From positions 1 to 43,907 of IMG/VR virus record IMGVR_UViG_3300036852_000352: DNA of 43,907 nt; one strand, given 5' to 3'. Shown here piece by piece: positions 1 through 43,907 of the stretch. The notes under the pieces are model-generated. The model saw nothing but the letters and a program-made list of their open reading frames with translations. It did no database searches and was not told the origin of the DNA. The DNA is from a virus. The position numbers were made by a program, and so were the translations under genes. Each line of letters starts with the position of its first letter. The first letter of the stretch is position 1.

Positions 1-204
1 ACCGACGCCGACCACGGCGAGGCCAGAACGTTCCGCGTCGACCGGATCACAGGAAGGATCACCCACGTTGCTCCCCGCAACCGAACGGGGTCGCCGCAAG
101 CGCCGGGAGTACCTCACTGCGGTGGGCCGTCCGGCGCTCGTCACCGGCCCCGACCTGGAAAGAGTGCAACAGAGGATCCGTTCGTTCCACGCCCGAGGTA
201 TGTC
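1..204. repeat. Terminal redundancy, left copy
   Basis: Bases 1-204 match 43704-43907 with a constant offset of 43703. There is one difference: T at 114 against C at 43817. The unit length is therefore about 43,703 bp. The overlap points to a circular or circularly permuted assembly; it does not by itself show a packaged terminal repeat. Confidence 0.97.
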
Positions 205-1006
205 GTACCGGCAGATGGAGGATCAGACCGGGGTTTCGTTCCGGACGATCTGCTCTTCGCTGGACGGGTCCGCCGGAATGTGGCGGACCACCTGGGCGAC
301 GCTCTCGGCGATGAAGTTCGAGCCGGGCGAGGACCGCGCTCTGATCGACGGGACCGGGACTCTCCGCCGGATCTCGGGACTGTGGCACGACGGGTTTCCG
401 CTTCCCTGGCTCCGGGACCGTTTCGGTGTGCTGTCGAGGCCTCAGTTGCAGAAGATGCTGCGCGGGGCTTCGGCGGTCACCGGTGTCAGATCGACTACGG
501 CGGCGACCGTGGCGAGGGTGTACGCCGAACTCGAAGGCCGTAAGCCGGAAGAGTTCGGCATCCCCGTCCGCACTGTCCGCTACTGCCGCACCTTCGCCCA
601 GAAGCGGGGTGCGGCCCCCCGGTCCTGCTGGGACCCCGACACCATCGATGACCCGCAGGCCCTCCCTGAATGGACGGGGGCCTGCGGGTCTCCCGAGGGG
701 TTGCGGATCCATTACCGGGATCAGATCCTTCCCGCCTGCCCCGCCTGCCTGGCGGCCCAGGCGGAGAGGGAAACGCCCGCCGCCGGTCGCCTTGAAGGGC
801 GGGGCGGGATCTCTGGGAAGAAACTGGCGGCCGTCCGCAAGCAGCGCGGGATGTCCGTCTCGGGTCTCGCAGCACGCCTCGGCGTCCATCACGGAACGGT
901 GTACTACTGGGAGACCAGCCGCTCAGCACCCCGGACGAAGGAGCGGATTGATCAGCTCATTACCACTCTGGGCTGCAACTACGAAGACCTCAAGGAGGAT
1001 GCGTGA
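68..1006 (+). CDS. HTH DNA-binding protein with Cys cluster
   Basis: A 312-aa protein. The last 64 residues (from about 249) form a Cro/C1-type helix-turn-helix (pattern LAARLGVHHGTVYYWE). A second HTH-like stretch lies near residues 45-65 (SYRQMEDQTGVSFRTI). A CPAC motif near residue 222 could bind metal. TTG at 68 is chosen because AGGAAGG lies at 51-57 and no ATG/GTG occurs earlier in the open frame; GTG at 122 is the alternative. The end overlaps the next gene by 4 bp (GTGA). It probably acts as a transcription factor; target unknown. The one difference between the two terminal copies changes Leu to Pro in this frame. The frame of the preceding gene (from 43611) also stays open to 543 across this gene. 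Confidence 0.75.
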   Translation: MLPATERGRRKRREYLTAVGRPALVTGPDLERVQQRIRSFHARGMSYRQMEDQTGVSFRTICSSLDGSAGMWRTTWATLSAMKFEPGEDRALIDGTGTLRRISGLWHDGFPLPWLRDRFGVLSRPQLQKMLRGASAVTGVRSTTAATVARVYAELEGRKPEEFGIPVRTVRYCRTFAQKRGAAPRSCWDPDTIDDPQALPEWTGACGSPEGLRIHYRDQILPACPACLAAQAERETPAAGRLEGRGGISGKKLAAVRKQRGMSVSGLAARLGVHHGTVYYWETSRSAPRTKERIDQLITTLGCNYEDLKEDA

Positions 1007-1464
1007 CCGTTTGCAGAGACTGCATGACCGAAGAGGGGGTGGACCGGGGCGGAGTGAGGGTGTGGCCGGATCATCTGCATATCCGGCCCATCGTGAAGGG
1101 TTCGGGTGGCCGCTGCGCTTCCCACTGGAGGATCGAGCGGGCTCGCCGCAAGGACGCCTCCCACGAGAAGCGTGTCCGCAACGTCTACGGGTTGGGGCCG
1201 GGCGACTACAACCGCATCTACGAGTTCCAGGGCGGCCGGTGTGCGATCTGCCGCCGTGCGACGGGGGCTTCGCGACGGCTGTCCGTCGACCACGACCATA
1301 AGACGGGCCTGACGCGGGGGCTGCTGTGCCGCCCGTGCAACGACATGCTGGGCCACATCCGGGACGACCCGCGTGTGGCCCGCCTGATGGCCCGCTACCT
1401 GGAGTCCCCGCCCGCCCTGTTCCTGGGCGTGAAGGCCGTGCACAAGGAGAACCGCGATGACTGA
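1003..1464 (+). CDS. Recombination endonuclease VII
   Basis: 153-aa HNH/His-Me-finger nuclease of the T4 endonuclease VII family, which cleaves branched DNA such as Holliday junctions during recombination and packaging. Visible features: the Y-x-R-I-Y-x-F-Q-G-G-x-C-A-I-C lead-in, the catalytic V-D-H-D-H-K-T-G core and the downstream L-L-C-R-x-C-N zinc half, giving two CxxC pairs. The GTG start is preceded by AAGGAGG at 992-998 and overlaps the previous stop by 4 bp. It lies just upstream of the Cas4-like exonuclease, so the two likely serve the same recombination/replication stage. Family assignment is firm. Confidence 0.9.
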   Translation: MTVCRDCMTEEGVDRGGVRVWPDHLHIRPIVKGSGGRCASHWRIERARRKDASHEKRVRNVYGLGPGDYNRIYEFQGGRCAICRRATGASRRLSVDHDHKTGLTRGLLCRPCNDMLGHIRDDPRVARLMARYLESPPALFLGVKAVHKENRDD

Positions 1465-1594
1465 ACGGGAAGAGCGTATCGAGGCGCACTACGACGAGTC
1501 GGCCCGGCGTCTGGCGGAGTGGCTGGTTGACGCCGAAGACGACATCGCGCACCTGAGGGCCAGGGTTGCCGAGCTGGAGGCTGGAAGTGGCTGA
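1457..1594 (+). CDS. Small charged helical protein
   Basis: 45-aa Glu/Arg-rich protein, probably one amphipathic helix or short coiled coil (heptad-like AHLRARVAELEA near the end). ATG overlaps the endonuclease VII stop by 8 bp and its stop lies just after the GTG of the next gene, so it is translationally coupled on both sides. No family is recognised. Short coiled-coil peptides are common in actinophage early operons. Confidence 0.6.
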   Translation: MTEREERIEAHYDESARRLAEWLVDAEDDIAHLRARVAELEAGSG

Positions 1595-3152
1595 CCGGTA
1601 CCTGTGCCGGGCCTGTTCGAAGCCGGTCACGGCCACGAAGAACCACCGCTACCGGTCGCATGCCGACGGCAACGGTGACCCCTGCGGGATGTCGTCAGAG
1701 CCGATCCCCGAAGGGCTGGAACCCGAGTCCGAGGATCCAGGCGTCCCGAAGGAAGGCGCCGACTTCGCGAAGTGCCCCGAGTGCACCCGCAGCGTGAAGC
1801 TGACCCGGCTTGGCTACTTCGAGCCGCACAATCAGACCCTGAGAGGAGGAGACCGGTGTCCGAACGGCGGAACACGGCCGGACCGGAAGATGAAGGAGAC
1901 GCCCCTTCCTGGCGACGAGATCCCGGAGAGGGGGGTGGACGCGGCCCTGAGGCCGAAGGTGTCGAACCAGGCGGAAATGAGAGTCCCGCGAATTACGGGC
2001 AGTTCATCACCCGAGGCTTCATTGAAGAGGTCGGCCGACGAGACGCCTGCTGTGACCTCGGCACCTGCAATGGCGACCCCCAGTGCGGAGGCTGCTGCTC
2101 CTGCGTCGGAGGGTGTCTCGACACCGCCAGTGACCGACGAGGCGAACTGGGGCGACGTGGGGTCTGCGCCCGAGGCTGCCAGTTCTGGTGCATCCACGGA
2201 GACGAGCTCCCCGGGATCGGAGAGTATCTCCGAGCCTTCGGCGCCACCGTCGACGCCGAACGGTTCGGCCGCATTGACAGGCTTCAGGCTCGGAGAGAGC
2301 TTCTCGGCGACGATCCTTCAGCCGTTCAGCCCGTTCCTCCAGCCTCCGGAGTACAAGGAACCTCCCCTGGTGTTCCTCCAGCCCCCGGAGTATCTGGGGC
2401 CGGAGAAGCCGGAGCCGATGGGCGAACTGGCGAAGGAGCTGGCGACGCGGATCAAGGAGACGTTCTATTCGTACTCGAACCGGAAGAGCGCCGACAACCG
2501 CTCAGCCCAGACGACGCTGGGCCCGAGTGAGATCGGGACCCCGTGCGACCGCCGTCTGGCGATGGCGCTGATGGGGATCCCGGCGGTCAACCCGGGCGGT
2601 GACGGCTGGGCGTCCTTCGTGGGGACCTGCGGACATGTCGGCATGGGCGAGATCTACACCTTCGCCGACGCCGGTACCGGCCGCTACGCGGTCGAGCTGC
2701 CGGTTCTTCTCGGGGTTCCGTCGGTGCCACGGGGGACGACGGATCTTCTGGACCGCCGGGACGCGACGATCATCGACTGGAAGTTCATGGGGGCTTACTC
2801 CCTCAAGAAGTTCAAGCTCGAAGGCCCGTCGGACACTTACCGGACCCAGGCACATGTCTACGGCTACGGGGCGGAGAGGGGTGGCGAGAAGGTCAAGAGC
2901 GTCGCCGTAGTCGGTCTTCCCCGTGCTGGTTCCTCGCTGGACGACATGCACGTCTGGACCGAGAAGTACGACAAGAGGGTCGCCCTGGAGGCCCTCAACC
3001 GGGTCGAGAGGATCGCGGCGGAGGTCACCCGGATGTCCGGTGAGGCCACCGTGTCGGACGCCGGGACGTTCGCGACGGCCGACGACTGCCGGTACTGCCC
3101 GTTCCACCTGAAGAACGACAAGGAGATGGTGCGCGGATGTCCTGGAAGCTGA
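1587..3152 (+). CDS. Zinc-ribbon plus Cas4-like PD-(D/E)XK exonuclease
   Basis: 521-aa open frame, GTG at 1587 with GGAGG six bases upstream. Residues 1-35 and 60-95 carry two Cys-rich ribbon-like modules (C7, C10, C33; C63, C66, C91). Residues about 95-270 are Ala/Ser/Pro/Thr-rich. The C-terminal part from about 280 is a RecB/Cas4-type nuclease: D386 in the G-T-T-D-L motif, D397-W-K399 in strand two, and the Q421-x-x-x-Y425 motif. C320 plus C501, C504 and C518 are the four cysteines that hold the Fe-S cluster in Cas4 proteins. Such phage enzymes are DNA exonucleases for replication or recombination. The usual length is about 250-300 aa, so the N-terminal half is extra. A separate frame starting at 1856 with an excellent ribosome site overlaps the linker, so the genuine Cas4 start may lie further in (for example ATG 2418). 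Confidence 0.8.
   Translation: MADRYLCRACSKPVTATKNHRYRSHADGNGDPCGMSSEPIPEGLEPESEDPGVPKEGADFAKCPECTRSVKLTRLGYFEPHNQTLRGGDRCPNGGTRPDRKMKETPLPGDEIPERGVDAALRPKVSNQAEMRVPRITGSSSPEASLKRSADETPAVTSAPAMATPSAEAAAPASEGVSTPPVTDEANWGDVGSAPEAASSGASTETSSPGSESISEPSAPPSTPNGSAALTGFRLGESFSATILQPFSPFLQPPEYKEPPLVFLQPPEYLGPEKPEPMGELAKELATRIKETFYSYSNRKSADNRSAQTTLGPSEIGTPCDRRLAMALMGIPAVNPGGDGWASFVGTCGHVGMGEIYTFADAGTGRYAVELPVLLGVPSVPRGTTDLLDRRDATIIDWKFMGAYSLKKFKLEGPSDTYRTQAHVYGYGAERGGEKVKSVAVVGLPRAGSSLDDMHVWTEKYDKRVALEALNRVERIAAEVTRMSGEATVSDAGTFATADDCRYCPFHLKNDKEMVRGCPGS
1856..2530 (+). CDS. Overprinted Cys-rich protein in +1 frame of Cas4 gene
   Basis: 224-aa frame inside the linker of the Cas4-like gene. GTG at 1856 is preceded by AGGAGG (1844-1849) at 6 bp, the best Shine-Dalgarno sequence in the area. 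Between about 2042 and 2283 its third codon positions are about 77% G/C, against about 67% in the Cas4 frame, and the Cas4 frame there has linker-like composition. The product holds a dense cysteine cluster (pattern ACCDLGTCNGDPQCGGCC) followed by CxxxC and CIH, suggesting metal binding. Its last 70 residues look like a shadow of the Cas4 frame. Either two genes overlap, or a lost stop codon fused older separate genes. Confidence 0.5.
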   Translation: MSERRNTAGPEDEGDAPSWRRDPGEGGGRGPEAEGVEPGGNESPANYGQFITRGFIEEVGRRDACCDLGTCNGDPQCGGCCSCVGGCLDTASDRRGELGRRGVCARGCQFWCIHGDELPGIGEYLRAFGATVDAERFGRIDRLQARRELLGDDPSAVQPVPPASGVQGTSPGVPPAPGVSGAGEAGADGRTGEGAGDADQGDVLFVLEPEERRQPLSPDDAGPE

Positions 3153-3286
3153 CGATCCGGCGTGGAGATGCCGAAGTCGTCCGGGAGTACTCGGACGGCG
3201 AGGCGCTGGATCTGGCCCAGTCCCTGATGTGGTGGGCGGGTTACCTGGAGACCGGTCAGACGATGACCTTGGAGATCACGGAATGA
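3137..3286 (+). CDS. Small hypothetical protein
   Basis: 49-aa protein with an alternating charged/hydrophobic pattern and a central LMWWAGYLETG. It overlaps the end of the Cas4-like gene by 16 bp, with AAGGAG at 3119-3124 as a rather distant ribosome site. Its stop overlaps the next ATG (ATGA). It is not recognised; the N-terminal beta-like strand suggests a small beta-alpha fold. The tight coupling supports a real gene. Confidence 0.6.
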   Translation: MSWKLTIRRGDAEVVREYSDGEALDLAQSLMWWAGYLETGQTMTLEITE

Positions 3287-3468
3287 CACTTCTGACCCTG
3301 GTGGGCTGTTCCCACCCGTCGATCTATCAGGATGGCGCTGTGTGGCGATGCACCCAGTGTCACAACGTGATGGGGCCGGTTGCGGCCTACGGCCCGTGCG
3401 ATCACCCCGCGATCGTGTTTCGTGACGGTGGCGCATACTGCACCGAATGCGGGGCGCGAGTCCAGTAA
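3283..3468 (+). CDS. Small zinc-ribbon protein
   Basis: 61-aa protein with two Cys/His pairs of ribbon type: C9-x-H ... CTQC in the first half and CDH ... CTEC in the second. The repeated layout looks like two half-ribbons. ATG at 3283 overlaps the previous stop. Last gene before a non-coding leader. Zn binding is inferred from the motifs; target unknown. Confidence 0.65.
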   Translation: MTLLTLVGCSHPSIYQDGAVWRCTQCHNVMGPVAAYGPCDHPAIVFRDGGAYCTECGARVQ

Positions 3469-3565
3469 GTTTCACCCCGGGGTAGTCCGGATAGATATAC
3501 CCTGCTAGGGTGGGTGTCCTACCCGCTCAGTAGGATCGAAGCCCTACGATCTAGGAGTTACACCT
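3469..3565 (+). promoter_or_regulatory. Leader with consecutive hairpins before ssDNA-binding gene
   Basis: Non-coding 97 bp. It can form ACCCT/AGGGT (3499-3511), TCCTAC/GTAGGA (3517-3535) and GATCG/CGATC (3534-3551). TATACCC at 3496 resembles the -10-like element seen at two other gene starts. This is a likely promoter or structured leader for the gene at 3566. No exact start can be fixed. Confidence 0.4.
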
Positions 3566-4351
3566 GTGAGTGTCATCCAGCAGCCCGGAATCTCCAACCC
3601 CGAGGACAAGATTGTCTGGTCGGAGAACCTTGGCGCCCTCCTTCTGTTCTTCCCGACCTCCTTCGTGGAGAAGGTGAAGACGACCAACGGTGAGGCCGAC
3701 GCCGTCTACGCCCGGATCGTCCGCCTCAACGACGGCCGCGTCTTCGAGAACGCGATGGTTTACCCCACCGCGCTCGTCACCCAGCTGAAGGGCGCCATTC
3801 CCGACGGCATCGTCCTCGGCACCCTCGCCCAGGGCGAGAACAAGAAGGGCAACCCGCCGTGGCTCCTCCAGCCGCACGACGCTCAGCAGGTCGCCCAGGC
3901 GGAAGCGTGGATGGCCGCCAATCCTCGCGTGCAGCAGGCGCCGCAGCCCCAGGCCCCGGCTGCCCCTCAGTGGGGTGGGGCAGCCGCCGCTCCGGCCCCG
4001 GCATGGGGTCAGCAGGCTCCGGCAGCTGCCCCGGCTGCGGGTGGTTGGGGAAACCCCCCGGCCCCGCAGCCCTCCGCTCCGAACTGGGGCTCAACCCCCG
4101 CTGCACCTGCGGCTCCTGCACCGGCCCCGTCATCGCCTGGTGCAGGGTGGGGAAGCCCGGCCCCTGAGGGCGTCCCCGGTACCGCCCCGGCAGCATGGCA
4201 GAACGCTGGCGCCCCGGCGGCAGCGCCCGTCGCCCCCCAGTCCGACCCGAGCGCTGTCGCCGCACGGCTGACGGCCATGGGCATCACCATCCCGCCGGGC
4301 ACCACCCTGGAAGCCCTCATGGGCCTCGCGGCGGTCTACGGGATCCAGTAA
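3566..4351 (+). CDS. ssDNA-binding-like protein with Pro/Ala-rich tail
   Basis: 261-aa protein. The first ~110 residues are a compact, likely OB-type domain (IVWSENLGALLLFFPTSF, VYARIVRL, ENAMVYPTALVTQLK). Residues ~115-225 are a low-complexity Ala/Pro/Gln/Gly/Trp linker with repeated PAPxWG-type units. The last ~35 residues form a small helical end. An OB fold plus disordered linker is the usual SSB design, and actinophages often carry an ssDNA-binding protein beside a Cas4-like nuclease, as here. The acidic SSB tip (DDDIPF) is missing. GTG start with CTAGGAG at 3551-3557. A strong terminator follows. The SSB role is inferred. Confidence 0.6.
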   Translation: MSVIQQPGISNPEDKIVWSENLGALLLFFPTSFVEKVKTTNGEADAVYARIVRLNDGRVFENAMVYPTALVTQLKGAIPDGIVLGTLAQGENKKGNPPWLLQPHDAQQVAQAEAWMAANPRVQQAPQPQAPAAPQWGGAAAAPAPAWGQQAPAAAPAAGGWGNPPAPQPSAPNWGSTPAAPAAPAPAPSSPGAGWGSPAPEGVPGTAPAAWQNAGAPAAAPVAPQSDPSAVAARLTAMGITIPPGTTLEALMGLAAVYGIQ

Positions 4352-4401
4352 AACCCGGCGCGCATCCTGGAGGGCTCCGGGGGATTCCAGCGCGCCGACC
4401 C

Positions 4402-4437
4402 GAAGGGCCCCCTCTGTGACGGTGGAGGGGGCCCTTC
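4402..4437 (+). terminator. Rho-independent-type hairpin
   Basis: Perfect 13-bp stem, GAAGGGCCCCCTC paired with GAGGGGGCCCTTC, around a 10-nt loop, 50 bp after the ssDNA-binding-like gene. It lacks a T tract, as is common in actinobacteria. Confidence 0.85.
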
Positions 4438-4459
4438 CTCACACCTGGAAGGCGCAACG

Positions 4460-4585
4460 ATGACCGACAAGCAGTTCAAGCGCGTGGAGAGACTCGCCGA
4501 AGTGGGCGCGGTCCTCATCATTTTCGCGGTGGTCGCCCTGTTCGTGATGGGCGTCATCGTCCTGGGGAGGGTGGCGTTCGGATGA
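4460..4585 (+). CDS. Single-pass membrane peptide
   Basis: 41-aa protein with a charged N-terminus (KQFKRVERLAE) and one transmembrane helix (about residues 15-38, VGAVLIIFAVVALFVMGVIV). First gene after the terminator; its stop overlaps the next ATG. Small membrane peptides of this kind are frequent in phages and may act at the host membrane; holin-like function cannot be excluded. Confidence 0.6.
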   Translation: MTDKQFKRVERLAEVGAVLIIFAVVALFVMGVIVLGRVAFG

Positions 4586-4746
4586 CACCGAGCGGATGCC
4601 GACACTGCGGCACGCCCGAACGTGAACACGGACACCGGTGGAGACGGGGTCTGGTGGGCGTCCACCGGTGGGCGGCTCCCGACGACCGGCAGATACTCGC
4701 CCGGATGAAGATGCGCCGGGCCCTGAGGCACCACGAGGAGAACTGA
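4582..4746 (+). CDS. Small C-H zinc-finger protein
   Basis: 54-aa protein beginning with a C-R-H-C-G-T-P-E-R-x-H-x-H-R-W signature: two Cys (6, 9) and two His (16, 18) spaced as a tiny zinc knuckle. The rest is basic (KMRRALRHH). The signature recurs in Streptomyces phage early regions without known function. It overlaps the previous gene by 4 bp. Confidence 0.65.
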   Translation: MTPSGCRHCGTPEREHGHRWRRGLVGVHRWAAPDDRQILARMKMRRALRHHEEN

Positions 4747-4747
4747 C

Positions 4748-4996
4748 ATGGCTCGCTTACCTGGTCACGGCCGCGACTTTGACGACCGGTGGAACGCCAG
4801 TTACCGCCGGGGTCGGGAGAACGCCCGCAGGGGCGTAGGCCCCTGGGCGACTGACAAGGCCCTGGAGAGGGTCAATGCCGAACGCGCCACTCGCAAGCAC
4901 GCGGCGGCGTCCAGCGATTCCTGTGTCGCCGCTCTCGCGGCTCTCGGAGGCTTCGCATGGGCGCTGTCCGAACTAGCCGGAAGGATCATCACGTGA
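4748..4996 (+). CDS. Hypothetical protein with C-terminal hydrophobic helix
   Basis: 82-aa protein. The N-terminal half is Arg-rich (YRRGRENARRG), the middle is helical (DKALERVNAERATRKHAAA), and residues about 57-80 are hydrophobic (CVAALAALGGFAWALSELAG), a possible membrane segment. It overlaps the next GTG by 4 bp. Not recognised. Confidence 0.6.
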   Translation: MARLPGHGRDFDDRWNASYRRGRENARRGVGPWATDKALERVNAERATRKHAAASSDSCVAALAALGGFAWALSELAGRIIT

Positions 4997-5217
4997 TTGA
5001 GATCGGCCAGGTCTACCGCTCCGTCAAGGCTGGCACTCATCGCCGCATCAAGGTCGTCGGTTCCGTCTGCCAGATTTCCGGCAAGACGAGGATCGTCTCC
5101 CTCACCGCCGACGGCCGGGAACTGTACCCCCGCTTCATCAAGTCCGATCAGCTCCACGCCCACGGCTACTACTGGGGCAAGCTCCGCACCAAGGGTTACG
5201 TCCTGGAGGAGTCGTGA
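4993..5217 (+). CDS. Hypothetical beta-rich protein
   Basis: 74-aa protein with a GQVYRSVKAGTHRRIKVV opening and a GYVLEES end. This layout is typical of a small SH3-like barrel family widespread in actinophage accessory regions. GTG 4993 is preferred to the upstream in-frame ATG 4957, because it gives a 4-bp overlap with the previous stop. Function unknown. Confidence 0.65.
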   Translation: MIEIGQVYRSVKAGTHRRIKVVGSVCQISGKTRIVSLTADGRELYPRFIKSDQLHAHGYYWGKLRTKGYVLEES

Positions 5218-5408
5218 GCCGCACTCTGCACCTGAAGGACGAGATCTGCGCCATCTGCCAGAAGGCGGGAATCGATCTGAAGTCGGTGGCCGAGATCGTC
5301 ATCGGCCCTACGTCGGTGACCTTCGAGGTCTACGAGAGCCCCCTGAGGATGGGGCCCGGCCGGAAGCCGCTGACGGTGTTCATCACCCTCCCCTGGGATC
5401 TGGTGTGA
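5214..5408 (+). CDS. Hypothetical protein
   Basis: 64-aa protein with a CAICQKAGID motif near the start followed by alternating beta-like segments (VAEIVIGPTSVTFEVYE) and a PLTVFITLPWDLV end. Two cysteines only, so a full zinc site would need a partner. It overlaps both neighbours by 4 bp. Not recognised. Confidence 0.6.
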   Translation: MSRTLHLKDEICAICQKAGIDLKSVAEIVIGPTSVTFEVYESPLRMGPGRKPLTVFITLPWDLV

Positions 5409-5602
5409 GCCTCCTCGACGCCCTGACCGGCGACTTCGAGCCGCCGTGGGACCGCAAAGGGCCGCTGACGCCCGTGCAGGTCGCCGACATCCGGGAGCTG
5501 TACCACGGGTGCGGCTGGAAGCAGGCCGACATCGCCCACCACTTCGGCGTCAGTCAGGGCTACGTCTCCCGGATCGTCAACCACAAACGAAGGAAGAGCT
5601 GA
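5405..5602 (+). CDS. Small homeodomain-like HTH protein
   Basis: 65-aa protein. Residues about 25-60 form a Hin/sigma-region-4-like helix-turn-helix: VADIRELYHGCGWKQADIA, then GVSQGYVSRIVNHK, where GVSQGYVSRI is the recognition helix. The C-terminus is basic (KRRKS). It is long enough only for DNA binding, so it probably acts as a small regulator. Such one-domain HTH proteins occur repeatedly in this kind of operon. Overlaps both neighbours. Confidence 0.75.
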   Translation: MSLLDALTGDFEPPWDRKGPLTPVQVADIRELYHGCGWKQADIAHHFGVSQGYVSRIVNHKRRKS

Positions 5603-5802
5603 TGGCCCTGTACGAGATTCAATACCGGGGTGCGGACCTCCCGGAGGTCCGGCTGAAGTCGGCCCTGGTGATCGCCCCGGACGCGGAGGAGGCGCTCGAA
5701 GACGTCGGGCACCTGATCCGGCACGAGGATCGACGCGCCTACGTCGTGAAGCGCGTCGCCACTACCGGCCGGACGCTCCTGTTCACCTCGGACGAATGGT
5801 AG
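5602..5802 (+). CDS. Hypothetical protein
   Basis: 66-aa protein starting at the TGATG junction. Beta-alpha-beta-like pattern (LYEIQYRG, EEALEDVGHLI, AYVVKRVATTGRTLLF), compatible with a small ferredoxin-like fold. Not recognised; coupling to both neighbours supports coding. Confidence 0.6.
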   Translation: MALYEIQYRGADLPEVRLKSALVIAPDAEEALEDVGHLIRHEDRRAYVVKRVATTGRTLLFTSDEW

Positions 5803-6053
5803 TGGCTGCGAAGAAGAAGGCCTGCCTGGCAGGCCATGAGGGGTGCGAGAAGTGCACCATGCACTGCTGCTCCATCACCCCCGAGCGGGCTGCCGAGATA
5901 GCCGCCCAGGCCCGCTCGGGCACCAACTGGGCGGACGCCGTCAACGCCGGTCCCGCTTGCCGGTGCGGAAAGAGGCGCACTCCGTGGATCGCGGAAGGCG
6001 GCGGATTTGACGACGGCACCTGCCCCCGCCACCCCTGGAAGGCCCCGGCATGA
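5796..6053 (+). CDS. Cys-rich zinc-binding hypothetical protein
   Basis: 85-aa protein with nine cysteines: C-x6-C-x2-C-x3-CC in the first third, then ACRCG and GTCPRH near the end. Two metal sites are likely. A helical segment (TPERAAEIAAQARSG) separates them. ATG 5796 overlaps the previous gene; GTG 5802 in the same frame is an alternative that removes two residues. No family recognised. Confidence 0.6.
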   Translation: MVVAAKKKACLAGHEGCEKCTMHCCSITPERAAEIAAQARSGTNWADAVNAGPACRCGKRRTPWIAEGGGFDDGTCPRHPWKAPA

Positions 6054-6133
6054 AGAGCGCCGACCCGTCCGGCCACGAGAAGACCGGCGACAACGACCAG
6101 CAGCCCGGACGCGACCACCCCAAGGAGAAGTGA
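6050..6133 (+). CDS. Very small hydrophilic peptide
   Basis: 27 aa, almost entirely charged or polar (DPSGHEKTGDNDQQPGRD), likely disordered. ATG overlaps the previous stop by 4 bp and the end carries AAGGAG, the ribosome site of the next gene. Mainly supported by coupling. Confidence 0.4.
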   Translation: MKSADPSGHEKTGDNDQQPGRDHPKEK

Positions 6134-6134
6134 A

Positions 6135-6227
6135 ATGCCCGAAGAGAATCCCGACCCGTGGTGCACCTCCCCCGAACCCGAGCCGCAGCCGGACGTCATC
6201 GTCGTCCAGGCTTCGACCGATGACTGA
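6135..6227 (+). CDS. Very small acidic peptide
   Basis: 30 aa, acidic and Pro-rich (PEPEPQPDVIVV). AAGGAG at 6122-6127 serves its ATG; the stop overlaps the next ATG. Function unknown. Confidence 0.4.
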   Translation: MPEENPDPWCTSPEPEPQPDVIVVQASTDD

Positions 6228-6300
6228 ACCGCTCGCCCAGATACTCGCCCTGGCCATCGTCGTGTGGCTGATCATCAAAAACCTCGGAGGCAAGAAATGA
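6220..6300 (+). CDS. Tiny transmembrane peptide
   Basis: 26 aa made of one hydrophobic helix (LAQILALAIVVWLIIK) with a Gly-Gly-Lys-Lys end, the lysines expected on the cytoplasmic face. Overlaps the genes on both sides. It could be a membrane effector or a holin accessory; no direct evidence. Confidence 0.5.
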   Translation: MTEPLAQILALAIVVWLIIKNLGGKK

Positions 6301-6407
6301 CCTGCCCGATTTGCAACGGCTCCGGCGGAACAACCATCGTGGATCCTCAGACCGGCATGCCCACTCCCACTCCGTGCCCCTGCTGCGGCGAAACGGGAAC
6401 GGTATGA
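6297..6407 (+). CDS. DnaJ-type zinc-knuckle peptide
   Basis: 36-aa peptide with CPICNGSGG and CPCCGETG, the paired CxxCxGxG repeat of the DnaJ central zinc domain. A single two-knuckle unit like this is a common phage mini-protein. ATGA overlaps on both sides. Zn binding is inferred from the motif. Confidence 0.6.
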   Translation: MTCPICNGSGGTTIVDPQTGMPTPTPCPCCGETGTV

Positions 6408-6835
6408 CCTGCGCGAACTGCGACCACGGTGTTGCGGACCACGGGCCGTTCGGATGCAGCTGGGGGGAGCCCCCTGGCCGCTGTGACTGCCCGTTCAGTC
6501 ATGACAGGTGCCGTAGCGTCAACGCCGACGACTCGGGCGCATTCGCCAGGTGCGCCCGGACGGCCGGGCATCACGGGCGCCACGAGGGTCAGCATGCGGA
6601 TGGCATCGGCCTGACGACCTGGGTGGATGAGGCAGCCGACGTTCAGGTCGGCGGGTCCCACTACAAGGACATGCCGATCCAGCCGTGGGCGGTCATCGAC
6701 GCGTTCGGTCTGGACTTCTACGCCGGATCGGCCCTGAAGTACCTGCTGCGGGCGGGGCGCAAGGGGTCCAGGCTGGAAGATCTGAAGAAGTGCAGGCACT
6801 ACCTGGACAAGATGATCGAGAAGGAGGAGGAGTGA
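6404..6835 (+). CDS. DUF3310 protein with N-terminal zinc finger
   Basis: 143-aa protein. Residues 1-60 are Cys/His-rich (CANCDHG, CDCPFSH, CRS, CAR-x3-GHHGRH). Residues about 80-143 match DUF3310: HYKDMPIQPWAVIDAFGLDF, then ALKYLLRAGRKG and DLKKCRHYLDKMI. DUF3310 occurs in many phages and is sometimes labelled a nucleotide kinase without proof; its role is unknown. ATG 6404 is chosen for the 4-bp overlap with the previous gene. Confidence 0.8.
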   Translation: MTCANCDHGVADHGPFGCSWGEPPGRCDCPFSHDRCRSVNADDSGAFARCARTAGHHGRHEGQHADGIGLTTWVDEAADVQVGGSHYKDMPIQPWAVIDAFGLDFYAGSALKYLLRAGRKGSRLEDLKKCRHYLDKMIEKEEE

Positions 6836-6836
6836 T

Positions 6837-7001
6837 ATGGCGTACTTCGGAAGGAAGCCGGAGAAGCCCGGGTCGGTCCCGGGTGCCGCTTCGGGTGGCG
6901 CCGAGCAGGAGAGGGCTGCGCGGCGGCGGGGAGCCGTTCAGCGTCTTGCCCGTCGTGCCGCTGACGGCCGGGCGGTCCGTAACGCGAGGAGTGCCCGGTG
7001 A
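6837..7001 (+). CDS. Small basic protein
   Basis: 54-aa Arg/Ala-rich protein (ERAARRRGAVQRLARRAADGRAVRN), strongly basic and helical in its second half, with a flexible Gly/Pro opening. GGAGGAG at 6824-6831 is its ribosome site. It may bind nucleic acid. Its stop overlaps the GTG of the lysozyme gene. Confidence 0.55.
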   Translation: MAYFGRKPEKPGSVPGAASGGAEQERAARRRGAVQRLARRAADGRAVRNARSAR

Positions 7002-7798
7002 TTTACGGCGTGGATGTCAGCTCCTGGCAGCCGGAGGCTTTCCCTCTGGAGATTGACGGGGTGGCCGTCGACTTCGCGATCATCAAGGTCAGCGAGGGTG
7101 ACCTCTACATCAACCCGAAGTGGCAGGCGCAGCGAGACCACGCCCGGCGCAACGGGCTGTCCGTCGGCTACTACCACTTCGCCCGGCAGGGCAACCTCCT
7201 CTTCCAGGCCGAACGGTTCCTGGCGATCGCCCAGCCCGCCACGGGGGAGCACCTGTGGCTCGACTGGGAGGACACCCAGGTCACCTGCTACGAGAAGGAT
7301 GAGTGGATCAGGCACCTCAAGGGGAACGCTCCTCAGCACCGCGTCGGCCTGTACTGCAACCAGGACTTCTGGCTCAACAGGGATGTCAGCAATTTCGTCG
7401 GCGACGGCCTGTGGATCGCCCACCACGGAACCCCGGCGGGGATGCCGGACACCGATGATTCCCCTTGGGCGATCCACCAGTACTCGACCGGCGGTGGCAT
7501 CGACCACAACGTGGCGCAGTCTGCCAGCCGTCAGGAGATGAAGGACTGGGCGTCGGGGCTGATCACCGCACCGAAGGATCCGCTGGACGTCATCGCTGAT
7601 GGGGTTCTGATCAACCGGCAGATGATCGAATCCCTCGCCCACGAGCTGGAGATGGAGCGGCAGGTATCGCGAGCCCGGTACGACACCCTGAAGGAGTCCG
7701 TCGATCAGATCAGGGTCACCGTGGACGGGCTGGTGCCGGACCACGGTGACCCTGCGGCCGACGTGGTCGATGAACTCGCCCGCCGTCTGACGAGTTGA
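6998..7798 (+). CDS. GH25 lysozyme (endolysin)
   Basis: 266-aa protein of the glycoside hydrolase 25 family (Chalaropsis-type lysozyme), which cleaves the MurNAc-GlcNAc bond of peptidoglycan. Acidic residues D6 (GVDVSSWQ) and D89/E91 (WLDWED) sit in the usual positions, and the family end motif IHQYSTGGGIDHN is present near residue 165-170. Residues ~190-266 form a helical tail (coiled-coil-like, DVIADGVLIN to LARRLTS) in place of a recognised wall-binding domain. It is the last gene before a strong terminator. A second lysin of CHAP type is at 40507; the holin candidates lie elsewhere, so lysis genes are split. Confidence 0.92.
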   Translation: MIYGVDVSSWQPEAFPLEIDGVAVDFAIIKVSEGDLYINPKWQAQRDHARRNGLSVGYYHFARQGNLLFQAERFLAIAQPATGEHLWLDWEDTQVTCYEKDEWIRHLKGNAPQHRVGLYCNQDFWLNRDVSNFVGDGLWIAHHGTPAGMPDTDDSPWAIHQYSTGGGIDHNVAQSASRQEMKDWASGLITAPKDPLDVIADGVLINRQMIESLAHELEMERQVSRARYDTLKESVDQIRVTVDGLVPDHGDPAADVVDELARRLTS

Positions 7799-7829
7799 CC
7801 CGCCCTTTACCGAAAGCGGCGGTTCCGTT

Positions 7830-7864
7830 GAGGCCTCCCGGGTAGATAGCACCCGGGAGGCCTC
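7830..7864 (+). terminator. Strong hairpin terminator
   Basis: Perfect 14-bp stem GAGGCCTCCCGGGT/ACCCGGGAGGCCTC with a 7-nt loop, 31 bp after the lysozyme stop. No T tract. Confidence 0.85.
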
Positions 7865-7890
7865 CCCCATGGAATACGAAGGAGTAGGTC

Positions 7891-8100
7891 ATGATCGCAA
7901 GGAAGAGCCTGATCGAAACCCTGCACACCCTCGGCGCCCACGAGCCGCTGATCGCGTACACCGTGGACGCGTTCCTGGCTCAGCACGCCCGGGAACTGGC
8001 CGCAAGGATCCGGACCGAACTGGAAACTGACAGCTACGCCTACGTATCCGGCTGGACGGACGCCGCCGACCTCATCGACCCCGACGGGGAGCGGTCATGA
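7891..8100 (+). CDS. Hypothetical helical protein
   Basis: 69-aa protein, mostly alpha-helical (IARKSLIETLHTL, YTVDAFLAQHARELAARIRTELE). AAGGAG lies 12 bp upstream of ATG. Begins a new cluster after the terminator and leads into the primase gene. Not recognised. Confidence 0.6.
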   Translation: MIARKSLIETLHTLGAHEPLIAYTVDAFLAQHARELAARIRTELETDSYAYVSGWTDAADLIDPDGERS

Positions 8101-8162
8101 CCGAGCGATGCGAACTGTGGAGCATCGAGGATCGGAGGCGTCGTGCTGCGAGCCGCGCTTAA
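8097..8162 (+). CDS. Possible 21-aa leader peptide
   Basis: ATGA overlap with the previous gene. The peptide is MTERCELWSIEDRRRRAASRA, shown here in full at 21 residues less its final Ala is basic at the end. It overlaps the primase-polymerase start by 20 bp and may only provide translational coupling to that gene. Low support otherwise. Confidence 0.3.
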   Translation: MTERCELWSIEDRRRRAASRA

Positions 8163-9027
8163 GGCGCTGAATATGGGGTTTCATATTTTCCCCGTCCGGG
8201 CCGGAGACAAGGTTCCCCATTCACTGGCCGGGCAGTGGGGCGAGACGGCCACCAACGACCCCAACCGGGTTATCCAGTTCTGGACGCAGATCGACCCCAC
8301 CGCTAATATCGGCGTCGCCTGTAAGCCGTCCCAGCTCCTCGTCGTTGACCTCGACCGGGCCAAGGTCCCGTGGCAGCTTCGCGGCACCGAATGGGAGCAC
8401 CTCCACGGCGTGTACGGGCAGCTCGTCCAGGGCGAAGACCTCTTCGACGAGATGTGCTACAAGCTCGGTGGTGACGCCCACCGGCGGGACACGTTCGACA
8501 CCTACCAGGTCCGTACCGGCTCCGGCGGCCTCCACCTGTATTACGAGTGGCCCGCCCACTGGCCCCGGATCTCTCAGGCGTCGCCCGTGAAGGGGCTCGT
8601 AGATGTCCGGGGCAACGGCGGCCAGTACGGAGGCTACGTGCTCGCTGAAGGTTCCAGGACGGCCGCCGGGGTGTACGACTGGGACGGGCACTACCAGTCC
8701 ACCGGGGTCATCCTGCCACCGGTGTGGCTGCGCCGCCTGGTCGCCGAGAAGCCGCCCGCCCCGAAGATCCGCCGCCCTCAGGGGTTGCGCCAGCCCGGCG
8801 CGATCAGCCACTCCGGTCTCGTAGACACCGTCCGCAACGCCGGAGAGGGAAATAGGAATAACAGCCTTCTCTGGGCGGCGAGAACGATGTGCGAGGAAGG
8901 CGTCCCCGAGACCGAATGCGTGTCGGTCCTGGGCGAAGCGGCCCGGGATGCAGGCCTGGGCGATTTCGAAATCGAGCGGACCATCCAGTCCGCCTACCGA
9001 GTCCAACGACAGAAGGAGTCACGATGA
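8143..9027 (+). CDS. Bifunctional primase-polymerase (prim-pol)
   Basis: 294-aa protein with an N-terminal archaeo-eukaryotic-type primase-polymerase domain, which makes primers and extends them during DNA replication. Motifs: IFPVRAGDKVP, FW-x-NIGVA, the metal-binding pair D69-L-D71 (LLVVDLDRA), then TGSGGLHLYY and VDVRGNGGYVLAEGS-like strands (about residues 125-175). Residues ~225-290 form a helical primase C-terminal module (GEGNRNNSLLWAARTMCEEG, ERTIQSAYR). GTG start. A RepA-like hexameric helicase (37394-38890) supplies the missing unwinding activity, the usual pairing in plasmids and some phages. Confidence 0.88.
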   Translation: MLRAALKALNMGFHIFPVRAGDKVPHSLAGQWGETATNDPNRVIQFWTQIDPTANIGVACKPSQLLVVDLDRAKVPWQLRGTEWEHLHGVYGQLVQGEDLFDEMCYKLGGDAHRRDTFDTYQVRTGSGGLHLYYEWPAHWPRISQASPVKGLVDVRGNGGQYGGYVLAEGSRTAAGVYDWDGHYQSTGVILPPVWLRRLVAEKPPAPKIRRPQGLRQPGAISHSGLVDTVRNAGEGNRNNSLLWAARTMCEEGVPETECVSVLGEAARDAGLGDFEIERTIQSAYRVQRQKESR

Positions 9028-9203
9028 ACTTCGCCCATATCTACCTGGAGAGCTCCGAGCGGGGCGCGACGGTTACGCTGATCGGCGCCGGTCGCGACGG
9101 TGATGACCTGGCCTTCACCATCCTCGGCGACGGCTCACTGACTCTGTACGACCGTCATGGCGGCGTCAAGGCGACCATCTTCCCCTACGGGGAGAACCGG
9201 TGA
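9024..9203 (+). CDS. Hypothetical beta-rich protein
   Basis: 59-aa protein of short beta strands (ATVTLIGAG, LAFTILGDGSLTLYD, VKATIFP). GAAGGAG lies at 9012-9018, and ATG overlaps the primase stop. Not recognised. Confidence 0.6.
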   Translation: MNFAHIYLESSERGATVTLIGAGRDGDDLAFTILGDGSLTLYDRHGGVKATIFPYGENR

Positions 9204-9418
9204 TCGTCTGCGACAGCTGCGGTGAAGTCTGCGCCGACCAGATCGCCTACGCCATGCACCTTCAGGAACCGCAGGCCCTGTGCTGGAAGTCCATCGAGAT
9301 GACCACCAGTGCCTGGCTGCGCTGCTACAAGGGCGGCGTCCACACCCTGGACGAGACGGTCGCGTATTTCGTGGCCGCCATGCAGTCCGCTCATCGCAAC
9401 GGAAGGGAAAACCCGTGA
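9200..9418 (+). CDS. Hypothetical protein with CxxC
   Basis: 72-aa protein with CDSCGEVC at the start and a later Cys at LCWKS, so a four-Cys metal site is possible. The rest is helical (DETVAYFVAAMQSAH). GTGA overlaps on both sides. Confidence 0.6.
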   Translation: MIVCDSCGEVCADQIAYAMHLQEPQALCWKSIEMTTSAWLRCYKGGVHTLDETVAYFVAAMQSAHRNGRENP

Positions 9419-9726
9419 AGCTCGTCAGGGACCTCGTCCACGAGAGGCACCGCCAGCATGTCTACCGCACCGCCGGTGACAACGAGATCGAGCTGTTCCT
9501 CCGGCTCAAGATCGTAGAGGAGGCCGGGGAGGTCGCCTCCGCCCGTAACCCGCAGGAGCTGATGGAAGAGCTGGCCGACGTCCTGGAAGTGATGGGCGAG
9601 ATCGCCCGGCGGAACGGCTTCAAGCTGAGCGACATCGACTACCTGAGGGCCGCGAAGAGGCTCCGCCTGGGCGGCTTCCAGGAAGGCTCGGTACTGGTCG
9701 AATACATCCCCGAGAAGGAGAAGTGA
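9415..9726 (+). CDS. MazG-like nucleotide pyrophosphohydrolase
   Basis: 103-aa protein of the all-alpha NTP pyrophosphohydrolase superfamily. KLVRDLVHE opens helix one. The metal-binding pattern is ELFLRLKIVEEAGEV followed by EELMEELADVLEVM, giving the E-x2-E/E-x2-D arrangement. Members hydrolyse (d)NTPs or alarmones; in phages they may clean the nucleotide pool or dampen stringent signalling. The size suits the single-domain form. GTG overlaps the previous stop. Confidence 0.8.
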   Translation: MKLVRDLVHERHRQHVYRTAGDNEIELFLRLKIVEEAGEVASARNPQELMEELADVLEVMGEIARRNGFKLSDIDYLRAAKRLRLGGFQEGSVLVEYIPEKEK

Positions 9727-9932
9727 TGAAGATCGTGGTGGCCGCAAACTACCAGGAGTACCAGAAGTGGTGCTGGGACAACGGGCACTCGGCGGCAACT
9801 CACAGGTACCTCGATGCGTGGCACCGTCTGCGGGGGGTCGCCTACGCGAACATCGTGGTCCTTCCGGGGTGGGAGACCCGGAAGGACTGGCGGGAAGTCT
9901 CCGACGCCATTCACTCCCGGCGGGGGGCCTGA
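9726..9932 (+). CDS. Hypothetical protein
   Basis: 68-aa protein, KIVVAANYQEYQKWC opening, then WHRLRGVAYANIVVLPGWETR and a helical end. The alternation of strand, helix, strand suggests a small Rossmann-like half. ATG 9726 (TGATG) has AAGGAG five bases upstream, which favours it over GTG 9723. Confidence 0.6.
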   Translation: MKIVVAANYQEYQKWCWDNGHSAATHRYLDAWHRLRGVAYANIVVLPGWETRKDWREVSDAIHSRRGA

Positions 9933-9933
9933 G

Positions 9934-10107
9934 ATGCTCCAGAAGGTCACGTTCGTCGCCCACATGATCGTTGACACCGAGGGCATGTCAATCCTCGGGG
10001 CGAAGCGCAACGTCAAGCAGGCCCTGACCACGGGGGACCGGGACGCCGACTACGGCTTGCACCTGGTCCGGGTCATCAGCCTTACCGAGATGGAGAAAAG
10101 CGAATGA
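9934..10107 (+). CDS. Hypothetical protein
   Basis: 57-aa protein (QKVTFVAHMIVDTEGM, GAKRNVKQALTTG, YGLHLVRVISL). Strand-helix-strand pattern. Overlaps the next ATG. Not recognised. Confidence 0.55.
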   Translation: MLQKVTFVAHMIVDTEGMSILGAKRNVKQALTTGDRDADYGLHLVRVISLTEMEKSE

Positions 10108-10304
10108 GTCGCATCTTCCTGAGTAAGACCGCCCAGAACTCCGAGCCCTACGGCTGGTCGGCGCCGGTCGTAGACGACAGCTGCCCGCCCGCCGTCAGCC
10201 GCGACCTCGACTTCGAGATCCTGCCGTTCATTCTGAAGCTGATCGAAGCCGTGGACGGCCTCTGCGATGACGAAGCCCTCGTCATCTGGAAGGAAATCAA
10301 CTGA
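10104..10304 (+). CDS. Hypothetical protein
   Basis: 66-aa acidic protein whose second half is helical (FILKLIEAVDGLCDDEALVIWKEIN). ATGA overlap with the previous gene and TGATG with the SsgA-like gene, so it is probably translated with it. Not recognised. Confidence 0.55.
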   Translation: MSRIFLSKTAQNSEPYGWSAPVVDDSCPPAVSRDLDFEILPFILKLIEAVDGLCDDEALVIWKEIN

Positions 10305-10708
10305 TGGTCATCAGCGAGTTCGAGGCCCTCGTCATCCGCATCGGCGAGACGGACTGCCACATCCCCGTCGCGCTGACGCTGGCCTACGACGAAAATCACG
10401 ACCCGCTCGCCGTCCAGATGCTGTTCACCACCGGCGACGACACGATCCAGCCCTGGGTTGTATGTCGCGACCAGCTCAGCCGTGGCATCAACTCCCCCTA
10501 CATCGTGGGCAAGGGGGACTTCCGGATTCGCTGCACCAGCGGTGGCCAGGTGTTCGTCTGCCTGCGGAACCAAAGCGGCCACGCCGACCTGTCGATCCCC
10601 CACGAGCGGCTCGCCGACTTCCTGGAGGAAACCGAGACGGATGTCGACCACCGCCGGAAGATCGTCACCCACGCCCTCGACGCAGCCCTCCTGGAGATCC
10701 TGTCATGA
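10304..10708 (+). CDS. SsgA-like sporulation/cell-division protein (SALP)
   Basis: 134-aa protein, the normal length for SsgA-like proteins (130-145 aa). The whole sequence follows the family: PVALTLAYD, DPLAVQMLFTTGDDTIQPWVVCRDQLSRGI, then a GDFRI strand, a GQVFVCLRNQSGHADLSIP strand pair, LADFLEETETDV, and a final LDAALLEILS. In Streptomyces, SsgA and SsgB position FtsZ and steer septation during sporulation, and the family is confined to sporulating actinomycetes. A phage copy may interfere with or redirect host septum formation. It is the only gene in its small-gene cluster with a developmental homologue. The assignment rests on pattern matching by eye. Confidence 0.8.
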   Translation: MVISEFEALVIRIGETDCHIPVALTLAYDENHDPLAVQMLFTTGDDTIQPWVVCRDQLSRGINSPYIVGKGDFRIRCTSGGQVFVCLRNQSGHADLSIPHERLADFLEETETDVDHRRKIVTHALDAALLEILS

Positions 10709-10911
10709 GCCGCAAACACGAGCTGGACGATCACCTGCGGTTCATGGGCAGCCTCGAACAGATAGCCGAACTCGTCCAGAACGTGATCTGGGACAACCTG
10801 CGGGACGAGTTCAACCGGCTGCTGTCCGGCGAATACCGGACGGCCAAAGAAGACTTCGAGATTCTGAACGCATCCGATCAGGCGGTACGCAACGTGAAAG
10901 GACAGAAATGA
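10705..10911 (+). CDS. Helical hypothetical protein
   Basis: 68-aa, nearly all alpha-helical, charged (ELDDHLRFMGSLEQIAELVQ, NLRDEFNRLLSGEY). ATGA overlap with the SsgA-like gene, so it is co-translated with it and could be its partner; no direct evidence. Confidence 0.6.
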   Translation: MSRKHELDDHLRFMGSLEQIAELVQNVIWDNLRDEFNRLLSGEYRTAKEDFEILNASDQAVRNVKGQK

Positions 10912-11012
10912 TACTGGCTGTGGAAGCCACCACCAACACCGGGGCGGCGGGTGTAGGTCTTTTCATCCTCGTCGCCACCATCCTGCTCCTCCTCGGAGGG
11001 CGGAAGCGGTGA
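10908..11012 (+). CDS. Small membrane peptide
   Basis: 34-aa peptide with a Gly/Thr-rich opening, one transmembrane helix (VGLFILVATILLLLGG) and a basic end (RKR). It sits two genes after the SsgA-like gene, overlapping both neighbours by 4 bp. Confidence 0.55.
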   Translation: MILAVEATTNTGAAGVGLFILVATILLLLGGRKR

Positions 11013-11203
11013 GCCCCTGGCCGGGGCGACGCCTCGTCACAGCGACGGTCGAATTTGACGGACGCAAGCTGTCCGCCTGCGTAACCGCCGAGGAAGCTGT
11101 CTGGCAGTACGCCAGCGAAGAGATCCGGCGGGACCTGACGCGCCAGCTCGCCGACGAGATCATGAAGCGCCTCGACATCGAATTCGACTCGCAGCCGGTA
11201 TGA
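11009..11203 (+). CDS. Hypothetical protein
   Basis: 64-aa protein, beta-like first part (LVTATVEFDGRKLSACVTAEEA) and helical second part (EEIRRDLTRQLADEIMKRL). GTG overlaps the previous stop. Last gene of the long rightward run, before a two-way terminator. Confidence 0.6.
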   Translation: MSPWPGRRLVTATVEFDGRKLSACVTAEEAVWQYASEEIRRDLTRQLADEIMKRLDIEFDSQPV

Positions 11204-11205
11204 CA

Positions 11206-11250
11206 GAAGCCCCCGCCTCCACTGGCCCTAACAGCGGAGGCGGGGGCTTC
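11206..11250. terminator. Bidirectional terminator between convergent operons
   Basis: Perfect 15-bp stem GAAGCCCCCGCCTCC/GGAGGCGGGGGCTTC, 15-nt loop. It separates the rightward early run (ends 11203) from the leftward structural operon (last gene ends 11308). Confidence 0.9.
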
Positions 11251-11307
11251 GCTGTGCCACCATCCCGAAGACCCCCGAGGCATCGCGGTCTTCATCCCAC
11301 AGCGAGC

Positions 11308-11565
11308 CTACCAGCCGGGGGGCAGCGCGTGAGTTTCGCCAGGCCCCGGAAACACGCTGTCGCCAGCAGGTTCCGGGGTGCAGCCGCAGGTTCCGTCCTT
11401 CACGAGACCCGTGCACGACACCTCGTGAGTGCACGCCGCCAGAGTGGACGTGATGGCGTGAGCGGTGCACGAGTACACAGCGGCCACCGAGTCCTCGGCG
11501 ACGCGACGCTGCCACTGGACAACGGCGGGCAGCTGGCAGCTGTAGCAGTTCACAGGCTCTCCCAT
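11308..11565 (-). CDS. Cys-rich hypothetical protein, end of structural operon
   Basis: 85-aa protein: CYSCQLPAVVQWQRR opening, then AVYSCTAHAI, AACTHEVSC and GTCGC. Six or more cysteines suggest one or two zinc sites. Its ATG overlaps the end of the C1q-like gene. Most distal gene of the structural operon. Not recognised. Confidence 0.65.
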   Translation of the reverse strand: MGEPVNCYSCQLPAVVQWQRRVAEDSVAAVYSCTAHAITSTLAACTHEVSCTGLVKDGTCGCTPEPAGDSVFPGPGETHALPPGW

Positions 11566-12050
11566 ATGACTTCGAGCATGGACGCCGACTCGGAAGTGTA
11601 GGCGGTGGACAGATTGCCCCCCGAGTTCTGGGCGCCCTCAATCTGGACGTAGTCGCCCACGACGAGCGCCATCAGGTGATTGACCTCCACATTGCCCGTC
11701 AGGGAGCCCGGGGCGTTGACCGAAGCCGCCCCGGCGACAACAGCTCCGTTCAGCGTGATCCGCGCACCACGGGAGCCGGTGGAGTTGGCGGCGAAAGCGG
11801 CCCGGCCCGACACCCGGTAGCGTCCGGCGACCTGGCAGGTGTACCGGCTGGTGTTGGTGACAATGGAGTGGCCGCCATGAGAGTCGTACTCCTCGGTGTC
11901 CATCGTCAGCGCGGTCCACACGCCGGTAGTCGTGGACTGGACGGACGTCTGACGGCCGACGAACGCAGGAGGGGTCTCCAGGAAGTCCGCCTTGTCCGAG
12001 ATGGCGTCGATGTCGGCTGCGGTGGCGGTCTGGCCCGCTTGGATACTCAA
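11550..12050 (-). CDS. C1q-like tail fibre/receptor-binding protein
   Basis: 166-aa protein. A short helical N-terminus (TATAADIDAISDKADFLE) is followed by a jelly-roll of C1q/TNF type from about residue 30: VWTALTMDTEEYDSHGGHS, YTCQVAGRYRVSGRAAF, ARITLNGAVVAG, VNHLMALVVGDYVQIE and a final MLEVIWES strand. Such trimeric domains end phage tail fibres. It lies directly after the large minor tail protein, so it is a likely receptor-binding tip. TTG start with AAGGAG 8 bp upstream. Confidence 0.7.
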   Translation of the reverse strand: MSIQAGQTATAADIDAISDKADFLETPPAFVGRQTSVQSTTTGVWTALTMDTEEYDSHGGHSIVTNTSRYTCQVAGRYRVSGRAAFAANSTGSRGARITLNGAVVAGAASVNAPGSLTGNVEVNHLMALVVGDYVQIEGAQNSGGNLSTAYTSESASMLEVIWESL

Positions 12051-12062
12051 CTCGATAACTCC

Positions 12063-15000
12063 TTACAGGGGGTAGACGAGGGGCTTCGAAAGGCTGACGG
12101 AGGTCCCGATGGCCTGAGCCTTGACAACGGAATTGACGCTTCGGGTCACCGTGATTTTCTGCGGGGACTCGATCAACCAGTCATGGAAACGGATCTCCGG
12201 GTTGACGTTGGTGTTGCCGGTGAGCCCGGAAGCGGCCAGTCCGACTTCGCCGTCGGCGATCGTGGAAGACGTCACCGTCCGGTCGATGTGCCAGCGAGAC
12301 GCCTCGCGCTTGCCCGACTCCCACGCACGGGCCATCACCCGGTTGCCGGTGAATCGGACGCGGACCTCGATGATGCTCCCTGCCGCGTAGTCGATCCCCG
12401 TGGCGACCACCGCCCCGATGACCGTGGTGTTCCGGGTGACGGCGAGACTGACCGTGCCCGACGTCGTGAAGTCCACCCGCAGCCGGTAGAACGCGGTACT
12501 GGACGTGTACCGGGCCGTGATCCCCGCAGCCAGCGAGGCCCCCGTAGCGACAGCGGACACCGCCACCGACGCCCGGACCTCGACATCCCGGCAGCTCTCC
12601 CCGACGGTCTGATGGCGGATCGTCGTCGGCGCCGACGCCAGGGTGACCAGGCCGTAAGTGCCAGCCACCGACCGGTCAGAGGCATTCCCACCGGTCAGCG
12701 TGTACGTGTGGCCGTCCGAGGCGGTACCCCACCCGCCGGAAGCCACCGTGCGCGTGAACGTGTCGGCGGCCAGTGGTGCCCCGGCGGTGGCCGTGACAGC
12801 CTCCCCGCCGGTCTTCAGGCCGAACGGGTATTCGCCTGAGTCTTCCGTCCAGTTCGGACGCACCTTGGTGTCATCGTCCTGGGTGGTGTACACGATCAGC
12901 GTGGTTGCCGTCGATGTCGCTGCGACGCCCAGCACGGAACCGCCCGTGTCCCATTTGCCGTAGGTGTCGTCGTTCAGCTGAAGGACGTCGTACGACGAGG
13001 CCGGGGAGGTGTTCCAGGTGATGAACCGCTCGTAGTTCCCGAGGGTTTCCGTCGATCCCTGCACCAGCTGGTCGATGGTGTCGGGGGTCTGCCCGGCCAG
13101 CGGGTTGGTCACGTTGATCCGGTCACCCATGTCCACGATGGACGCCTCGGCGACCAGCGCGGTGTCCGCCGCGATGCGGGTGTTGGCCAGGTTGACGCTG
13201 ATACTCGGGAACCGGTCCTCCTCGACCGTCCCCAGGTGCACCCGCCAGCCAGCGATGTCCTCCAGGATGTCATCGGTCTGCACGTTCACGGAGATCTGGC
13301 CCGGGTAGGTGCCGATGAGTGCCGGGGTCAGCATCCCCTCGGTGGCGACCACCCGGGCGGAGGAGCCCCGCACCCTGGTCGCGACGACGTCGTTCTCCAA
13401 GTCCTGATCATCGCCGAGAGGCTGGAGCTCCCCGGCCAGCTCCCCGGCGGAGTAGTCCAGGGTGAGAGTGACGGGCTGGTTGTACAGCGAGGACCGGGTG
13501 CGGTAGCCCAGCTCCAGGCCCTGCCGGGGCTCGTACAGCATGCCCCCATCGGCGGTCACCGCGTCGCCGATGAGCGACGTCAGGGAGGCGACCAGCTGAG
13601 GGCCCATCGCCATGCTGGCATCCAGGTCCCCCTGGTTGCGGAACTCCACATCCTCTTCGAGGCACAGGCGTTCGATGCGCCGCCCAGCGGTCTCGCCCAG
13701 GTAGGCCTGGAGCTGGGTGAGAGGCTCATCGGTGACGGTGTCACGGATCGAGATATGCCCGAATGCGGCATCCCCGACGTCGGAGCCGGGGCTGACGTAC
13801 ACACGGACAGCGGCCCCGACCGTCTTGCCGGTGATGGAATTGGTGGTGTTGCTGATGGCCCCGGTGTCGACGCGGCGGGTTTCCAGGCTGTAATCGATGT
13901 TGGCGCCGTTCTGGGACGCCCACATGGTGACCCGCAGGGCCAGCCCGTTCAGGTTGGTGACCGCCGTGCCCGTACTGACGAGCACGCCCGAGCTGTCCCA
14001 GACGAGGACGAGGATGCTGCCGCCGTTCGCCGTGCGATAACCGATGTCCCAGGTGTACGAGGTTCCCGTGGTGAATACCCGGGTGAGGGCCACGCCGTCA
14101 GTGAGCGGCGTCGTGGGCAGCTTCAGCAGGAACTTGAACTCCATCTCGCCGGTGGCCGTGTAAGTGGGCACCGCCCCGTTCCAGGCCGACAGGTTGACCG
14201 TCGGCAGGGAGTCCGAGCAGTCGAACGCCGACGAGGTGGCGTAGTTGGGAGAGCCCACCACCTCCATCGACATGCCGCCGGGCAGCCCCGAAGCGATCGA
14301 CGTGGAGCCGGTGTCGTCCTCGCACGGCCAGTACGCGACGGGCAGGTTGTCCGACTTCGTCACCGCCCGGCGCAGAGCCGAGTACAGGGTAGGGCTCGTC
14401 CGGTTGAGGCGGCGCGTCACCCCCGAGGCTTCGATGGGTACCCAGATGTCGGTGCCGGTGGAATCCCACCTGGACGGCCAGGCGGGTACCTCACCGTGGA
14501 AACGATAGTCCCGGTTGTCGATGGTCGCGGCCCCAGCGATCGTCCACGTGTTGGGCGTCCCGGCGGTGTCCGCGAAGCTGTCGTCCCCGGCGGTCTGGAT
14601 GGTGAAGTCCGGGTTGGCGACGACCGTCCCGGCGATCCCCGAACGCAGCTGGAAGGCGTAGATCTCTCCAGTGGTCTGGGTGACAGCCGGGGAGGTGACC
14701 AGCGGTCCCGTCGTGAGGTCGGAAACCGAGCCGACTTCGAGGGGCGCCGTGCTGTCGAAGATCGACGTCGTTCCGCTGGTCACCACCGGGTCTCCGAGCT
14801 GCGTCCAGGTCCCGTTGATCGTGTCGGAGGTGTAGAAAGTGGCCGTGTTGCCCCCGGCGCCGTTGTTGACGTCCAGAGTCACCCGCACCGCGTTGCGGTG
14901 GTCGGCGGCGACCGGAACTGGCAGCGTGGACGTGGCCGTCACCACAGCGACCAGGGTGCCGTCCGTCGACCACGTCAGCTGAAGGAGACCCGACTCCGAT

Positions 15001-15455
15001 ACGTCGAACCTCCACGACCCCTGGTTACTGGTGACCCTCCACTTGCCCGCGAGGCGCTGGGCGCTGCGCCAGGTGTCGAGGCCGAGATCGATCCGGATAT
15101 CGATGTCTCCGGTGATCCCGAGCGCGGCGGCGTCCGGGCAGGCGATCTCGTCGGCGTCGGCGGTCCCCGGCATCCGCAGGTACGAGGTCGCGGCGGGCAG
15201 GCTGATCCGCAGAGGTGTGTTCCGGTTCAGGACCCCGTAGTACGGGCCTGTCGGGTTGCCGACCGAGAAACGTCCGTCCCGGTTGTTGATCGACATGTTG
15301 GCCGTCGAGCGTTCCATGCTGGACGCCTGGTCGGAGCGGCCACGCCTGATCCGGACCAGGCCGTCACGCCGCTGGACGTAATCGGTGATGTCCGTCCAGA
15401 CCCCTGAGAGCAGGATGTCTATCCTCTGGTCGAGGACTGTGTACGGGAAAACCAT
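12063..15455 (-). CDS. Large minor tail / tail-tip protein
   Basis: 1130-aa protein immediately downstream of the tape measure. The first ~80 residues (WTDITDYVQRRDGLVRIRRGRSD, MSINNRDGRFS) are the standard start of actinophage minor tail proteins. At least three concanavalin/LamG-like beta sandwiches are visible: about residues 90-270, about 370-580 and about 890-1110. Between them (about 590-880) is a hub-like region with RIERLCLEEDVEFRNQGD and TLDYSAGELAGELQPLGDD. It probably joins distal-tail, hub and carbohydrate-binding functions in one chain, since no separate Dit or Tal gene is present. The start overlaps the tape measure stop by one base (TGATG). Confidence 0.85.
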   Translation of the reverse strand: MVFPYTVLDQRIDILLSGVWTDITDYVQRRDGLVRIRRGRSDQASSMERSTANMSINNRDGRFSVGNPTGPYYGVLNRNTPLRISLPAATSYLRMPGTADADEIACPDAAALGITGDIDIRIDLGLDTWRSAQRLAGKWRVTSNQGSWRFDVSESGLLQLTWSTDGTLVAVVTATSTLPVPVAADHRNAVRVTLDVNNGAGGNTATFYTSDTINGTWTQLGDPVVTSGTTSIFDSTAPLEVGSVSDLTTGPLVTSPAVTQTTGEIYAFQLRSGIAGTVVANPDFTIQTAGDDSFADTAGTPNTWTIAGAATIDNRDYRFHGEVPAWPSRWDSTGTDIWVPIEASGVTRRLNRTSPTLYSALRRAVTKSDNLPVAYWPCEDDTGSTSIASGLPGGMSMEVVGSPNYATSSAFDCSDSLPTVNLSAWNGAVPTYTATGEMEFKFLLKLPTTPLTDGVALTRVFTTGTSYTWDIGYRTANGGSILVLVWDSSGVLVSTGTAVTNLNGLALRVTMWASQNGANIDYSLETRRVDTGAISNTTNSITGKTVGAAVRVYVSPGSDVGDAAFGHISIRDTVTDEPLTQLQAYLGETAGRRIERLCLEEDVEFRNQGDLDASMAMGPQLVASLTSLIGDAVTADGGMLYEPRQGLELGYRTRSSLYNQPVTLTLDYSAGELAGELQPLGDDQDLENDVVATRVRGSSARVVATEGMLTPALIGTYPGQISVNVQTDDILEDIAGWRVHLGTVEEDRFPSISVNLANTRIAADTALVAEASIVDMGDRINVTNPLAGQTPDTIDQLVQGSTETLGNYERFITWNTSPASSYDVLQLNDDTYGKWDTGGSVLGVAATSTATTLIVYTTQDDDTKVRPNWTEDSGEYPFGLKTGGEAVTATAGAPLAADTFTRTVASGGWGTASDGHTYTLTGGNASDRSVAGTYGLVTLASAPTTIRHQTVGESCRDVEVRASVAVSAVATGASLAAGITARYTSSTAFYRLRVDFTTSGTVSLAVTRNTTVIGAVVATGIDYAAGSIIEVRVRFTGNRVMARAWESGKREASRWHIDRTVTSSTIADGEVGLAASGLTGNTNVNPEIRFHDWLIESPQKITVTRSVNSVVKAQAIGTSVSLSKPLVYPL

Positions 15456-17386
15456 CAGGCGGTGCCCCTTCCTAGTGCGGCCTGGACGTTCCCGCCGCGC
15501 GAGAAGACCTGGTTCCTGAGCGGGTCGAACAGCACTTCAGCGAGACGCTGCCCGTCCATCACCAGCTGGATCGTGATCGGGCCGCCACCCCCGCCACCCT
15601 GCCCCACGAGACGTCGGCTGTCGGAGTTGGACCGGACGTGAGAGCCGGGGGCCAGGTCGACCAGCTCGGGGCCGTTTTCACCCACGAGGGTCATGTTGGA
15701 GCGGATCCCGCCGGTGGCTGCCGTGCCGACCACGCCGCCGTGGGCGAACCCCAGCATGCTCTTGATCGAGTTGTACGCCCCGGACATCGAGAAGTTGAAG
15801 TTGACGTTCCGTGACCAGCTGCGGGACACCCAGCTCCACAGGGTCTGTACGGCGCCGATGACGCTCTGGAGCCCGGGGGCGTAGAAGGTGACGACCGTCG
15901 ACCAGTTCCGCTTGATCCAGCCCCAGGCGATCTGAAGCCAGTTGATGACGTCCTGGATGAAGTTGACGCCGTACACGTTCATGACCAGGCCCCAGTGGCG
16001 GGATACCCAGCCCCAGGCGGTCATGAGCCACCCGATGAGGGTGATGAGGGCGTTTATGCCGGTCACGGTCATGATCAGGTCCCAGTTCTCATGGACCCAG
16101 GTGAACGCGGTGATCAGCAGGCCGATGAGGATCCCGAGGGCGAGGGCGACGCCGACGGCGGCTTCCCCGAGCTTCTGCGCCCACTCCTTGATGTCCTCGC
16201 GGTGCTCGGCCAGCCAGTCACTGAGAGCGGTCATCTTGTCGATGATCCACTCCTTGAGGATCTTACCGGCGTCCTGCGACCGGTCCCGTAGCCCCTCCAG
16301 TCCCGGGATGATCGAGAACATCTCCCGGGCGGTGTCCTTGGCTACCTGCCACAGATCCCGCAGGACCGGCACCAGACCGACCTGAAGAGCCTGCCACCCC
16401 TGCTCGAACCCCTGTACAAGCCCGCTCCAGATCGGCCCGAAAGTCCCCTTGATGAAGTCGCCCAGCGGGACCAGCGCCTCATCGTGGAAGGCGACCATGC
16501 CCCGGTGGAGAAGTTGCAGCGGGCCGATCATCGCCGTCTGAATGTCCTTCGCGACGTTCAGCGCGACACCCAGCACCTCAAACGCCGGAGCCAGGCCGGT
16601 GGCGATGATGCTCGTGATCGTGTCGAACCACGGCTTCGCCTTGCCCCAGGCCTCCGTCAGGCTGGCGATCAGGTTGATCGTCTTCGGCAGCAGGCCCAGC
16701 AGCGTATCCAGGACACTGGCCACGGCCTCCTTGTTGCGGAGGACCACGTCGCCCAGGTGCCCGAAGGAATCGCCCAGATCCGAGAGGAAGCCCTCCCAGT
16801 CCATCGCCTCAAGAAGCCCGTTGAAGGCATCCATCATCGGGAAGAACGCCCTGCGGCCGAACTTCTCGATACCCCGGGACATCTCGCTGAGGAAACGGTC
16901 CAGGAACGGAGCCGCCTCCTCCATGGCCCGCCCGAACGCGGGGGCGAACTTCCGGCCCAGATCGCCCATCACGTGAGCAGCACGGTGAAGAACCGGGATC
17001 AGCGGCTCCGCCGCCTCCTTGAAGCGGGCCTTCAGATCCTTCAGCTCGGCGGTCCAGTTGCGTTTGACCTCGTCGGCGCCCTTCGCCGCCATCACGCCCA
17101 GAGCAATGAACGCCCCGCCGAACGCCAGCGTCAGAGCCCCCGCCAGAGCCGCACCCAGCTGGGCGACGAGGGCCGCGACGAGGGCAACAACAGCCGCCGC
17201 GACGTACGGATTGGAGGCCGCCGCATTGAATCCGCGCGCGAGAGCCTGGCCGATACCGTCCTGGAAGATATCGCCCAGACCGCGCAGGATCCCCCGGTTC
17301 ATGCCGTTGATGGAATTGCGGACGCTGCGCAGCCCCTGAGCTGTCGCGTTCCGCACGTGAACGGCTATCTGAACGATGGACGCCAT
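15455..17386 (-). CDS. Tape measure protein
   Basis: 643-aa protein placed right after the frameshifted chaperones, as is standard. N-terminal helix VQIAVHVRNATAQGLRSVRNS, long hydrophobic segment AAAVVALVAALVAQLGAALAGAL (residues ~65-100), and repeated Trp-rich amphipathic stretches (WVHENWDLIMTVTGINALI, WVSRHWGLVMNVYGVNFI, WIKRNWSTVVTFYAPGLQ) around 440-560. It sets tail length; by the usual ratio of about 1.5 Angstrom per residue the tail would be roughly 95-100 nm. GGAGGAG upstream at 17394-17400. Confidence 0.93.
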   Translation of the reverse strand: MASIVQIAVHVRNATAQGLRSVRNSINGMNRGILRGLGDIFQDGIGQALARGFNAAASNPYVAAAVVALVAALVAQLGAALAGALTLAFGGAFIALGVMAAKGADEVKRNWTAELKDLKARFKEAAEPLIPVLHRAAHVMGDLGRKFAPAFGRAMEEAAPFLDRFLSEMSRGIEKFGRRAFFPMMDAFNGLLEAMDWEGFLSDLGDSFGHLGDVVLRNKEAVASVLDTLLGLLPKTINLIASLTEAWGKAKPWFDTITSIIATGLAPAFEVLGVALNVAKDIQTAMIGPLQLLHRGMVAFHDEALVPLGDFIKGTFGPIWSGLVQGFEQGWQALQVGLVPVLRDLWQVAKDTAREMFSIIPGLEGLRDRSQDAGKILKEWIIDKMTALSDWLAEHREDIKEWAQKLGEAAVGVALALGILIGLLITAFTWVHENWDLIMTVTGINALITLIGWLMTAWGWVSRHWGLVMNVYGVNFIQDVINWLQIAWGWIKRNWSTVVTFYAPGLQSVIGAVQTLWSWVSRSWSRNVNFNFSMSGAYNSIKSMLGFAHGGVVGTAATGGIRSNMTLVGENGPELVDLAPGSHVRSNSDSRRLVGQGGGGGGPITIQLVMDGQRLAEVLFDPLRNQVFSRGGNVQAALGRGTA

Positions 17387-17389
17387 CGC

Positions 17390-17928
17390 CTACTCCTCCC
17401 GTTTTTCCTTCTTGGTGCCCGCCTCCCGGATGTTCAGGAGGCGGATCACGTCGGCCGGTTCCTCGTCCAGCTGGCTGGGGAGGCAATGGAACAACTCGCA
17501 GAGATTCAGGACCAGTTCGGCGTCCGAAAGCTCCCAGGGCTTCGTTACAGCGCTTCCATCGTCAAGGGTCGCCCCGGGAAGGTCGCGCCAGAGCCGGAGC
17601 CTTTTCCCAGCCCCTCATCCGGGCCGGTCATCTGAGTCAGCCAGGCTTCCAGGATCGTCATGACGAACGGGAGCTCCATCTCGTCCAGACTCTCCGCCGT
17701 CGCCGGGACGGGCACGCCGTTCTCGTCTTCGAGATTCCAGGACACCAGCCCCTCTAGGAGCAGGGCGAACATCTCATCCAGACTCTCGTCACTCTCGGAC
17801 TGGGAGCTCATCGCCTTCATCAGGCTGCGGACCTTGCCGATACGGATCGCCCTCATCCGGACGATGAGGCCGTCCTCCTCCGGCAGGTTGGCCAGGGTGT
17901 AGATGGTCGGGATCTTCCGGTAGCCCAT
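17390..17928 (-). CDS. Tail assembly chaperone, -1 frameshift product (GT type)
   Basis: Joined product of about 179 aa: 109 residues from the first frame, then a -1 slip on GGGAAAA, then 70 residues (opening RLRLWRDLPGATLDDGSAVTK and ending IREAGTKKEKREE) to the TAG at 17390-17392. In lambda-like siphoviruses the pair G/GT coats the tape measure during tail assembly. The -1 frame lacks its own start with a ribosome site and matches the family second half, so frameshifting is the simplest reading. Confidence 0.8.
17545..17928 (-). CDS. Tail assembly chaperone (G type)
   Basis: 127-aa protein ending at TAA 17545, opening RKIPTIYTLANLPEEDGLIVRMRAI cut here to its idea: an acidic helical protein (ESDESLDEMFALLLEGLVSW, MELPFVMTILEAWL). 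Position between the tail tube genes and the tape measure, plus the overlapping -1 frame, identify it. ATG with AGAGG just upstream. Confidence 0.82.
   Translation of the reverse strand: MGYRKIPTIYTLANLPEEDGLIVRMRAIRIGKVRSLMKAMSSQSESDESLDEMFALLLEGLVSWNLEDENGVPVPATAESLDEMELPFVMTILEAWLTQMTGPDEGLGKGSGSGATFPGRPLTMEAL
17602..17608 (-). promoter_or_regulatory. Programmed -1 frameshift slippery heptamer
   Basis: Reads G GGA AAA on the minus strand (XXXYYYZ type), in phase with the chaperone frame at codons 108-109. After a -1 slip translation continues AGG CTC CGG for 70 codons. GGGAAAA is a known slippery sequence in tail chaperone genes. Confidence 0.8.
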
Positions 17929-17940
17929 GGGATGCCTCTT

Positions 17941-18342
17941 TCAGAAACGGTGGATGTGGTTGCGGTTCATGAGCCGTTCGCCCATGTTCTCGATGCGCTG
18001 CTGGAGCCGGTTGGCGGCGCTGCGGAAGGCGTGGTAACCCCGGAACCGGGTGACAGGGGCGTTGCGGGATCCCACGCCTTCCAGCCACGGGCCGTACACG
18101 GGGCCGTTTGCGCCGCCGTCCTCAACGGCCGTGCCGAGAGCGGTGTTGCTGATGTGGACGTGTGATTCGTAGTAGCCGGTGGGCTGCTTGAAGCGAGTGT
18201 GGAACGTCCGCCGGATGTCGGCGAGCGCCCACTCCGCACCTTCCTCTTCCAGATCCTCGCTGAAGTCGGCGAAGATCCTTTCCGCCCGCGCGTCGAAGAT
18301 CGGCCCTTGGGTGTGAATTCGGGTATAGATGCGGAGTGCCAT
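17941..18342 (-). CDS. Tail-associated hypothetical protein
   Basis: 133-aa protein with HPTGYYESHV-type core (KQPTGYYESHVHISN), GPWLEGVGSRN and FRGYHAFRSAANRLQQR. This pattern is typical of a small protein encoded beside the tube gene in many actinophages, related in style to HK97 gp10 neck/tail-completion proteins. The ATG at 18342 gives the canonical start; an upstream in-frame start would extend into the tube gene. A neck or tail-completion role is inferred from position. Confidence 0.65.
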   Translation of the reverse strand: MALRIYTRIHTQGPIFDARAERIFADFSEDLEEEGAEWALADIRRTFHTRFKQPTGYYESHVHISNTALGTAVEDGGANGPVYGPWLEGVGSRNAPVTRFRGYHAFRSAANRLQQRIENMGERLMNRNHIHRF

Positions 18343-18346
18343 GACG

Positions 18347-18760
18347 TCAGCCGGTCCAGGTGGGGACAGTGCCGTCCGAGAGGACGGCCGGAGCCTGCCA
18401 GGTGAGCGAGCCGTCATCGCCGCGCGACAGGGCGTAGTCGGTGATGATGCACTCGTTGGCCAGGGTCTGAGCCGAAACGACCATGGTGATCGTCCGGGTG
18501 ACCGACGTGGAGCCCACAGTCTTCAGGACGGCGTGAGACGACGTGGTGGCCGTCGGGTTGAAAACGCCGTTCAGGGTGATCGAGAAGTCGGCCAGCAGGA
18601 GCAGGCGCTCCATCGCGGACTTGTCGATACCCGTGGTCTCCTGCACCGCGCGCGGTGTGGCGAACTCGAAGTTAGTGATGTCATTGCGGATGTCCCGCGC
18701 GGTGCCGCCGCTGTCATCGACAGACAGCGTGGTCCATGCGAGGCCGGATTCCTTTGCCAA
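18347..18760 (-). CDS. Tail tube-like protein (second)
   Basis: 137-aa protein: AKESGLAWTTLSVDDSGG, NDITNFEFATPRAVQETTGIDKSAMERLLLLADFSI, then TRTITMVVSAQTLANE and DDGSLTWQAPAVLSDGTVP. This is a widespread actinophage major tail protein pattern (tube monomer, beta sandwich). TTG start. A second, longer tube-like protein is encoded at 19193-19939. Which of the two is the main tube subunit cannot be decided here. Confidence 0.72.
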   Translation of the reverse strand: MAKESGLAWTTLSVDDSGGTARDIRNDITNFEFATPRAVQETTGIDKSAMERLLLLADFSITLNGVFNPTATTSSHAVLKTVGSTSVTRTITMVVSAQTLANECIITDYALSRGDDGSLTWQAPAVLSDGTVPTWTG

Positions 18761-18764
18761 CTCC

Positions 18765-19196
18765 CTATCCCTTCTCTATAGTTGAGGCAATTCGCTCTTG
18801 GTTTTCGGCGAACTCCTCCACCCAGTACTCCGGGCGCTTATGCACCCGCGTCGGCGTGCGGAGCGGATTGCCCCGGGCGTCACCGCCCTTGACGCGGAAG
18901 ATTGGATCCCGCTCCACGGCCACCCGGTGCTCCTCGAAGCACGGCTGGCCGGAACGGAACGTCAGCTCGACCAGGCCGTCACGCTGCCCGGCCACCTTGT
19001 ACGACCGCCCGGAGTGGTGCTTGATGTAGTACGCCTGCTTCTGACCCTGATCGGTTCCCAGATCCAGGACCATCCGCCAGCCATTGGCGTACATCTCGCA
19101 CCCGACCTCCTCGCACGAAGCCGGAACCGAATGCGTCTCCTTCGGTGCGACCACCTGGAACGTCTGGAAGCCCTCCGGCCCCAGCCGCGCCCTCAC
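18765..19196 (-). CDS. Conserved structural-region hypothetical protein
   Basis: 143-aa protein starting GTG overlapping the previous stop (GTGA). It contains THSVPASCEEVGCEMYANGW, YYIKHHSGRSYK, LVELTFRSGQPCFEEHRV, RDPIFRVKGGDARGNP and a final EYWVEEFAENQERI. The C-x4-GC-x11-C plus His spacing looks like a metal site. The same architecture is seen beside tail genes in Streptomyces phages, without assigned function. Confidence 0.7.
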   Translation of the reverse strand: MRARLGPEGFQTFQVVAPKETHSVPASCEEVGCEMYANGWRMVLDLGTDQGQKQAYYIKHHSGRSYKVAGQRDGLVELTFRSGQPCFEEHRVAVERDPIFRVKGGDARGNPLRTPTRVHKRPEYWVEEFAENQERIASTIEKG

Positions 19197-19939
19197 AGCG
19201 CCCTCGCTGCATCGTTCTTGCAGATGGACACGGCGAACACCGCATTCGAGAACGTCCCCGTGGTAACGGCCCGGACGTAACGCCGGACAGTCCCCGTATC
19301 CGAAGACGACTGGATGCGCTGCGCAGTCGGAGCAGCAGCGGACGTGACAGCCGTGAACGCCCCGCTGGTAATGGCCGCGAAAGAGACGTTGTCCGCCGAA
19401 TCCTCCAGGGTCACCGTCACCGACGTACCCGTGACGGAGAAAACCTGAAGGTACGCCTGGAACCCGAACGACGCCGACGCCAGGGTGTCGATTGACGAGC
19501 CGTTCGTGGCGGTCGTATCGGTACGCTTCCCGGCGGTCAGCTGACTGCACCAGTCCAGGCCGTACGCGTTCGCTACGGCACTCACCCCGAACGTGAAGGA
19601 GCCGTCATCACCCCGGGCAGCGTCGTAGTTGACCTGCTTGCCAACCAGGCCGACCGACTCCCCGCCGAGCGCCGTACCCCGCAGGTACATCAGGTGGGCG
19701 TCCGTACGCGGAAGGCCCCGCAGAGCCAGGTGCTCCTGCCCCGAAGCCTTGTTGAAGTAGGTCGTGAACTCGACCTGCCCGTCGCGCTTCCCAAACAGGC
19801 GCTCCTGAGCCGACACGGTGATACCGGTGGACGGCAGCGTACCCCTGGGTGTTGACAGAGACCCGATCGCGCTGACATCGGCGCCGATATCGAACCCGCC
19901 GACGAAAAGCTGGTCACCCAGCCCTGACTGCTTTGCCAC
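19193..19939 (-). CDS. Major tail protein candidate (tube-like)
   Basis: 248-aa protein beginning AKQSGLGDQLFVGGFDIG. Later RLFGKRDGQVEFTTYFN, LPRTDAHLMYLRGTALG, VNYDAARGDDGSFTF and a C-terminal beta domain with VTLEDSADNVSF and RRYVRAVTT (about residues 160-240), which resembles a carbohydrate-binding or Ig-like add-on. The first ~150 residues follow the phage tube fold; the size fits a major tail protein with decoration. GTG start. Confidence 0.7.
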   Translation of the reverse strand: MAKQSGLGDQLFVGGFDIGADVSAIGSLSTPRGTLPSTGITVSAQERLFGKRDGQVEFTTYFNKASGQEHLALRGLPRTDAHLMYLRGTALGGESVGLVGKQVNYDAARGDDGSFTFGVSAVANAYGLDWCSQLTAGKRTDTTATNGSSIDTLASASFGFQAYLQVFSVTGTSVTVTLEDSADNVSFAAITSGAFTAVTSAAAPTAQRIQSSSDTGTVRRYVRAVTTGTFSNAVFAVSICKNDAARAL

Positions 19940-19950
19940 GGTCTTCCCTC

Positions 19951-20412
19951 CTAAGGGGCCTGGGTCCAGGCGTTTGTAATGACGACCGGAACCGTCAGAG
20001 TGAGGACCCGGTAGACCATGTTGTCGATGTTGATGTAGCCCGACTGGCAGGACAGCGGATGCCCCTGAGTCATGCCCAGAACGTCGATGAACCGCGAGTC
20101 GTCACCCAGCTGGAAGTCACCGCTGTACGCCTCGAACAGGGCGTCGGCGGCGATCATCACCTGGGGGTCGATGGCATCCTGCGGCTGCTGGAGCATGTTC
20201 GTGTAGATGCGGACGTTGAACGTCACCCGGGCGTCGGTCGAAGCCAGTCCCGAGCGGCCCTGCGCCGGTTCGATCCGGTCGATCCACACGGCCGCCGTCA
20301 GACCCCGGCCGGGCTTCGACTTGGGCTCGTGCTGATTGACGTGGTCGAAATAGCCGGTGGCTGCCGCGTGGGAAGCAATCCGGTCAACGAGATCCTGAGA
20401 GCCGATCGCCAT
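19951..20412 (-). CDS. Tail terminator / completion-like protein
   Basis: 153-aa protein: SQDLVDRIASHAAATGYFDHVNQHEPKSKP cut to its sense, then AAVWIDRIEPA, ARVTFNVRIYTNML and MIAADALFEAYSGDF, with a final strand set (VYRVLTLTVPVVITNAW). Order (connector, this gene, tube) and the N-terminal helix plus beta-barrel look match gpU-like tail terminators. Function inferred from position. Its start overlaps the connector stop. Confidence 0.65.
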   Translation of the reverse strand: MAIGSQDLVDRIASHAAATGYFDHVNQHEPKSKPGRGLTAAVWIDRIEPAQGRSGLASTDARVTFNVRIYTNMLQQPQDAIDPQVMIAADALFEAYSGDFQLGDDSRFIDVLGMTQGHPLSCQSGYINIDNMVYRVLTLTVPVVITNAWTQAP

Positions 20413-21491
20413 CAGACGGCCCTCTTCCGGAACTTCCGCTTGTACCTGCGGGCGCAAGCCTTGCGCAGGTCGGTCAAACCGCGACCGGCGACCACCTCGG
20501 TGCCGGAGGAATCGCGCTCAGCCTCGTCGGAGTAGACGCGGGCACCGTACGCCGACCACTCCTGCTCCAGGCGGGTAATGGCTTCAGCCCGGCACAGATC
20601 CCGGGCAAGGCTGGGGACGATCCAGGTGGTGACGGCCGCCGAGCTGGAGTGGGTGGCGGCCGTGGTACCCAGGGCGCCACGCTCGATGGTCAGGCGACGG
20701 TAGGCGTACACCGTGGCGCCCAGCGAGTGGGTGGCGAGGGTCGAACCGTCGTAGGCGCGGATGACGGTGGCGTTATTTCCGGCGATGTCAACGATCTTCA
20801 TCCGCTCGGAGTCGATCAGGATGACCTCACCGACATGCAGCTGAGTCCCGTCCACGACGTCGACCGTCTGGTCGTTCTTCAGAGCGTTCATCGCCGACCC
20901 GAGAACCTGCGTGGTCGTCAGAGCCGTCTTGTCAGTGACGATCATCCGTTCGGAATCCACGGTCATCACCGAACCGACACCGATCAGCGTGGAGTCCGTG
21001 ACATCGGCAGAAGTGGCGCCTGCGGTTGCGATCGAAGCGGCCAGAGTCCCGGCAGCCTTCTGGTCGTCGGAGATGCCCCAGAGCCCCACGATAGTGATAG
21101 CCCGCTGAGCGGTCCCGGTGTTGGTGAAGGTGGCGCTGGACGAGAGGTCGATCTCTATATTCGTGTACGGCGGCCCGGAGTTCACCGGCTCCAGGAAGTA
21201 GTCACTGGAGGTGATGGTGGTAGTTCCGGCGACAACCGAGGTGACGGAGATGAGCTCGTTCTCGTCCAGCCACAGCCGCCACGGCTGGGAGTAGTTGCGC
21301 GAGGGCCACGAGAAGTAGCGGGTCGCGAGGCGAGGGGCGAGGCCGTGCTTATGCCGGTTCAGCCAGCCGTCGATGTCGTCGGACGCCGAATCGATGGCGG
21401 AATCTATCTGTGCAGCCCGGTGAGCGGCCTCCCGGACGTCGAAAGCGTCCTGGATTTCCTCACGGGTGCAGTAGCGCACTCGCGAACCCAT
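20412..21491 (-). CDS. Head-to-tail connector with inserted beta repeats
   Basis: 359-aa protein. Residues 1-130 and the last ~70 resemble the gp15/gp6-type adaptor (YCTREEIQDAFDVREAA, SDDIDGWLNRHKHGLAPR, SWPSRNYSQPWRLWLDENEL, then LCRAEAITRLEQEWSAYGAR). Between them is an insertion with two related units, VGSVMTVDSERMIV and VGEVILIDSERMKIV (about residues 170-260), each with nearby glycine-rich strands. The adaptor caps the portal; the insert may be an exposed decoration. ATG start. Confidence 0.78.
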   Translation of the reverse strand: MGSRVRYCTREEIQDAFDVREAAHRAAQIDSAIDSASDDIDGWLNRHKHGLAPRLATRYFSWPSRNYSQPWRLWLDENELISVTSVVAGTTTITSSDYFLEPVNSGPPYTNIEIDLSSSATFTNTGTAQRAITIVGLWGISDDQKAAGTLAASIATAGATSADVTDSTLIGVGSVMTVDSERMIVTDKTALTTTQVLGSAMNALKNDQTVDVVDGTQLHVGEVILIDSERMKIVDIAGNNATVIRAYDGSTLATHSLGATVYAYRRLTIERGALGTTAATHSSSAAVTTWIVPSLARDLCRAEAITRLEQEWSAYGARVYSDEAERDSSGTEVVAGRGLTDLRKACARRYKRKFRKRAV

Positions 21492-21620
21492 CTACCTCGT
21501 CCTTGCTTTCGGGGAGCGTGGGGGAATCTAACCCCCGGTCAGTTGGGAGATATTCTTTTGTGACCTACAAACAGGGTAGCCCTCTCGCCCGTCAAGAGCG
21601 AAAGGGCCGGTTGTTCAACC

Positions 21621-22514
21621 CTATCGGGCCAGCGGGCCGCCACCTGCGGACAGGATGTCGATCCGCAGCTTCAGGAGGGTGTTCTCCTCGCCGATTCGGC
21701 TGATCTCACGCTCAACAGTGGCACGCGCCTCCGCCGAGATGAGCTCGCGGGTCCGGACCGATTCGGCCGCCACCTGCTCGCGGGTCTTGCAGTGCTCCGT
21801 GATGACGAGCCGCTGCGTCTCGCAGTGCTCCTTCATCAGGTCGGCCTTCGCGGTGGCCAGGTCCTCACGGATCTGAGCGGCGGCCGTCAGGGTGGTCTCG
21901 CGCCCCTTGCACCCCTCGTTGAGGATGTCGCGGGCGAGGTCGTACCGGTTCTGGAGGACGTTCTCCAGGATGTTCTTACCCCACAGGACCTGGCCGTCGC
22001 CGAGCCGCTGAGCGGTGCTGTGGATGTCAGCCGTGACGGCCTGCTGACCGTGAGTGATCAGAGAGCCGAGGTTCTGGTTACCGTGCGTCACGTTGTCGGT
22101 GACGAACTGAGTCCCCGCAGACACGGCGGCCTCGACGTCGTGGGCGGAGCGGTGAACCGTGTCCGTCAGGTGACGGTGGCCATCCGCGACTTCGTGAGTG
22201 AGGTGCTGGCCGGTGTTGTGCACGGAGTCCCGGACGTGCCCGCTGGCACCCAGGGTCGTTGCCCGGCCGTCGCCACCCTCGCGGAGGACGCTGCCGAGGA
22301 TAGCGGTGTGCTGCGTTCCGCTGGCGTTGGCGTTGATCAGGTCGCGGTTGGCGTCGCCGTTGGCGTTGATCAGGTCACGGTTCGCGTCAGCTGAAGACGA
22401 CGTCAGATCGCGGCCCGCGTCATCGATGTCACGGCCCGCGCTGCCGACGGTCCCGAGGTGCTGACCGAGCAGAACGTCATCGTGGTGGTGGCCGTGCATG
22501 GCGCCTTCTGTCAT
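21621..22514 (-). CDS. Repetitive helical protein, possible head fibre/whisker
   Basis: 297-aa protein. N-terminus HGHHHDDVLLGQHLGTVG, then repeated units such as DANRDLINAN (twice in tandem) and many His/Asp/Asn-rich heptad-like repeats to about residue 185, ending in a long coiled coil (ETQRLVITEHCKTREQVAAE, VEREISRIGEENTLLKLRID). This is typical of a trimeric fibrous protein. It lies in the head-tail region, so a head fibre or whisker is possible; nothing shows this directly. Ordered C-terminal trimerisation is likely from the heptads. Confidence 0.6.
   Translation of the reverse strand: MTEGAMHGHHHDDVLLGQHLGTVGSAGRDIDDAGRDLTSSSADANRDLINANGDANRDLINANASGTQHTAILGSVLREGGDGRATTLGASGHVRDSVHNTGQHLTHEVADGHRHLTDTVHRSAHDVEAAVSAGTQFVTDNVTHGNQNLGSLITHGQQAVTADIHSTAQRLGDGQVLWGKNILENVLQNRYDLARDILNEGCKGRETTLTAAAQIREDLATAKADLMKEHCETQRLVITEHCKTREQVAAESVRTRELISAEARATVEREISRIGEENTLLKLRIDILSAGGGPLAR
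22329..22394 (-). repeat. Two tandem 33-bp repeats
   Basis: Units 22329-22361 and 22362-22394 start with the same 15 bases (GGCGTTGATCAGGTC) and differ at a few positions after that. They encode the DANRDLINAN duplication of the fibrous protein. Confidence 0.8.
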
Positions 22515-22553
22515 GCCAGTGCTCCTTCTTGGCGAGAGGGGGAGTACCGACGG

Positions 22554-22583
22554 CCCTCCCCCGGCGAAAAGCTAGGGGGAGGG
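22554..22583. terminator. Hairpin between structural genes
   Basis: 9-bp stem CCCTCCCCC/GGGGGAGGG with a 12-nt loop, between the small gene at 22683 and the fibrous protein gene. It would act on the leftward transcript. Confidence 0.65.
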
Positions 22584-22682
22584 TGTTGCGGCGGGGGTCG
22601 AAAGCTCGGATGACTCGCTCGTCACACCCACCTCATTCGGCCTAAAGGCCCTGATCGAGGCCCCGATGATCAGTCTACCGGG

Positions 22683-22853
22683 CTACACGCCTTGTGGATA
22701 TGTCCACCCGTCCCAGGGACAAAAAAGGACCCCGGCGGGGCCCTCGGTCAGGGTGGTGTAGTCGTTTGGGCATTCCACTGGGGTCCTGGTGGCATTCTCG
22801 CGGTCCAGTTGCCGGGCTTCGGCGACAATGTCAACCAGTGCCTGCCATGCCAT
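22683..22853 (-). CDS. Small CPND/CPWD protein
   Basis: 56-aa protein: AWQALVDIVAEARQLDREN, VECPNDYTTL, GVLFCPWDGWTYPQG. The CPND and CPWDGW pair is the mark of a small protein found near head genes in many actinophages, probably a zinc ribbon missing one cysteine per knuckle. ATG 22853 follows the holin-like stop by one base. Its coding sequence contains a hairpin plus T6 that looks like a terminator. Confidence 0.7.
   Translation of the reverse strand: MAWQALVDIVAEARQLDRENATRTPVECPNDYTTLTEGPAGVLFCPWDGWTYPQGV
22721..22743 (-). terminator. Intrinsic-terminator-like hairpin inside a gene
   Basis: On the minus strand GGGCCCC-GCC-GGGGTCC is followed at once by TTTTTT. One G-T pair, 7-bp stem. 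It lies within the coding sequence 22683-22853, about 40 codons from its start. Confidence 0.5.
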
Positions 22854-22854
22854 G

Positions 22855-23073
22855 TCAGGCCTGTCCCTTCGTAGATGCGTACCAGGTAAACCCGGTGGTC
22901 AGGAGACTGGAAACGCCCACTAGGCCCCATCTCCACTGCTCCAGGGCCCGGATCCGGTCTTCATGGTCTGGGATGGCCTTAATCTGCTCCCCAAGGCGGG
23001 CTAGCGCCTCCAGGGTGTGACGGTTCTGGGATTCGATGCTGTCGAGCTTGTCCAGGACGCGATCTTCGTTCAC
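22855..23073 (-). CDS. XhlA-like holin/membrane protein
   Basis: 72-aa protein. Coiled coil (LDKLDSIESQNRHTLEALARLGEQIKAI shown here only as LDKLDSIESQ ... LARLGEQIKAI), then RIRALEQWRW, one transmembrane helix (WGLVGVSSLLTTGFTWYAST) and a short tail. This is the arrangement of haemolysin XhlA-type membrane proteins that help phage lysis. Unusually it lies within the head genes. GTG 23073 is chosen over an upstream in-frame start; the upstream extension has no ribosome site. Confidence 0.65.
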   Translation of the reverse strand: MNEDRVLDKLDSIESQNRHTLEALARLGEQIKAIPDHEDRIRALEQWRWGLVGVSSLLTTGFTWYASTKGQA

Positions 23074-23129
23074 TGGCTCACTCCGTGTCTTCGAAGGGTG
23101 TCGCTGAGTATCGAAGATGATAGCGGTTA

Positions 23130-23732
23130 TCAACTAATTCCGTACCACTGAGACCCCCAGCCAGTATTGATGACGGTGGTCACCTGGTTCGCCAGAGTCA
23201 GCGTTGTCGGCAGGGAAGTCTGAGACGTCAACAGATTCGAGAACCGCAACAACGGCGCGGACAAGCCCGCGTTCACCGAGATGCCCGCGCCCGTCGCCTT
23301 AAAGGTAAAGCTGTTCGTCGTCCACGACCCGTTGAGCAGCAGCGCGATGAAATAAAACCCGGGCGCGGCCACAAACGGCGTAGCCAGCGGAAGCGCCTTC
23401 GGCGTAGCCCCCGAAGACAGCGAAGTCGAAATATCAGCGGAGACCGCCACTCGGTTGCCATTGACGTCGTACACGCCGATGAAGCAGTTCGACAGACTCG
23501 CGCCCGCGTCCACACCGGCCAGGCCGATCCAAATATTCGACCACGTGATGGCCCGCCGGACCTTGTACCGGACCAGCGTCACCCGCCCGGCGACACCGCC
23601 CGAGGACTGTGCGGTCACGTGCCCCGCGTCATTCGGGTCGCCCGTCCATCCCAGGAGGTTCTGGTCCTCCGGGACCGGCTTGTCGTGATGCAGCCGGTCC
23701 CTGGCCTCCGAGACCGGGTCGAGGATGCTCAC
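23130..23732 (-). CDS. Beta-rich structural accessory protein
   Basis: 200-aa protein. After a polar N-terminus (ILDPVSEARDRLHHDKPVP) it is beta-rich: RVTLVRYKVRRAITWSNIWIGLAG, FIGVYDVNGNRVAVSADIS, FVAAPGFYFIALLLNGSW and a final WGSQWYGIS. It looks like an exposed fibre tip or carbohydrate-binding sandwich. It overlaps the previous gene by 4 bp. Placement between capsid and connector suggests a head-surface protein; not proven. Confidence 0.55.
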   Translation of the reverse strand: MSILDPVSEARDRLHHDKPVPEDQNLLGWTGDPNDAGHVTAQSSGGVAGRVTLVRYKVRRAITWSNIWIGLAGVDAGASLSNCFIGVYDVNGNRVAVSADISTSLSSGATPKALPLATPFVAAPGFYFIALLLNGSWTTNSFTFKATGAGISVNAGLSAPLLRFSNLLTSQTSLPTTLTLANQVTTVINTGWGSQWYGIS

Positions 23733-24091
23733 AGGACCTCTCCGATCGCTGTACCGGCGGCCGTCACGCCACTGCCGTGGTTCATGATCAGAGTGATGGG
23801 ATTGTCCCGCGTCTGCACGGTGATCGGCCCCGTAGTCAGGGTCGCCGTCACCTGCGAACCCGTCACCGCAGTGACCCCGACAGCCGGAACGAACAGCGCC
23901 AGCTTCAGGACGACGTCACCATCCGCCCAGGAAGCCCCGCTCCCGGACACCACGATCTCCGGGAAGCTCGTAGCCGCAGAGCCGCCCACCGTAACGGCCA
24001 GGGTCGCGCACAAGCCGACCGACCCCGCCCAGATCTTGTTCGCCGGAACCGTCAGAACCGTCCCGCCCGGCGTTGTCGTGCTGTTAGCCAT
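23729..24091 (-). CDS. Beta-rich accessory protein (head decoration candidate)
   Basis: 120-aa protein opening ANSTTTPGGTVLTVPANKIWAGSVGL and continuing with strands (ATLAVTVGGSAATSF, VVLKLALFVPAVGV). Compact beta barrel size. It sits in the cassette with similar proteins at 24104 and 24671 and shares their glycine/threonine style. Structural role inferred. Confidence 0.55.
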   Translation of the reverse strand: MANSTTTPGGTVLTVPANKIWAGSVGLCATLAVTVGGSAATSFPEIVVSGSGASWADGDVVLKLALFVPAVGVTAVTGSQVTATLTTGPITVQTRDNPITLIMNHGSGVTAAGTAIGEVL

Positions 24092-24103
24092 AACCCCTCC
24101 GAT

Positions 24104-24607
24104 TCAGGAAAGCTCCACCCAGGCGATGGTGAAACTCCACCGCTGGTCGATATCTCCATCGAGCGTACGGAACAGAAAAGACTCTCCAGGCTTCAGGAGG
24201 TACGTCCCGGTCACCGAGTTCGCCTCCAGGCGCAGCGCCTGAGTGGTGGACGCGCCAGCCCCGGTAGCGAACGGCGGCGGTGCGGCGATCAACAGCTGGG
24301 AGGGCGTAACGGTCGGGCCCCCCGTCCTGATGACAGCCTTCCTCGCCGGGAAACTGGGCTGGAGGACGATCGTGTCCGACGCCGGAACCTCGGTCCCGCC
24401 GGATGTCACTCCGCCGATATGGATACGCATCGAGGCGGCCACCGCCGCAGCGCCTGCGGCGTAGGCCCCTATGTACACGAAGGGCATGACGATAGCCACG
24501 CCGCTGCCGACCGGGTTTTCGATCGTCAGAAACGTGTGAGCCGCTCCGGCCACACCAACCAGGTCGGCAGCGGCATATATGTACGCCGGGAACGGCTTGA
24601 CCGTCAC
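24104..24607 (-). CDS. Beta-rich accessory protein
   Basis: 167-aa protein with segments AHTFLTIENPVGSGVAIVMPFVYIG cut to the sense of an N-terminal strand set, GGTEVPASDTIVLQPSF and a final WSFTIAWVELS strand. GGTEVP also occurs in the 24671 product, suggesting the two are distant duplicates. GTG start. Preceded (on its strand) by a terminator. Confidence 0.55.
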   Translation of the reverse strand: MTVKPFPAYIYAAADLVGVAGAAHTFLTIENPVGSGVAIVMPFVYIGAYAAGAAAVAASMRIHIGGVTSGGTEVPASDTIVLQPSFPARKAVIRTGGPTVTPSQLLIAAPPPFATGAGASTTQALRLEANSVTGTYLLKPGESFLFRTLDGDIDQRWSFTIAWVELS

Positions 24608-24623
24608 AAGGTCCCCCTCGCAG

Positions 24624-24660
24624 GAAAGGGCCGCCGCCCATACGGACGAGCGGCCCTTTC
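24624..24660 (-). terminator. Hairpin terminator within structural operon
   Basis: 11-bp stem GAAAGGGCCGC/GCGGCCCTTTC with a 15-nt loop, between the 24671 and 24104 genes. It would dampen the downstream genes of the leftward operon. Confidence 0.75.
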
Positions 24661-24670
24661 GGTTGTCGGT

Positions 24671-25168
24671 TCAGGCGGCGACGACAGCCGCGCCGTCATC
24701 GATCGGGATGTACGTCAGAACCCAGGTGGTCGCGCCCGTGTTGTTACCGGACGCCTTCAGGTTCATGGCGCCCGCACCCACCGTGAGGCCGTCTCCGATC
24801 AGGAAACGGGGGGTGGGGGCGTACGTCACCTGCGGAACCTCGGTGCCGCCCACCTTCTGGGCGGACAGGAGGTCGGCAGCCACACCGGTGATGGTGTAGT
24901 AGGTCCCGGCCGCATCCGAGGTGCAGACGGTAGCCGCCGACAGGTCGGCCGCAGAGCCGCCCGACGGCGTGTAGGTGATGTTGAAGCTGTTCGCTGTGGC
25001 GCCCTGGACGGTCGTCACGATGCCGACGAGGGAGGTGATGCACACCTTGCCGCCGGTGACCGTGAAGAGCGCCGTAGAAGCCGTCTGCGGGTTCGTCACC
25101 GGACCCTTCGAGACGCGGGTGCCGAGAGCGATCGCGCGGAGCTCGTTGCCCTGGATGATCGTAGACAC
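24671..25168 (-). CDS. Beta-rich accessory protein
   Basis: 165-aa protein: IQGNELRAIALGTRVSK, ASTALFTVTGGKVCITSLVGIVTTVQG cut to its sense, FNITYTPSGGSAADLSAATVC, KVGGTEVPQVTYAPTPRFLIGDGL and TTWVLTYIPI. Likely a beta-sandwich capsid accessory. Shares GGTEVP with the 24104 product. GTG start. Confidence 0.55.
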   Translation of the reverse strand: MSTIIQGNELRAIALGTRVSKGPVTNPQTASTALFTVTGGKVCITSLVGIVTTVQGATANSFNITYTPSGGSAADLSAATVCTSDAAGTYYTITGVAADLLSAQKVGGTEVPQVTYAPTPRFLIGDGLTVGAGAMNLKASGNNTGATTWVLTYIPIDDGAAVVAA

Positions 25169-25169
25169 G

Positions 25170-25646
25170 TCACACCACCAGGCTCGACTTGAGGTTCTGC
25201 GGCTTCCGCTGGACGTGCAGGTCGTGGATGATCGCGAGACACAGACCGGTGTCCACGGTCACCTGGACCTGGTCGTAACCGTCCGAGAGCTGCTCGGCCC
25301 GCACGGTGAAGACCCCGGTGTCGTTGGTGGTCTCGTCCGACAGGTCGAAGGTGTTGTCCGCGAAGTCGGCGGCGCCGTTCTCCAGCCACGTACCGCCGAC
25401 GTCAGGGCCCGTGTAGGCGCGGGACTCGCCGTTCGAGCCGACGACCCCCGAGACGGTGAAGATGTTCAGGTCGATCTCGGAGTTGACCCCGGTGGAGTCA
25501 GTCTGAGTGACGGTGGCGATGGCCGCACCGGTGCCCGCGTCCCCGAAGACGAAGCTGACGGCGCCAGCCGACGTCAGGGGGATGTTGAGCCCGGAAGCCG
25601 TCTTGATCACATTGAAGACGCGGCCGAGGCCGTCTCCGCTTGCCAT
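25170..25646 (-). CDS. Structural protein following the major capsid gene
   Basis: 158-aa beta-rich protein: VFNVIKTASGLNIPLTSAGAVSFVF cut to its sense, TVTQTDSTGVNSEIDLNIFTVSG, WLENGAADFADNTFDLSDET, GYDQVQVTVDTGLCLAIIHDLHV. First gene after the capsid gene, where decoration or minor head proteins are usual. ATG start with a weak ribosome site. Confidence 0.6.
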   Translation of the reverse strand: MASGDGLGRVFNVIKTASGLNIPLTSAGAVSFVFGDAGTGAAIATVTQTDSTGVNSEIDLNIFTVSGVVGSNGESRAYTGPDVGGTWLENGAADFADNTFDLSDETTNDTGVFTVRAEQLSDGYDQVQVTVDTGLCLAIIHDLHVQRKPQNLKSSLVV

Positions 25647-25691
25647 TTCGTTCTCCTAGTCTCCGAGGGGGTTTCAATGCCCTCGGGGTGG

Positions 25692-25723
25692 CCCCGGCCG
25701 GGGGGTTCATTGCCCGGCCGGGG
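25692..25723 (-). terminator. Hairpin after the major capsid gene
   Basis: 11-bp stem CCCCGGCCGGG/CCCGGCCGGGG, 10-nt loop, just after the capsid stop on the leftward strand. Partial termination here would raise capsid mRNA relative to downstream genes. Confidence 0.8.
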
Positions 25724-25731
25724 GTTGATCA

Positions 25732-27084
25732 TCAGGCCCGCTCGGCCAGCGAGATGAACGGGCTGAGAGTGTCGCCGCCATTACGGGGCGTCAGTGCCGA
25801 CTGAAGCCACGGCCGCCCGTCCAGACGCTCAACGAACTTGAAGCTCGTCTCACCATTCTGGAAGCGGAAGTGCTCCGAGGAGGCCACCGTCATCGCCTGA
25901 CGGTCGCCCACCAGGTAGTACGAGAAGTCGATGAAGTTGACGTCGCTCTCGTTGCCGAGGGCGGGCACCTTCTCCGAGATGATGACCGGACGGCCCAGGA
26001 TGGTCGCCGGAGGCCCCTGGACGCCGTTGTTCAGCCAGATCGGGCCACCGCCAGTACCCACCGAAAGCGCCATCGTGGCGAGTTCCGAGAAGGTGTTCGG
26101 GGAGACGACCCAGACGGCCGTGCTCAGGGACTGGGGCAGCATGCGGGAGAACATCTTGACGATGTTCTCCCAGACGATGGTGTCCGCAGCCTGGCCGGAC
26201 TCCTTCGCGACGGTCACGCGGGCGGCGTTGGCGTCGGTGAGGATGCCCAGGGGCTGACCGGCGCCAGAGCCGTTGAGGAACGCGACGTCGGCGAAGTACG
26301 CCAGCGCCTGCGGGAACGTCGAGCGGATGAACGCCTCGAAGGAGACCGCCGAGTCGGCGATCAGCTCGTTCGGGACGTTCGCGAACGCCGTGAGCTTCCA
26401 AGCCTCCAGCGCCATCCGCCCGAAGGAAGCGGCGACGTCGGTCATGGTGCCGGACTCCGGCGTCCAGTAGCCCTGTACCCCGCCGAAGACGTTGCTGGCG
26501 TGGCTGGTGTCATCGATGTACGGGTAGATGACCCGGGAAGTCTCCATGGGGACGATCCGGGCACGCGGCCGGACGACGGAGTTCTCCAGGGACAGGCTGA
26601 GCAGCTCCGCGCGGAAAGCCTCCGGGACGAGGAAACCGCCGGAAGCGGGCTCGCCGGAGGATGCGGCGGCGTTGCGCAGGCGCTCACGGCGCTCGTGCAG
26701 CTCGGGCGTCATGAACGCCTTCGGGCTGACGTCGACAAGGAACTGTGCGAGGGTCTCGCCGTGCTCCTCCGCCGAGTACTTCGCACCCAGGGCCTTCGGC
26801 TGGAAGTGCTTGCTGGCCGTGGTCGTGGCCGCATTGACGCCGCCGCGCTTCAGGGCCGCAAGGCCCTTGGTGTCCTCGTTCTCACGAAGGTAGTCAGCCA
26901 GGACGCGCTGCGTTTCCTCCTTGATCTGGCGGCCCATGGCCTCGTCCGTGTCGTTGACGTGCTTGGCGTACGCCTTCACGACATCCGGGAACTGACCCTC
27001 GGTCATCAGGTTCTGGACCTTGGCACCGTCGGACAGCAGCTCTTCGAGCTCGGCCTGTGCGGTGGGGATTGCGATCTTAGCCAC
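25732..27084 (-). CDS. Major capsid protein (HK97 fold)
   Basis: 450-aa protein. The N-terminal ~150 residues are a helical, charged scaffold-like arm (AELEELLSDGAKVQNLM, ERRERLRNAAASSGEP). The HK97 core follows: SGGFLVPEAFRAELLSLSLENS shown as SGGFLVPEAFRAELLS, RIVPMETSRVIYP, WTPESGTMTDVAASFG, SVSFEAFIRSTF-like region, ALAYFADVAFLNGSGAGQPLGIL (A-loop region, 20 residues or fewer here: FLNGSGAGQPLGIL), GRPVIISEKVPALG and VERLDGRPWLQSAL. The end of the arm probably is cut by the ClpP-type protease encoded upstream. GTG start, GGAGGGAA upstream. Confidence 0.93.
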   Translation of the reverse strand: MAKIAIPTAQAELEELLSDGAKVQNLMTEGQFPDVVKAYAKHVNDTDEAMGRQIKEETQRVLADYLRENEDTKGLAALKRGGVNAATTTASKHFQPKALGAKYSAEEHGETLAQFLVDVSPKAFMTPELHERRERLRNAAASSGEPASGGFLVPEAFRAELLSLSLENSVVRPRARIVPMETSRVIYPYIDDTSHASNVFGGVQGYWTPESGTMTDVAASFGRMALEAWKLTAFANVPNELIADSAVSFEAFIRSTFPQALAYFADVAFLNGSGAGQPLGILTDANAARVTVAKESGQAADTIVWENIVKMFSRMLPQSLSTAVWVVSPNTFSELATMALSVGTGGGPIWLNNGVQGPPATILGRPVIISEKVPALGNESDVNFIDFSYYLVGDRQAMTVASSEHFRFQNGETSFKFVERLDGRPWLQSALTPRNGGDTLSPFISLAERA

Positions 27085-28153
27085 GGATTCCCTCCTTAAG
27101 AGAGCTCTGGAAAGCTGCGAAGTCCCATTTGAACTCCGGCTCCGCCTTCGGTTCTTCCTTCGGCTCGATGACCGAGCCTTCGTTCTTGAGATCGAGCACC
27201 TCGGGGCCGTGTTCGCCCTTCAGCTCCGTCCTCGCCGGTCCGGGCGCTTCGGCCCGGCCGGAGTACTTGTAGACCGAGAGGTCGAACGCTTCGGGCGCCG
27301 ACGGAATGGGGCGCCTTCCTTCGATCTCGTCGGCGAGACCCGCCGCGAGGGCTTCCTCCGCGTTGTACCAGGTCTCTTCGCGCATCCGGTCCCGCCAGAC
27401 GGAAGCTTCGCCTCCGGCGCGGTCGGCGTACACGGAAGCGATGTTGTTGCTGACCCGGTCGAGCATGTCGGCCGTCTTGCGCATGGTCGCCGCGTCGCCG
27501 GATGCGAAGGTGAAGCCCTCGTGGATCATGATGGAGGACTTGGCGCCCATGATGACGCGGTCCCCGGCCATCGCGATCACCGAGGCGATCGAAGCGGCCA
27601 GGCCGTTGATCTTCACGACGATTTCCGCCGGGTGATCCAGGAGCGCCTGATAGATGGCGATCCCATCGAAGACGTCCCCGCCGGGGGAGTTCATGTTGAT
27701 GATCAGCTGATCGGAGGCGGCCAGCATCGAGAGATCCTTGACGAACGCGTTCGAAGCCGTCCCCCAGTAGCCGATCTCGTCGTAGATGTAGATCTCCGGC
27801 GTCGCCCCGGCGGAGTTCTGGACGCGGTACCAGTCCGTCTGCCCCTTCTCAAGCCGGGACAGCGGGCGGGTCACCTTCAGGTTCTCAAGCCGGTCAGCGG
27901 CGATCTCTATGCCGAACTTCTTCGCCGCCCTCTTGATCCGGGACTTGATCTTCGACAGCTGCTCCGGGGTGTACTTCGCGGCGTTGTCCTCTTGGTTGAT
28001 GTACGACCAAGCCGCGCGTACGTGCTCCTCGGTGTCGATCGGGTAGCGCTTCTTCCCGTCTTCCTGGTAGCCGGGATCGGCGTACTCCACGTCGCCGTAC
28101 GGCTCGTCCGGGTCGCCCTGCGCCCACAGACGGGGGAGCGTTCGCCTGCTCAT
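27077..28153 (-). CDS. ClpP-type capsid maturation protease
   Basis: 358-aa protein. Residues ~35-85 (KRYPIDTEEHVRAAWSYINQ, then KSRIKRAAKKFGIE) form the helical DUF6582-like lead. Residues ~120-290 are an S14/ClpP-like serine protease: NMNSPGGDVFDGIAIYQAL, catalytic S188 in GLAASIAS and H211 in IMIHEG. A charged tail follows (PKEEPKAEPEFKWDF). It would process the capsid protein and scaffold during head maturation. ATGA overlap with the portal stop and overlap with the capsid start give tight coupling. Confidence 0.92.
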   Translation of the reverse strand: MSRRTLPRLWAQGDPDEPYGDVEYADPGYQEDGKKRYPIDTEEHVRAAWSYINQEDNAAKYTPEQLSKIKSRIKRAAKKFGIEIAADRLENLKVTRPLSRLEKGQTDWYRVQNSAGATPEIYIYDEIGYWGTASNAFVKDLSMLAASDQLIINMNSPGGDVFDGIAIYQALLDHPAEIVVKINGLAASIASVIAMAGDRVIMGAKSSIMIHEGFTFASGDAATMRKTADMLDRVSNNIASVYADRAGGEASVWRDRMREETWYNAEEALAAGLADEIEGRRPIPSAPEAFDLSVYKYSGRAEAPGPARTELKGEHGPEVLDLKNEGSVIEPKEEPKAEPEFKWDFAAFQSSLKEGIRG

Positions 28154-29490
28154 TCGTTCGCCTCCCTCGCCGGATTCGGCTTCTTGGGTTCTTGGTTGGG
28201 GTTGTAACCTTTGTCGCCCACCTGGGACTCCCGTGGCGTGGTAGCCGCCTTGTGAGCCTCTTCGGCCATCGCGAGACGGCGTTCGTCGCGCTTCATGGGC
28301 GGCAGTCCCACGATCCTGAGGGCGTCATCCCAGTCGGCCCCGGCCTCCACGATCAGCTTGAGGGCCTGAGCCTTGGTGATGCGGTCCTGGGAGTCGGCTT
28401 CGCGGTCCTCGGGTACCGGATCATCGAAGTCGAACTCCAGGCCGTTTTTGGCGGCCTCGCCGAACAGGGGCAGCAGGTAGTTGTTCAGAGCGTACTTGAT
28501 CTTGTTGAGGCGGGGCCTCATCAGGTACCGCCCGAACATGCGTTCGTTCGCGTCAGCGACAGCCTTATTGACATCCTCGGTAGCGCCGGTCATCCCCTTC
28601 GGATAGCCGAAAGCCTCCCGGATATCCTCCCGGGAAAGCTCGGACAGCTCGGGGAATGCCATGTCCTTCATCGAGAACTTGCGCTCAACCCACTTGCCCT
28701 GTTCCAGGATCGCCACACGGTGGGCGTTCGCCACGCCCTGGTGCTGTTCCCGCCACCGCTGCGTCAGCTCGCGGAACTCGTCGTCGTCCAGGCGGTCTTC
28801 GATCTCGATGATGCCGCCGGGTTCCGCAGAGTTCAGGAAGAAGTTGCGGTTGTACTCCGCCGCCAGCCGGTTCGAGTCCAGCTTCAGCGTCAAAGCCTGC
28901 ATCGGGCCCAGGCCACGGTAGATGTCCAGCGGATTCGGGTGCCGCCCCTGGATGACGATGTCCTTCGTCAGCGGGACCTGCTCGCCGTCCGGGCCGACGT
29001 AGATGTAGCCGGTCAGGGCGTCGTATTCGTCGGTGACGATCCTGACCCGGTCGGGGCGCATCGGCCACAGCTCTATCGGCCCGGCCGCCCGGATCGACCC
29101 GAAGGCGCACACCCACCAGAACTCTCCGGTGGTGTCGTAGTGCTGCGTGGATGTCTCCGCGAACTCCATCCAGTCCATCAGCGGGTTCGGCTGGCGGAGC
29201 AGGGTCAGGGCGGCGTGCCTGGTCACCTCGGTCCGCTGTTCGACTTCGCGGTACACGGGGCTGGCGTCGGTGCGCTTGCGGTAGAGATGCCACTGAACCT
29301 GCGCGGTGGACTCGGCGAGGCGGGAGATGATCCCGAACGCCGTGCCGACTTCGCCGTACTGTTCCATTCCCCGGCGCATGTTGTCGGCGGAGGTTTTGCG
29401 GCCGGAACCGGAGACGGTGAAGACGTCGCGCTCAGTCTTCGGCGCGAGGGGGACGGGTGAGCGGTTGAAGACGTTGCGGATGACGCTCAA
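28150..29490 (-). CDS. Portal protein
   Basis: 446-aa protein of the HK97 gp3/phage portal family, the dodecameric ring at the head vertex. Hallmarks: FGIISRLAESTAQVQWHLYR, LLRQPNPLMDWMEF, WWVCAFGSIRAAGPIELWPM, MQALTLKLDSNRLAAEYNRN and REAFGYPKGMTGATEDV. TTG 29490 is taken as start because AAGGAG lies 8-9 bp upstream; the longer frame from 29703 overlaps a membrane protein gene. Sequence ends in a polar tail. Confidence 0.93.
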   Translation of the reverse strand: MSVIRNVFNRSPVPLAPKTERDVFTVSGSGRKTSADNMRRGMEQYGEVGTAFGIISRLAESTAQVQWHLYRKRTDASPVYREVEQRTEVTRHAALTLLRQPNPLMDWMEFAETSTQHYDTTGEFWWVCAFGSIRAAGPIELWPMRPDRVRIVTDEYDALTGYIYVGPDGEQVPLTKDIVIQGRHPNPLDIYRGLGPMQALTLKLDSNRLAAEYNRNFFLNSAEPGGIIEIEDRLDDDEFRELTQRWREQHQGVANAHRVAILEQGKWVERKFSMKDMAFPELSELSREDIREAFGYPKGMTGATEDVNKAVADANERMFGRYLMRPRLNKIKYALNNYLLPLFGEAAKNGLEFDFDDPVPEDREADSQDRITKAQALKLIVEAGADWDDALRIVGLPPMKRDERRLAMAEEAHKAATTPRESQVGDKGYNPNQEPKKPNPAREANE

Positions 29491-29741
29491 CGCTTGTTCT
29501 CCTTGTCCCGCTCGTGGCTCCACTGGAGCACCCAGACCAGCACGCCGCCTACTACGAGTCCAGCCGGATGGTACACGGAGTAAACCCCCAGCGAGATCAG
29601 TGTAGCCCCTAGCATAGAGATGGCAAGAGTCAAGAGGGTCAGGGCTATCGTTTTCAAGGTCACCCCGGCCGACCGCCTTCGATCTGCGGTCCTGCGCCAC
29701 CACTGAACCCGACGGGGCAAGGGTTCAAGATCGCGGGACAT
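29487..29741 (-). CDS. Membrane protein upstream of portal
   Basis: 84-aa protein. Basic N-terminus (RRVQWWRRTADRRRS) then two transmembrane helices (TIALTLLTLAISMLGATLIS and AGLVVGGVLVWVLQW) and a charged tail (HERDKENKR). Small two-helix proteins often lie next to portal genes in Streptomyces phages. Topology suggests N-in/C-in; a superinfection-exclusion or holin-type role is possible but unproven. Overlaps the portal start by 4 bp. Confidence 0.65.
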   Translation of the reverse strand: MSRDLEPLPRRVQWWRRTADRRRSAGVTLKTIALTLLTLAISMLGATLISLGVYSVYHPAGLVVGGVLVWVLQWSHERDKENKR

Positions 29742-29892
29742 CGTCAGCCCCCTCATGGCACCGACACACACACGGAGCCGCACAGAACTTGCACTGCGCC
29801 GGACGCTTGACTCCGGACAGGCCGGTGTCACACCGGCAGTACTCATGCTCCCCGTGAAGGCATCCGGTGGACAGGTAGACGTGGCTTTCCAC
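29725..29892 (-). CDS. Small Cys-rich protein
   Basis: 55-aa protein with CLHGEHEYCRCDTG, GVKRPAQCKFCAAPCVCRCH. Eight cysteines and several histidines indicate one or two zinc knuckles; the CLHG/KRPA/CKFC-x2-PC-x-C pattern is shared by small proteins next to terminase genes in Streptomyces phages. GTG with GAGGAG upstream. Too small to appear prominently but well supported. Confidence 0.7.
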   Translation of the reverse strand: MESHVYLSTGCLHGEHEYCRCDTGLSGVKRPAQCKFCAAPCVCRCHEGADDVPRS

Positions 29893-29901
29893 TTCAGCTC
29901 C

Positions 29902-31338
29902 TCAGTAGGTAATCGACCGGACACGGGGGCGGCTCTTCAGGTCACGGAAAGCGACCATGTAGCGCATGGCATCGGCGCCGTGATCATCTTCTTTGACGGG
30001 ATGCTCCTTCGGGGGCTTGCCGTTGTTCTGGGCGACGGCCGTACCCCGGTCCCAGATGTAGCCGACGATCTCGTCCAGGGTGCAGGTCGGCTTCTTCTTG
30101 TCGGCCAGCGCCTTGTCCCGCTGGACGATGGCGTCCTGGCACAGGTACAGGCGCGGCTTGCCGTCCACTTCGTTGATCTTCAGGCGCTTCTTCACCGCCT
30201 GGATCCCGTCCTCCACGGACTTCTTCGCCGCGACGGTGGACATGCCCAGCTCGCGTTCCAGTACCGCCCGGCCCTCCGCGTCGTGATCGCAGATGATCGC
30301 CCTCGGACGCGGCTCGCGCCGCAGGTTCATCGCCTCCTTGATCTTCGGCGCCATCTCGTCCACGGTGATCTTCGTCTGGTACAGCTCCTTGTACAGGTAC
30401 AGCCGCCCGTCCTCGTCCTCCGCCCAGAACTGCACCACCATCGGATTGGTGTAGCCGAAGTCGACGGTGATGTACCGCGTCCACGACACCGGCGGAACGG
30501 ACATGTGCTTGTAGAGGTGGACGTCCGGATTCCACTCCTCGTACACCAGGCCCTCGGCAGCACACCAGATGCCCTTGCGGAGCCGGTTGTACCGGACCCC
30601 CGTCAGGGCATCCAGCTTGCCCATGTAGGACATGCCGCCCGGCGTCAGCTTCCCCGTCTTCGGGTCGAACAGCGTCGGATTGTCCTCGTGCCGGGACCGG
30701 ATCATGTGGGTCTTGCCGGTGTCGCAGCGGACCTTCAGCCAGTGCGTCGGCACATCCGGGTTCGCGTCGGCCATCAGCTGCTGAAAAGAGACCTTCCCGT
30801 TACGCAGACGGGTCGTAATCGCCTCCCAGTCGTTCTCCGTCAGCTCCGTAGCCTCCTGGACATACACACAGTCGTACTCCGAAGACATGATCTTCATGGA
30901 CTTGTCCATGCCGCCCACGGTGATCGTGGACCCGTTCTTGTACCGGTAAGACGCCGCCTCCTTCGGCGACCCCCCGAACCAGCGGATCTCGTTCATCGCC
31001 AGATGCTCTTTCGCGACATGCTGTTCGAAGGTCACCAGAGCCGTCGACCCCAGAGAAGCAAGAGTCTTACGGACAATCAGCCCGCGCATCCCCGGATTCA
31101 GCAACGCCATCGAATGCAGCTTCTCCAGACACGCCCTCGACTTCCCCGTGCCAGCAGGACCGGCGAACAAAACCTCATCCCCCCGGTACCGGAACAACTC
31201 CACACACGTCCCATGCGGCTGATACCGGTGCACCGAACCGCCCGGCTTCAGCTTCGCCTGACGCCTCGCCTCCGCCCTCGCCGCATCACCCCGGGCAATC
31301 GCCTCTGCCACCAGCTGATCGGCGTCCATCGCCGTCAC
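29902..31338 (-). CDS. Terminase large subunit
   Basis: 478-aa DNA packaging motor. The N-terminal ATPase has Walker A GPAGTGKS (60-67) and Walker B CVYVQEAT with the acidic pair near 162. The C-terminal RNase-H-like nuclease carries TVDFGYTNP, ICDHDAEG and DDHGADAMRY, the three acidic clusters that bind metal. It cuts and pumps DNA into the head with the portal. GTG overlaps the small-subunit stop by 4 bp. Terminase type cannot tell cos from headful without more data. Confidence 0.94.
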   Translation of the reverse strand: MTAMDADQLVAEAIARGDAARAEARRQAKLKPGGSVHRYQPHGTCVELFRYRGDEVLFAGPAGTGKSRACLEKLHSMALLNPGMRGLIVRKTLASLGSTALVTFEQHVAKEHLAMNEIRWFGGSPKEAASYRYKNGSTITVGGMDKSMKIMSSEYDCVYVQEATELTENDWEAITTRLRNGKVSFQQLMADANPDVPTHWLKVRCDTGKTHMIRSRHEDNPTLFDPKTGKLTPGGMSYMGKLDALTGVRYNRLRKGIWCAAEGLVYEEWNPDVHLYKHMSVPPVSWTRYITVDFGYTNPMVVQFWAEDEDGRLYLYKELYQTKITVDEMAPKIKEAMNLRREPRPRAIICDHDAEGRAVLERELGMSTVAAKKSVEDGIQAVKKRLKINEVDGKPRLYLCQDAIVQRDKALADKKKPTCTLDEIVGYIWDRGTAVAQNNGKPPKEHPVKEDDHGADAMRYMVAFRDLKSRPRVRSITY

Positions 31339-31844
31339 TGGAGATCGTCCAGCGGAATCCCAACCACCTGATACGTGACCGTCTCACTCGACACATTCAC
31401 CTGCGTACGCGCCGGAAGCTGGCCCAGCTCCTCCGCAACCGCCTTCAAGATGCTCACCAGGACCTCCTGATTCCTCGGAGAAGTCCCGTCAGCCATCTTC
31501 TCCGCAGCCTGCTGATACTCCCGAATCCGGTTGATCTTCTGCGCCACCCACACCCCGGCATACTCGTCCGCCAGGTTGTTCCGCACCTCCTCGATCTCCA
31601 TCGCATGCCGCTTCTTGAACGCCGAAATCGACGTCGTAGAAACCCCGTACTGAGCGGCCAGGACCGCACCGGACTTCTCACCGATCGCGAAATCCCGCAC
31701 CAGCCGGTGCCTCACCCACCCTCGCTCCAGATGATTACGCCGAGCCGGAAGCCCGTCAGCCCTCCTGGGCGTCAAAGTCTTCGCCGACTCCGACGCCCCG
31801 AACCCGTCGCCGTCACCCGGCTGCCTCACCACCACATCAGCCAT
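31335..31844 (-). CDS. Terminase small subunit
   Basis: 169-aa protein. Helix-turn-helix-like core (VRDFAIGEKSGAVLAAQYGVS shown in part: SGAVLAAQYGVSTTSISAFKK), a helical oligomerisation segment (RIREYQQAAEKMADG, LVSILKAVAEELGQL) and a C-terminal beta tail. It binds the packaging site and loads the large subunit. ATG 31844 is chosen for its 9-bp distance from GGGAGG; GTG 31853 is too close. First gene of the leftward structural operon. Confidence 0.88.
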   Translation of the reverse strand: MADVVVRQPGDGDGFGASESAKTLTPRRADGLPARRNHLERGWVRHRLVRDFAIGEKSGAVLAAQYGVSTTSISAFKKRHAMEIEEVRNNLADEYAGVWVAQKINRIREYQQAAEKMADGTSPRNQEVLVSILKAVAEELGQLPARTQVNVSSETVTYQVVGIPLDDLQ

Positions 31845-32196
31845 CAGCCACACCTCCCGGTACCACCTGAAAGTAATACATTTCGAATTGAGCTATCTAC
31901 CCTAAATTGGAACGTCCGCCCGCCGGGGGGCATTTGCAGGGAGCTTTGCAGAAGCGAATACGGACATTGATGACACATTCCCCATATCCCCTTATATGCA
32001 TATATAGGCACTATGACCTGGCATTGCACCGCATACCATGACGCATGCACCTATATGCATTCATTTGCACTGGCAATGGGGATTCGCTAATGCAAAGCGC
32101 AGCCTTTGCCTTCCCTTTACCCACCCCCACCCACCCATGCACTACACTAAGGGTATACCAAGAAGGAGCACCGGAAAGGGGGAGGGAGAAGCGCCC
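31845..32196. promoter_or_regulatory. Divergent AT-rich control region
   Basis: Non-coding 352 bp between the leftward terminase operon and the rightward gene at 32197. It is much more AT-rich than the rest, holds a perfect 12-bp palindrome TATATGCATATA (31993-32004) and nine TGCA tetranucleotides between 31930 and 32145, roughly ten times the chance rate. GGTATACC (32152-32159) lies 38 bp before ATG 32197 and is shared with 35054. No open frame with a ribosome site is convincing. Likely promoters and operators for both directions, possibly a packaging or second origin site. Confidence 0.65.
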
Positions 32197-32292
32197 ATGA
32201 AGGACACCACACCCAGTGCCACACCCGGGTACGTGACCCCATGGGCGTACTCACTCCCACCCTCACGGCCCACCCCACAGGAGCCCTCGTGA
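32197..32292 (+). CDS. Short Pro/Thr-rich leader peptide
   Basis: 31 aa (KDTTPSATPGYVTPWAYSLP). GGGAGGGAG 8-16 bp upstream is a good ribosome site. Stop overlaps the next GTG, so it may couple translation. Little else supports it. Confidence 0.4.
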   Translation: MKDTTPSATPGYVTPWAYSLPPSRPTPQEPS

Positions 32293-32585
32293 AGACCGTC
32301 ACCCTCCCCGCCCTCGACAACGACACCGCCAAAGCCCTCAGCATCATCGGCAAAACCGTCACCATCAACGGCACCCGCCAGGGACGGGCCATCCACATCG
32401 AGGGTCACGACTGGGCCCTCTCCGTAGGTGACGACGGATCGGTCACCTACGTCCGCGACGCTGTCACCCTTCCCGCCCTGGAAGAGCCCCAGGTTTTGTT
32501 CCGGTGGGTCCAGGAAGACGGCACCACCAACCACGGCTGGACGGCTTTGTCCGAGGTCAGGAGGGGTGTCTGCGTCCGAAAGTAG
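32289..32585 (+). CDS. Hypothetical beta-rich protein
   Basis: 98-aa protein of alternating strands: KTVTLPALDNDTAKALSII, VTINGTRQGRAIHIEGHDWAL, VTYVRDAVTLPALEEPQ, FRWVQEDGTTNHGW. VTLPALxx occurs twice, so it may be two related half-domains. GTG overlaps the leader stop. Not recognised. Confidence 0.6.
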   Translation: MKTVTLPALDNDTAKALSIIGKTVTINGTRQGRAIHIEGHDWALSVGDDGSVTYVRDAVTLPALEEPQVLFRWVQEDGTTNHGWTALSEVRRGVCVRK

Positions 32586-32606
32586 GGCCGTCAAGTTTGT
32601 TTCGCC

Positions 32607-32662
32607 GCCTTTCCTCTGGTGGGCCCACGCGGGTGGGGCCGGTTCGATTCCGGCGTGAGGCA
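32607..32662 (+). other. tRNA-like T-arm with acceptor strand
   Basis: 32638-32654 is a perfect T-arm (GCCGG-TTCGATT-CCGGC). The following GTGAGGC plus A pairs 6 of 7 with GCCTTTC at 32607-32613. Only 24 nt lie between, too few for D- and anticodon arms, and a GTGGGCCCAC palindrome fills that space. It is a tRNA remnant, a mini-tRNA or a copied host tRNA 3' end. Confidence 0.45.
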
Positions 32663-32700
32663 CCCAGTGTAGTTGCAGTTGCTTACAGGAAGGAAGCTTC

Positions 32701-33075
32701 ATGATCTACGCGTTCGTCACCTGCACCCGGGTGAAGTGGGAACAGGACGAGGACGGGAACACGTTCGAAGATCCGGTCGTGGAGGACGGGTGGGTTGACC
32801 GTCGGCGGTCTCAGTTCGAGCTGTACGAGAACCGCAATGACGTCCCTCCGTTCCTGAGGATGGATGAGGACGACCCGCACCTGATGGAGGATGTCCAGGA
32901 GGTTCTGGACTGGCTGGGCACGAACGAGGGTGACGAGAACGGCACTTTCTACGCCAGCCAGTCGTATCAGCCGTTCGATCAGGACTGGTCCTACTCCTAC
33001 GCCGTGCACTTCACCCGGAAGTTCCTGGGCCCGAAGGACTGGGTTGAGGAGGTGTGGATTCCCCCTCATTGCTGA
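32701..33075 (+). CDS. Acidic hypothetical protein
   Basis: 124-aa, strongly acidic protein (EQDEDGNTFEDPVVEDGW, RMDEDDPHLMEDVQEVLDWL) with a beta-like end (WSYSYAVHFTRKF, VEEVWIPPHC). GGAAGGAAG upstream of ATG. The charge pattern resembles DNA-mimic proteins, but no family is recognised. Confidence 0.6.
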   Translation: MIYAFVTCTRVKWEQDEDGNTFEDPVVEDGWVDRRRSQFELYENRNDVPPFLRMDEDDPHLMEDVQEVLDWLGTNEGDENGTFYASQSYQPFDQDWSYSYAVHFTRKFLGPKDWVEEVWIPPHC

Positions 33076-33142
33076 TCTTCCGGCCGGTCTTCTGTCCAGC
33101 CCTTCGGGGCTGTGGCAGTGGATCTACCGGAAGGAGTGGTGG

Positions 33143-33418
33143 ATGCCCGAGTGGGGCGACAAGGTCCGCATGTCCGTCAAGCACATCTGTTCTTCGGATG
33201 CGGGAGTGGGGACGTACGCGGTCCAGACGGACTGGGAGGACTCGTTCAACGGTCTGATGAGGTTCCGCGCGCATCTGTCCGGGACTCATGGGGGTGAGGC
33301 CCCTGTGATCAGCAAGAGGGTCCACGGGGACACTTTCCGCTTCTCGTGGGAGACGTTGTATCCGCACGGGACTCGTATTACCGACACGCTGTTTGTCGCT
33401 GTCAAGGAGTGGAATTGA
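33143..33418 (+). CDS. Hypothetical protein
   Basis: 91-aa protein (PEWGDKVRMSVKHICSSDAG, YAVQTDWEDSFNGLMRFRAHL, FRFSWETLYPHGTRITDTLFV). ATG 33143 with GGAAGGAG upstream is preferred; the frame is open further 5' but without a ribosome site. Overlaps the next ATG. Not recognised. Confidence 0.6.
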   Translation: MPEWGDKVRMSVKHICSSDAGVGTYAVQTDWEDSFNGLMRFRAHLSGTHGGEAPVISKRVHGDTFRFSWETLYPHGTRITDTLFVAVKEWN

Positions 33419-33603
33419 TGAGGATCACACCCGCGATGATCCAGGCGCTGACCACTCTGCGGAAGTCGACTGACCCGGTGGCATTGAAGCGCGCCACCGA
33501 CGTCCTCGACAACGCGGGGGTGTTCGCCGAGATTGACGAGGCGACCGGCTACGAGGTGGGTGGGTATTTCGACCTGACCACCGGGCGGATCATCGAGCTT
33601 TAG
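33418..33603 (+). CDS. Hypothetical protein
   Basis: 61-aa protein starting at TGATG. Helical first half (MIQALTTLRKSTDPVALKR), beta-like second half (AGVFAEIDEATGYEVGGYFDL). Not recognised. Confidence 0.55.
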   Translation: MRITPAMIQALTTLRKSTDPVALKRATDVLDNAGVFAEIDEATGYEVGGYFDLTTGRIIEL

Positions 33604-33613
33604 GGGGAGTGGT

Positions 33614-33805
33614 ATGCACGAGAACTGCATCGCTGGGTGGCTGGTTTTCGTCCAGTGGCGTGACGAGGACGGGTACTGGACTCCGCCGGTCACGACGGGG
33701 GATGTGTTCACCGCCAGGTCGCAGGCCGTCAGGAATGTGGATGCGCTGCAAAGCCGGGGGCAGGATGCCTGGCTGAAGGAAGTCACTGTTCACCGGCATA
33801 TCTGA
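33614..33805 (+). CDS. Hypothetical protein
   Basis: 63-aa protein (ENCIAGWLVFVQWRDEDGYW, GDVFTARSQAVRNVDALQSR). GGGGGAG ten bases upstream. It is the last gene before the long structured non-coding stretch. Not recognised. Confidence 0.55.
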   Translation: MHENCIAGWLVFVQWRDEDGYWTPPVTTGDVFTARSQAVRNVDALQSRGQDAWLKEVTVHRHI

Positions 33806-34072
33806 GGTATCAGTCCCGGTCCGGTCTCCACGGACGTAGCTGCAAAGGCAGACTGGGACACTAGCCCGCACGGCAAACCGAGGCACGGTAACGGTGACAG
33901 GGGTTCCCTCACTCCCGTTGCGTGAGGCTGAGGCGATGGCATAGGGAGACCCTCACTGCCGTCGTGATTCCGGGTGAATCGCGGATAGACGCTTAGCTCA
34001 AAGGGCGGCCCTCACTGGACGTGGTCCATAGCCACGGTGCGCACGCGATGACAAATCAAGAGAGGAGTAGCT
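33806..34072 (+). ncRNA. Structured non-coding region upstream of FtsK-like gene
   Basis: 267 bp without a credible frame. GTCCC/GGGAC (33813-33817, 33855-33859) encloses two hairpins, GTCCG/CGGAC (33819-33835) and CTGC/GCAG (33840-33851), a three-way junction. More stems follow: CCTCAC/GTGAGG (33907-33927), GATTC/GAATC (33966-33980) and TGGAC/GTCCA (34016-34028). CCCTCACT occurs three times, at 33906, 33950 and 34009. It could be an RNA leader, a DNA-transfer or loading site for the translocase, or a second origin. Confidence 0.5.
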
Positions 34073-34987
34073 ATGGAATTCATGAGCAGTCCTAATCCGT
34101 ATTCGGGTCTGGGCGGCAAATCGTCCGATATACCGGATTTCGCGGATTTCGCTGATGCGCCTGCGTCTGACGCTTGCAATGTCACGCTCGGTGTGGGGCC
34201 GGAAGGCCCTGTGTCGGTCGATCTGGATGCCGAGTCGCCTCACATCCTGGTGAATGCCCCGACTGGCATGGGCAAGTCGGCTGTGGCCCGTTCTGTGGCC
34301 GTCCAGGGGTTGTGCCGGGGTGACCTGGTGGTGTTCCTGGACGTGAAGATGCACAGCCACCGGTGGGCGCGTGACCTGGCTCCGTTGACTTTCTATGCGG
34401 ACACGGACGCAACTGTGGGTGCGGCTCTGGTCAATCTTGGCCGGGAGTTGCACCGCAGGAATCAGGTGGTGCGCGACTTTGACGGCGATATCGAGGATGC
34501 CCTCGTGGGGCCTCGGATCATCGTGGTTTTTGAGGAGACGAACGCGACACTGACGCATTTGGCGGCGCTGGACAAGACGGTCGCTTCGGGCGGCTACAAG
34601 GCCATGGATGCGTTCCGTGACCTGATGTTCATGGGGCGGGCGGTGAAGATGCACGTGGTGGCTTTCGCCCAGCTTGCTTCGTACCGCTCGGGCCTGAGTG
34701 CTGACCTGATCGAGAATTTCGGCACGAAGGTTCTGATCAGTGCGTCTCAGAAGGCCTGGAAGTGGCTGGTGCCGGAGTGCGGCACTTATCGCTCCACTCC
34801 GGAGATCGATGGCCGTGCCCTGGTGTGCAGGGGTAACCGGGCGCGCGAGACGCAGCTCCTGTGGGTCGAGGAGGAGGATGCTCCGGCTCTTGTTCTGGCT
34901 TCTCTTCCGGCTCAGCAGAGGGCGCGCGAGCTGTCTGGCACCCGGGCAAATCTGCCTTCGGTGTGGCGGCAGGCGATCAGCAGGTGA
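34073..34987 (+). CDS. FtsK/TraB-like DNA translocase ATPase
   Basis: 304-aa P-loop ATPase of the FtsK/HerA kind. Walker A is APTGMGKS (62-69), followed by LVVFLDVKMHSHRWARDL. The acidic Walker B is IIVVFEETN near residue 150. Later come FRDLMFMGRAVKMHVVAFAQ and NFGTKVLISAS, as in FtsK/Tra motors. It has no membrane segment and no gamma domain, and is about half the length of chromosomal FtsK, closer to the motor core of Streptomyces plasmid transfer proteins. It probably moves along or pumps double-stranded DNA. ATG has AGAGGAG upstream. The structured region before it carries 8-bp repeats that might be its recognition site (inference). Confidence 0.78.
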   Translation: MEFMSSPNPYSGLGGKSSDIPDFADFADAPASDACNVTLGVGPEGPVSVDLDAESPHILVNAPTGMGKSAVARSVAVQGLCRGDLVVFLDVKMHSHRWARDLAPLTFYADTDATVGAALVNLGRELHRRNQVVRDFDGDIEDALVGPRIIVVFEETNATLTHLAALDKTVASGGYKAMDAFRDLMFMGRAVKMHVVAFAQLASYRSGLSADLIENFGTKVLISASQKAWKWLVPECGTYRSTPEIDGRALVCRGNRARETQLLWVEEEDAPALVLASLPAQQRARELSGTRANLPSVWRQAISR

Positions 34988-35092
34988 GCGGAGCCTCTCA
35001 GCCGTGAGGCTGGGCGGTTCCTCCCACCCTCTGGTTTAAGGTAACACTCAGAGGGTATACCCCAGGCAGAACAGATCACTACAGGAGGCGCT
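34988..35092 (+). promoter_or_regulatory. Terminator plus operator/promoter region
   Basis: AGCCTC/GAGGCT hairpin (34992-35011) just after the translocase stop, then a perfect 8-bp inverted repeat ACCCTCTG/CAGAGGGT (35026-35033, 35049-35056; 15-nt spacer) that runs into GGTATACC (35054-35061), 31 bp before GTG 35093. A regulated promoter is likely. Confidence 0.5.
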
Positions 35093-35464
35093 GTGAGCAA
35101 GTTCGATTCACCCCTGGCGGAAGAGCTGTTCGAATACACCCTGGACGGCTGCCACGACGAAGACCTCGGAGGCGAAGGCTTCGGCTGGTTCGCGCTGTTC
35201 CGCGAAGAGGGGACGATCCTTCACCAGGACTCGCAAGGCTTCGTGGGCGTGATCAGCCCCGAGGACGTCGACGCGGAGTGGACGGCGCTGTCGGACCGCT
35301 GGGGCTGGTTCCAGCTCACCCACCTGGACGAGTCCTGCAACGGCCTGTTCCTCATCCTGGACGCGGGCAGGCACTCGGGATGGGTCCCGGAGTCCGACGA
35401 AGTGGCCGCCCACATCAACGGATGCCCGAAGTGCCAGGCGCTCGGCAACTGCCTGGAGGCCTGA
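35093..35464 (+). CDS. Acidic hypothetical protein
   Basis: 123-aa acidic protein (EELFEYTLDGCHDEDLGGEG, SPEDVDAEWTALSDRWGWFQL, ESDEVAAHINGCPKCQALGN). CPKCQ with an earlier Cys suggests metal binding. TACAGGAGG upstream of GTG is a strong ribosome site. It heads a new transcript after the operator region. Not recognised. Confidence 0.6.
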   Translation: MSKFDSPLAEELFEYTLDGCHDEDLGGEGFGWFALFREEGTILHQDSQGFVGVISPEDVDAEWTALSDRWGWFQLTHLDESCNGLFLILDAGRHSGWVPESDEVAAHINGCPKCQALGNCLEA

Positions 35465-35474
35465 GAGAGGCATC

Positions 35475-35501
35475 CCATGCCGGTACGAGTGACCGGCATG
35501 G
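35475..35501 (+). terminator. Perfect hairpin after 35093 gene
   Basis: 10-bp stem CCATGCCGGT/ACCGGCATGG with a 7-nt loop (35475-35501), starting 11 bp after the stop and 36 bp before the next GTG. Terminator or mRNA stabiliser. Confidence 0.6.
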
Positions 35502-35536
35502 TCTTGTCCCGTCAGCCCACTCCTTGAGGAGAGACC

Positions 35537-35977
35537 GTGAATTCGGTGTACGAGATCAGCAAGGCCAACCGCGAGAACGGGGGGACCTGGTTCAGTCTCG
35601 CGGAGATGCGGATTTTCGACCGCCGTATCAGCGAGAAGGTGTATCCCACCCCCGAGGGCACCTACTTCGTGTCCTCGGAGCGCTACGGTGAGGGTTCCGT
35701 CCGGCGCTTCTCCGTACGCCTGGCGCTGCCCTCGGGGGGGATCTCCACGGCGGGTGAGCTGGGGGTCTTCAAGACCCTGGTGTCCGCCCAGCGGGCTGCG
35801 GCCCGTCTGGCCCAGAAGGCTTCGGTCACGGGTGACGGTGACGCCGAGTGGCTGAAGTCCGTCCCGCGCGAGAAGACCGCCGACGAGGTGGAGGCTGCCG
35901 AGCAGCTGAGGAGCGGGCTGAGGGGCCCGTACGTCCCGCATCACCACCACGCCTACCACAGCGAATCGAGGCACTGA
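35537..35977 (+). CDS. Hypothetical protein
   Basis: 146-aa protein. Beta-rich first half (RRFSVRLALPSGGISTAGEL), then a helical stretch (TLVSAQRAAARLAQKAS) and a His-rich end (PHHHHAYHSESRH). GTG with GAGGAGAG upstream. The histidine cluster might bind metal. Not recognised. Confidence 0.6.
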   Translation: MNSVYEISKANRENGGTWFSLAEMRIFDRRISEKVYPTPEGTYFVSSERYGEGSVRRFSVRLALPSGGISTAGELGVFKTLVSAQRAAARLAQKASVTGDGDAEWLKSVPREKTADEVEAAEQLRSGLRGPYVPHHHHAYHSESRH

Positions 35978-35978
35978 G

Positions 35979-36158
35979 ATGGACGCGTTCCTGGGTCTGC
36001 TTGTCACGGTCGGCTTCCTGGCCGTCCTGTCCTCCGCCCCTGCCGGGCTTCTCGCCCGTCCGTGCCGTTGCGGGAACAGCTTTCGCGGGCAGGGGATGGC
36101 TCGCAATCCGAAGTGCCCCGTCCACGGTTCCGCCCAGTACAGGAGGGTTCAGCGATGA
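35979..36158 (+). CDS. Membrane-anchored CRCG protein
   Basis: 59-aa protein: one N-terminal transmembrane helix (FLGLLVTVGFLAVLSSAPAG), then RPCRCGNSFRG and KCPVHG, a C-x-C ... C-x2-H metal site. Frequently seen in Streptomyces phages next to the following gene. Stop overlaps the next ATG. Confidence 0.6.
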   Translation: MDAFLGLLVTVGFLAVLSSAPAGLLARPCRCGNSFRGQGMARNPKCPVHGSAQYRRVQR

Positions 36159-36334
36159 TCCGTATCGGTGAGGTTCACTGCCACGGGTGCGGTGACGCGT
36201 TCGAACCGGAGGGGATTCCCTCGTTCGACGGGCCGAACTGGTGCTCTGACGAGTGCGAGACCCGGTGGGCGGTCCGGGAGTCGGAGGACGAGGCGTACTG
36301 GATGGCCCGTAACGGGGGCGCGTCCGTCTGGTAA
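36155..36334 (+). CDS. Small zinc-finger protein
   Basis: 59-aa protein with CHGCGDAFEPEG, NWCSDECETRW: a four-Cys ribbon (C9, C12 and the WCSDEC pair). ATGA overlap. Last gene before a two-way terminator. Confidence 0.6.
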   Translation: MIRIGEVHCHGCGDAFEPEGIPSFDGPNWCSDECETRWAVRESEDEAYWMARNGGASVW

Positions 36335-36344
36335 GGCGCGGCCG

Positions 36345-36376
36345 GAAGCCCCCACCCCCCAAAGGGTGGGGGCTTC
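36345..36376. terminator. Bidirectional terminator between convergent genes
   Basis: 13-bp stem GAAGCCCCCACCC/GGGTGGGGGCTTC, 6-nt loop, TTC after it. Separates the rightward accessory genes from leftward genes starting at 36622. Confidence 0.88.
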
Positions 36377-36406
36377 TTCATGCTTGGCGGCTGTCGCACC
36401 AGCAGT

Positions 36407-36622
36407 TCATCGGGTCCAGTTTCCGGGCCGGTGCCATACGCCTTCGGTGAGGACCAGTCCGGCGTCAGCGGGGTCGGTGCAACGTCGGTCGATGCCGAAG
36501 TCTCCGCGCCGGTGGAGGTTGCCAGCGCTGGTACCGCTGAAGGTTTCGTGGCAGGCGGGGCAGTGCTCTTTCCGGAGTCCGGTCCAGCTCTTGCCGCATT
36601 CGGGGTGGGTGATGGTGCTCAT
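36407..36622 (-). CDS. FDXHR-type zinc-finger protein
   Basis: 71-aa protein: HPECGKSWTGLRKEHCPACH, ETFSGTSAGNLHRRGDFGID, RRCTDP, GLVLTEGVWHRPG. Cys/His spacing and the TFSG-x-SA-x2-HR segment are those of a putative zinc-binding protein common in actinophages. ATG 36622 is used; the longer frame upstream is out of character with the rest. Confidence 0.72.
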   Translation of the reverse strand: MSTITHPECGKSWTGLRKEHCPACHETFSGTSAGNLHRRGDFGIDRRCTDPADAGLVLTEGVWHRPGNWTR

Positions 36623-36702
36623 GCTTGCCTCGTTTCGCTGTCGGGTAGGGCCCTGGACGCCCTGGGGATGGTTCCAGGTCGTCCAGGGCCACCCTAGCGG
36701 TT

Positions 36703-37248
36703 TCAGGCGCCGCACGCCTCGACGTGGTGCTTCCAGATCATGACTTCCCCGAGCTCGATGGACGCGAACGTCCCGTCGGCCATCGGTTCGCCGCATCCGT
36801 CGCACCCCGGCCCCTCAGAAACCGGCTTCGCCGCAGTGATGGCACCAGAGGGTTCCGTCGAGGGAGCCGAGGACAGGGTCCCAGGAGCCGCAGGCGGGTT
36901 CTGGGGAGCTTTTGGGGCCGGTCCGGGTGTCCCGGGACCCTTCACCCCCTGTGGGGCCCTCAGAGCGGCTCCTGTGGCTTCCGCCTTGCACCGGTGCTGC
37001 ACGACCACCATCGGCCGTTCGGACGGGTCGGGAATCCTCAGCCCTCCGAGGACGGCCGGTGAGGCGCTGGCGAACGTGGAGGGCCGCCCACTCAGGTAGT
37101 GGACCCGGTAGAGGTTCAGTCCGGCCAGGAGCGCGGCTCCTGCTGTCTGGGCGTCGAGGGGTGAGGCTTCACACCGGACGCGTACCCCCATGAAGTCGTC
37201 CACGAGGATCACACCGCCACATCCCTTGCAGGGTTCAACCTTGATCAT
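36703..37248 (-). CDS. Zinc-ribbon hypothetical protein with Pro/Ala linker
   Basis: 181-aa protein. N-terminal CKGCGGVILVDDFMGVRVRCE ribbon-like part, a helical stretch (SPLDAQTAGAALLAGLNLYR), a Pro/Ala/Gly-rich linker (about residues 100-140) and a C-terminal second ribbon (GCDGCGEPM, WKHHVEACGA). Its ATG lies only 20 bp from the iteron array, so its transcription may be linked to replication control. Not recognised. Confidence 0.62.
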   Translation of the reverse strand: MIKVEPCKGCGGVILVDDFMGVRVRCEASPLDAQTAGAALLAGLNLYRVHYLSGRPSTFASASPAVLGGLRIPDPSERPMVVVQHRCKAEATGAALRAPQGVKGPGTPGPAPKAPQNPPAAPGTLSSAPSTEPSGAITAAKPVSEGPGCDGCGEPMADGTFASIELGEVMIWKHHVEACGA

Positions 37249-37480
37249 TTAGGGCTCCAGTTCCGGGCGAAACCTGACCCTGGGCCTCCCTAAAGGTCGG
37301 CCCCAGGTGGGGTTTCGGGGTTTCGGTCTAGGTTTCGTTTTCGGGGCTCTAGGTTTCGCCGCAGGTCAGACCAGGTTTCGCTTCAGGTTTCGCTTAGGTT
37401 TCGGAGGTTTCGGCAGCAGGTTTCGCAAGCCCCCCCGAAACCTGCTGCGAAACCTCGTTATCCACATAGTTATCCACAGG
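37249..37480. other. Candidate replication origin (iterons plus DnaA boxes)
   Basis: Combines 12 copies of GGTTTCG/CGAAACC (37268-37454) with two perfect TTATCCACA DnaA boxes at 37458-37466 and 37470-37478, directly beside and within the 3' end of the RepA-like gene. This is the arrangement of iteron plasmid origins and of the lambda O/ori pair. The right part is also coding sequence of repA. Assignment as ori is inference from layout. Confidence 0.75.
37268..37454. repeat. GGTTTCG iteron array (9 direct, 3 inverted)
   Basis: Direct GGTTTCG starts at 37311, 37319, 37331, 37352, 37374, 37386, 37397, 37406 and 37419. Inverted CGAAACC starts at 37268, 37436 and 37448. Most are preceded by A or CA. 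Spacing mostly 8-22 bp. One copy of this 7-mer would be expected by chance in several kilobases. Confidence 0.95.
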
Positions 37481-38890
37481 CTTCCGGCGTCTGCGAGGGC
37501 CTGCCAGTTCCACCCACCGGTCCCCCAGCGCAAGCTGCCGGGCGATCGTCGCGACCCCCATGGGGGTGATCACCCAGGGCCCCTTCGCGACCGGCTGCGC
37601 GGCCAGCGGGGGATCCAGTTTGGCTAGTTCGATCATCCGGTTACGGACGTTCTGCCGACCGTTGCGCATGGCCCCCCGGGTCTCCTCCAGCTTCGAAGCC
37701 ATGTCCGACGGAGTCGCCCCCCGGCTCTCGTAGAAAGCCAGCAGCTTCAGGTAGAACATCTGGTCGGCAGTGACGTCCGGCAGGTAGCCGGGCGCCTCGG
37801 GAAGCTGCGTCTCGGTGACGTCGAGACTGCCGCCCTCCACGGCGACCGGGACCAGGGAGTAGACGGGGTCACCGAAGAAGTCCTCGCCGACCGGATAGGA
37901 CTTCATGTCGAAAGTCAGGATGTCCTTTTCGGCAATCGCGTCCTTCTGTTTTCCTCCGTCCGCCTGGGCGGTGGAAATAGACACGTCCATGGCGTCCTCT
38001 TTGCGGTTGAGAATGCACACGGTGTCGGCGGCTGCGTAAATCATCGAGCTGCCGCGCATTCCGGCGCCTTTCTGTTTGCCGAAGTGGTGGACGACCAGAA
38101 CGCAGGCTGCGGAGACTTCCCGGATCCGGTGGAGGACGTTGATGACCAGATTCATTTCGGAGGAGTTCTCGTCCACGCCGACCGTGCACATGGCCTGGGT
38201 GTCGAACAGGACGAGGCCGAATGGGCGCCCCGCTTCGTCTTCCTCCTTCAGGTAGGACAGGAGTGCGGGCATTTCTTTCAGGGTGTCGCCGAGCTGGAGT
38301 GGCGCCGGGTAGATGGAGACGTTCCGGACGGGGCGGCCGTGGTGCTTCTCCCACGCGGTCTTGCGGTCGGCGTACGCCCCGGCGCCTTCGGCCACGACGA
38401 GCAGTGCCCGCCCGGACGTCATCCGCTTGCCGTGGAAGTCCATGCCGTCTCCGGCGCCGTACCGGAATGCCAGGTCGGCGGTCACGAACGACTTGAACGT
38501 GCCGGAGGTTCCCGCCACCCAGGTGAGTGTGTTCCGGAAGAACAGCCCCTGGACGACGGGGGTTCGTACGGTCGGCTCGAAGTCGTGCGCTTCGGTGACT
38601 TTCGGCCGCAGGCGTGTGTCGCGGAACGCTTCGGCTGCCGGGGCGAGGCTGCCGCCGAGTTCGGCTTCGAGGCGTTCCGCTTCGACTTCGCGGCGCGCCT
38701 GGTCCATGAGCCGCAGGCGCTGCTTCTCACCGTCAACCGCTTCCTGGAGGGGTTTGCCGTTGAACTCTTCGAGTTCGGCGGGGGGCAGGAAGACCGGCTC
38801 TCCTTCTGGCCAGTCGATTTCGGGCCGCCACGGTGACGGCTGGGCGCCGGGGTTTCCGTCCCGGTCGACGGTAGGGCTGTACAGCTTCAC
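37394..38890 (-). CDS. RepA-like hexameric helicase / AAA ATPase
   Basis: 498-aa RecA-fold ATPase of the RSF1010 RepA/AAA_25 kind. Walker A is GTSGTFKS (127-134), then RALLVVAEGAG, Walker B LVLFD (226-230), VLVVHHFGK and the RGSSMIYAAADTVCIL segment. A helical C-terminal region (residues ~400-470) resembles a winged helix. It unwinds DNA at the origin and probably pairs with the prim-pol at 8143. GTG 38890 overlaps the HTH gene stop by 4 bp (GTGA). Its last codons contain the DnaA boxes and the edge of the iteron array. Confidence 0.85.
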   Translation of the reverse strand: MKLYSPTVDRDGNPGAQPSPWRPEIDWPEGEPVFLPPAELEEFNGKPLQEAVDGEKQRLRLMDQARREVEAERLEAELGGSLAPAAEAFRDTRLRPKVTEAHDFEPTVRTPVVQGLFFRNTLTWVAGTSGTFKSFVTADLAFRYGAGDGMDFHGKRMTSGRALLVVAEGAGAYADRKTAWEKHHGRPVRNVSIYPAPLQLGDTLKEMPALLSYLKEEDEAGRPFGLVLFDTQAMCTVGVDENSSEMNLVINVLHRIREVSAACVLVVHHFGKQKGAGMRGSSMIYAAADTVCILNRKEDAMDVSISTAQADGGKQKDAIAEKDILTFDMKSYPVGEDFFGDPVYSLVPVAVEGGSLDVTETQLPEAPGYLPDVTADQMFYLKLLAFYESRGATPSDMASKLEETRGAMRNGRQNVRNRMIELAKLDPPLAAQPVAKGPWVITPMGVATIARQLALGDRWVELAGPRRRRKPVDNYVDNEVSQQVSGGLAKPAAETSET

Positions 38891-39066
38891 GTGTGGGTCA
38901 CCTTCCGCTCTTCGAGCCAGTCGAGGAGGTCGGCCCACTTGTAACGTCGGATGCCTTCGACTTTGACGAATGGCGGTCCTTTTTTGCGGTGGGCCCACGC
39001 GTCGAGGGTTCCGGGCTGGATCGCCAGGTATTCGGCGACTTCTCGGGTGGAGGCGTAACCTTCCAC
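38887..39066 (-). CDS. Excisionase/AlpA-like HTH protein
   Basis: 59-aa winged-helix protein of the MerR/Xis type: STREVAEYLAIQPGTLDAWA (HTH), HRKKGPPFVKVEGIRRYKWA (wing), DLLDWLEERK. No integrase is found, so a role in copy control or repA regulation is more likely than excision. GTG 39066 is chosen for its AAAGGGG ribosome site; GTG 39071 is out of frame. It leads straight into repA. Confidence 0.8.
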   Translation of the reverse strand: MEGYASTREVAEYLAIQPGTLDAWAHRKKGPPFVKVEGIRRYKWADLLDWLEERKVTHT

Positions 39067-39118
39067 AGCACCCCTTTCTGTAAGGATTGTGCAACGTCGT
39101 ACAGGGGTGGAAAGTGTA

Positions 39119-39149
39119 ACCCCCGCCTCCCGGGAGGGGAAGCGGGGGT
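39119..39149 (-). terminator. Hairpin terminator
   Basis: 8-bp stem ACCCCCGC/GCGGGGGT with a 15-nt loop holding CTCCCGGGAG. Follows the leftward gene ending at 39160 and precedes the repA operon promoter region. Confidence 0.75.
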
Positions 39150-39159
39150 ACGGGCGGGA

Positions 39160-39354
39160 CTAAAGGGAGTCCTTCAGCGCCTTCCGGTCCTCGATGTCGG
39201 CGGGGATGGGGTGGTGCACGCCCCGGTAATCGAGCCGCTGGGCGGTGCCGGGGCACCGGTCTCCGTCGAGGCTGTGCCGTTCCAGCCTGTTTTCCTCGGT
39301 GACTTCGACCGGGCGGTGACAGCAGACGCAGTATCCGCTCATGTCAGTACTCAC
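39160..39354 (-). CDS. Small Cys-rich protein
   Basis: 64-aa protein with YCVCCHRPVEVTEENRLERH and GDRCPGTA: a C-x2-CH ... C half-ribbon, resembling the N-terminal ribbons of the Cas4-like gene. GTG 39354 has GAAGG upstream; ATG 39342 is the alternative. Not recognised further. Confidence 0.6.
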   Translation of the reverse strand: MSTDMSGYCVCCHRPVEVTEENRLERHSLDGDRCPGTAQRLDYRGVHHPIPADIEDRKALKDSL

Positions 39355-39592
39355 TTTCGCCTTCGATGCCGGTGTCGGGGTGGTCGGGGCAGTTCCAGCT
39401 CCGGGACATGTCCAGGCAGGCCGCGCACGCGCCCCACGCGCCGCCCTGGGAGACGAACCCGGAGACGTCCGAGAGGACTTCGAACATAGGGCGGTTACAG
39501 TGCTTCTGGCTGACGCCTCGGGCGATGATCCGGATCAGCCCGTCACCCATTCCCTCACTCTGGACGATTTCGGTCAGGTGTTCGGAGATCAC
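39344..39592 (-). CDS. Hypothetical protein with Cys-x2-Cys and CPDH
   Basis: 82-aa protein: SEHLTEIVQSEGMGDGLIRI, KHCNRPMFEVLSDVSGF, GACAACLDMSRSWNCPDHPD. Likely zinc site in the second half. GTG 39592 with GGGAGGG upstream; the longer frame is not coding-like. Overlaps its neighbour. Confidence 0.6.
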   Translation of the reverse strand: MISEHLTEIVQSEGMGDGLIRIIARGVSQKHCNRPMFEVLSDVSGFVSQGGAWGACAACLDMSRSWNCPDHPDTGIEGESEY

Positions 39593-39596
39593 GGCG

Positions 39597-39968
39597 TCAC
39601 CCTCCCAGGGCGGGGAGGGTGACCGCGCCGACGGGCCGGGCGGCGTCGATGAGGCTGTTGAGCCATTCCCACTCGCCGGTGAAGGTGACGGGCGCACCCC
39701 AGGTACCCGGGTCTGCCCGAGGAGTACGGGTGTGGTCGTTCCGGCTGTCGCTGCCGTCCTTCTTCAGGACGGTACCGGTGACCCACACGGAGCTCTCACG
39801 GACGACCTGCCAGGTGCCGTCCTTGGCGAGGTTGTAGTCGATGCCGACGCGTTCGACGCGGAACGTCTTGCCGGTGGACGAGTACGCCATCGGGTGGACC
39901 GGTCCTTCAGCGACGTTGATCCGGCGGGTGAAGAGGGCGGTGGCTGCCCGGGGTTCGGTGAGCTTCAC
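39597..39968 (-). CDS. Beta-rich hypothetical protein
   Basis: 123-aa protein: KLTEPRAATALFTRRINVAE, YSSTGKTFRVERVGIDYNLA, TWQVVRESSVWVTGTVLKKD, GEWEWLNSLIDAARP. A beta barrel is likely. GTG 39968 with AAGGAG six bases upstream. Not recognised. Confidence 0.6.
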   Translation of the reverse strand: MKLTEPRAATALFTRRINVAEGPVHPMAYSSTGKTFRVERVGIDYNLAKDGTWQVVRESSVWVTGTVLKKDGSDSRNDHTRTPRADPGTWGAPVTFTGEWEWLNSLIDAARPVGAVTLPALGG

Positions 39969-40006
39969 GGTGTCTCCTTGGGAGTACCTCGGGTGGGATG
40001 TGGGTA

Positions 40007-40201
40007 TTAGCTGCGGTATCCCCGTCGTTCCAGCCATTCGGCGATGGCCTGGCGGACGACGGCCGCTTCGGAGACGCCCTGGGCGGTGGCCGCCTCCTTG
40101 ACCAGCTCCTTTGCCCGTGCCGGGAGCTTGATCATCATCTGGGCGTTGTGGACGTGGACGCGCTTTCCGCCGTTGGTGAGGTCGTTCAGTACGTTGGTCA
40201 C
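40007..40201 (-). CDS. Ribbon-helix-helix regulator
   Basis: 64-aa protein with the RHH pattern: MMIKLPARAKELVKEAATAQ (ribbon and helix A) and GVSEAAVVRQAIAEWLERRG (helix B). These dimers bind operators through the beta ribbon. The N-terminal 20 residues are an extra arm. It is transcribed away from the Acb2-like/lysin genes and probably controls the promoters between them. GTG 40201 with GGAGA upstream. Confidence 0.78.
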   Translation of the reverse strand: MTNVLNDLTNGGKRVHVHNAQMMIKLPARAKELVKEAATAQGVSEAAVVRQAIAEWLERRGYRS

Positions 40202-40300
40202 TGTATCTCCAGGGTGTTCGTTGAGGTGATACCTGAACTGTACCACGAGGTCGTACCTTTCAAACAGCTAGAATCGGATCCACCCGAGAAAGGAAACCCC
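40202..40300. promoter_or_regulatory. Divergent promoter/operator region
   Basis: 99 bp between the RHH gene and the Acb2-like gene. TACC recurs at 40230, 40241 and 40254 (11 and 13 bp apart, near one helical turn). TAGAAT at 40269-40274 is a good rightward -10 without a clear -35. Likely operators for the RHH protein. Confidence 0.5.
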
Positions 40301-40507
40301 GTGCATCCCTCCACCGCCCAGGTTCTCCAGTACTTCAGCTACGAACACCTGCCCGAGAAGCTTCAGCGGGTCAGCCACCCCTTCTGCGACCTTGCCGAAT
40401 CCCTCGCCCACGAGCTGGACGGCCCCGAACTGACCGTCGCTCTCCGCAAGCTCCTCGAATCCAAGGATGCAGCCGTCCGCGCCGCCCTCACTCCCAGGGA
40501 GAACTGA
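40301..40507 (+). CDS. Acb2/Tad1-like hairpin-domain protein (possible nucleotide sponge)
   Basis: 68-aa helical protein: TAQVLQYFSYEHLPEKLQRV, SHPFCDLAESLAHELDG, PELTVALRKLLESKDAAVRA. The order H-L-P, helix, P-E-x2-V-A-L-R-K-L-L-E-x-K-D-A-A-V-R-A matches the small two-helix family that includes anti-CBASS Acb2 and anti-Thoeris Tad1-type sponges, which bind cyclic nucleotides and so blind host defences. Whether this member binds nucleotides is unknown. GTG start; TGATG overlap with the lysin gene. It is the first gene after the RHH-controlled promoter region. Confidence 0.6.
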   Translation: MHPSTAQVLQYFSYEHLPEKLQRVSHPFCDLAESLAHELDGPELTVALRKLLESKDAAVRAALTPREN

Positions 40508-41346
40508 TGACCCTGTCCCGCCCCGCCTACGTCAACCTCCTCAGAGCCCAGACCGGCTACCACGAAGGCCGCGACGCCAACGGCAACTGGAACAACTACC
40601 AGAAGTTCTCCCCGGCCACCGCAGGCCTCGAATGGTCCCAGAACCAGGCCTGGTGCTCCACGTTCACCGCCTGGGGTGCCGACGAGCTCGGCGAACGTGA
40701 AGCCCTCCCCATCACCGCGTCCTGCTCGACCGGCGTCCAGTGGTTCAAGAACCGTGACCGGTGGACCGACTACCCCGTCCTCGGAGGCCTCTTCTACATG
40801 GGGGCCAGCGGCGGTGACCACGTCGGCGTGGTCCACGGCTACGACGCCGACTCGATCTACACCGTCGAAGGCAACACCAACGCCGGTGGCGGCTACCAGG
40901 GTGACGGGGTATACGAGCGGGTGCGTCCCCGCCGGGGACCGGGCAGCCCGTACGGCTACGGCATCCCCTACTACGCGGAAGAGACCGTCTCCGCCGCACC
41001 CGCTCTCGGGGGAACCGTCAGCGCTTCCGTCGCGCCCCCCCAGCCCCCCGCCCGCCCCCGGGTGTCCGTCTCCCACATCGAGGCGGCTCGCCTGCGGGAC
41101 CCGGGCCTCGCCCAGGGCGGGACGACCTACCCGGCTGACGTCAACCTGGTAGAGGTCGCGCTCGCCCGGGAAGGCCTCCTGCGGGACGCCTACGCCCACG
41201 ACGGCTCTTTCGGCTCCCTCACCGTGGCCGCCTATGACGCGTTCCGGCGCCGGGTCGGCTACACCGGTGATGACGCGACCGGCTCCATCGGCCGGGCCTC
41301 GCTGACGAAGCTGGGCGACCGGTACGGTTTCGACGTCGTCAACTGA
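40507..41346 (+). CDS. CHAP-domain endolysin
   Basis: 279-aa lysin. Residues ~15-165 form a CHAP amidase/endopeptidase: C50 in QAWCSTFTAWGADE, H105 in GGDHVGVVHGY and E121 in YTVEGNTN. A Pro-rich linker (about 168-185, APPQPPARPRV) leads to a C-terminal peptidoglycan-binding-like domain with VEVALAREGLL, YDAFRRRVGYTG and ASLTKLGDRYGF. It cuts amide or peptide bonds in peptidoglycan, while the GH25 enzyme at 6998 cuts the sugar chain. Directly followed by a holin. Confidence 0.9.
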   Translation: MTLSRPAYVNLLRAQTGYHEGRDANGNWNNYQKFSPATAGLEWSQNQAWCSTFTAWGADELGEREALPITASCSTGVQWFKNRDRWTDYPVLGGLFYMGASGGDHVGVVHGYDADSIYTVEGNTNAGGGYQGDGVYERVRPRRGPGSPYGYGIPYYAEETVSAAPALGGTVSASVAPPQPPARPRVSVSHIEAARLRDPGLAQGGTTYPADVNLVEVALAREGLLRDAYAHDGSFGSLTVAAYDAFRRRVGYTGDDATGSIGRASLTKLGDRYGFDVVN

Positions 41347-41358
41347 GAGGAGAAGGGC

Positions 41359-41544
41359 ATGCAGTATCTCAAGCGGCTCGCCGAACTGATGGTGGCCGCG
41401 TTCGTGGCGGGTGCCGCCCCGGTCTTCATGGATCAAGGGCTCACGAAGGCCGGGCTCGCCGGAGCGATGACGGCGGGCGGTATGGCTCTCTATGGGCTAC
41501 TCGTGAAGGGTCTGGGCGATACCAGCCGTCCGACCGTCCAGTAG
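41359..41544 (+). CDS. Holin
   Basis: 61-aa protein with two hydrophobic segments (LMVAAFVAGAAPVFM and LAGAMTAGGMALYGLLV), charged ends and no other features. It sits 12 bp after the CHAP lysin with GAGGAGAAGGG upstream, the classic lysin-holin order in Streptomyces phages. Forms membrane lesions that release or activate the lysin. Confidence 0.8.
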   Translation: MQYLKRLAELMVAAFVAGAAPVFMDQGLTKAGLAGAMTAGGMALYGLLVKGLGDTSRPTVQ

Positions 41545-41559
41545 AAAGCAGCAGGTCAG

Positions 41560-41587
41560 AGGGGTTCCGGTTTCGGCCGGGGCCCCT
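41560..41587 (+). terminator. Terminator after holin
   Basis: 11-bp stem AGGGGTTCCGG/CCGGGGCCCCT (two G-T pairs), 6-nt loop, then TTTTGCTTTGTCTTT. This is the only terminator in the window with a long T-rich tail. Confidence 0.9.
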
Positions 41588-41942
41588 TTTGCTTTGTCTT
41601 TACCCTGGAGGGGTTCCCCAGGCGATACCTCTGGGGCATACTCGTATCAGAAGCGCGGCAGGGAAGCCCGGAAGGGTCGAAGAGCCGGAGCATCAAGACC
41701 TTGAGAACTCAAAAGTGGACCAAGAAGTGGGGACACCCCTCCCCGGCGAAGCGCACCACGCACCTTGCAACCGAAAAGGGGGAACGGTCCGGCGGGACCT
41801 GAAAAGCTCGTGCACGACAGCGGCCAGATGCAGGCCTCCCGGTTGAGCCTTCCGCTCCCGGCTGCGCCCCTCGTCGCTGAACGCAAGAAGTCCCCCGCCC
41901 CTCCCGAGGCTCTATCCCGGGGGGGAGGCGGGGGTAACCACA
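41588..41942 (+). ncRNA. Non-coding leader with rRNA-type boxA
   Basis: 355 bp without a convincing gene. CCTTGAGAACTCAAAAGTG (41699-41717) closely resembles the boxA/antitermination segment of actinobacterial rRNA leaders. Upstream, CCTGG/CCAGG and CCCCAG/CTGGGG hairpins (about 41605-41637) share bases and exclude each other. Downstream, a long GC hairpin spans about 41892-41936. This is probably the start of the long rightward early transcript. Confidence 0.5.
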
Positions 41943-42061
41943 GCCCTCATAGCTCAAGACAGGTCCTGAGAGCCCTTTGCAGAGGGCGGGCCTCACGTCA
42001 CGGCAGAGCGCCCCCGATAGGACGGGGGATCCTGATGCGGGTTCGAATCCCGTTGGGGGCA
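41943..42061 (+). tRNA. tRNA-like element with extra stem-loop (abnormal)
   Basis: 119 nt. The 5' acceptor GCCCTCA (41943-41949) pairs 7 of 7 with TGGGGGC (42054-42060), followed by A. TA and a GCTC D-stem start come next, then a stem-loop GCCCT-TTGCAG-AGGGC that could be an anticodon arm (GCA, Cys). A normal T-arm, GCGGG-TTCGAAT-CCCGT, is at 42037-42053. Between them lie about 41 extra bases with a second D-loop-like piece and a stem-loop CCCCCG-ATAGGA-CGGGGG. Without that insert the length is a normal 78 nt. Function is doubtful; no CCA is encoded. Confidence 0.5.
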
Positions 42062-42090
42062 CGCACCATCCCGACCACAAGGAGAAGCAC

Positions 42091-42450
42091 ATGACCGAGA
42101 CCTTCAACCTGGAAAACGCCGACCGCGTGGGCAAGGCCTACCTGATCGGCTATCTCGCCGAGTCCAACGGCCTCACGCTGAAGGACGCCGAGAAGGCCGT
42201 CAACGGGGTCCTGGAGGCCATCGTGGCCGCCCTCCGGTCCGGCGCCAACGTCTCTCTCGCCAACATCGGAACGTTCCGCCGGGAAACCGCCCCCGAGCGG
42301 TCCCGGTTCAATCCGATGACCGGTCAGCACTTCCAGACGGAAGCCCAGGAAGTCGTCCGCTGGACGACGAGCCCCACCTTCGGTCACGTCCTCAACGGTC
42401 GCATCAGCCGCGAAACGCTCGCCACGAAGGCCCCGAAGGGATCGCTGTGA
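42091..42450 (+). CDS. HU/IHF-like nucleoid protein
   Basis: 119-aa protein of the bacterial DNA-bending (HU) family: ADRVGKAYLIGYLAESNGLT, KDAEKAVNGVLEAIVAALRS, GANVSLANIGTFRRETAPER, the SRFNPMTGQHF arm tip, and RWTTSPTFGHVLN. It is longer than host HU by a short C-terminal tail. It may bend origin DNA or help packaging. AAGGAG 8 bp upstream; first protein gene of the long rightward run. Confidence 0.9.
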   Translation: MTETFNLENADRVGKAYLIGYLAESNGLTLKDAEKAVNGVLEAIVAALRSGANVSLANIGTFRRETAPERSRFNPMTGQHFQTEAQEVVRWTTSPTFGHVLNGRISRETLATKAPKGSL

Positions 42451-42878
42451 GGATCAGTCCGTCCATGCTGGCCAATCTGGAAAACGCCGCCAAGCGCGGA
42501 TGGCAGGGCGAAGTTCTTTACGCCCTCCGCATGACCGAGGACGCCCTTCTCCGCCGTGGCCTGATCACCTACGAGTACGACGACCGCTGGCACCCCGGCG
42601 TGAAGGAGCTCGGCTACCGTAACCCGGTCCTCACCGTGGCGGGCTGGGAGGCTTCCGGCGTCGACCGCCCCGAGGATCCGGGCCGCTACACCCTGGTCGA
42701 GGCCCTCTGGGAGGCCACCGGCTCCGACGTCGGCCCTCAGTCGGAGCCGGTCGGCAAGTGCACCTGCCCGGAGCTGTCCCACCGCACTGGCCTCCACCTG
42801 AATGGCTGCCCTGGCGACCCGGCCGAGTGGGGCGACATGAGTTCCAGCACTCGCCTCGGTCACCGGATCCAGCGGTGA
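42447..42878 (+). CDS. Hypothetical protein with C-terminal Cys motif
   Basis: 143-aa protein: MLANLENAAKRGWQGEVLYA, RMTEDALLRRGLITYEYDDR, KELGYRNPVLTVAGWEASG, then KCTCPELSHRTGLHLNGCPG. The end has a C-x-C ... H ... C metal motif. GTGA overlap with the HU-like gene. Not recognised. Confidence 0.6.
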   Translation: MRISPSMLANLENAAKRGWQGEVLYALRMTEDALLRRGLITYEYDDRWHPGVKELGYRNPVLTVAGWEASGVDRPEDPGRYTLVEALWEATGSDVGPQSEPVGKCTCPELSHRTGLHLNGCPGDPAEWGDMSSSTRLGHRIQR

Positions 42879-42976
42879 CCTGTACCGCCCACGCCCTGAT
42901 CCGCGCGTTCATGGGCGGTATCTGGGTCCTCCGCTGCGTCAACCCCGGCTGCACTTACATGGTCCGCGAGTCGTAA
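42875..42976 (+). CDS. Tiny Cys-containing peptide
   Basis: 33 aa (TCTAHALIRAFMGGIWVLRC), with C-x-x ... C-x4-C arrangement. GTGA overlap with the previous gene. Short zinc peptide or leader. Confidence 0.45.
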   Translation: MTCTAHALIRAFMGGIWVLRCVNPGCTYMVRES

Positions 42977-42997
42977 CAACCGAAAGGGACAAGCTCT

Positions 42998-43435
42998 ATG
43001 TCCAGCATCACCGACCGCATCATGGCCTTGGAGACTCACGACGCCCATGGGACTACGGTCTCCCGGGACGACGTCCTCGCCATTGTGAAGGACGCCATTC
43101 CCGTCGAGGCCGACCCGACGTTCCATCCCCTCCCGGACGGGGCCGACGAGGAGCAGCATCTCGCCAATGCGGCTTTCGACACCGCCTACAACCTGCTGCG
43201 GGACACCGCCGCGCGGCTGATCCTCGCGGAGATGCGGGCTCAGGGCGTCGGAGACCTTCCGCCCGACGAGGAGCTTTTCGCTTCCTTGGCGGAGATCCCC
43301 GGCGCCCCCCGCAGCTACCGGGACCTGGCCCCGCGCAGCCCGAAGGCTGTGGCCGCCCTGGGGGATGCTTTCAGCACCCTCCTCGACAAGGCGTCTTCGG
43401 ACGCCCTCCAGGGGATCATGGCGGCTGACCGGTGA
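42998..43435 (+). CDS. Helical hypothetical protein
   Basis: 145-aa, mainly helical protein (TDRIMALETHDAHGTTVSRD, TAYNLLRDTAARLILAEMRA, AVAALGDAFSTLLDKASSDA). AAAGGGA upstream of ATG. Overlaps the next GTG. Not recognised. Confidence 0.6.
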   Translation: MSSITDRIMALETHDAHGTTVSRDDVLAIVKDAIPVEADPTFHPLPDGADEEQHLANAAFDTAYNLLRDTAARLILAEMRAQGVGDLPPDEELFASLAEIPGAPRSYRDLAPRSPKAVAALGDAFSTLLDKASSDALQGIMAADR

Positions 43436-43620
43436 GCCTCTTCGAGGAGGGGCAGCGCTGGGTGAACACCCGGGGGCGTGTCGTGGAGATCGTGGCCGCT
43501 GACGGCTCTGTGCCCGTCAGCGGCAAAACGGTCCCCATGATCGCCTACCGGTTCGAAGGCTCCGAAAACGTCTTCATCCGCTGCGTCGATCACCCACAGG
43601 GGTGGACGCTGTGCGAATAG
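43432..43620 (+). CDS. Small beta-rich protein
   Basis: 62-aa protein (LFEEGQRWVNTRGRVVEIVA, GKTVPMIAYRFEGSENVFIR). This looks like a small SH3/Tudor-like barrel of the same type as the 4993 gene. GTGA overlap with the previous gene. Not recognised. Confidence 0.6.
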   Translation: MSLFEEGQRWVNTRGRVVEIVAADGSVPVSGKTVPMIAYRFEGSENVFIRCVDHPQGWTLCE

Positions 43621-43907
43621 CTTTCACCTACCACGGCCGCCACCGGGTCGTTGAGGACCCCGAGGTCCGCTTCACGAAGAAGCTGGACCTGATCATCACC
43701 GGCACCGACGCCGACCACGGCGAGGCCAGAACGTTCCGCGTCGACCGGATCACAGGAAGGATCACCCACGTTGCTCCCCGCAACCGAACGGGGTCGCCGC
43801 AAGCGCCGGGAGTACCCCACTGCGGTGGGCCGTCCGGCGCTCGTCACCGGCCCCGACCTGGAAAGAGTGCAACAGAGGATCCGTTCGTTCCACGCCCGAG
43901 GTATGTC
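43611..43907 (+). CDS. WYL-like domain protein (partial at window end)
   Basis: GTG 43611 begins IAFTYHGRHRVVEDPEVRF and TKKLDLIITGTDADHGEARTF, then FRVDRITGRITHV: the short strand set plus FR-x-DRI typical of WYL-type ligand/nucleotide-sensing modules in actinophages. The frame runs off the end. Across the junction it stays open to 543, 211 codons in all, overlapping the HTH gene for about 475 bp. The recognisable domain stops around the HTH start, so the rest is probably a shadow or a lost stop. Confidence 0.55.
   Translation, partial: MRIAFTYHGRHRVVEDPEVRFTKKLDLIITGTDADHGEARTFRVDRITGRITHVAPRNRTGSPQAPGVPHCGGPSGARHRPRPGKSATEDPFVPRPRYV
43704..43907. repeat. Terminal redundancy, right copy
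   Basis: Same 204 bp as 1-204; the one difference is C at 43817 where the left copy has T. Confidence 0.97.
43771..43907 (+). CDS. Second copy of HTH gene start (partial)
   Basis: Duplicate of the first 137 bases of the gene at 68 because of the terminal overlap. Codon 16 reads Pro here and Leu in the other copy. Confidence 0.85.
   Translation, partial: MLPATERGRRKRREYPTAVGRPALVTGPDLERVQQRIRSFHARGM

Follow-up and report, generated by a model that had tools for sequence, protein, structure and literature searches.

The window (the whole stretch of 43,907 nucleotides analyzed here) is most likely the complete genome of a Streptomyces-type soil phage of 43.7 kb, because a 204-bp direct terminal repeat lies at its ends (1-204 and 43704-43907, 203/204 identical); the ends are nonetheless classed as linear. 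The locus described here occupies 36.7-39.1 kb of the minus strand, where an HTH_17 gene (39066-38887), the helicase gene repA, an array of short repeats and a zinc-ribbon-like gene (37248-36703) follow one another in this order. Among named phages, Streptomyces phage Dagobah is the closest relative, with a terminase 78.7% identical, and a DNA-level search against named phages returned a 162-bp match to Dagobah only. Dagobah was isolated on S. coelicolor and is predicted to be temperate (PMC7650747). Elsewhere, the window contains a 119-nt tRNA-like Rfam match (41943-42061) with no ARAGORN call, which could be a tRNA carrying a long insert, a tRNA in decay or an att-like remnant. The listed open reading frame of an HU/IHF-like DNA-binding protein (41977-42450, PHROG 379) overlaps this match. 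The genome also holds a short FtsK/TraD-like ATPase gene (34073-34987), with no further transfer gene among the scanned genes, and two distinct endolysin-type genes (6998-7798 and 40507-41346).

The repA gene and the repeats at its 3' end

The repA gene (37394..38890, minus strand, start codon GTG) encodes a 498-aa protein with a RecA-fold helicase core (Pfam AAA_25, E=1.2e-20) that is homologous to RSF1010 RepA (profile match to 1g8y, E=7e-8). The AF2 model of the full-length protein is moderate only (pLDDT 72.9). The segment encoded at 37517..37795 (minus strand) is predicted to fold as a MarR-like winged helix (pLDDT 89.3), for which the best Foldseek matches were MepR, RosR and MosR-DNA complexes (TM 0.65-0.73, probability 1.00, with E-values of only 0.02-0.05). 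This C-terminal domain, at residues of about 366-458, is our candidate for the part of RepA that binds the repeats and reads the origin. Residues 456-498, which follow it, are predicted to be disordered. The stop codon of the small HTH_17 (excisionase/MerR-like) gene (38887..39066, minus strand, PF12728, E=1.5e-8) overlaps the repA start by 4 nt. On the far side of the array, 36703..37248 (minus strand) encodes a conserved zinc-ribbon-like protein (MIKVEPC...), which sequence comparison places beyond the array in close relatives also. A separate AEP-type primase-polymerase gene (8143..9027, plus strand, PHROG 695/1156 DNA primase/polymerase) likely encodes the primase of the system. No DNA polymerase gene was seen among the scanned genes of the window.

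The original prediction of 12 GGTTTCG/CGAAACC copies within 187 bp was borne out by an exact motif count, which placed all 12, each a perfect match, at 37268..37454. The whole window contains 17 copies, against 6.3 +/- 2.5 expected, and no second dense repeat cluster of the iteron kind was found elsewhere in it. The actual iteron unit is AGGTTTCG, as an A precedes GGTTTCG in 10 of the 12 copies and there is no constraint on the outer flanking bases; in comparisons with relatives we gave the repeat word as CGAAACCT. Read in the sense of repA, the array consists of two GGTTTCG, nine CGAAACC and one GGTTTCG, so that inverted copies stand either side of nine copies in the same orientation, and the start-to-start spacing is mostly 8-22 bp. 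The repeats had been said to lie both beside and inside the RepA-like gene, and this is the case: five iterons are coding and seven are intergenic.

Three features of the locus come in addition to those first noted: the zinc-ribbon gene, hairpins formed by inverted iterons at both array ends and a fixed element, CTGACCTGC. At the repA-proximal end, inverted iterons form a stem of about 20 bp with a 13-bp perfect core (37405..37455, minus strand, -23.5 kcal/mol, z=-7.8). The outer arms of the far-end hairpin (37268..37317, minus strand) are the last iteron pair, with a GC inner stem and CCTTTAGG at the loop; its significance in the window is modest only (z=-2.0), and relatives share the design, with z down to -5.0 in G006. 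A terminator role for the hairpins was set aside, as they have no T tract. The CTGACCTGC element (37361..37369, minus strand) occupies one iteron slot and starts 10 bp after the preceding iteron core start, as judged by alignment and spacing comparison. A second copy lies at 41551 with no array around it; thus, the element is remarkable for its place and not for its sequence.

Two perfect DnaA boxes (TTATCCACA, 37458..37466 and 37470..37478, plus strand) lie 12 bp apart, as originally reported, and 3 bp from the outermost iteron. As repA is read on the minus strand from 38890 down to 37394, both boxes and five of the iterons are coding, within the codons of the disordered tail (PVDNYVDNE...). 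Chance alone would give 0.09 exact copies in the window, and 0.01 tandem pairs even with three mismatches allowed. The two boxes form a tandem duplication of 12 bp within the stretch that encodes PVDNYVDN.

The region has the multiple short repeats, the regular near-helical spacing and the adjoining initiator gene that characterize iteron origins. An AT-rich unwinding region is absent, with AT at or below 50% in every 50 bp of the region, and for this reason we give less weight to a classical iteron-plasmid origin. No sigma-70-type promoter was found at the array. A packaging site was considered for the array and rejected because the terminase genes and the genome ends lie elsewhere.

The same site in relatives

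Relatives were gathered via terminase and also via RepA alignments, and the 3' end of the helicase gene was inspected in each. An array was called significant when it had at least 5 copies and none of 60 shuffles was equally good. This shuffle test found a significant array at that end of the gene in 14 of the 18 RepA relatives, compared with 4 of 259 windows taken as controls from elsewhere in these loci. Three of the 18 (L108, L110 and L117) have none at the site. In L108 the winged helix is retained in the RepA encoded around 5002, and the zinc-ribbon gene follows directly, with no array between. The fourth exception, a RepA relative at about 3.64 Mb of the S. coeruleorubidus chromosome (L144), has a shortened array and is perhaps a decaying prophage remnant. 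L035, which was found via the fixed element and not via RepA, also has an array at the site. Scanning viral contigs with the RepA sequence alone gave no match, and no convincing array was found in phages of Mycobacterium, Gordonia, Tsukamurella, Nocardia, Corynebacterium, Rhodococcus and Caulobacter with weakly similar helicases. Two loci of this set, L134 and L136, reach p 0.015-0.03 solely through GC-rich repeats. Two further phages have dense arrays at the 3' end of a RecA-family helicase gene that are unannotated in their records: Rhizobium phage 16-3 (L141, 14 CGTGACA at 4014-4340) and Roseobacter phage CRP-821 (L140, 10 GTATAAA at 4062-4210).

The iteron word differs between loci. It is CTAAACCT in G003 (a complete genome with its own 123-bp terminal repeat), CGAACCCT in G012 and G018, YGACACCY in G019, TGAACCGG in Dagobah, TGAACCCA in G006, GGAACCGGTTCC in G020 and ATAGCGAAG in a Streptomyces griseorubiginosus contig. 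The Dagobah array is placed at 38.55-38.67 kb of that phage. The layout recurs across these differing words. An alignment of six arrays revealed invariant columns around CTGACC(T/A)G, and this element starts 9-10 bp past the preceding iteron core start in all nine instances from eight loci, a placing with a chance of about 8e-9 if shared ancestry is ignored. The register is not universal, since in L035 the element lies 7 bp from the neighbouring iteron. Relative to CTGACC(T/A)G, iteron slots recur at approximately -55, -42, -32, -21, -10, +11, +22, +33, +45 and +54, and the last inverted iteron at +92 to +95. Slots agreed within 1 bp in 232 of 372 comparisons among seven loci, a count uncorrected for the relatedness of the loci. 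Permuting the gaps within each array gave 168.5 +/- 16.4 (maximum 232 in 500 trials), and random spaced sites gave 80.9 +/- 11.3. Inverted iterons bracket the array in most loci, and the loop of the far-end hairpin is often CCTTTAGG or similar.

The module also tolerates a change of helicase. In Dagobah (L083), G006 (L125) and G020 (L130), a different core, a RadB/RecA-like helicase, lies between the same HTH_17 and zinc-ribbon genes. Despite the other core, a similar C-terminal domain and the same array plan are kept. Judged by sequence, this is a helicase replacement within a conserved module.

The DnaA boxes do not share this conservation. No perfect box was found at the array in the 12 relatives examined, and one of them has a box with one mismatch. 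The proposal that the boxes recruit the host is thus unsupported as a general mechanism; because relatives lack them, recruitment of DnaA would at best be peculiar to the phage of the window, where the boxes, although no part of the conserved origin, may add host DnaA.

We tentatively propose, as a possibility that falls short of probable, a widespread class of phage origins in which about ten iterons change their sequence in step with the winged helix of the adjoining RecA-fold helicase, and in which the spacing, the bracketing inverted copies and a near-invariant CTGACCTGC slot stay fixed. If slots are frozen and words change in this way, the CTGACCTGC slot is perhaps a second recognition site, for the primase, a host factor or a conserved face of the initiator. 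The element by itself is not diagnostic. A scan of viral contigs for iterons plus CTGACCTGC was too loose: it picked up at least 240 stretches that look like chance matches, and one RepA-like ORF, some 770 bp away from its site.

Probable origin function and the candidate protein that would read the iterons

The conserved place and layout of the array in relatives, together with the adjoining gene for a replicative helicase, support the original prediction of an iteron-type origin beside repA. We consider it probable (roughly two chances in three) that the region is the replication origin of the phage, and that the RepA-type helicase loads itself via its winged helix on the iterons beside its own gene. 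We infer iteron binding, RepA loading, priming and origin activity as follows. RepA would be a ring helicase of the RSF1010 RepA kind with its own origin-reading, C-terminal MarR-like winged helix. It would bind the AGGTTTCG iterons, which start in the last repA codons and offer slots about one helical turn apart. The bracketing inverted iterons and the hairpins may help to assemble the origin or to position and open the DNA. After opening, RepA would load, the phage AEP primase would prime on the exposed DNA and a host polymerase would extend.

Both RepA and the HTH protein at 38887-39066 had been proposed as binders of the iterons. To compare them, array k-mer profiles from eight loci, with the fixed element masked, were set against protein identity in Mantel tests. 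Array similarity correlated with identity of the RepA C-terminal domain (rho 0.51-0.59, p 0.003-0.016; 0.45-0.54 without the closest pair) and less with that of the RepA core (rho 0.29-0.42). There was no positive correlation with HTH_17 (rho -0.32 to -0.39) or with the zinc ribbon (rho -0.1 to -0.24). G012 and G018, which have their iterons in common, are 89% identical in the C-terminal domain, 65% in the core, 41% in HTH_17 and 40% in the zinc ribbon. This covariation favours RepA as the binder. Part of it may reflect linkage without functional matching, because the winged-helix codons adjoin the array and the two could be exchanged together.

It is unlikely that the array is an operator, a partition site or an incompatibility site and not an origin. 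Its place immediately before the zinc-ribbon gene would allow it to control that gene, and iteron arrays can serve in partition or copy control. However, the partner that covaries with the array is the helicase C terminus and not the downstream protein, the repeats are not dispersed in the manner of stoperators, and the array lacks a recognizable sigma-70-type promoter. For partition, no parA or parB was present among the scanned genes.

We regard it as rather improbable that the HTH_17 protein is the iteron-binding initiator, a RepC-like partner of the RepA helicase as in RSF1010. RSF1010 does use a separate initiator of this kind (PMC4234260), and the HTH_17 protein has a DNA-binding fold and a gene that overlaps the repA start; among the eight compared loci, seven have it close to the helicase gene. 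However, HTH_17 is missing altogether from the complete relative G003, whose array is full, and HTH_17 identity does not follow array similarity, as the negative correlation and the G012/G018 pair illustrate. The HTH_17 protein is disfavoured as the binder on these two grounds.

An origin outside the array, such as the AT-rich intergenic stretch 31853-32240, with another role for the array, is very unlikely. Cumulative GC skew, which had been suggested as a check, gives no pointer to 37.4 kb and has its minimum at 32-33 kb. The stretch has the strongest GC skew in addition to this minimum, and contains the palindromic TATATGCATATA. Against this, it abuts the terminase genes and shows no RepA-linked conservation. 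It carries TTTGCA/TGCAAA repeats, and in Dagobah TTTGCA repeats lie by the terminase, inside the terminal repeat. The adjoining terminase and the place of the Dagobah repeats suggest a role in packaging or at the genome ends, and 31853-32240 is therefore a candidate packaging or terminus region. Least probable of all is a DnaA-dependent origin as in iteron plasmids, with host DnaA at the two boxes as the key initiator: the boxes are a perfect tandem pair, rare by chance and close to the outermost iteron, but they are a duplication in disordered-tail codons, and the twelve relatives examined have no perfect box.

Should self-loading of RepA on the iterons hold, the RSF1010 RepA helicase family would have phage members that act as their own initiators. 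Nature would then have provided a series of matched pairs of iterons and winged helices in which specificity has changed and geometry is fixed, and the joint change of an initiator and a dozen sites would become directly testable. Compatible plasmid origins for Streptomyces are a possible yield. The open-licence papers searched describe no origin for the phage group of the window; an earlier description elsewhere is possible.

Comparison with known replication systems

The lambda O, TP901-1 and Tuc2009 initiators are not helicases and recruit the host helicase. In lambda the iterons are found midway through the O gene. The original comparison with lambda ori and iteron plasmids holds for the placing of repeats beside an initiator gene, and the likeness to lambda is loose for the reason just given. 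The phage array lies where a helicase gene ends, without the AT-rich stretch of a lambda-type ori. In lambda O/ori and in the lactococcal replisome organisers of TP901-1 and Tuc2009, the iterons lie inside or beside the initiator gene (PMC8965321). Mycobacteriophage prophage plasmids have a cis origin at repA, and their RepA is a plasmid-type protein of 320-350 aa with an N-terminal HTH (PMC7157519). The RepA of the window, as a RecA-fold helicase, differs from these proteins.

The P4 alpha protein is an SF3 helicase fused to a TOPRIM primase, with two separate cis regions, ori and crr, and differs from the phage system in both respects. It resembles that system as a single initiator-helicase that reads iterons (PMC4234260). 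In pRN1, ORF904 has a C-terminal winged helix and the origin lies 3' of the gene, with a stem-loop kept in structure and not in sequence; the authors of that study also remarked on phages of a pRN1-like plan (PMC4234260). Unlike the phage array, pRN1 has no iterons, and ORF904 is a fusion of a primase and an SF3 helicase.

RSF1010 shares with the phage a homologous RepA helicase, a separate primase and an origin with iterons and hairpins. The hairpins conserved at the phage array are candidate counterparts of the hairpin ssi priming sites of RSF1010. RSF1010 needs a separate iteron-binding protein, RepC, whereas no obligatory RepC gene was found in the phage, where the helicase itself bears the predicted winged helix.

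Closer than lambda are SaPI Rep/ori and SCCmec Cch2. In these systems (Ubeda et al. 2007 for SaPI, as described in PMC7581432), the C-terminal domain of the initiator helicase reads short iterons directly 3' of its own gene, in a sequence-specific pairing. The phage iterons likewise lie directly downstream of the helicase gene, in most RepA relatives and in few control windows, and phage RepA, like SaPI Rep, has a C-terminal DNA-binding domain, here a predicted one (pLDDT 89). The helicase family is different from those of SaPI Rep, SCCmec Cch2 and pRN1: the SaPI and SCC helicases are of DUF927 or D5-like type, and phage RepA is an AAA_25 RecA-fold protein. Unlike the SaPI and SCC origins, the phage array is built without an AT-rich centre, around a fixed CTGACCTGC slot and between bracketing inverted iterons.
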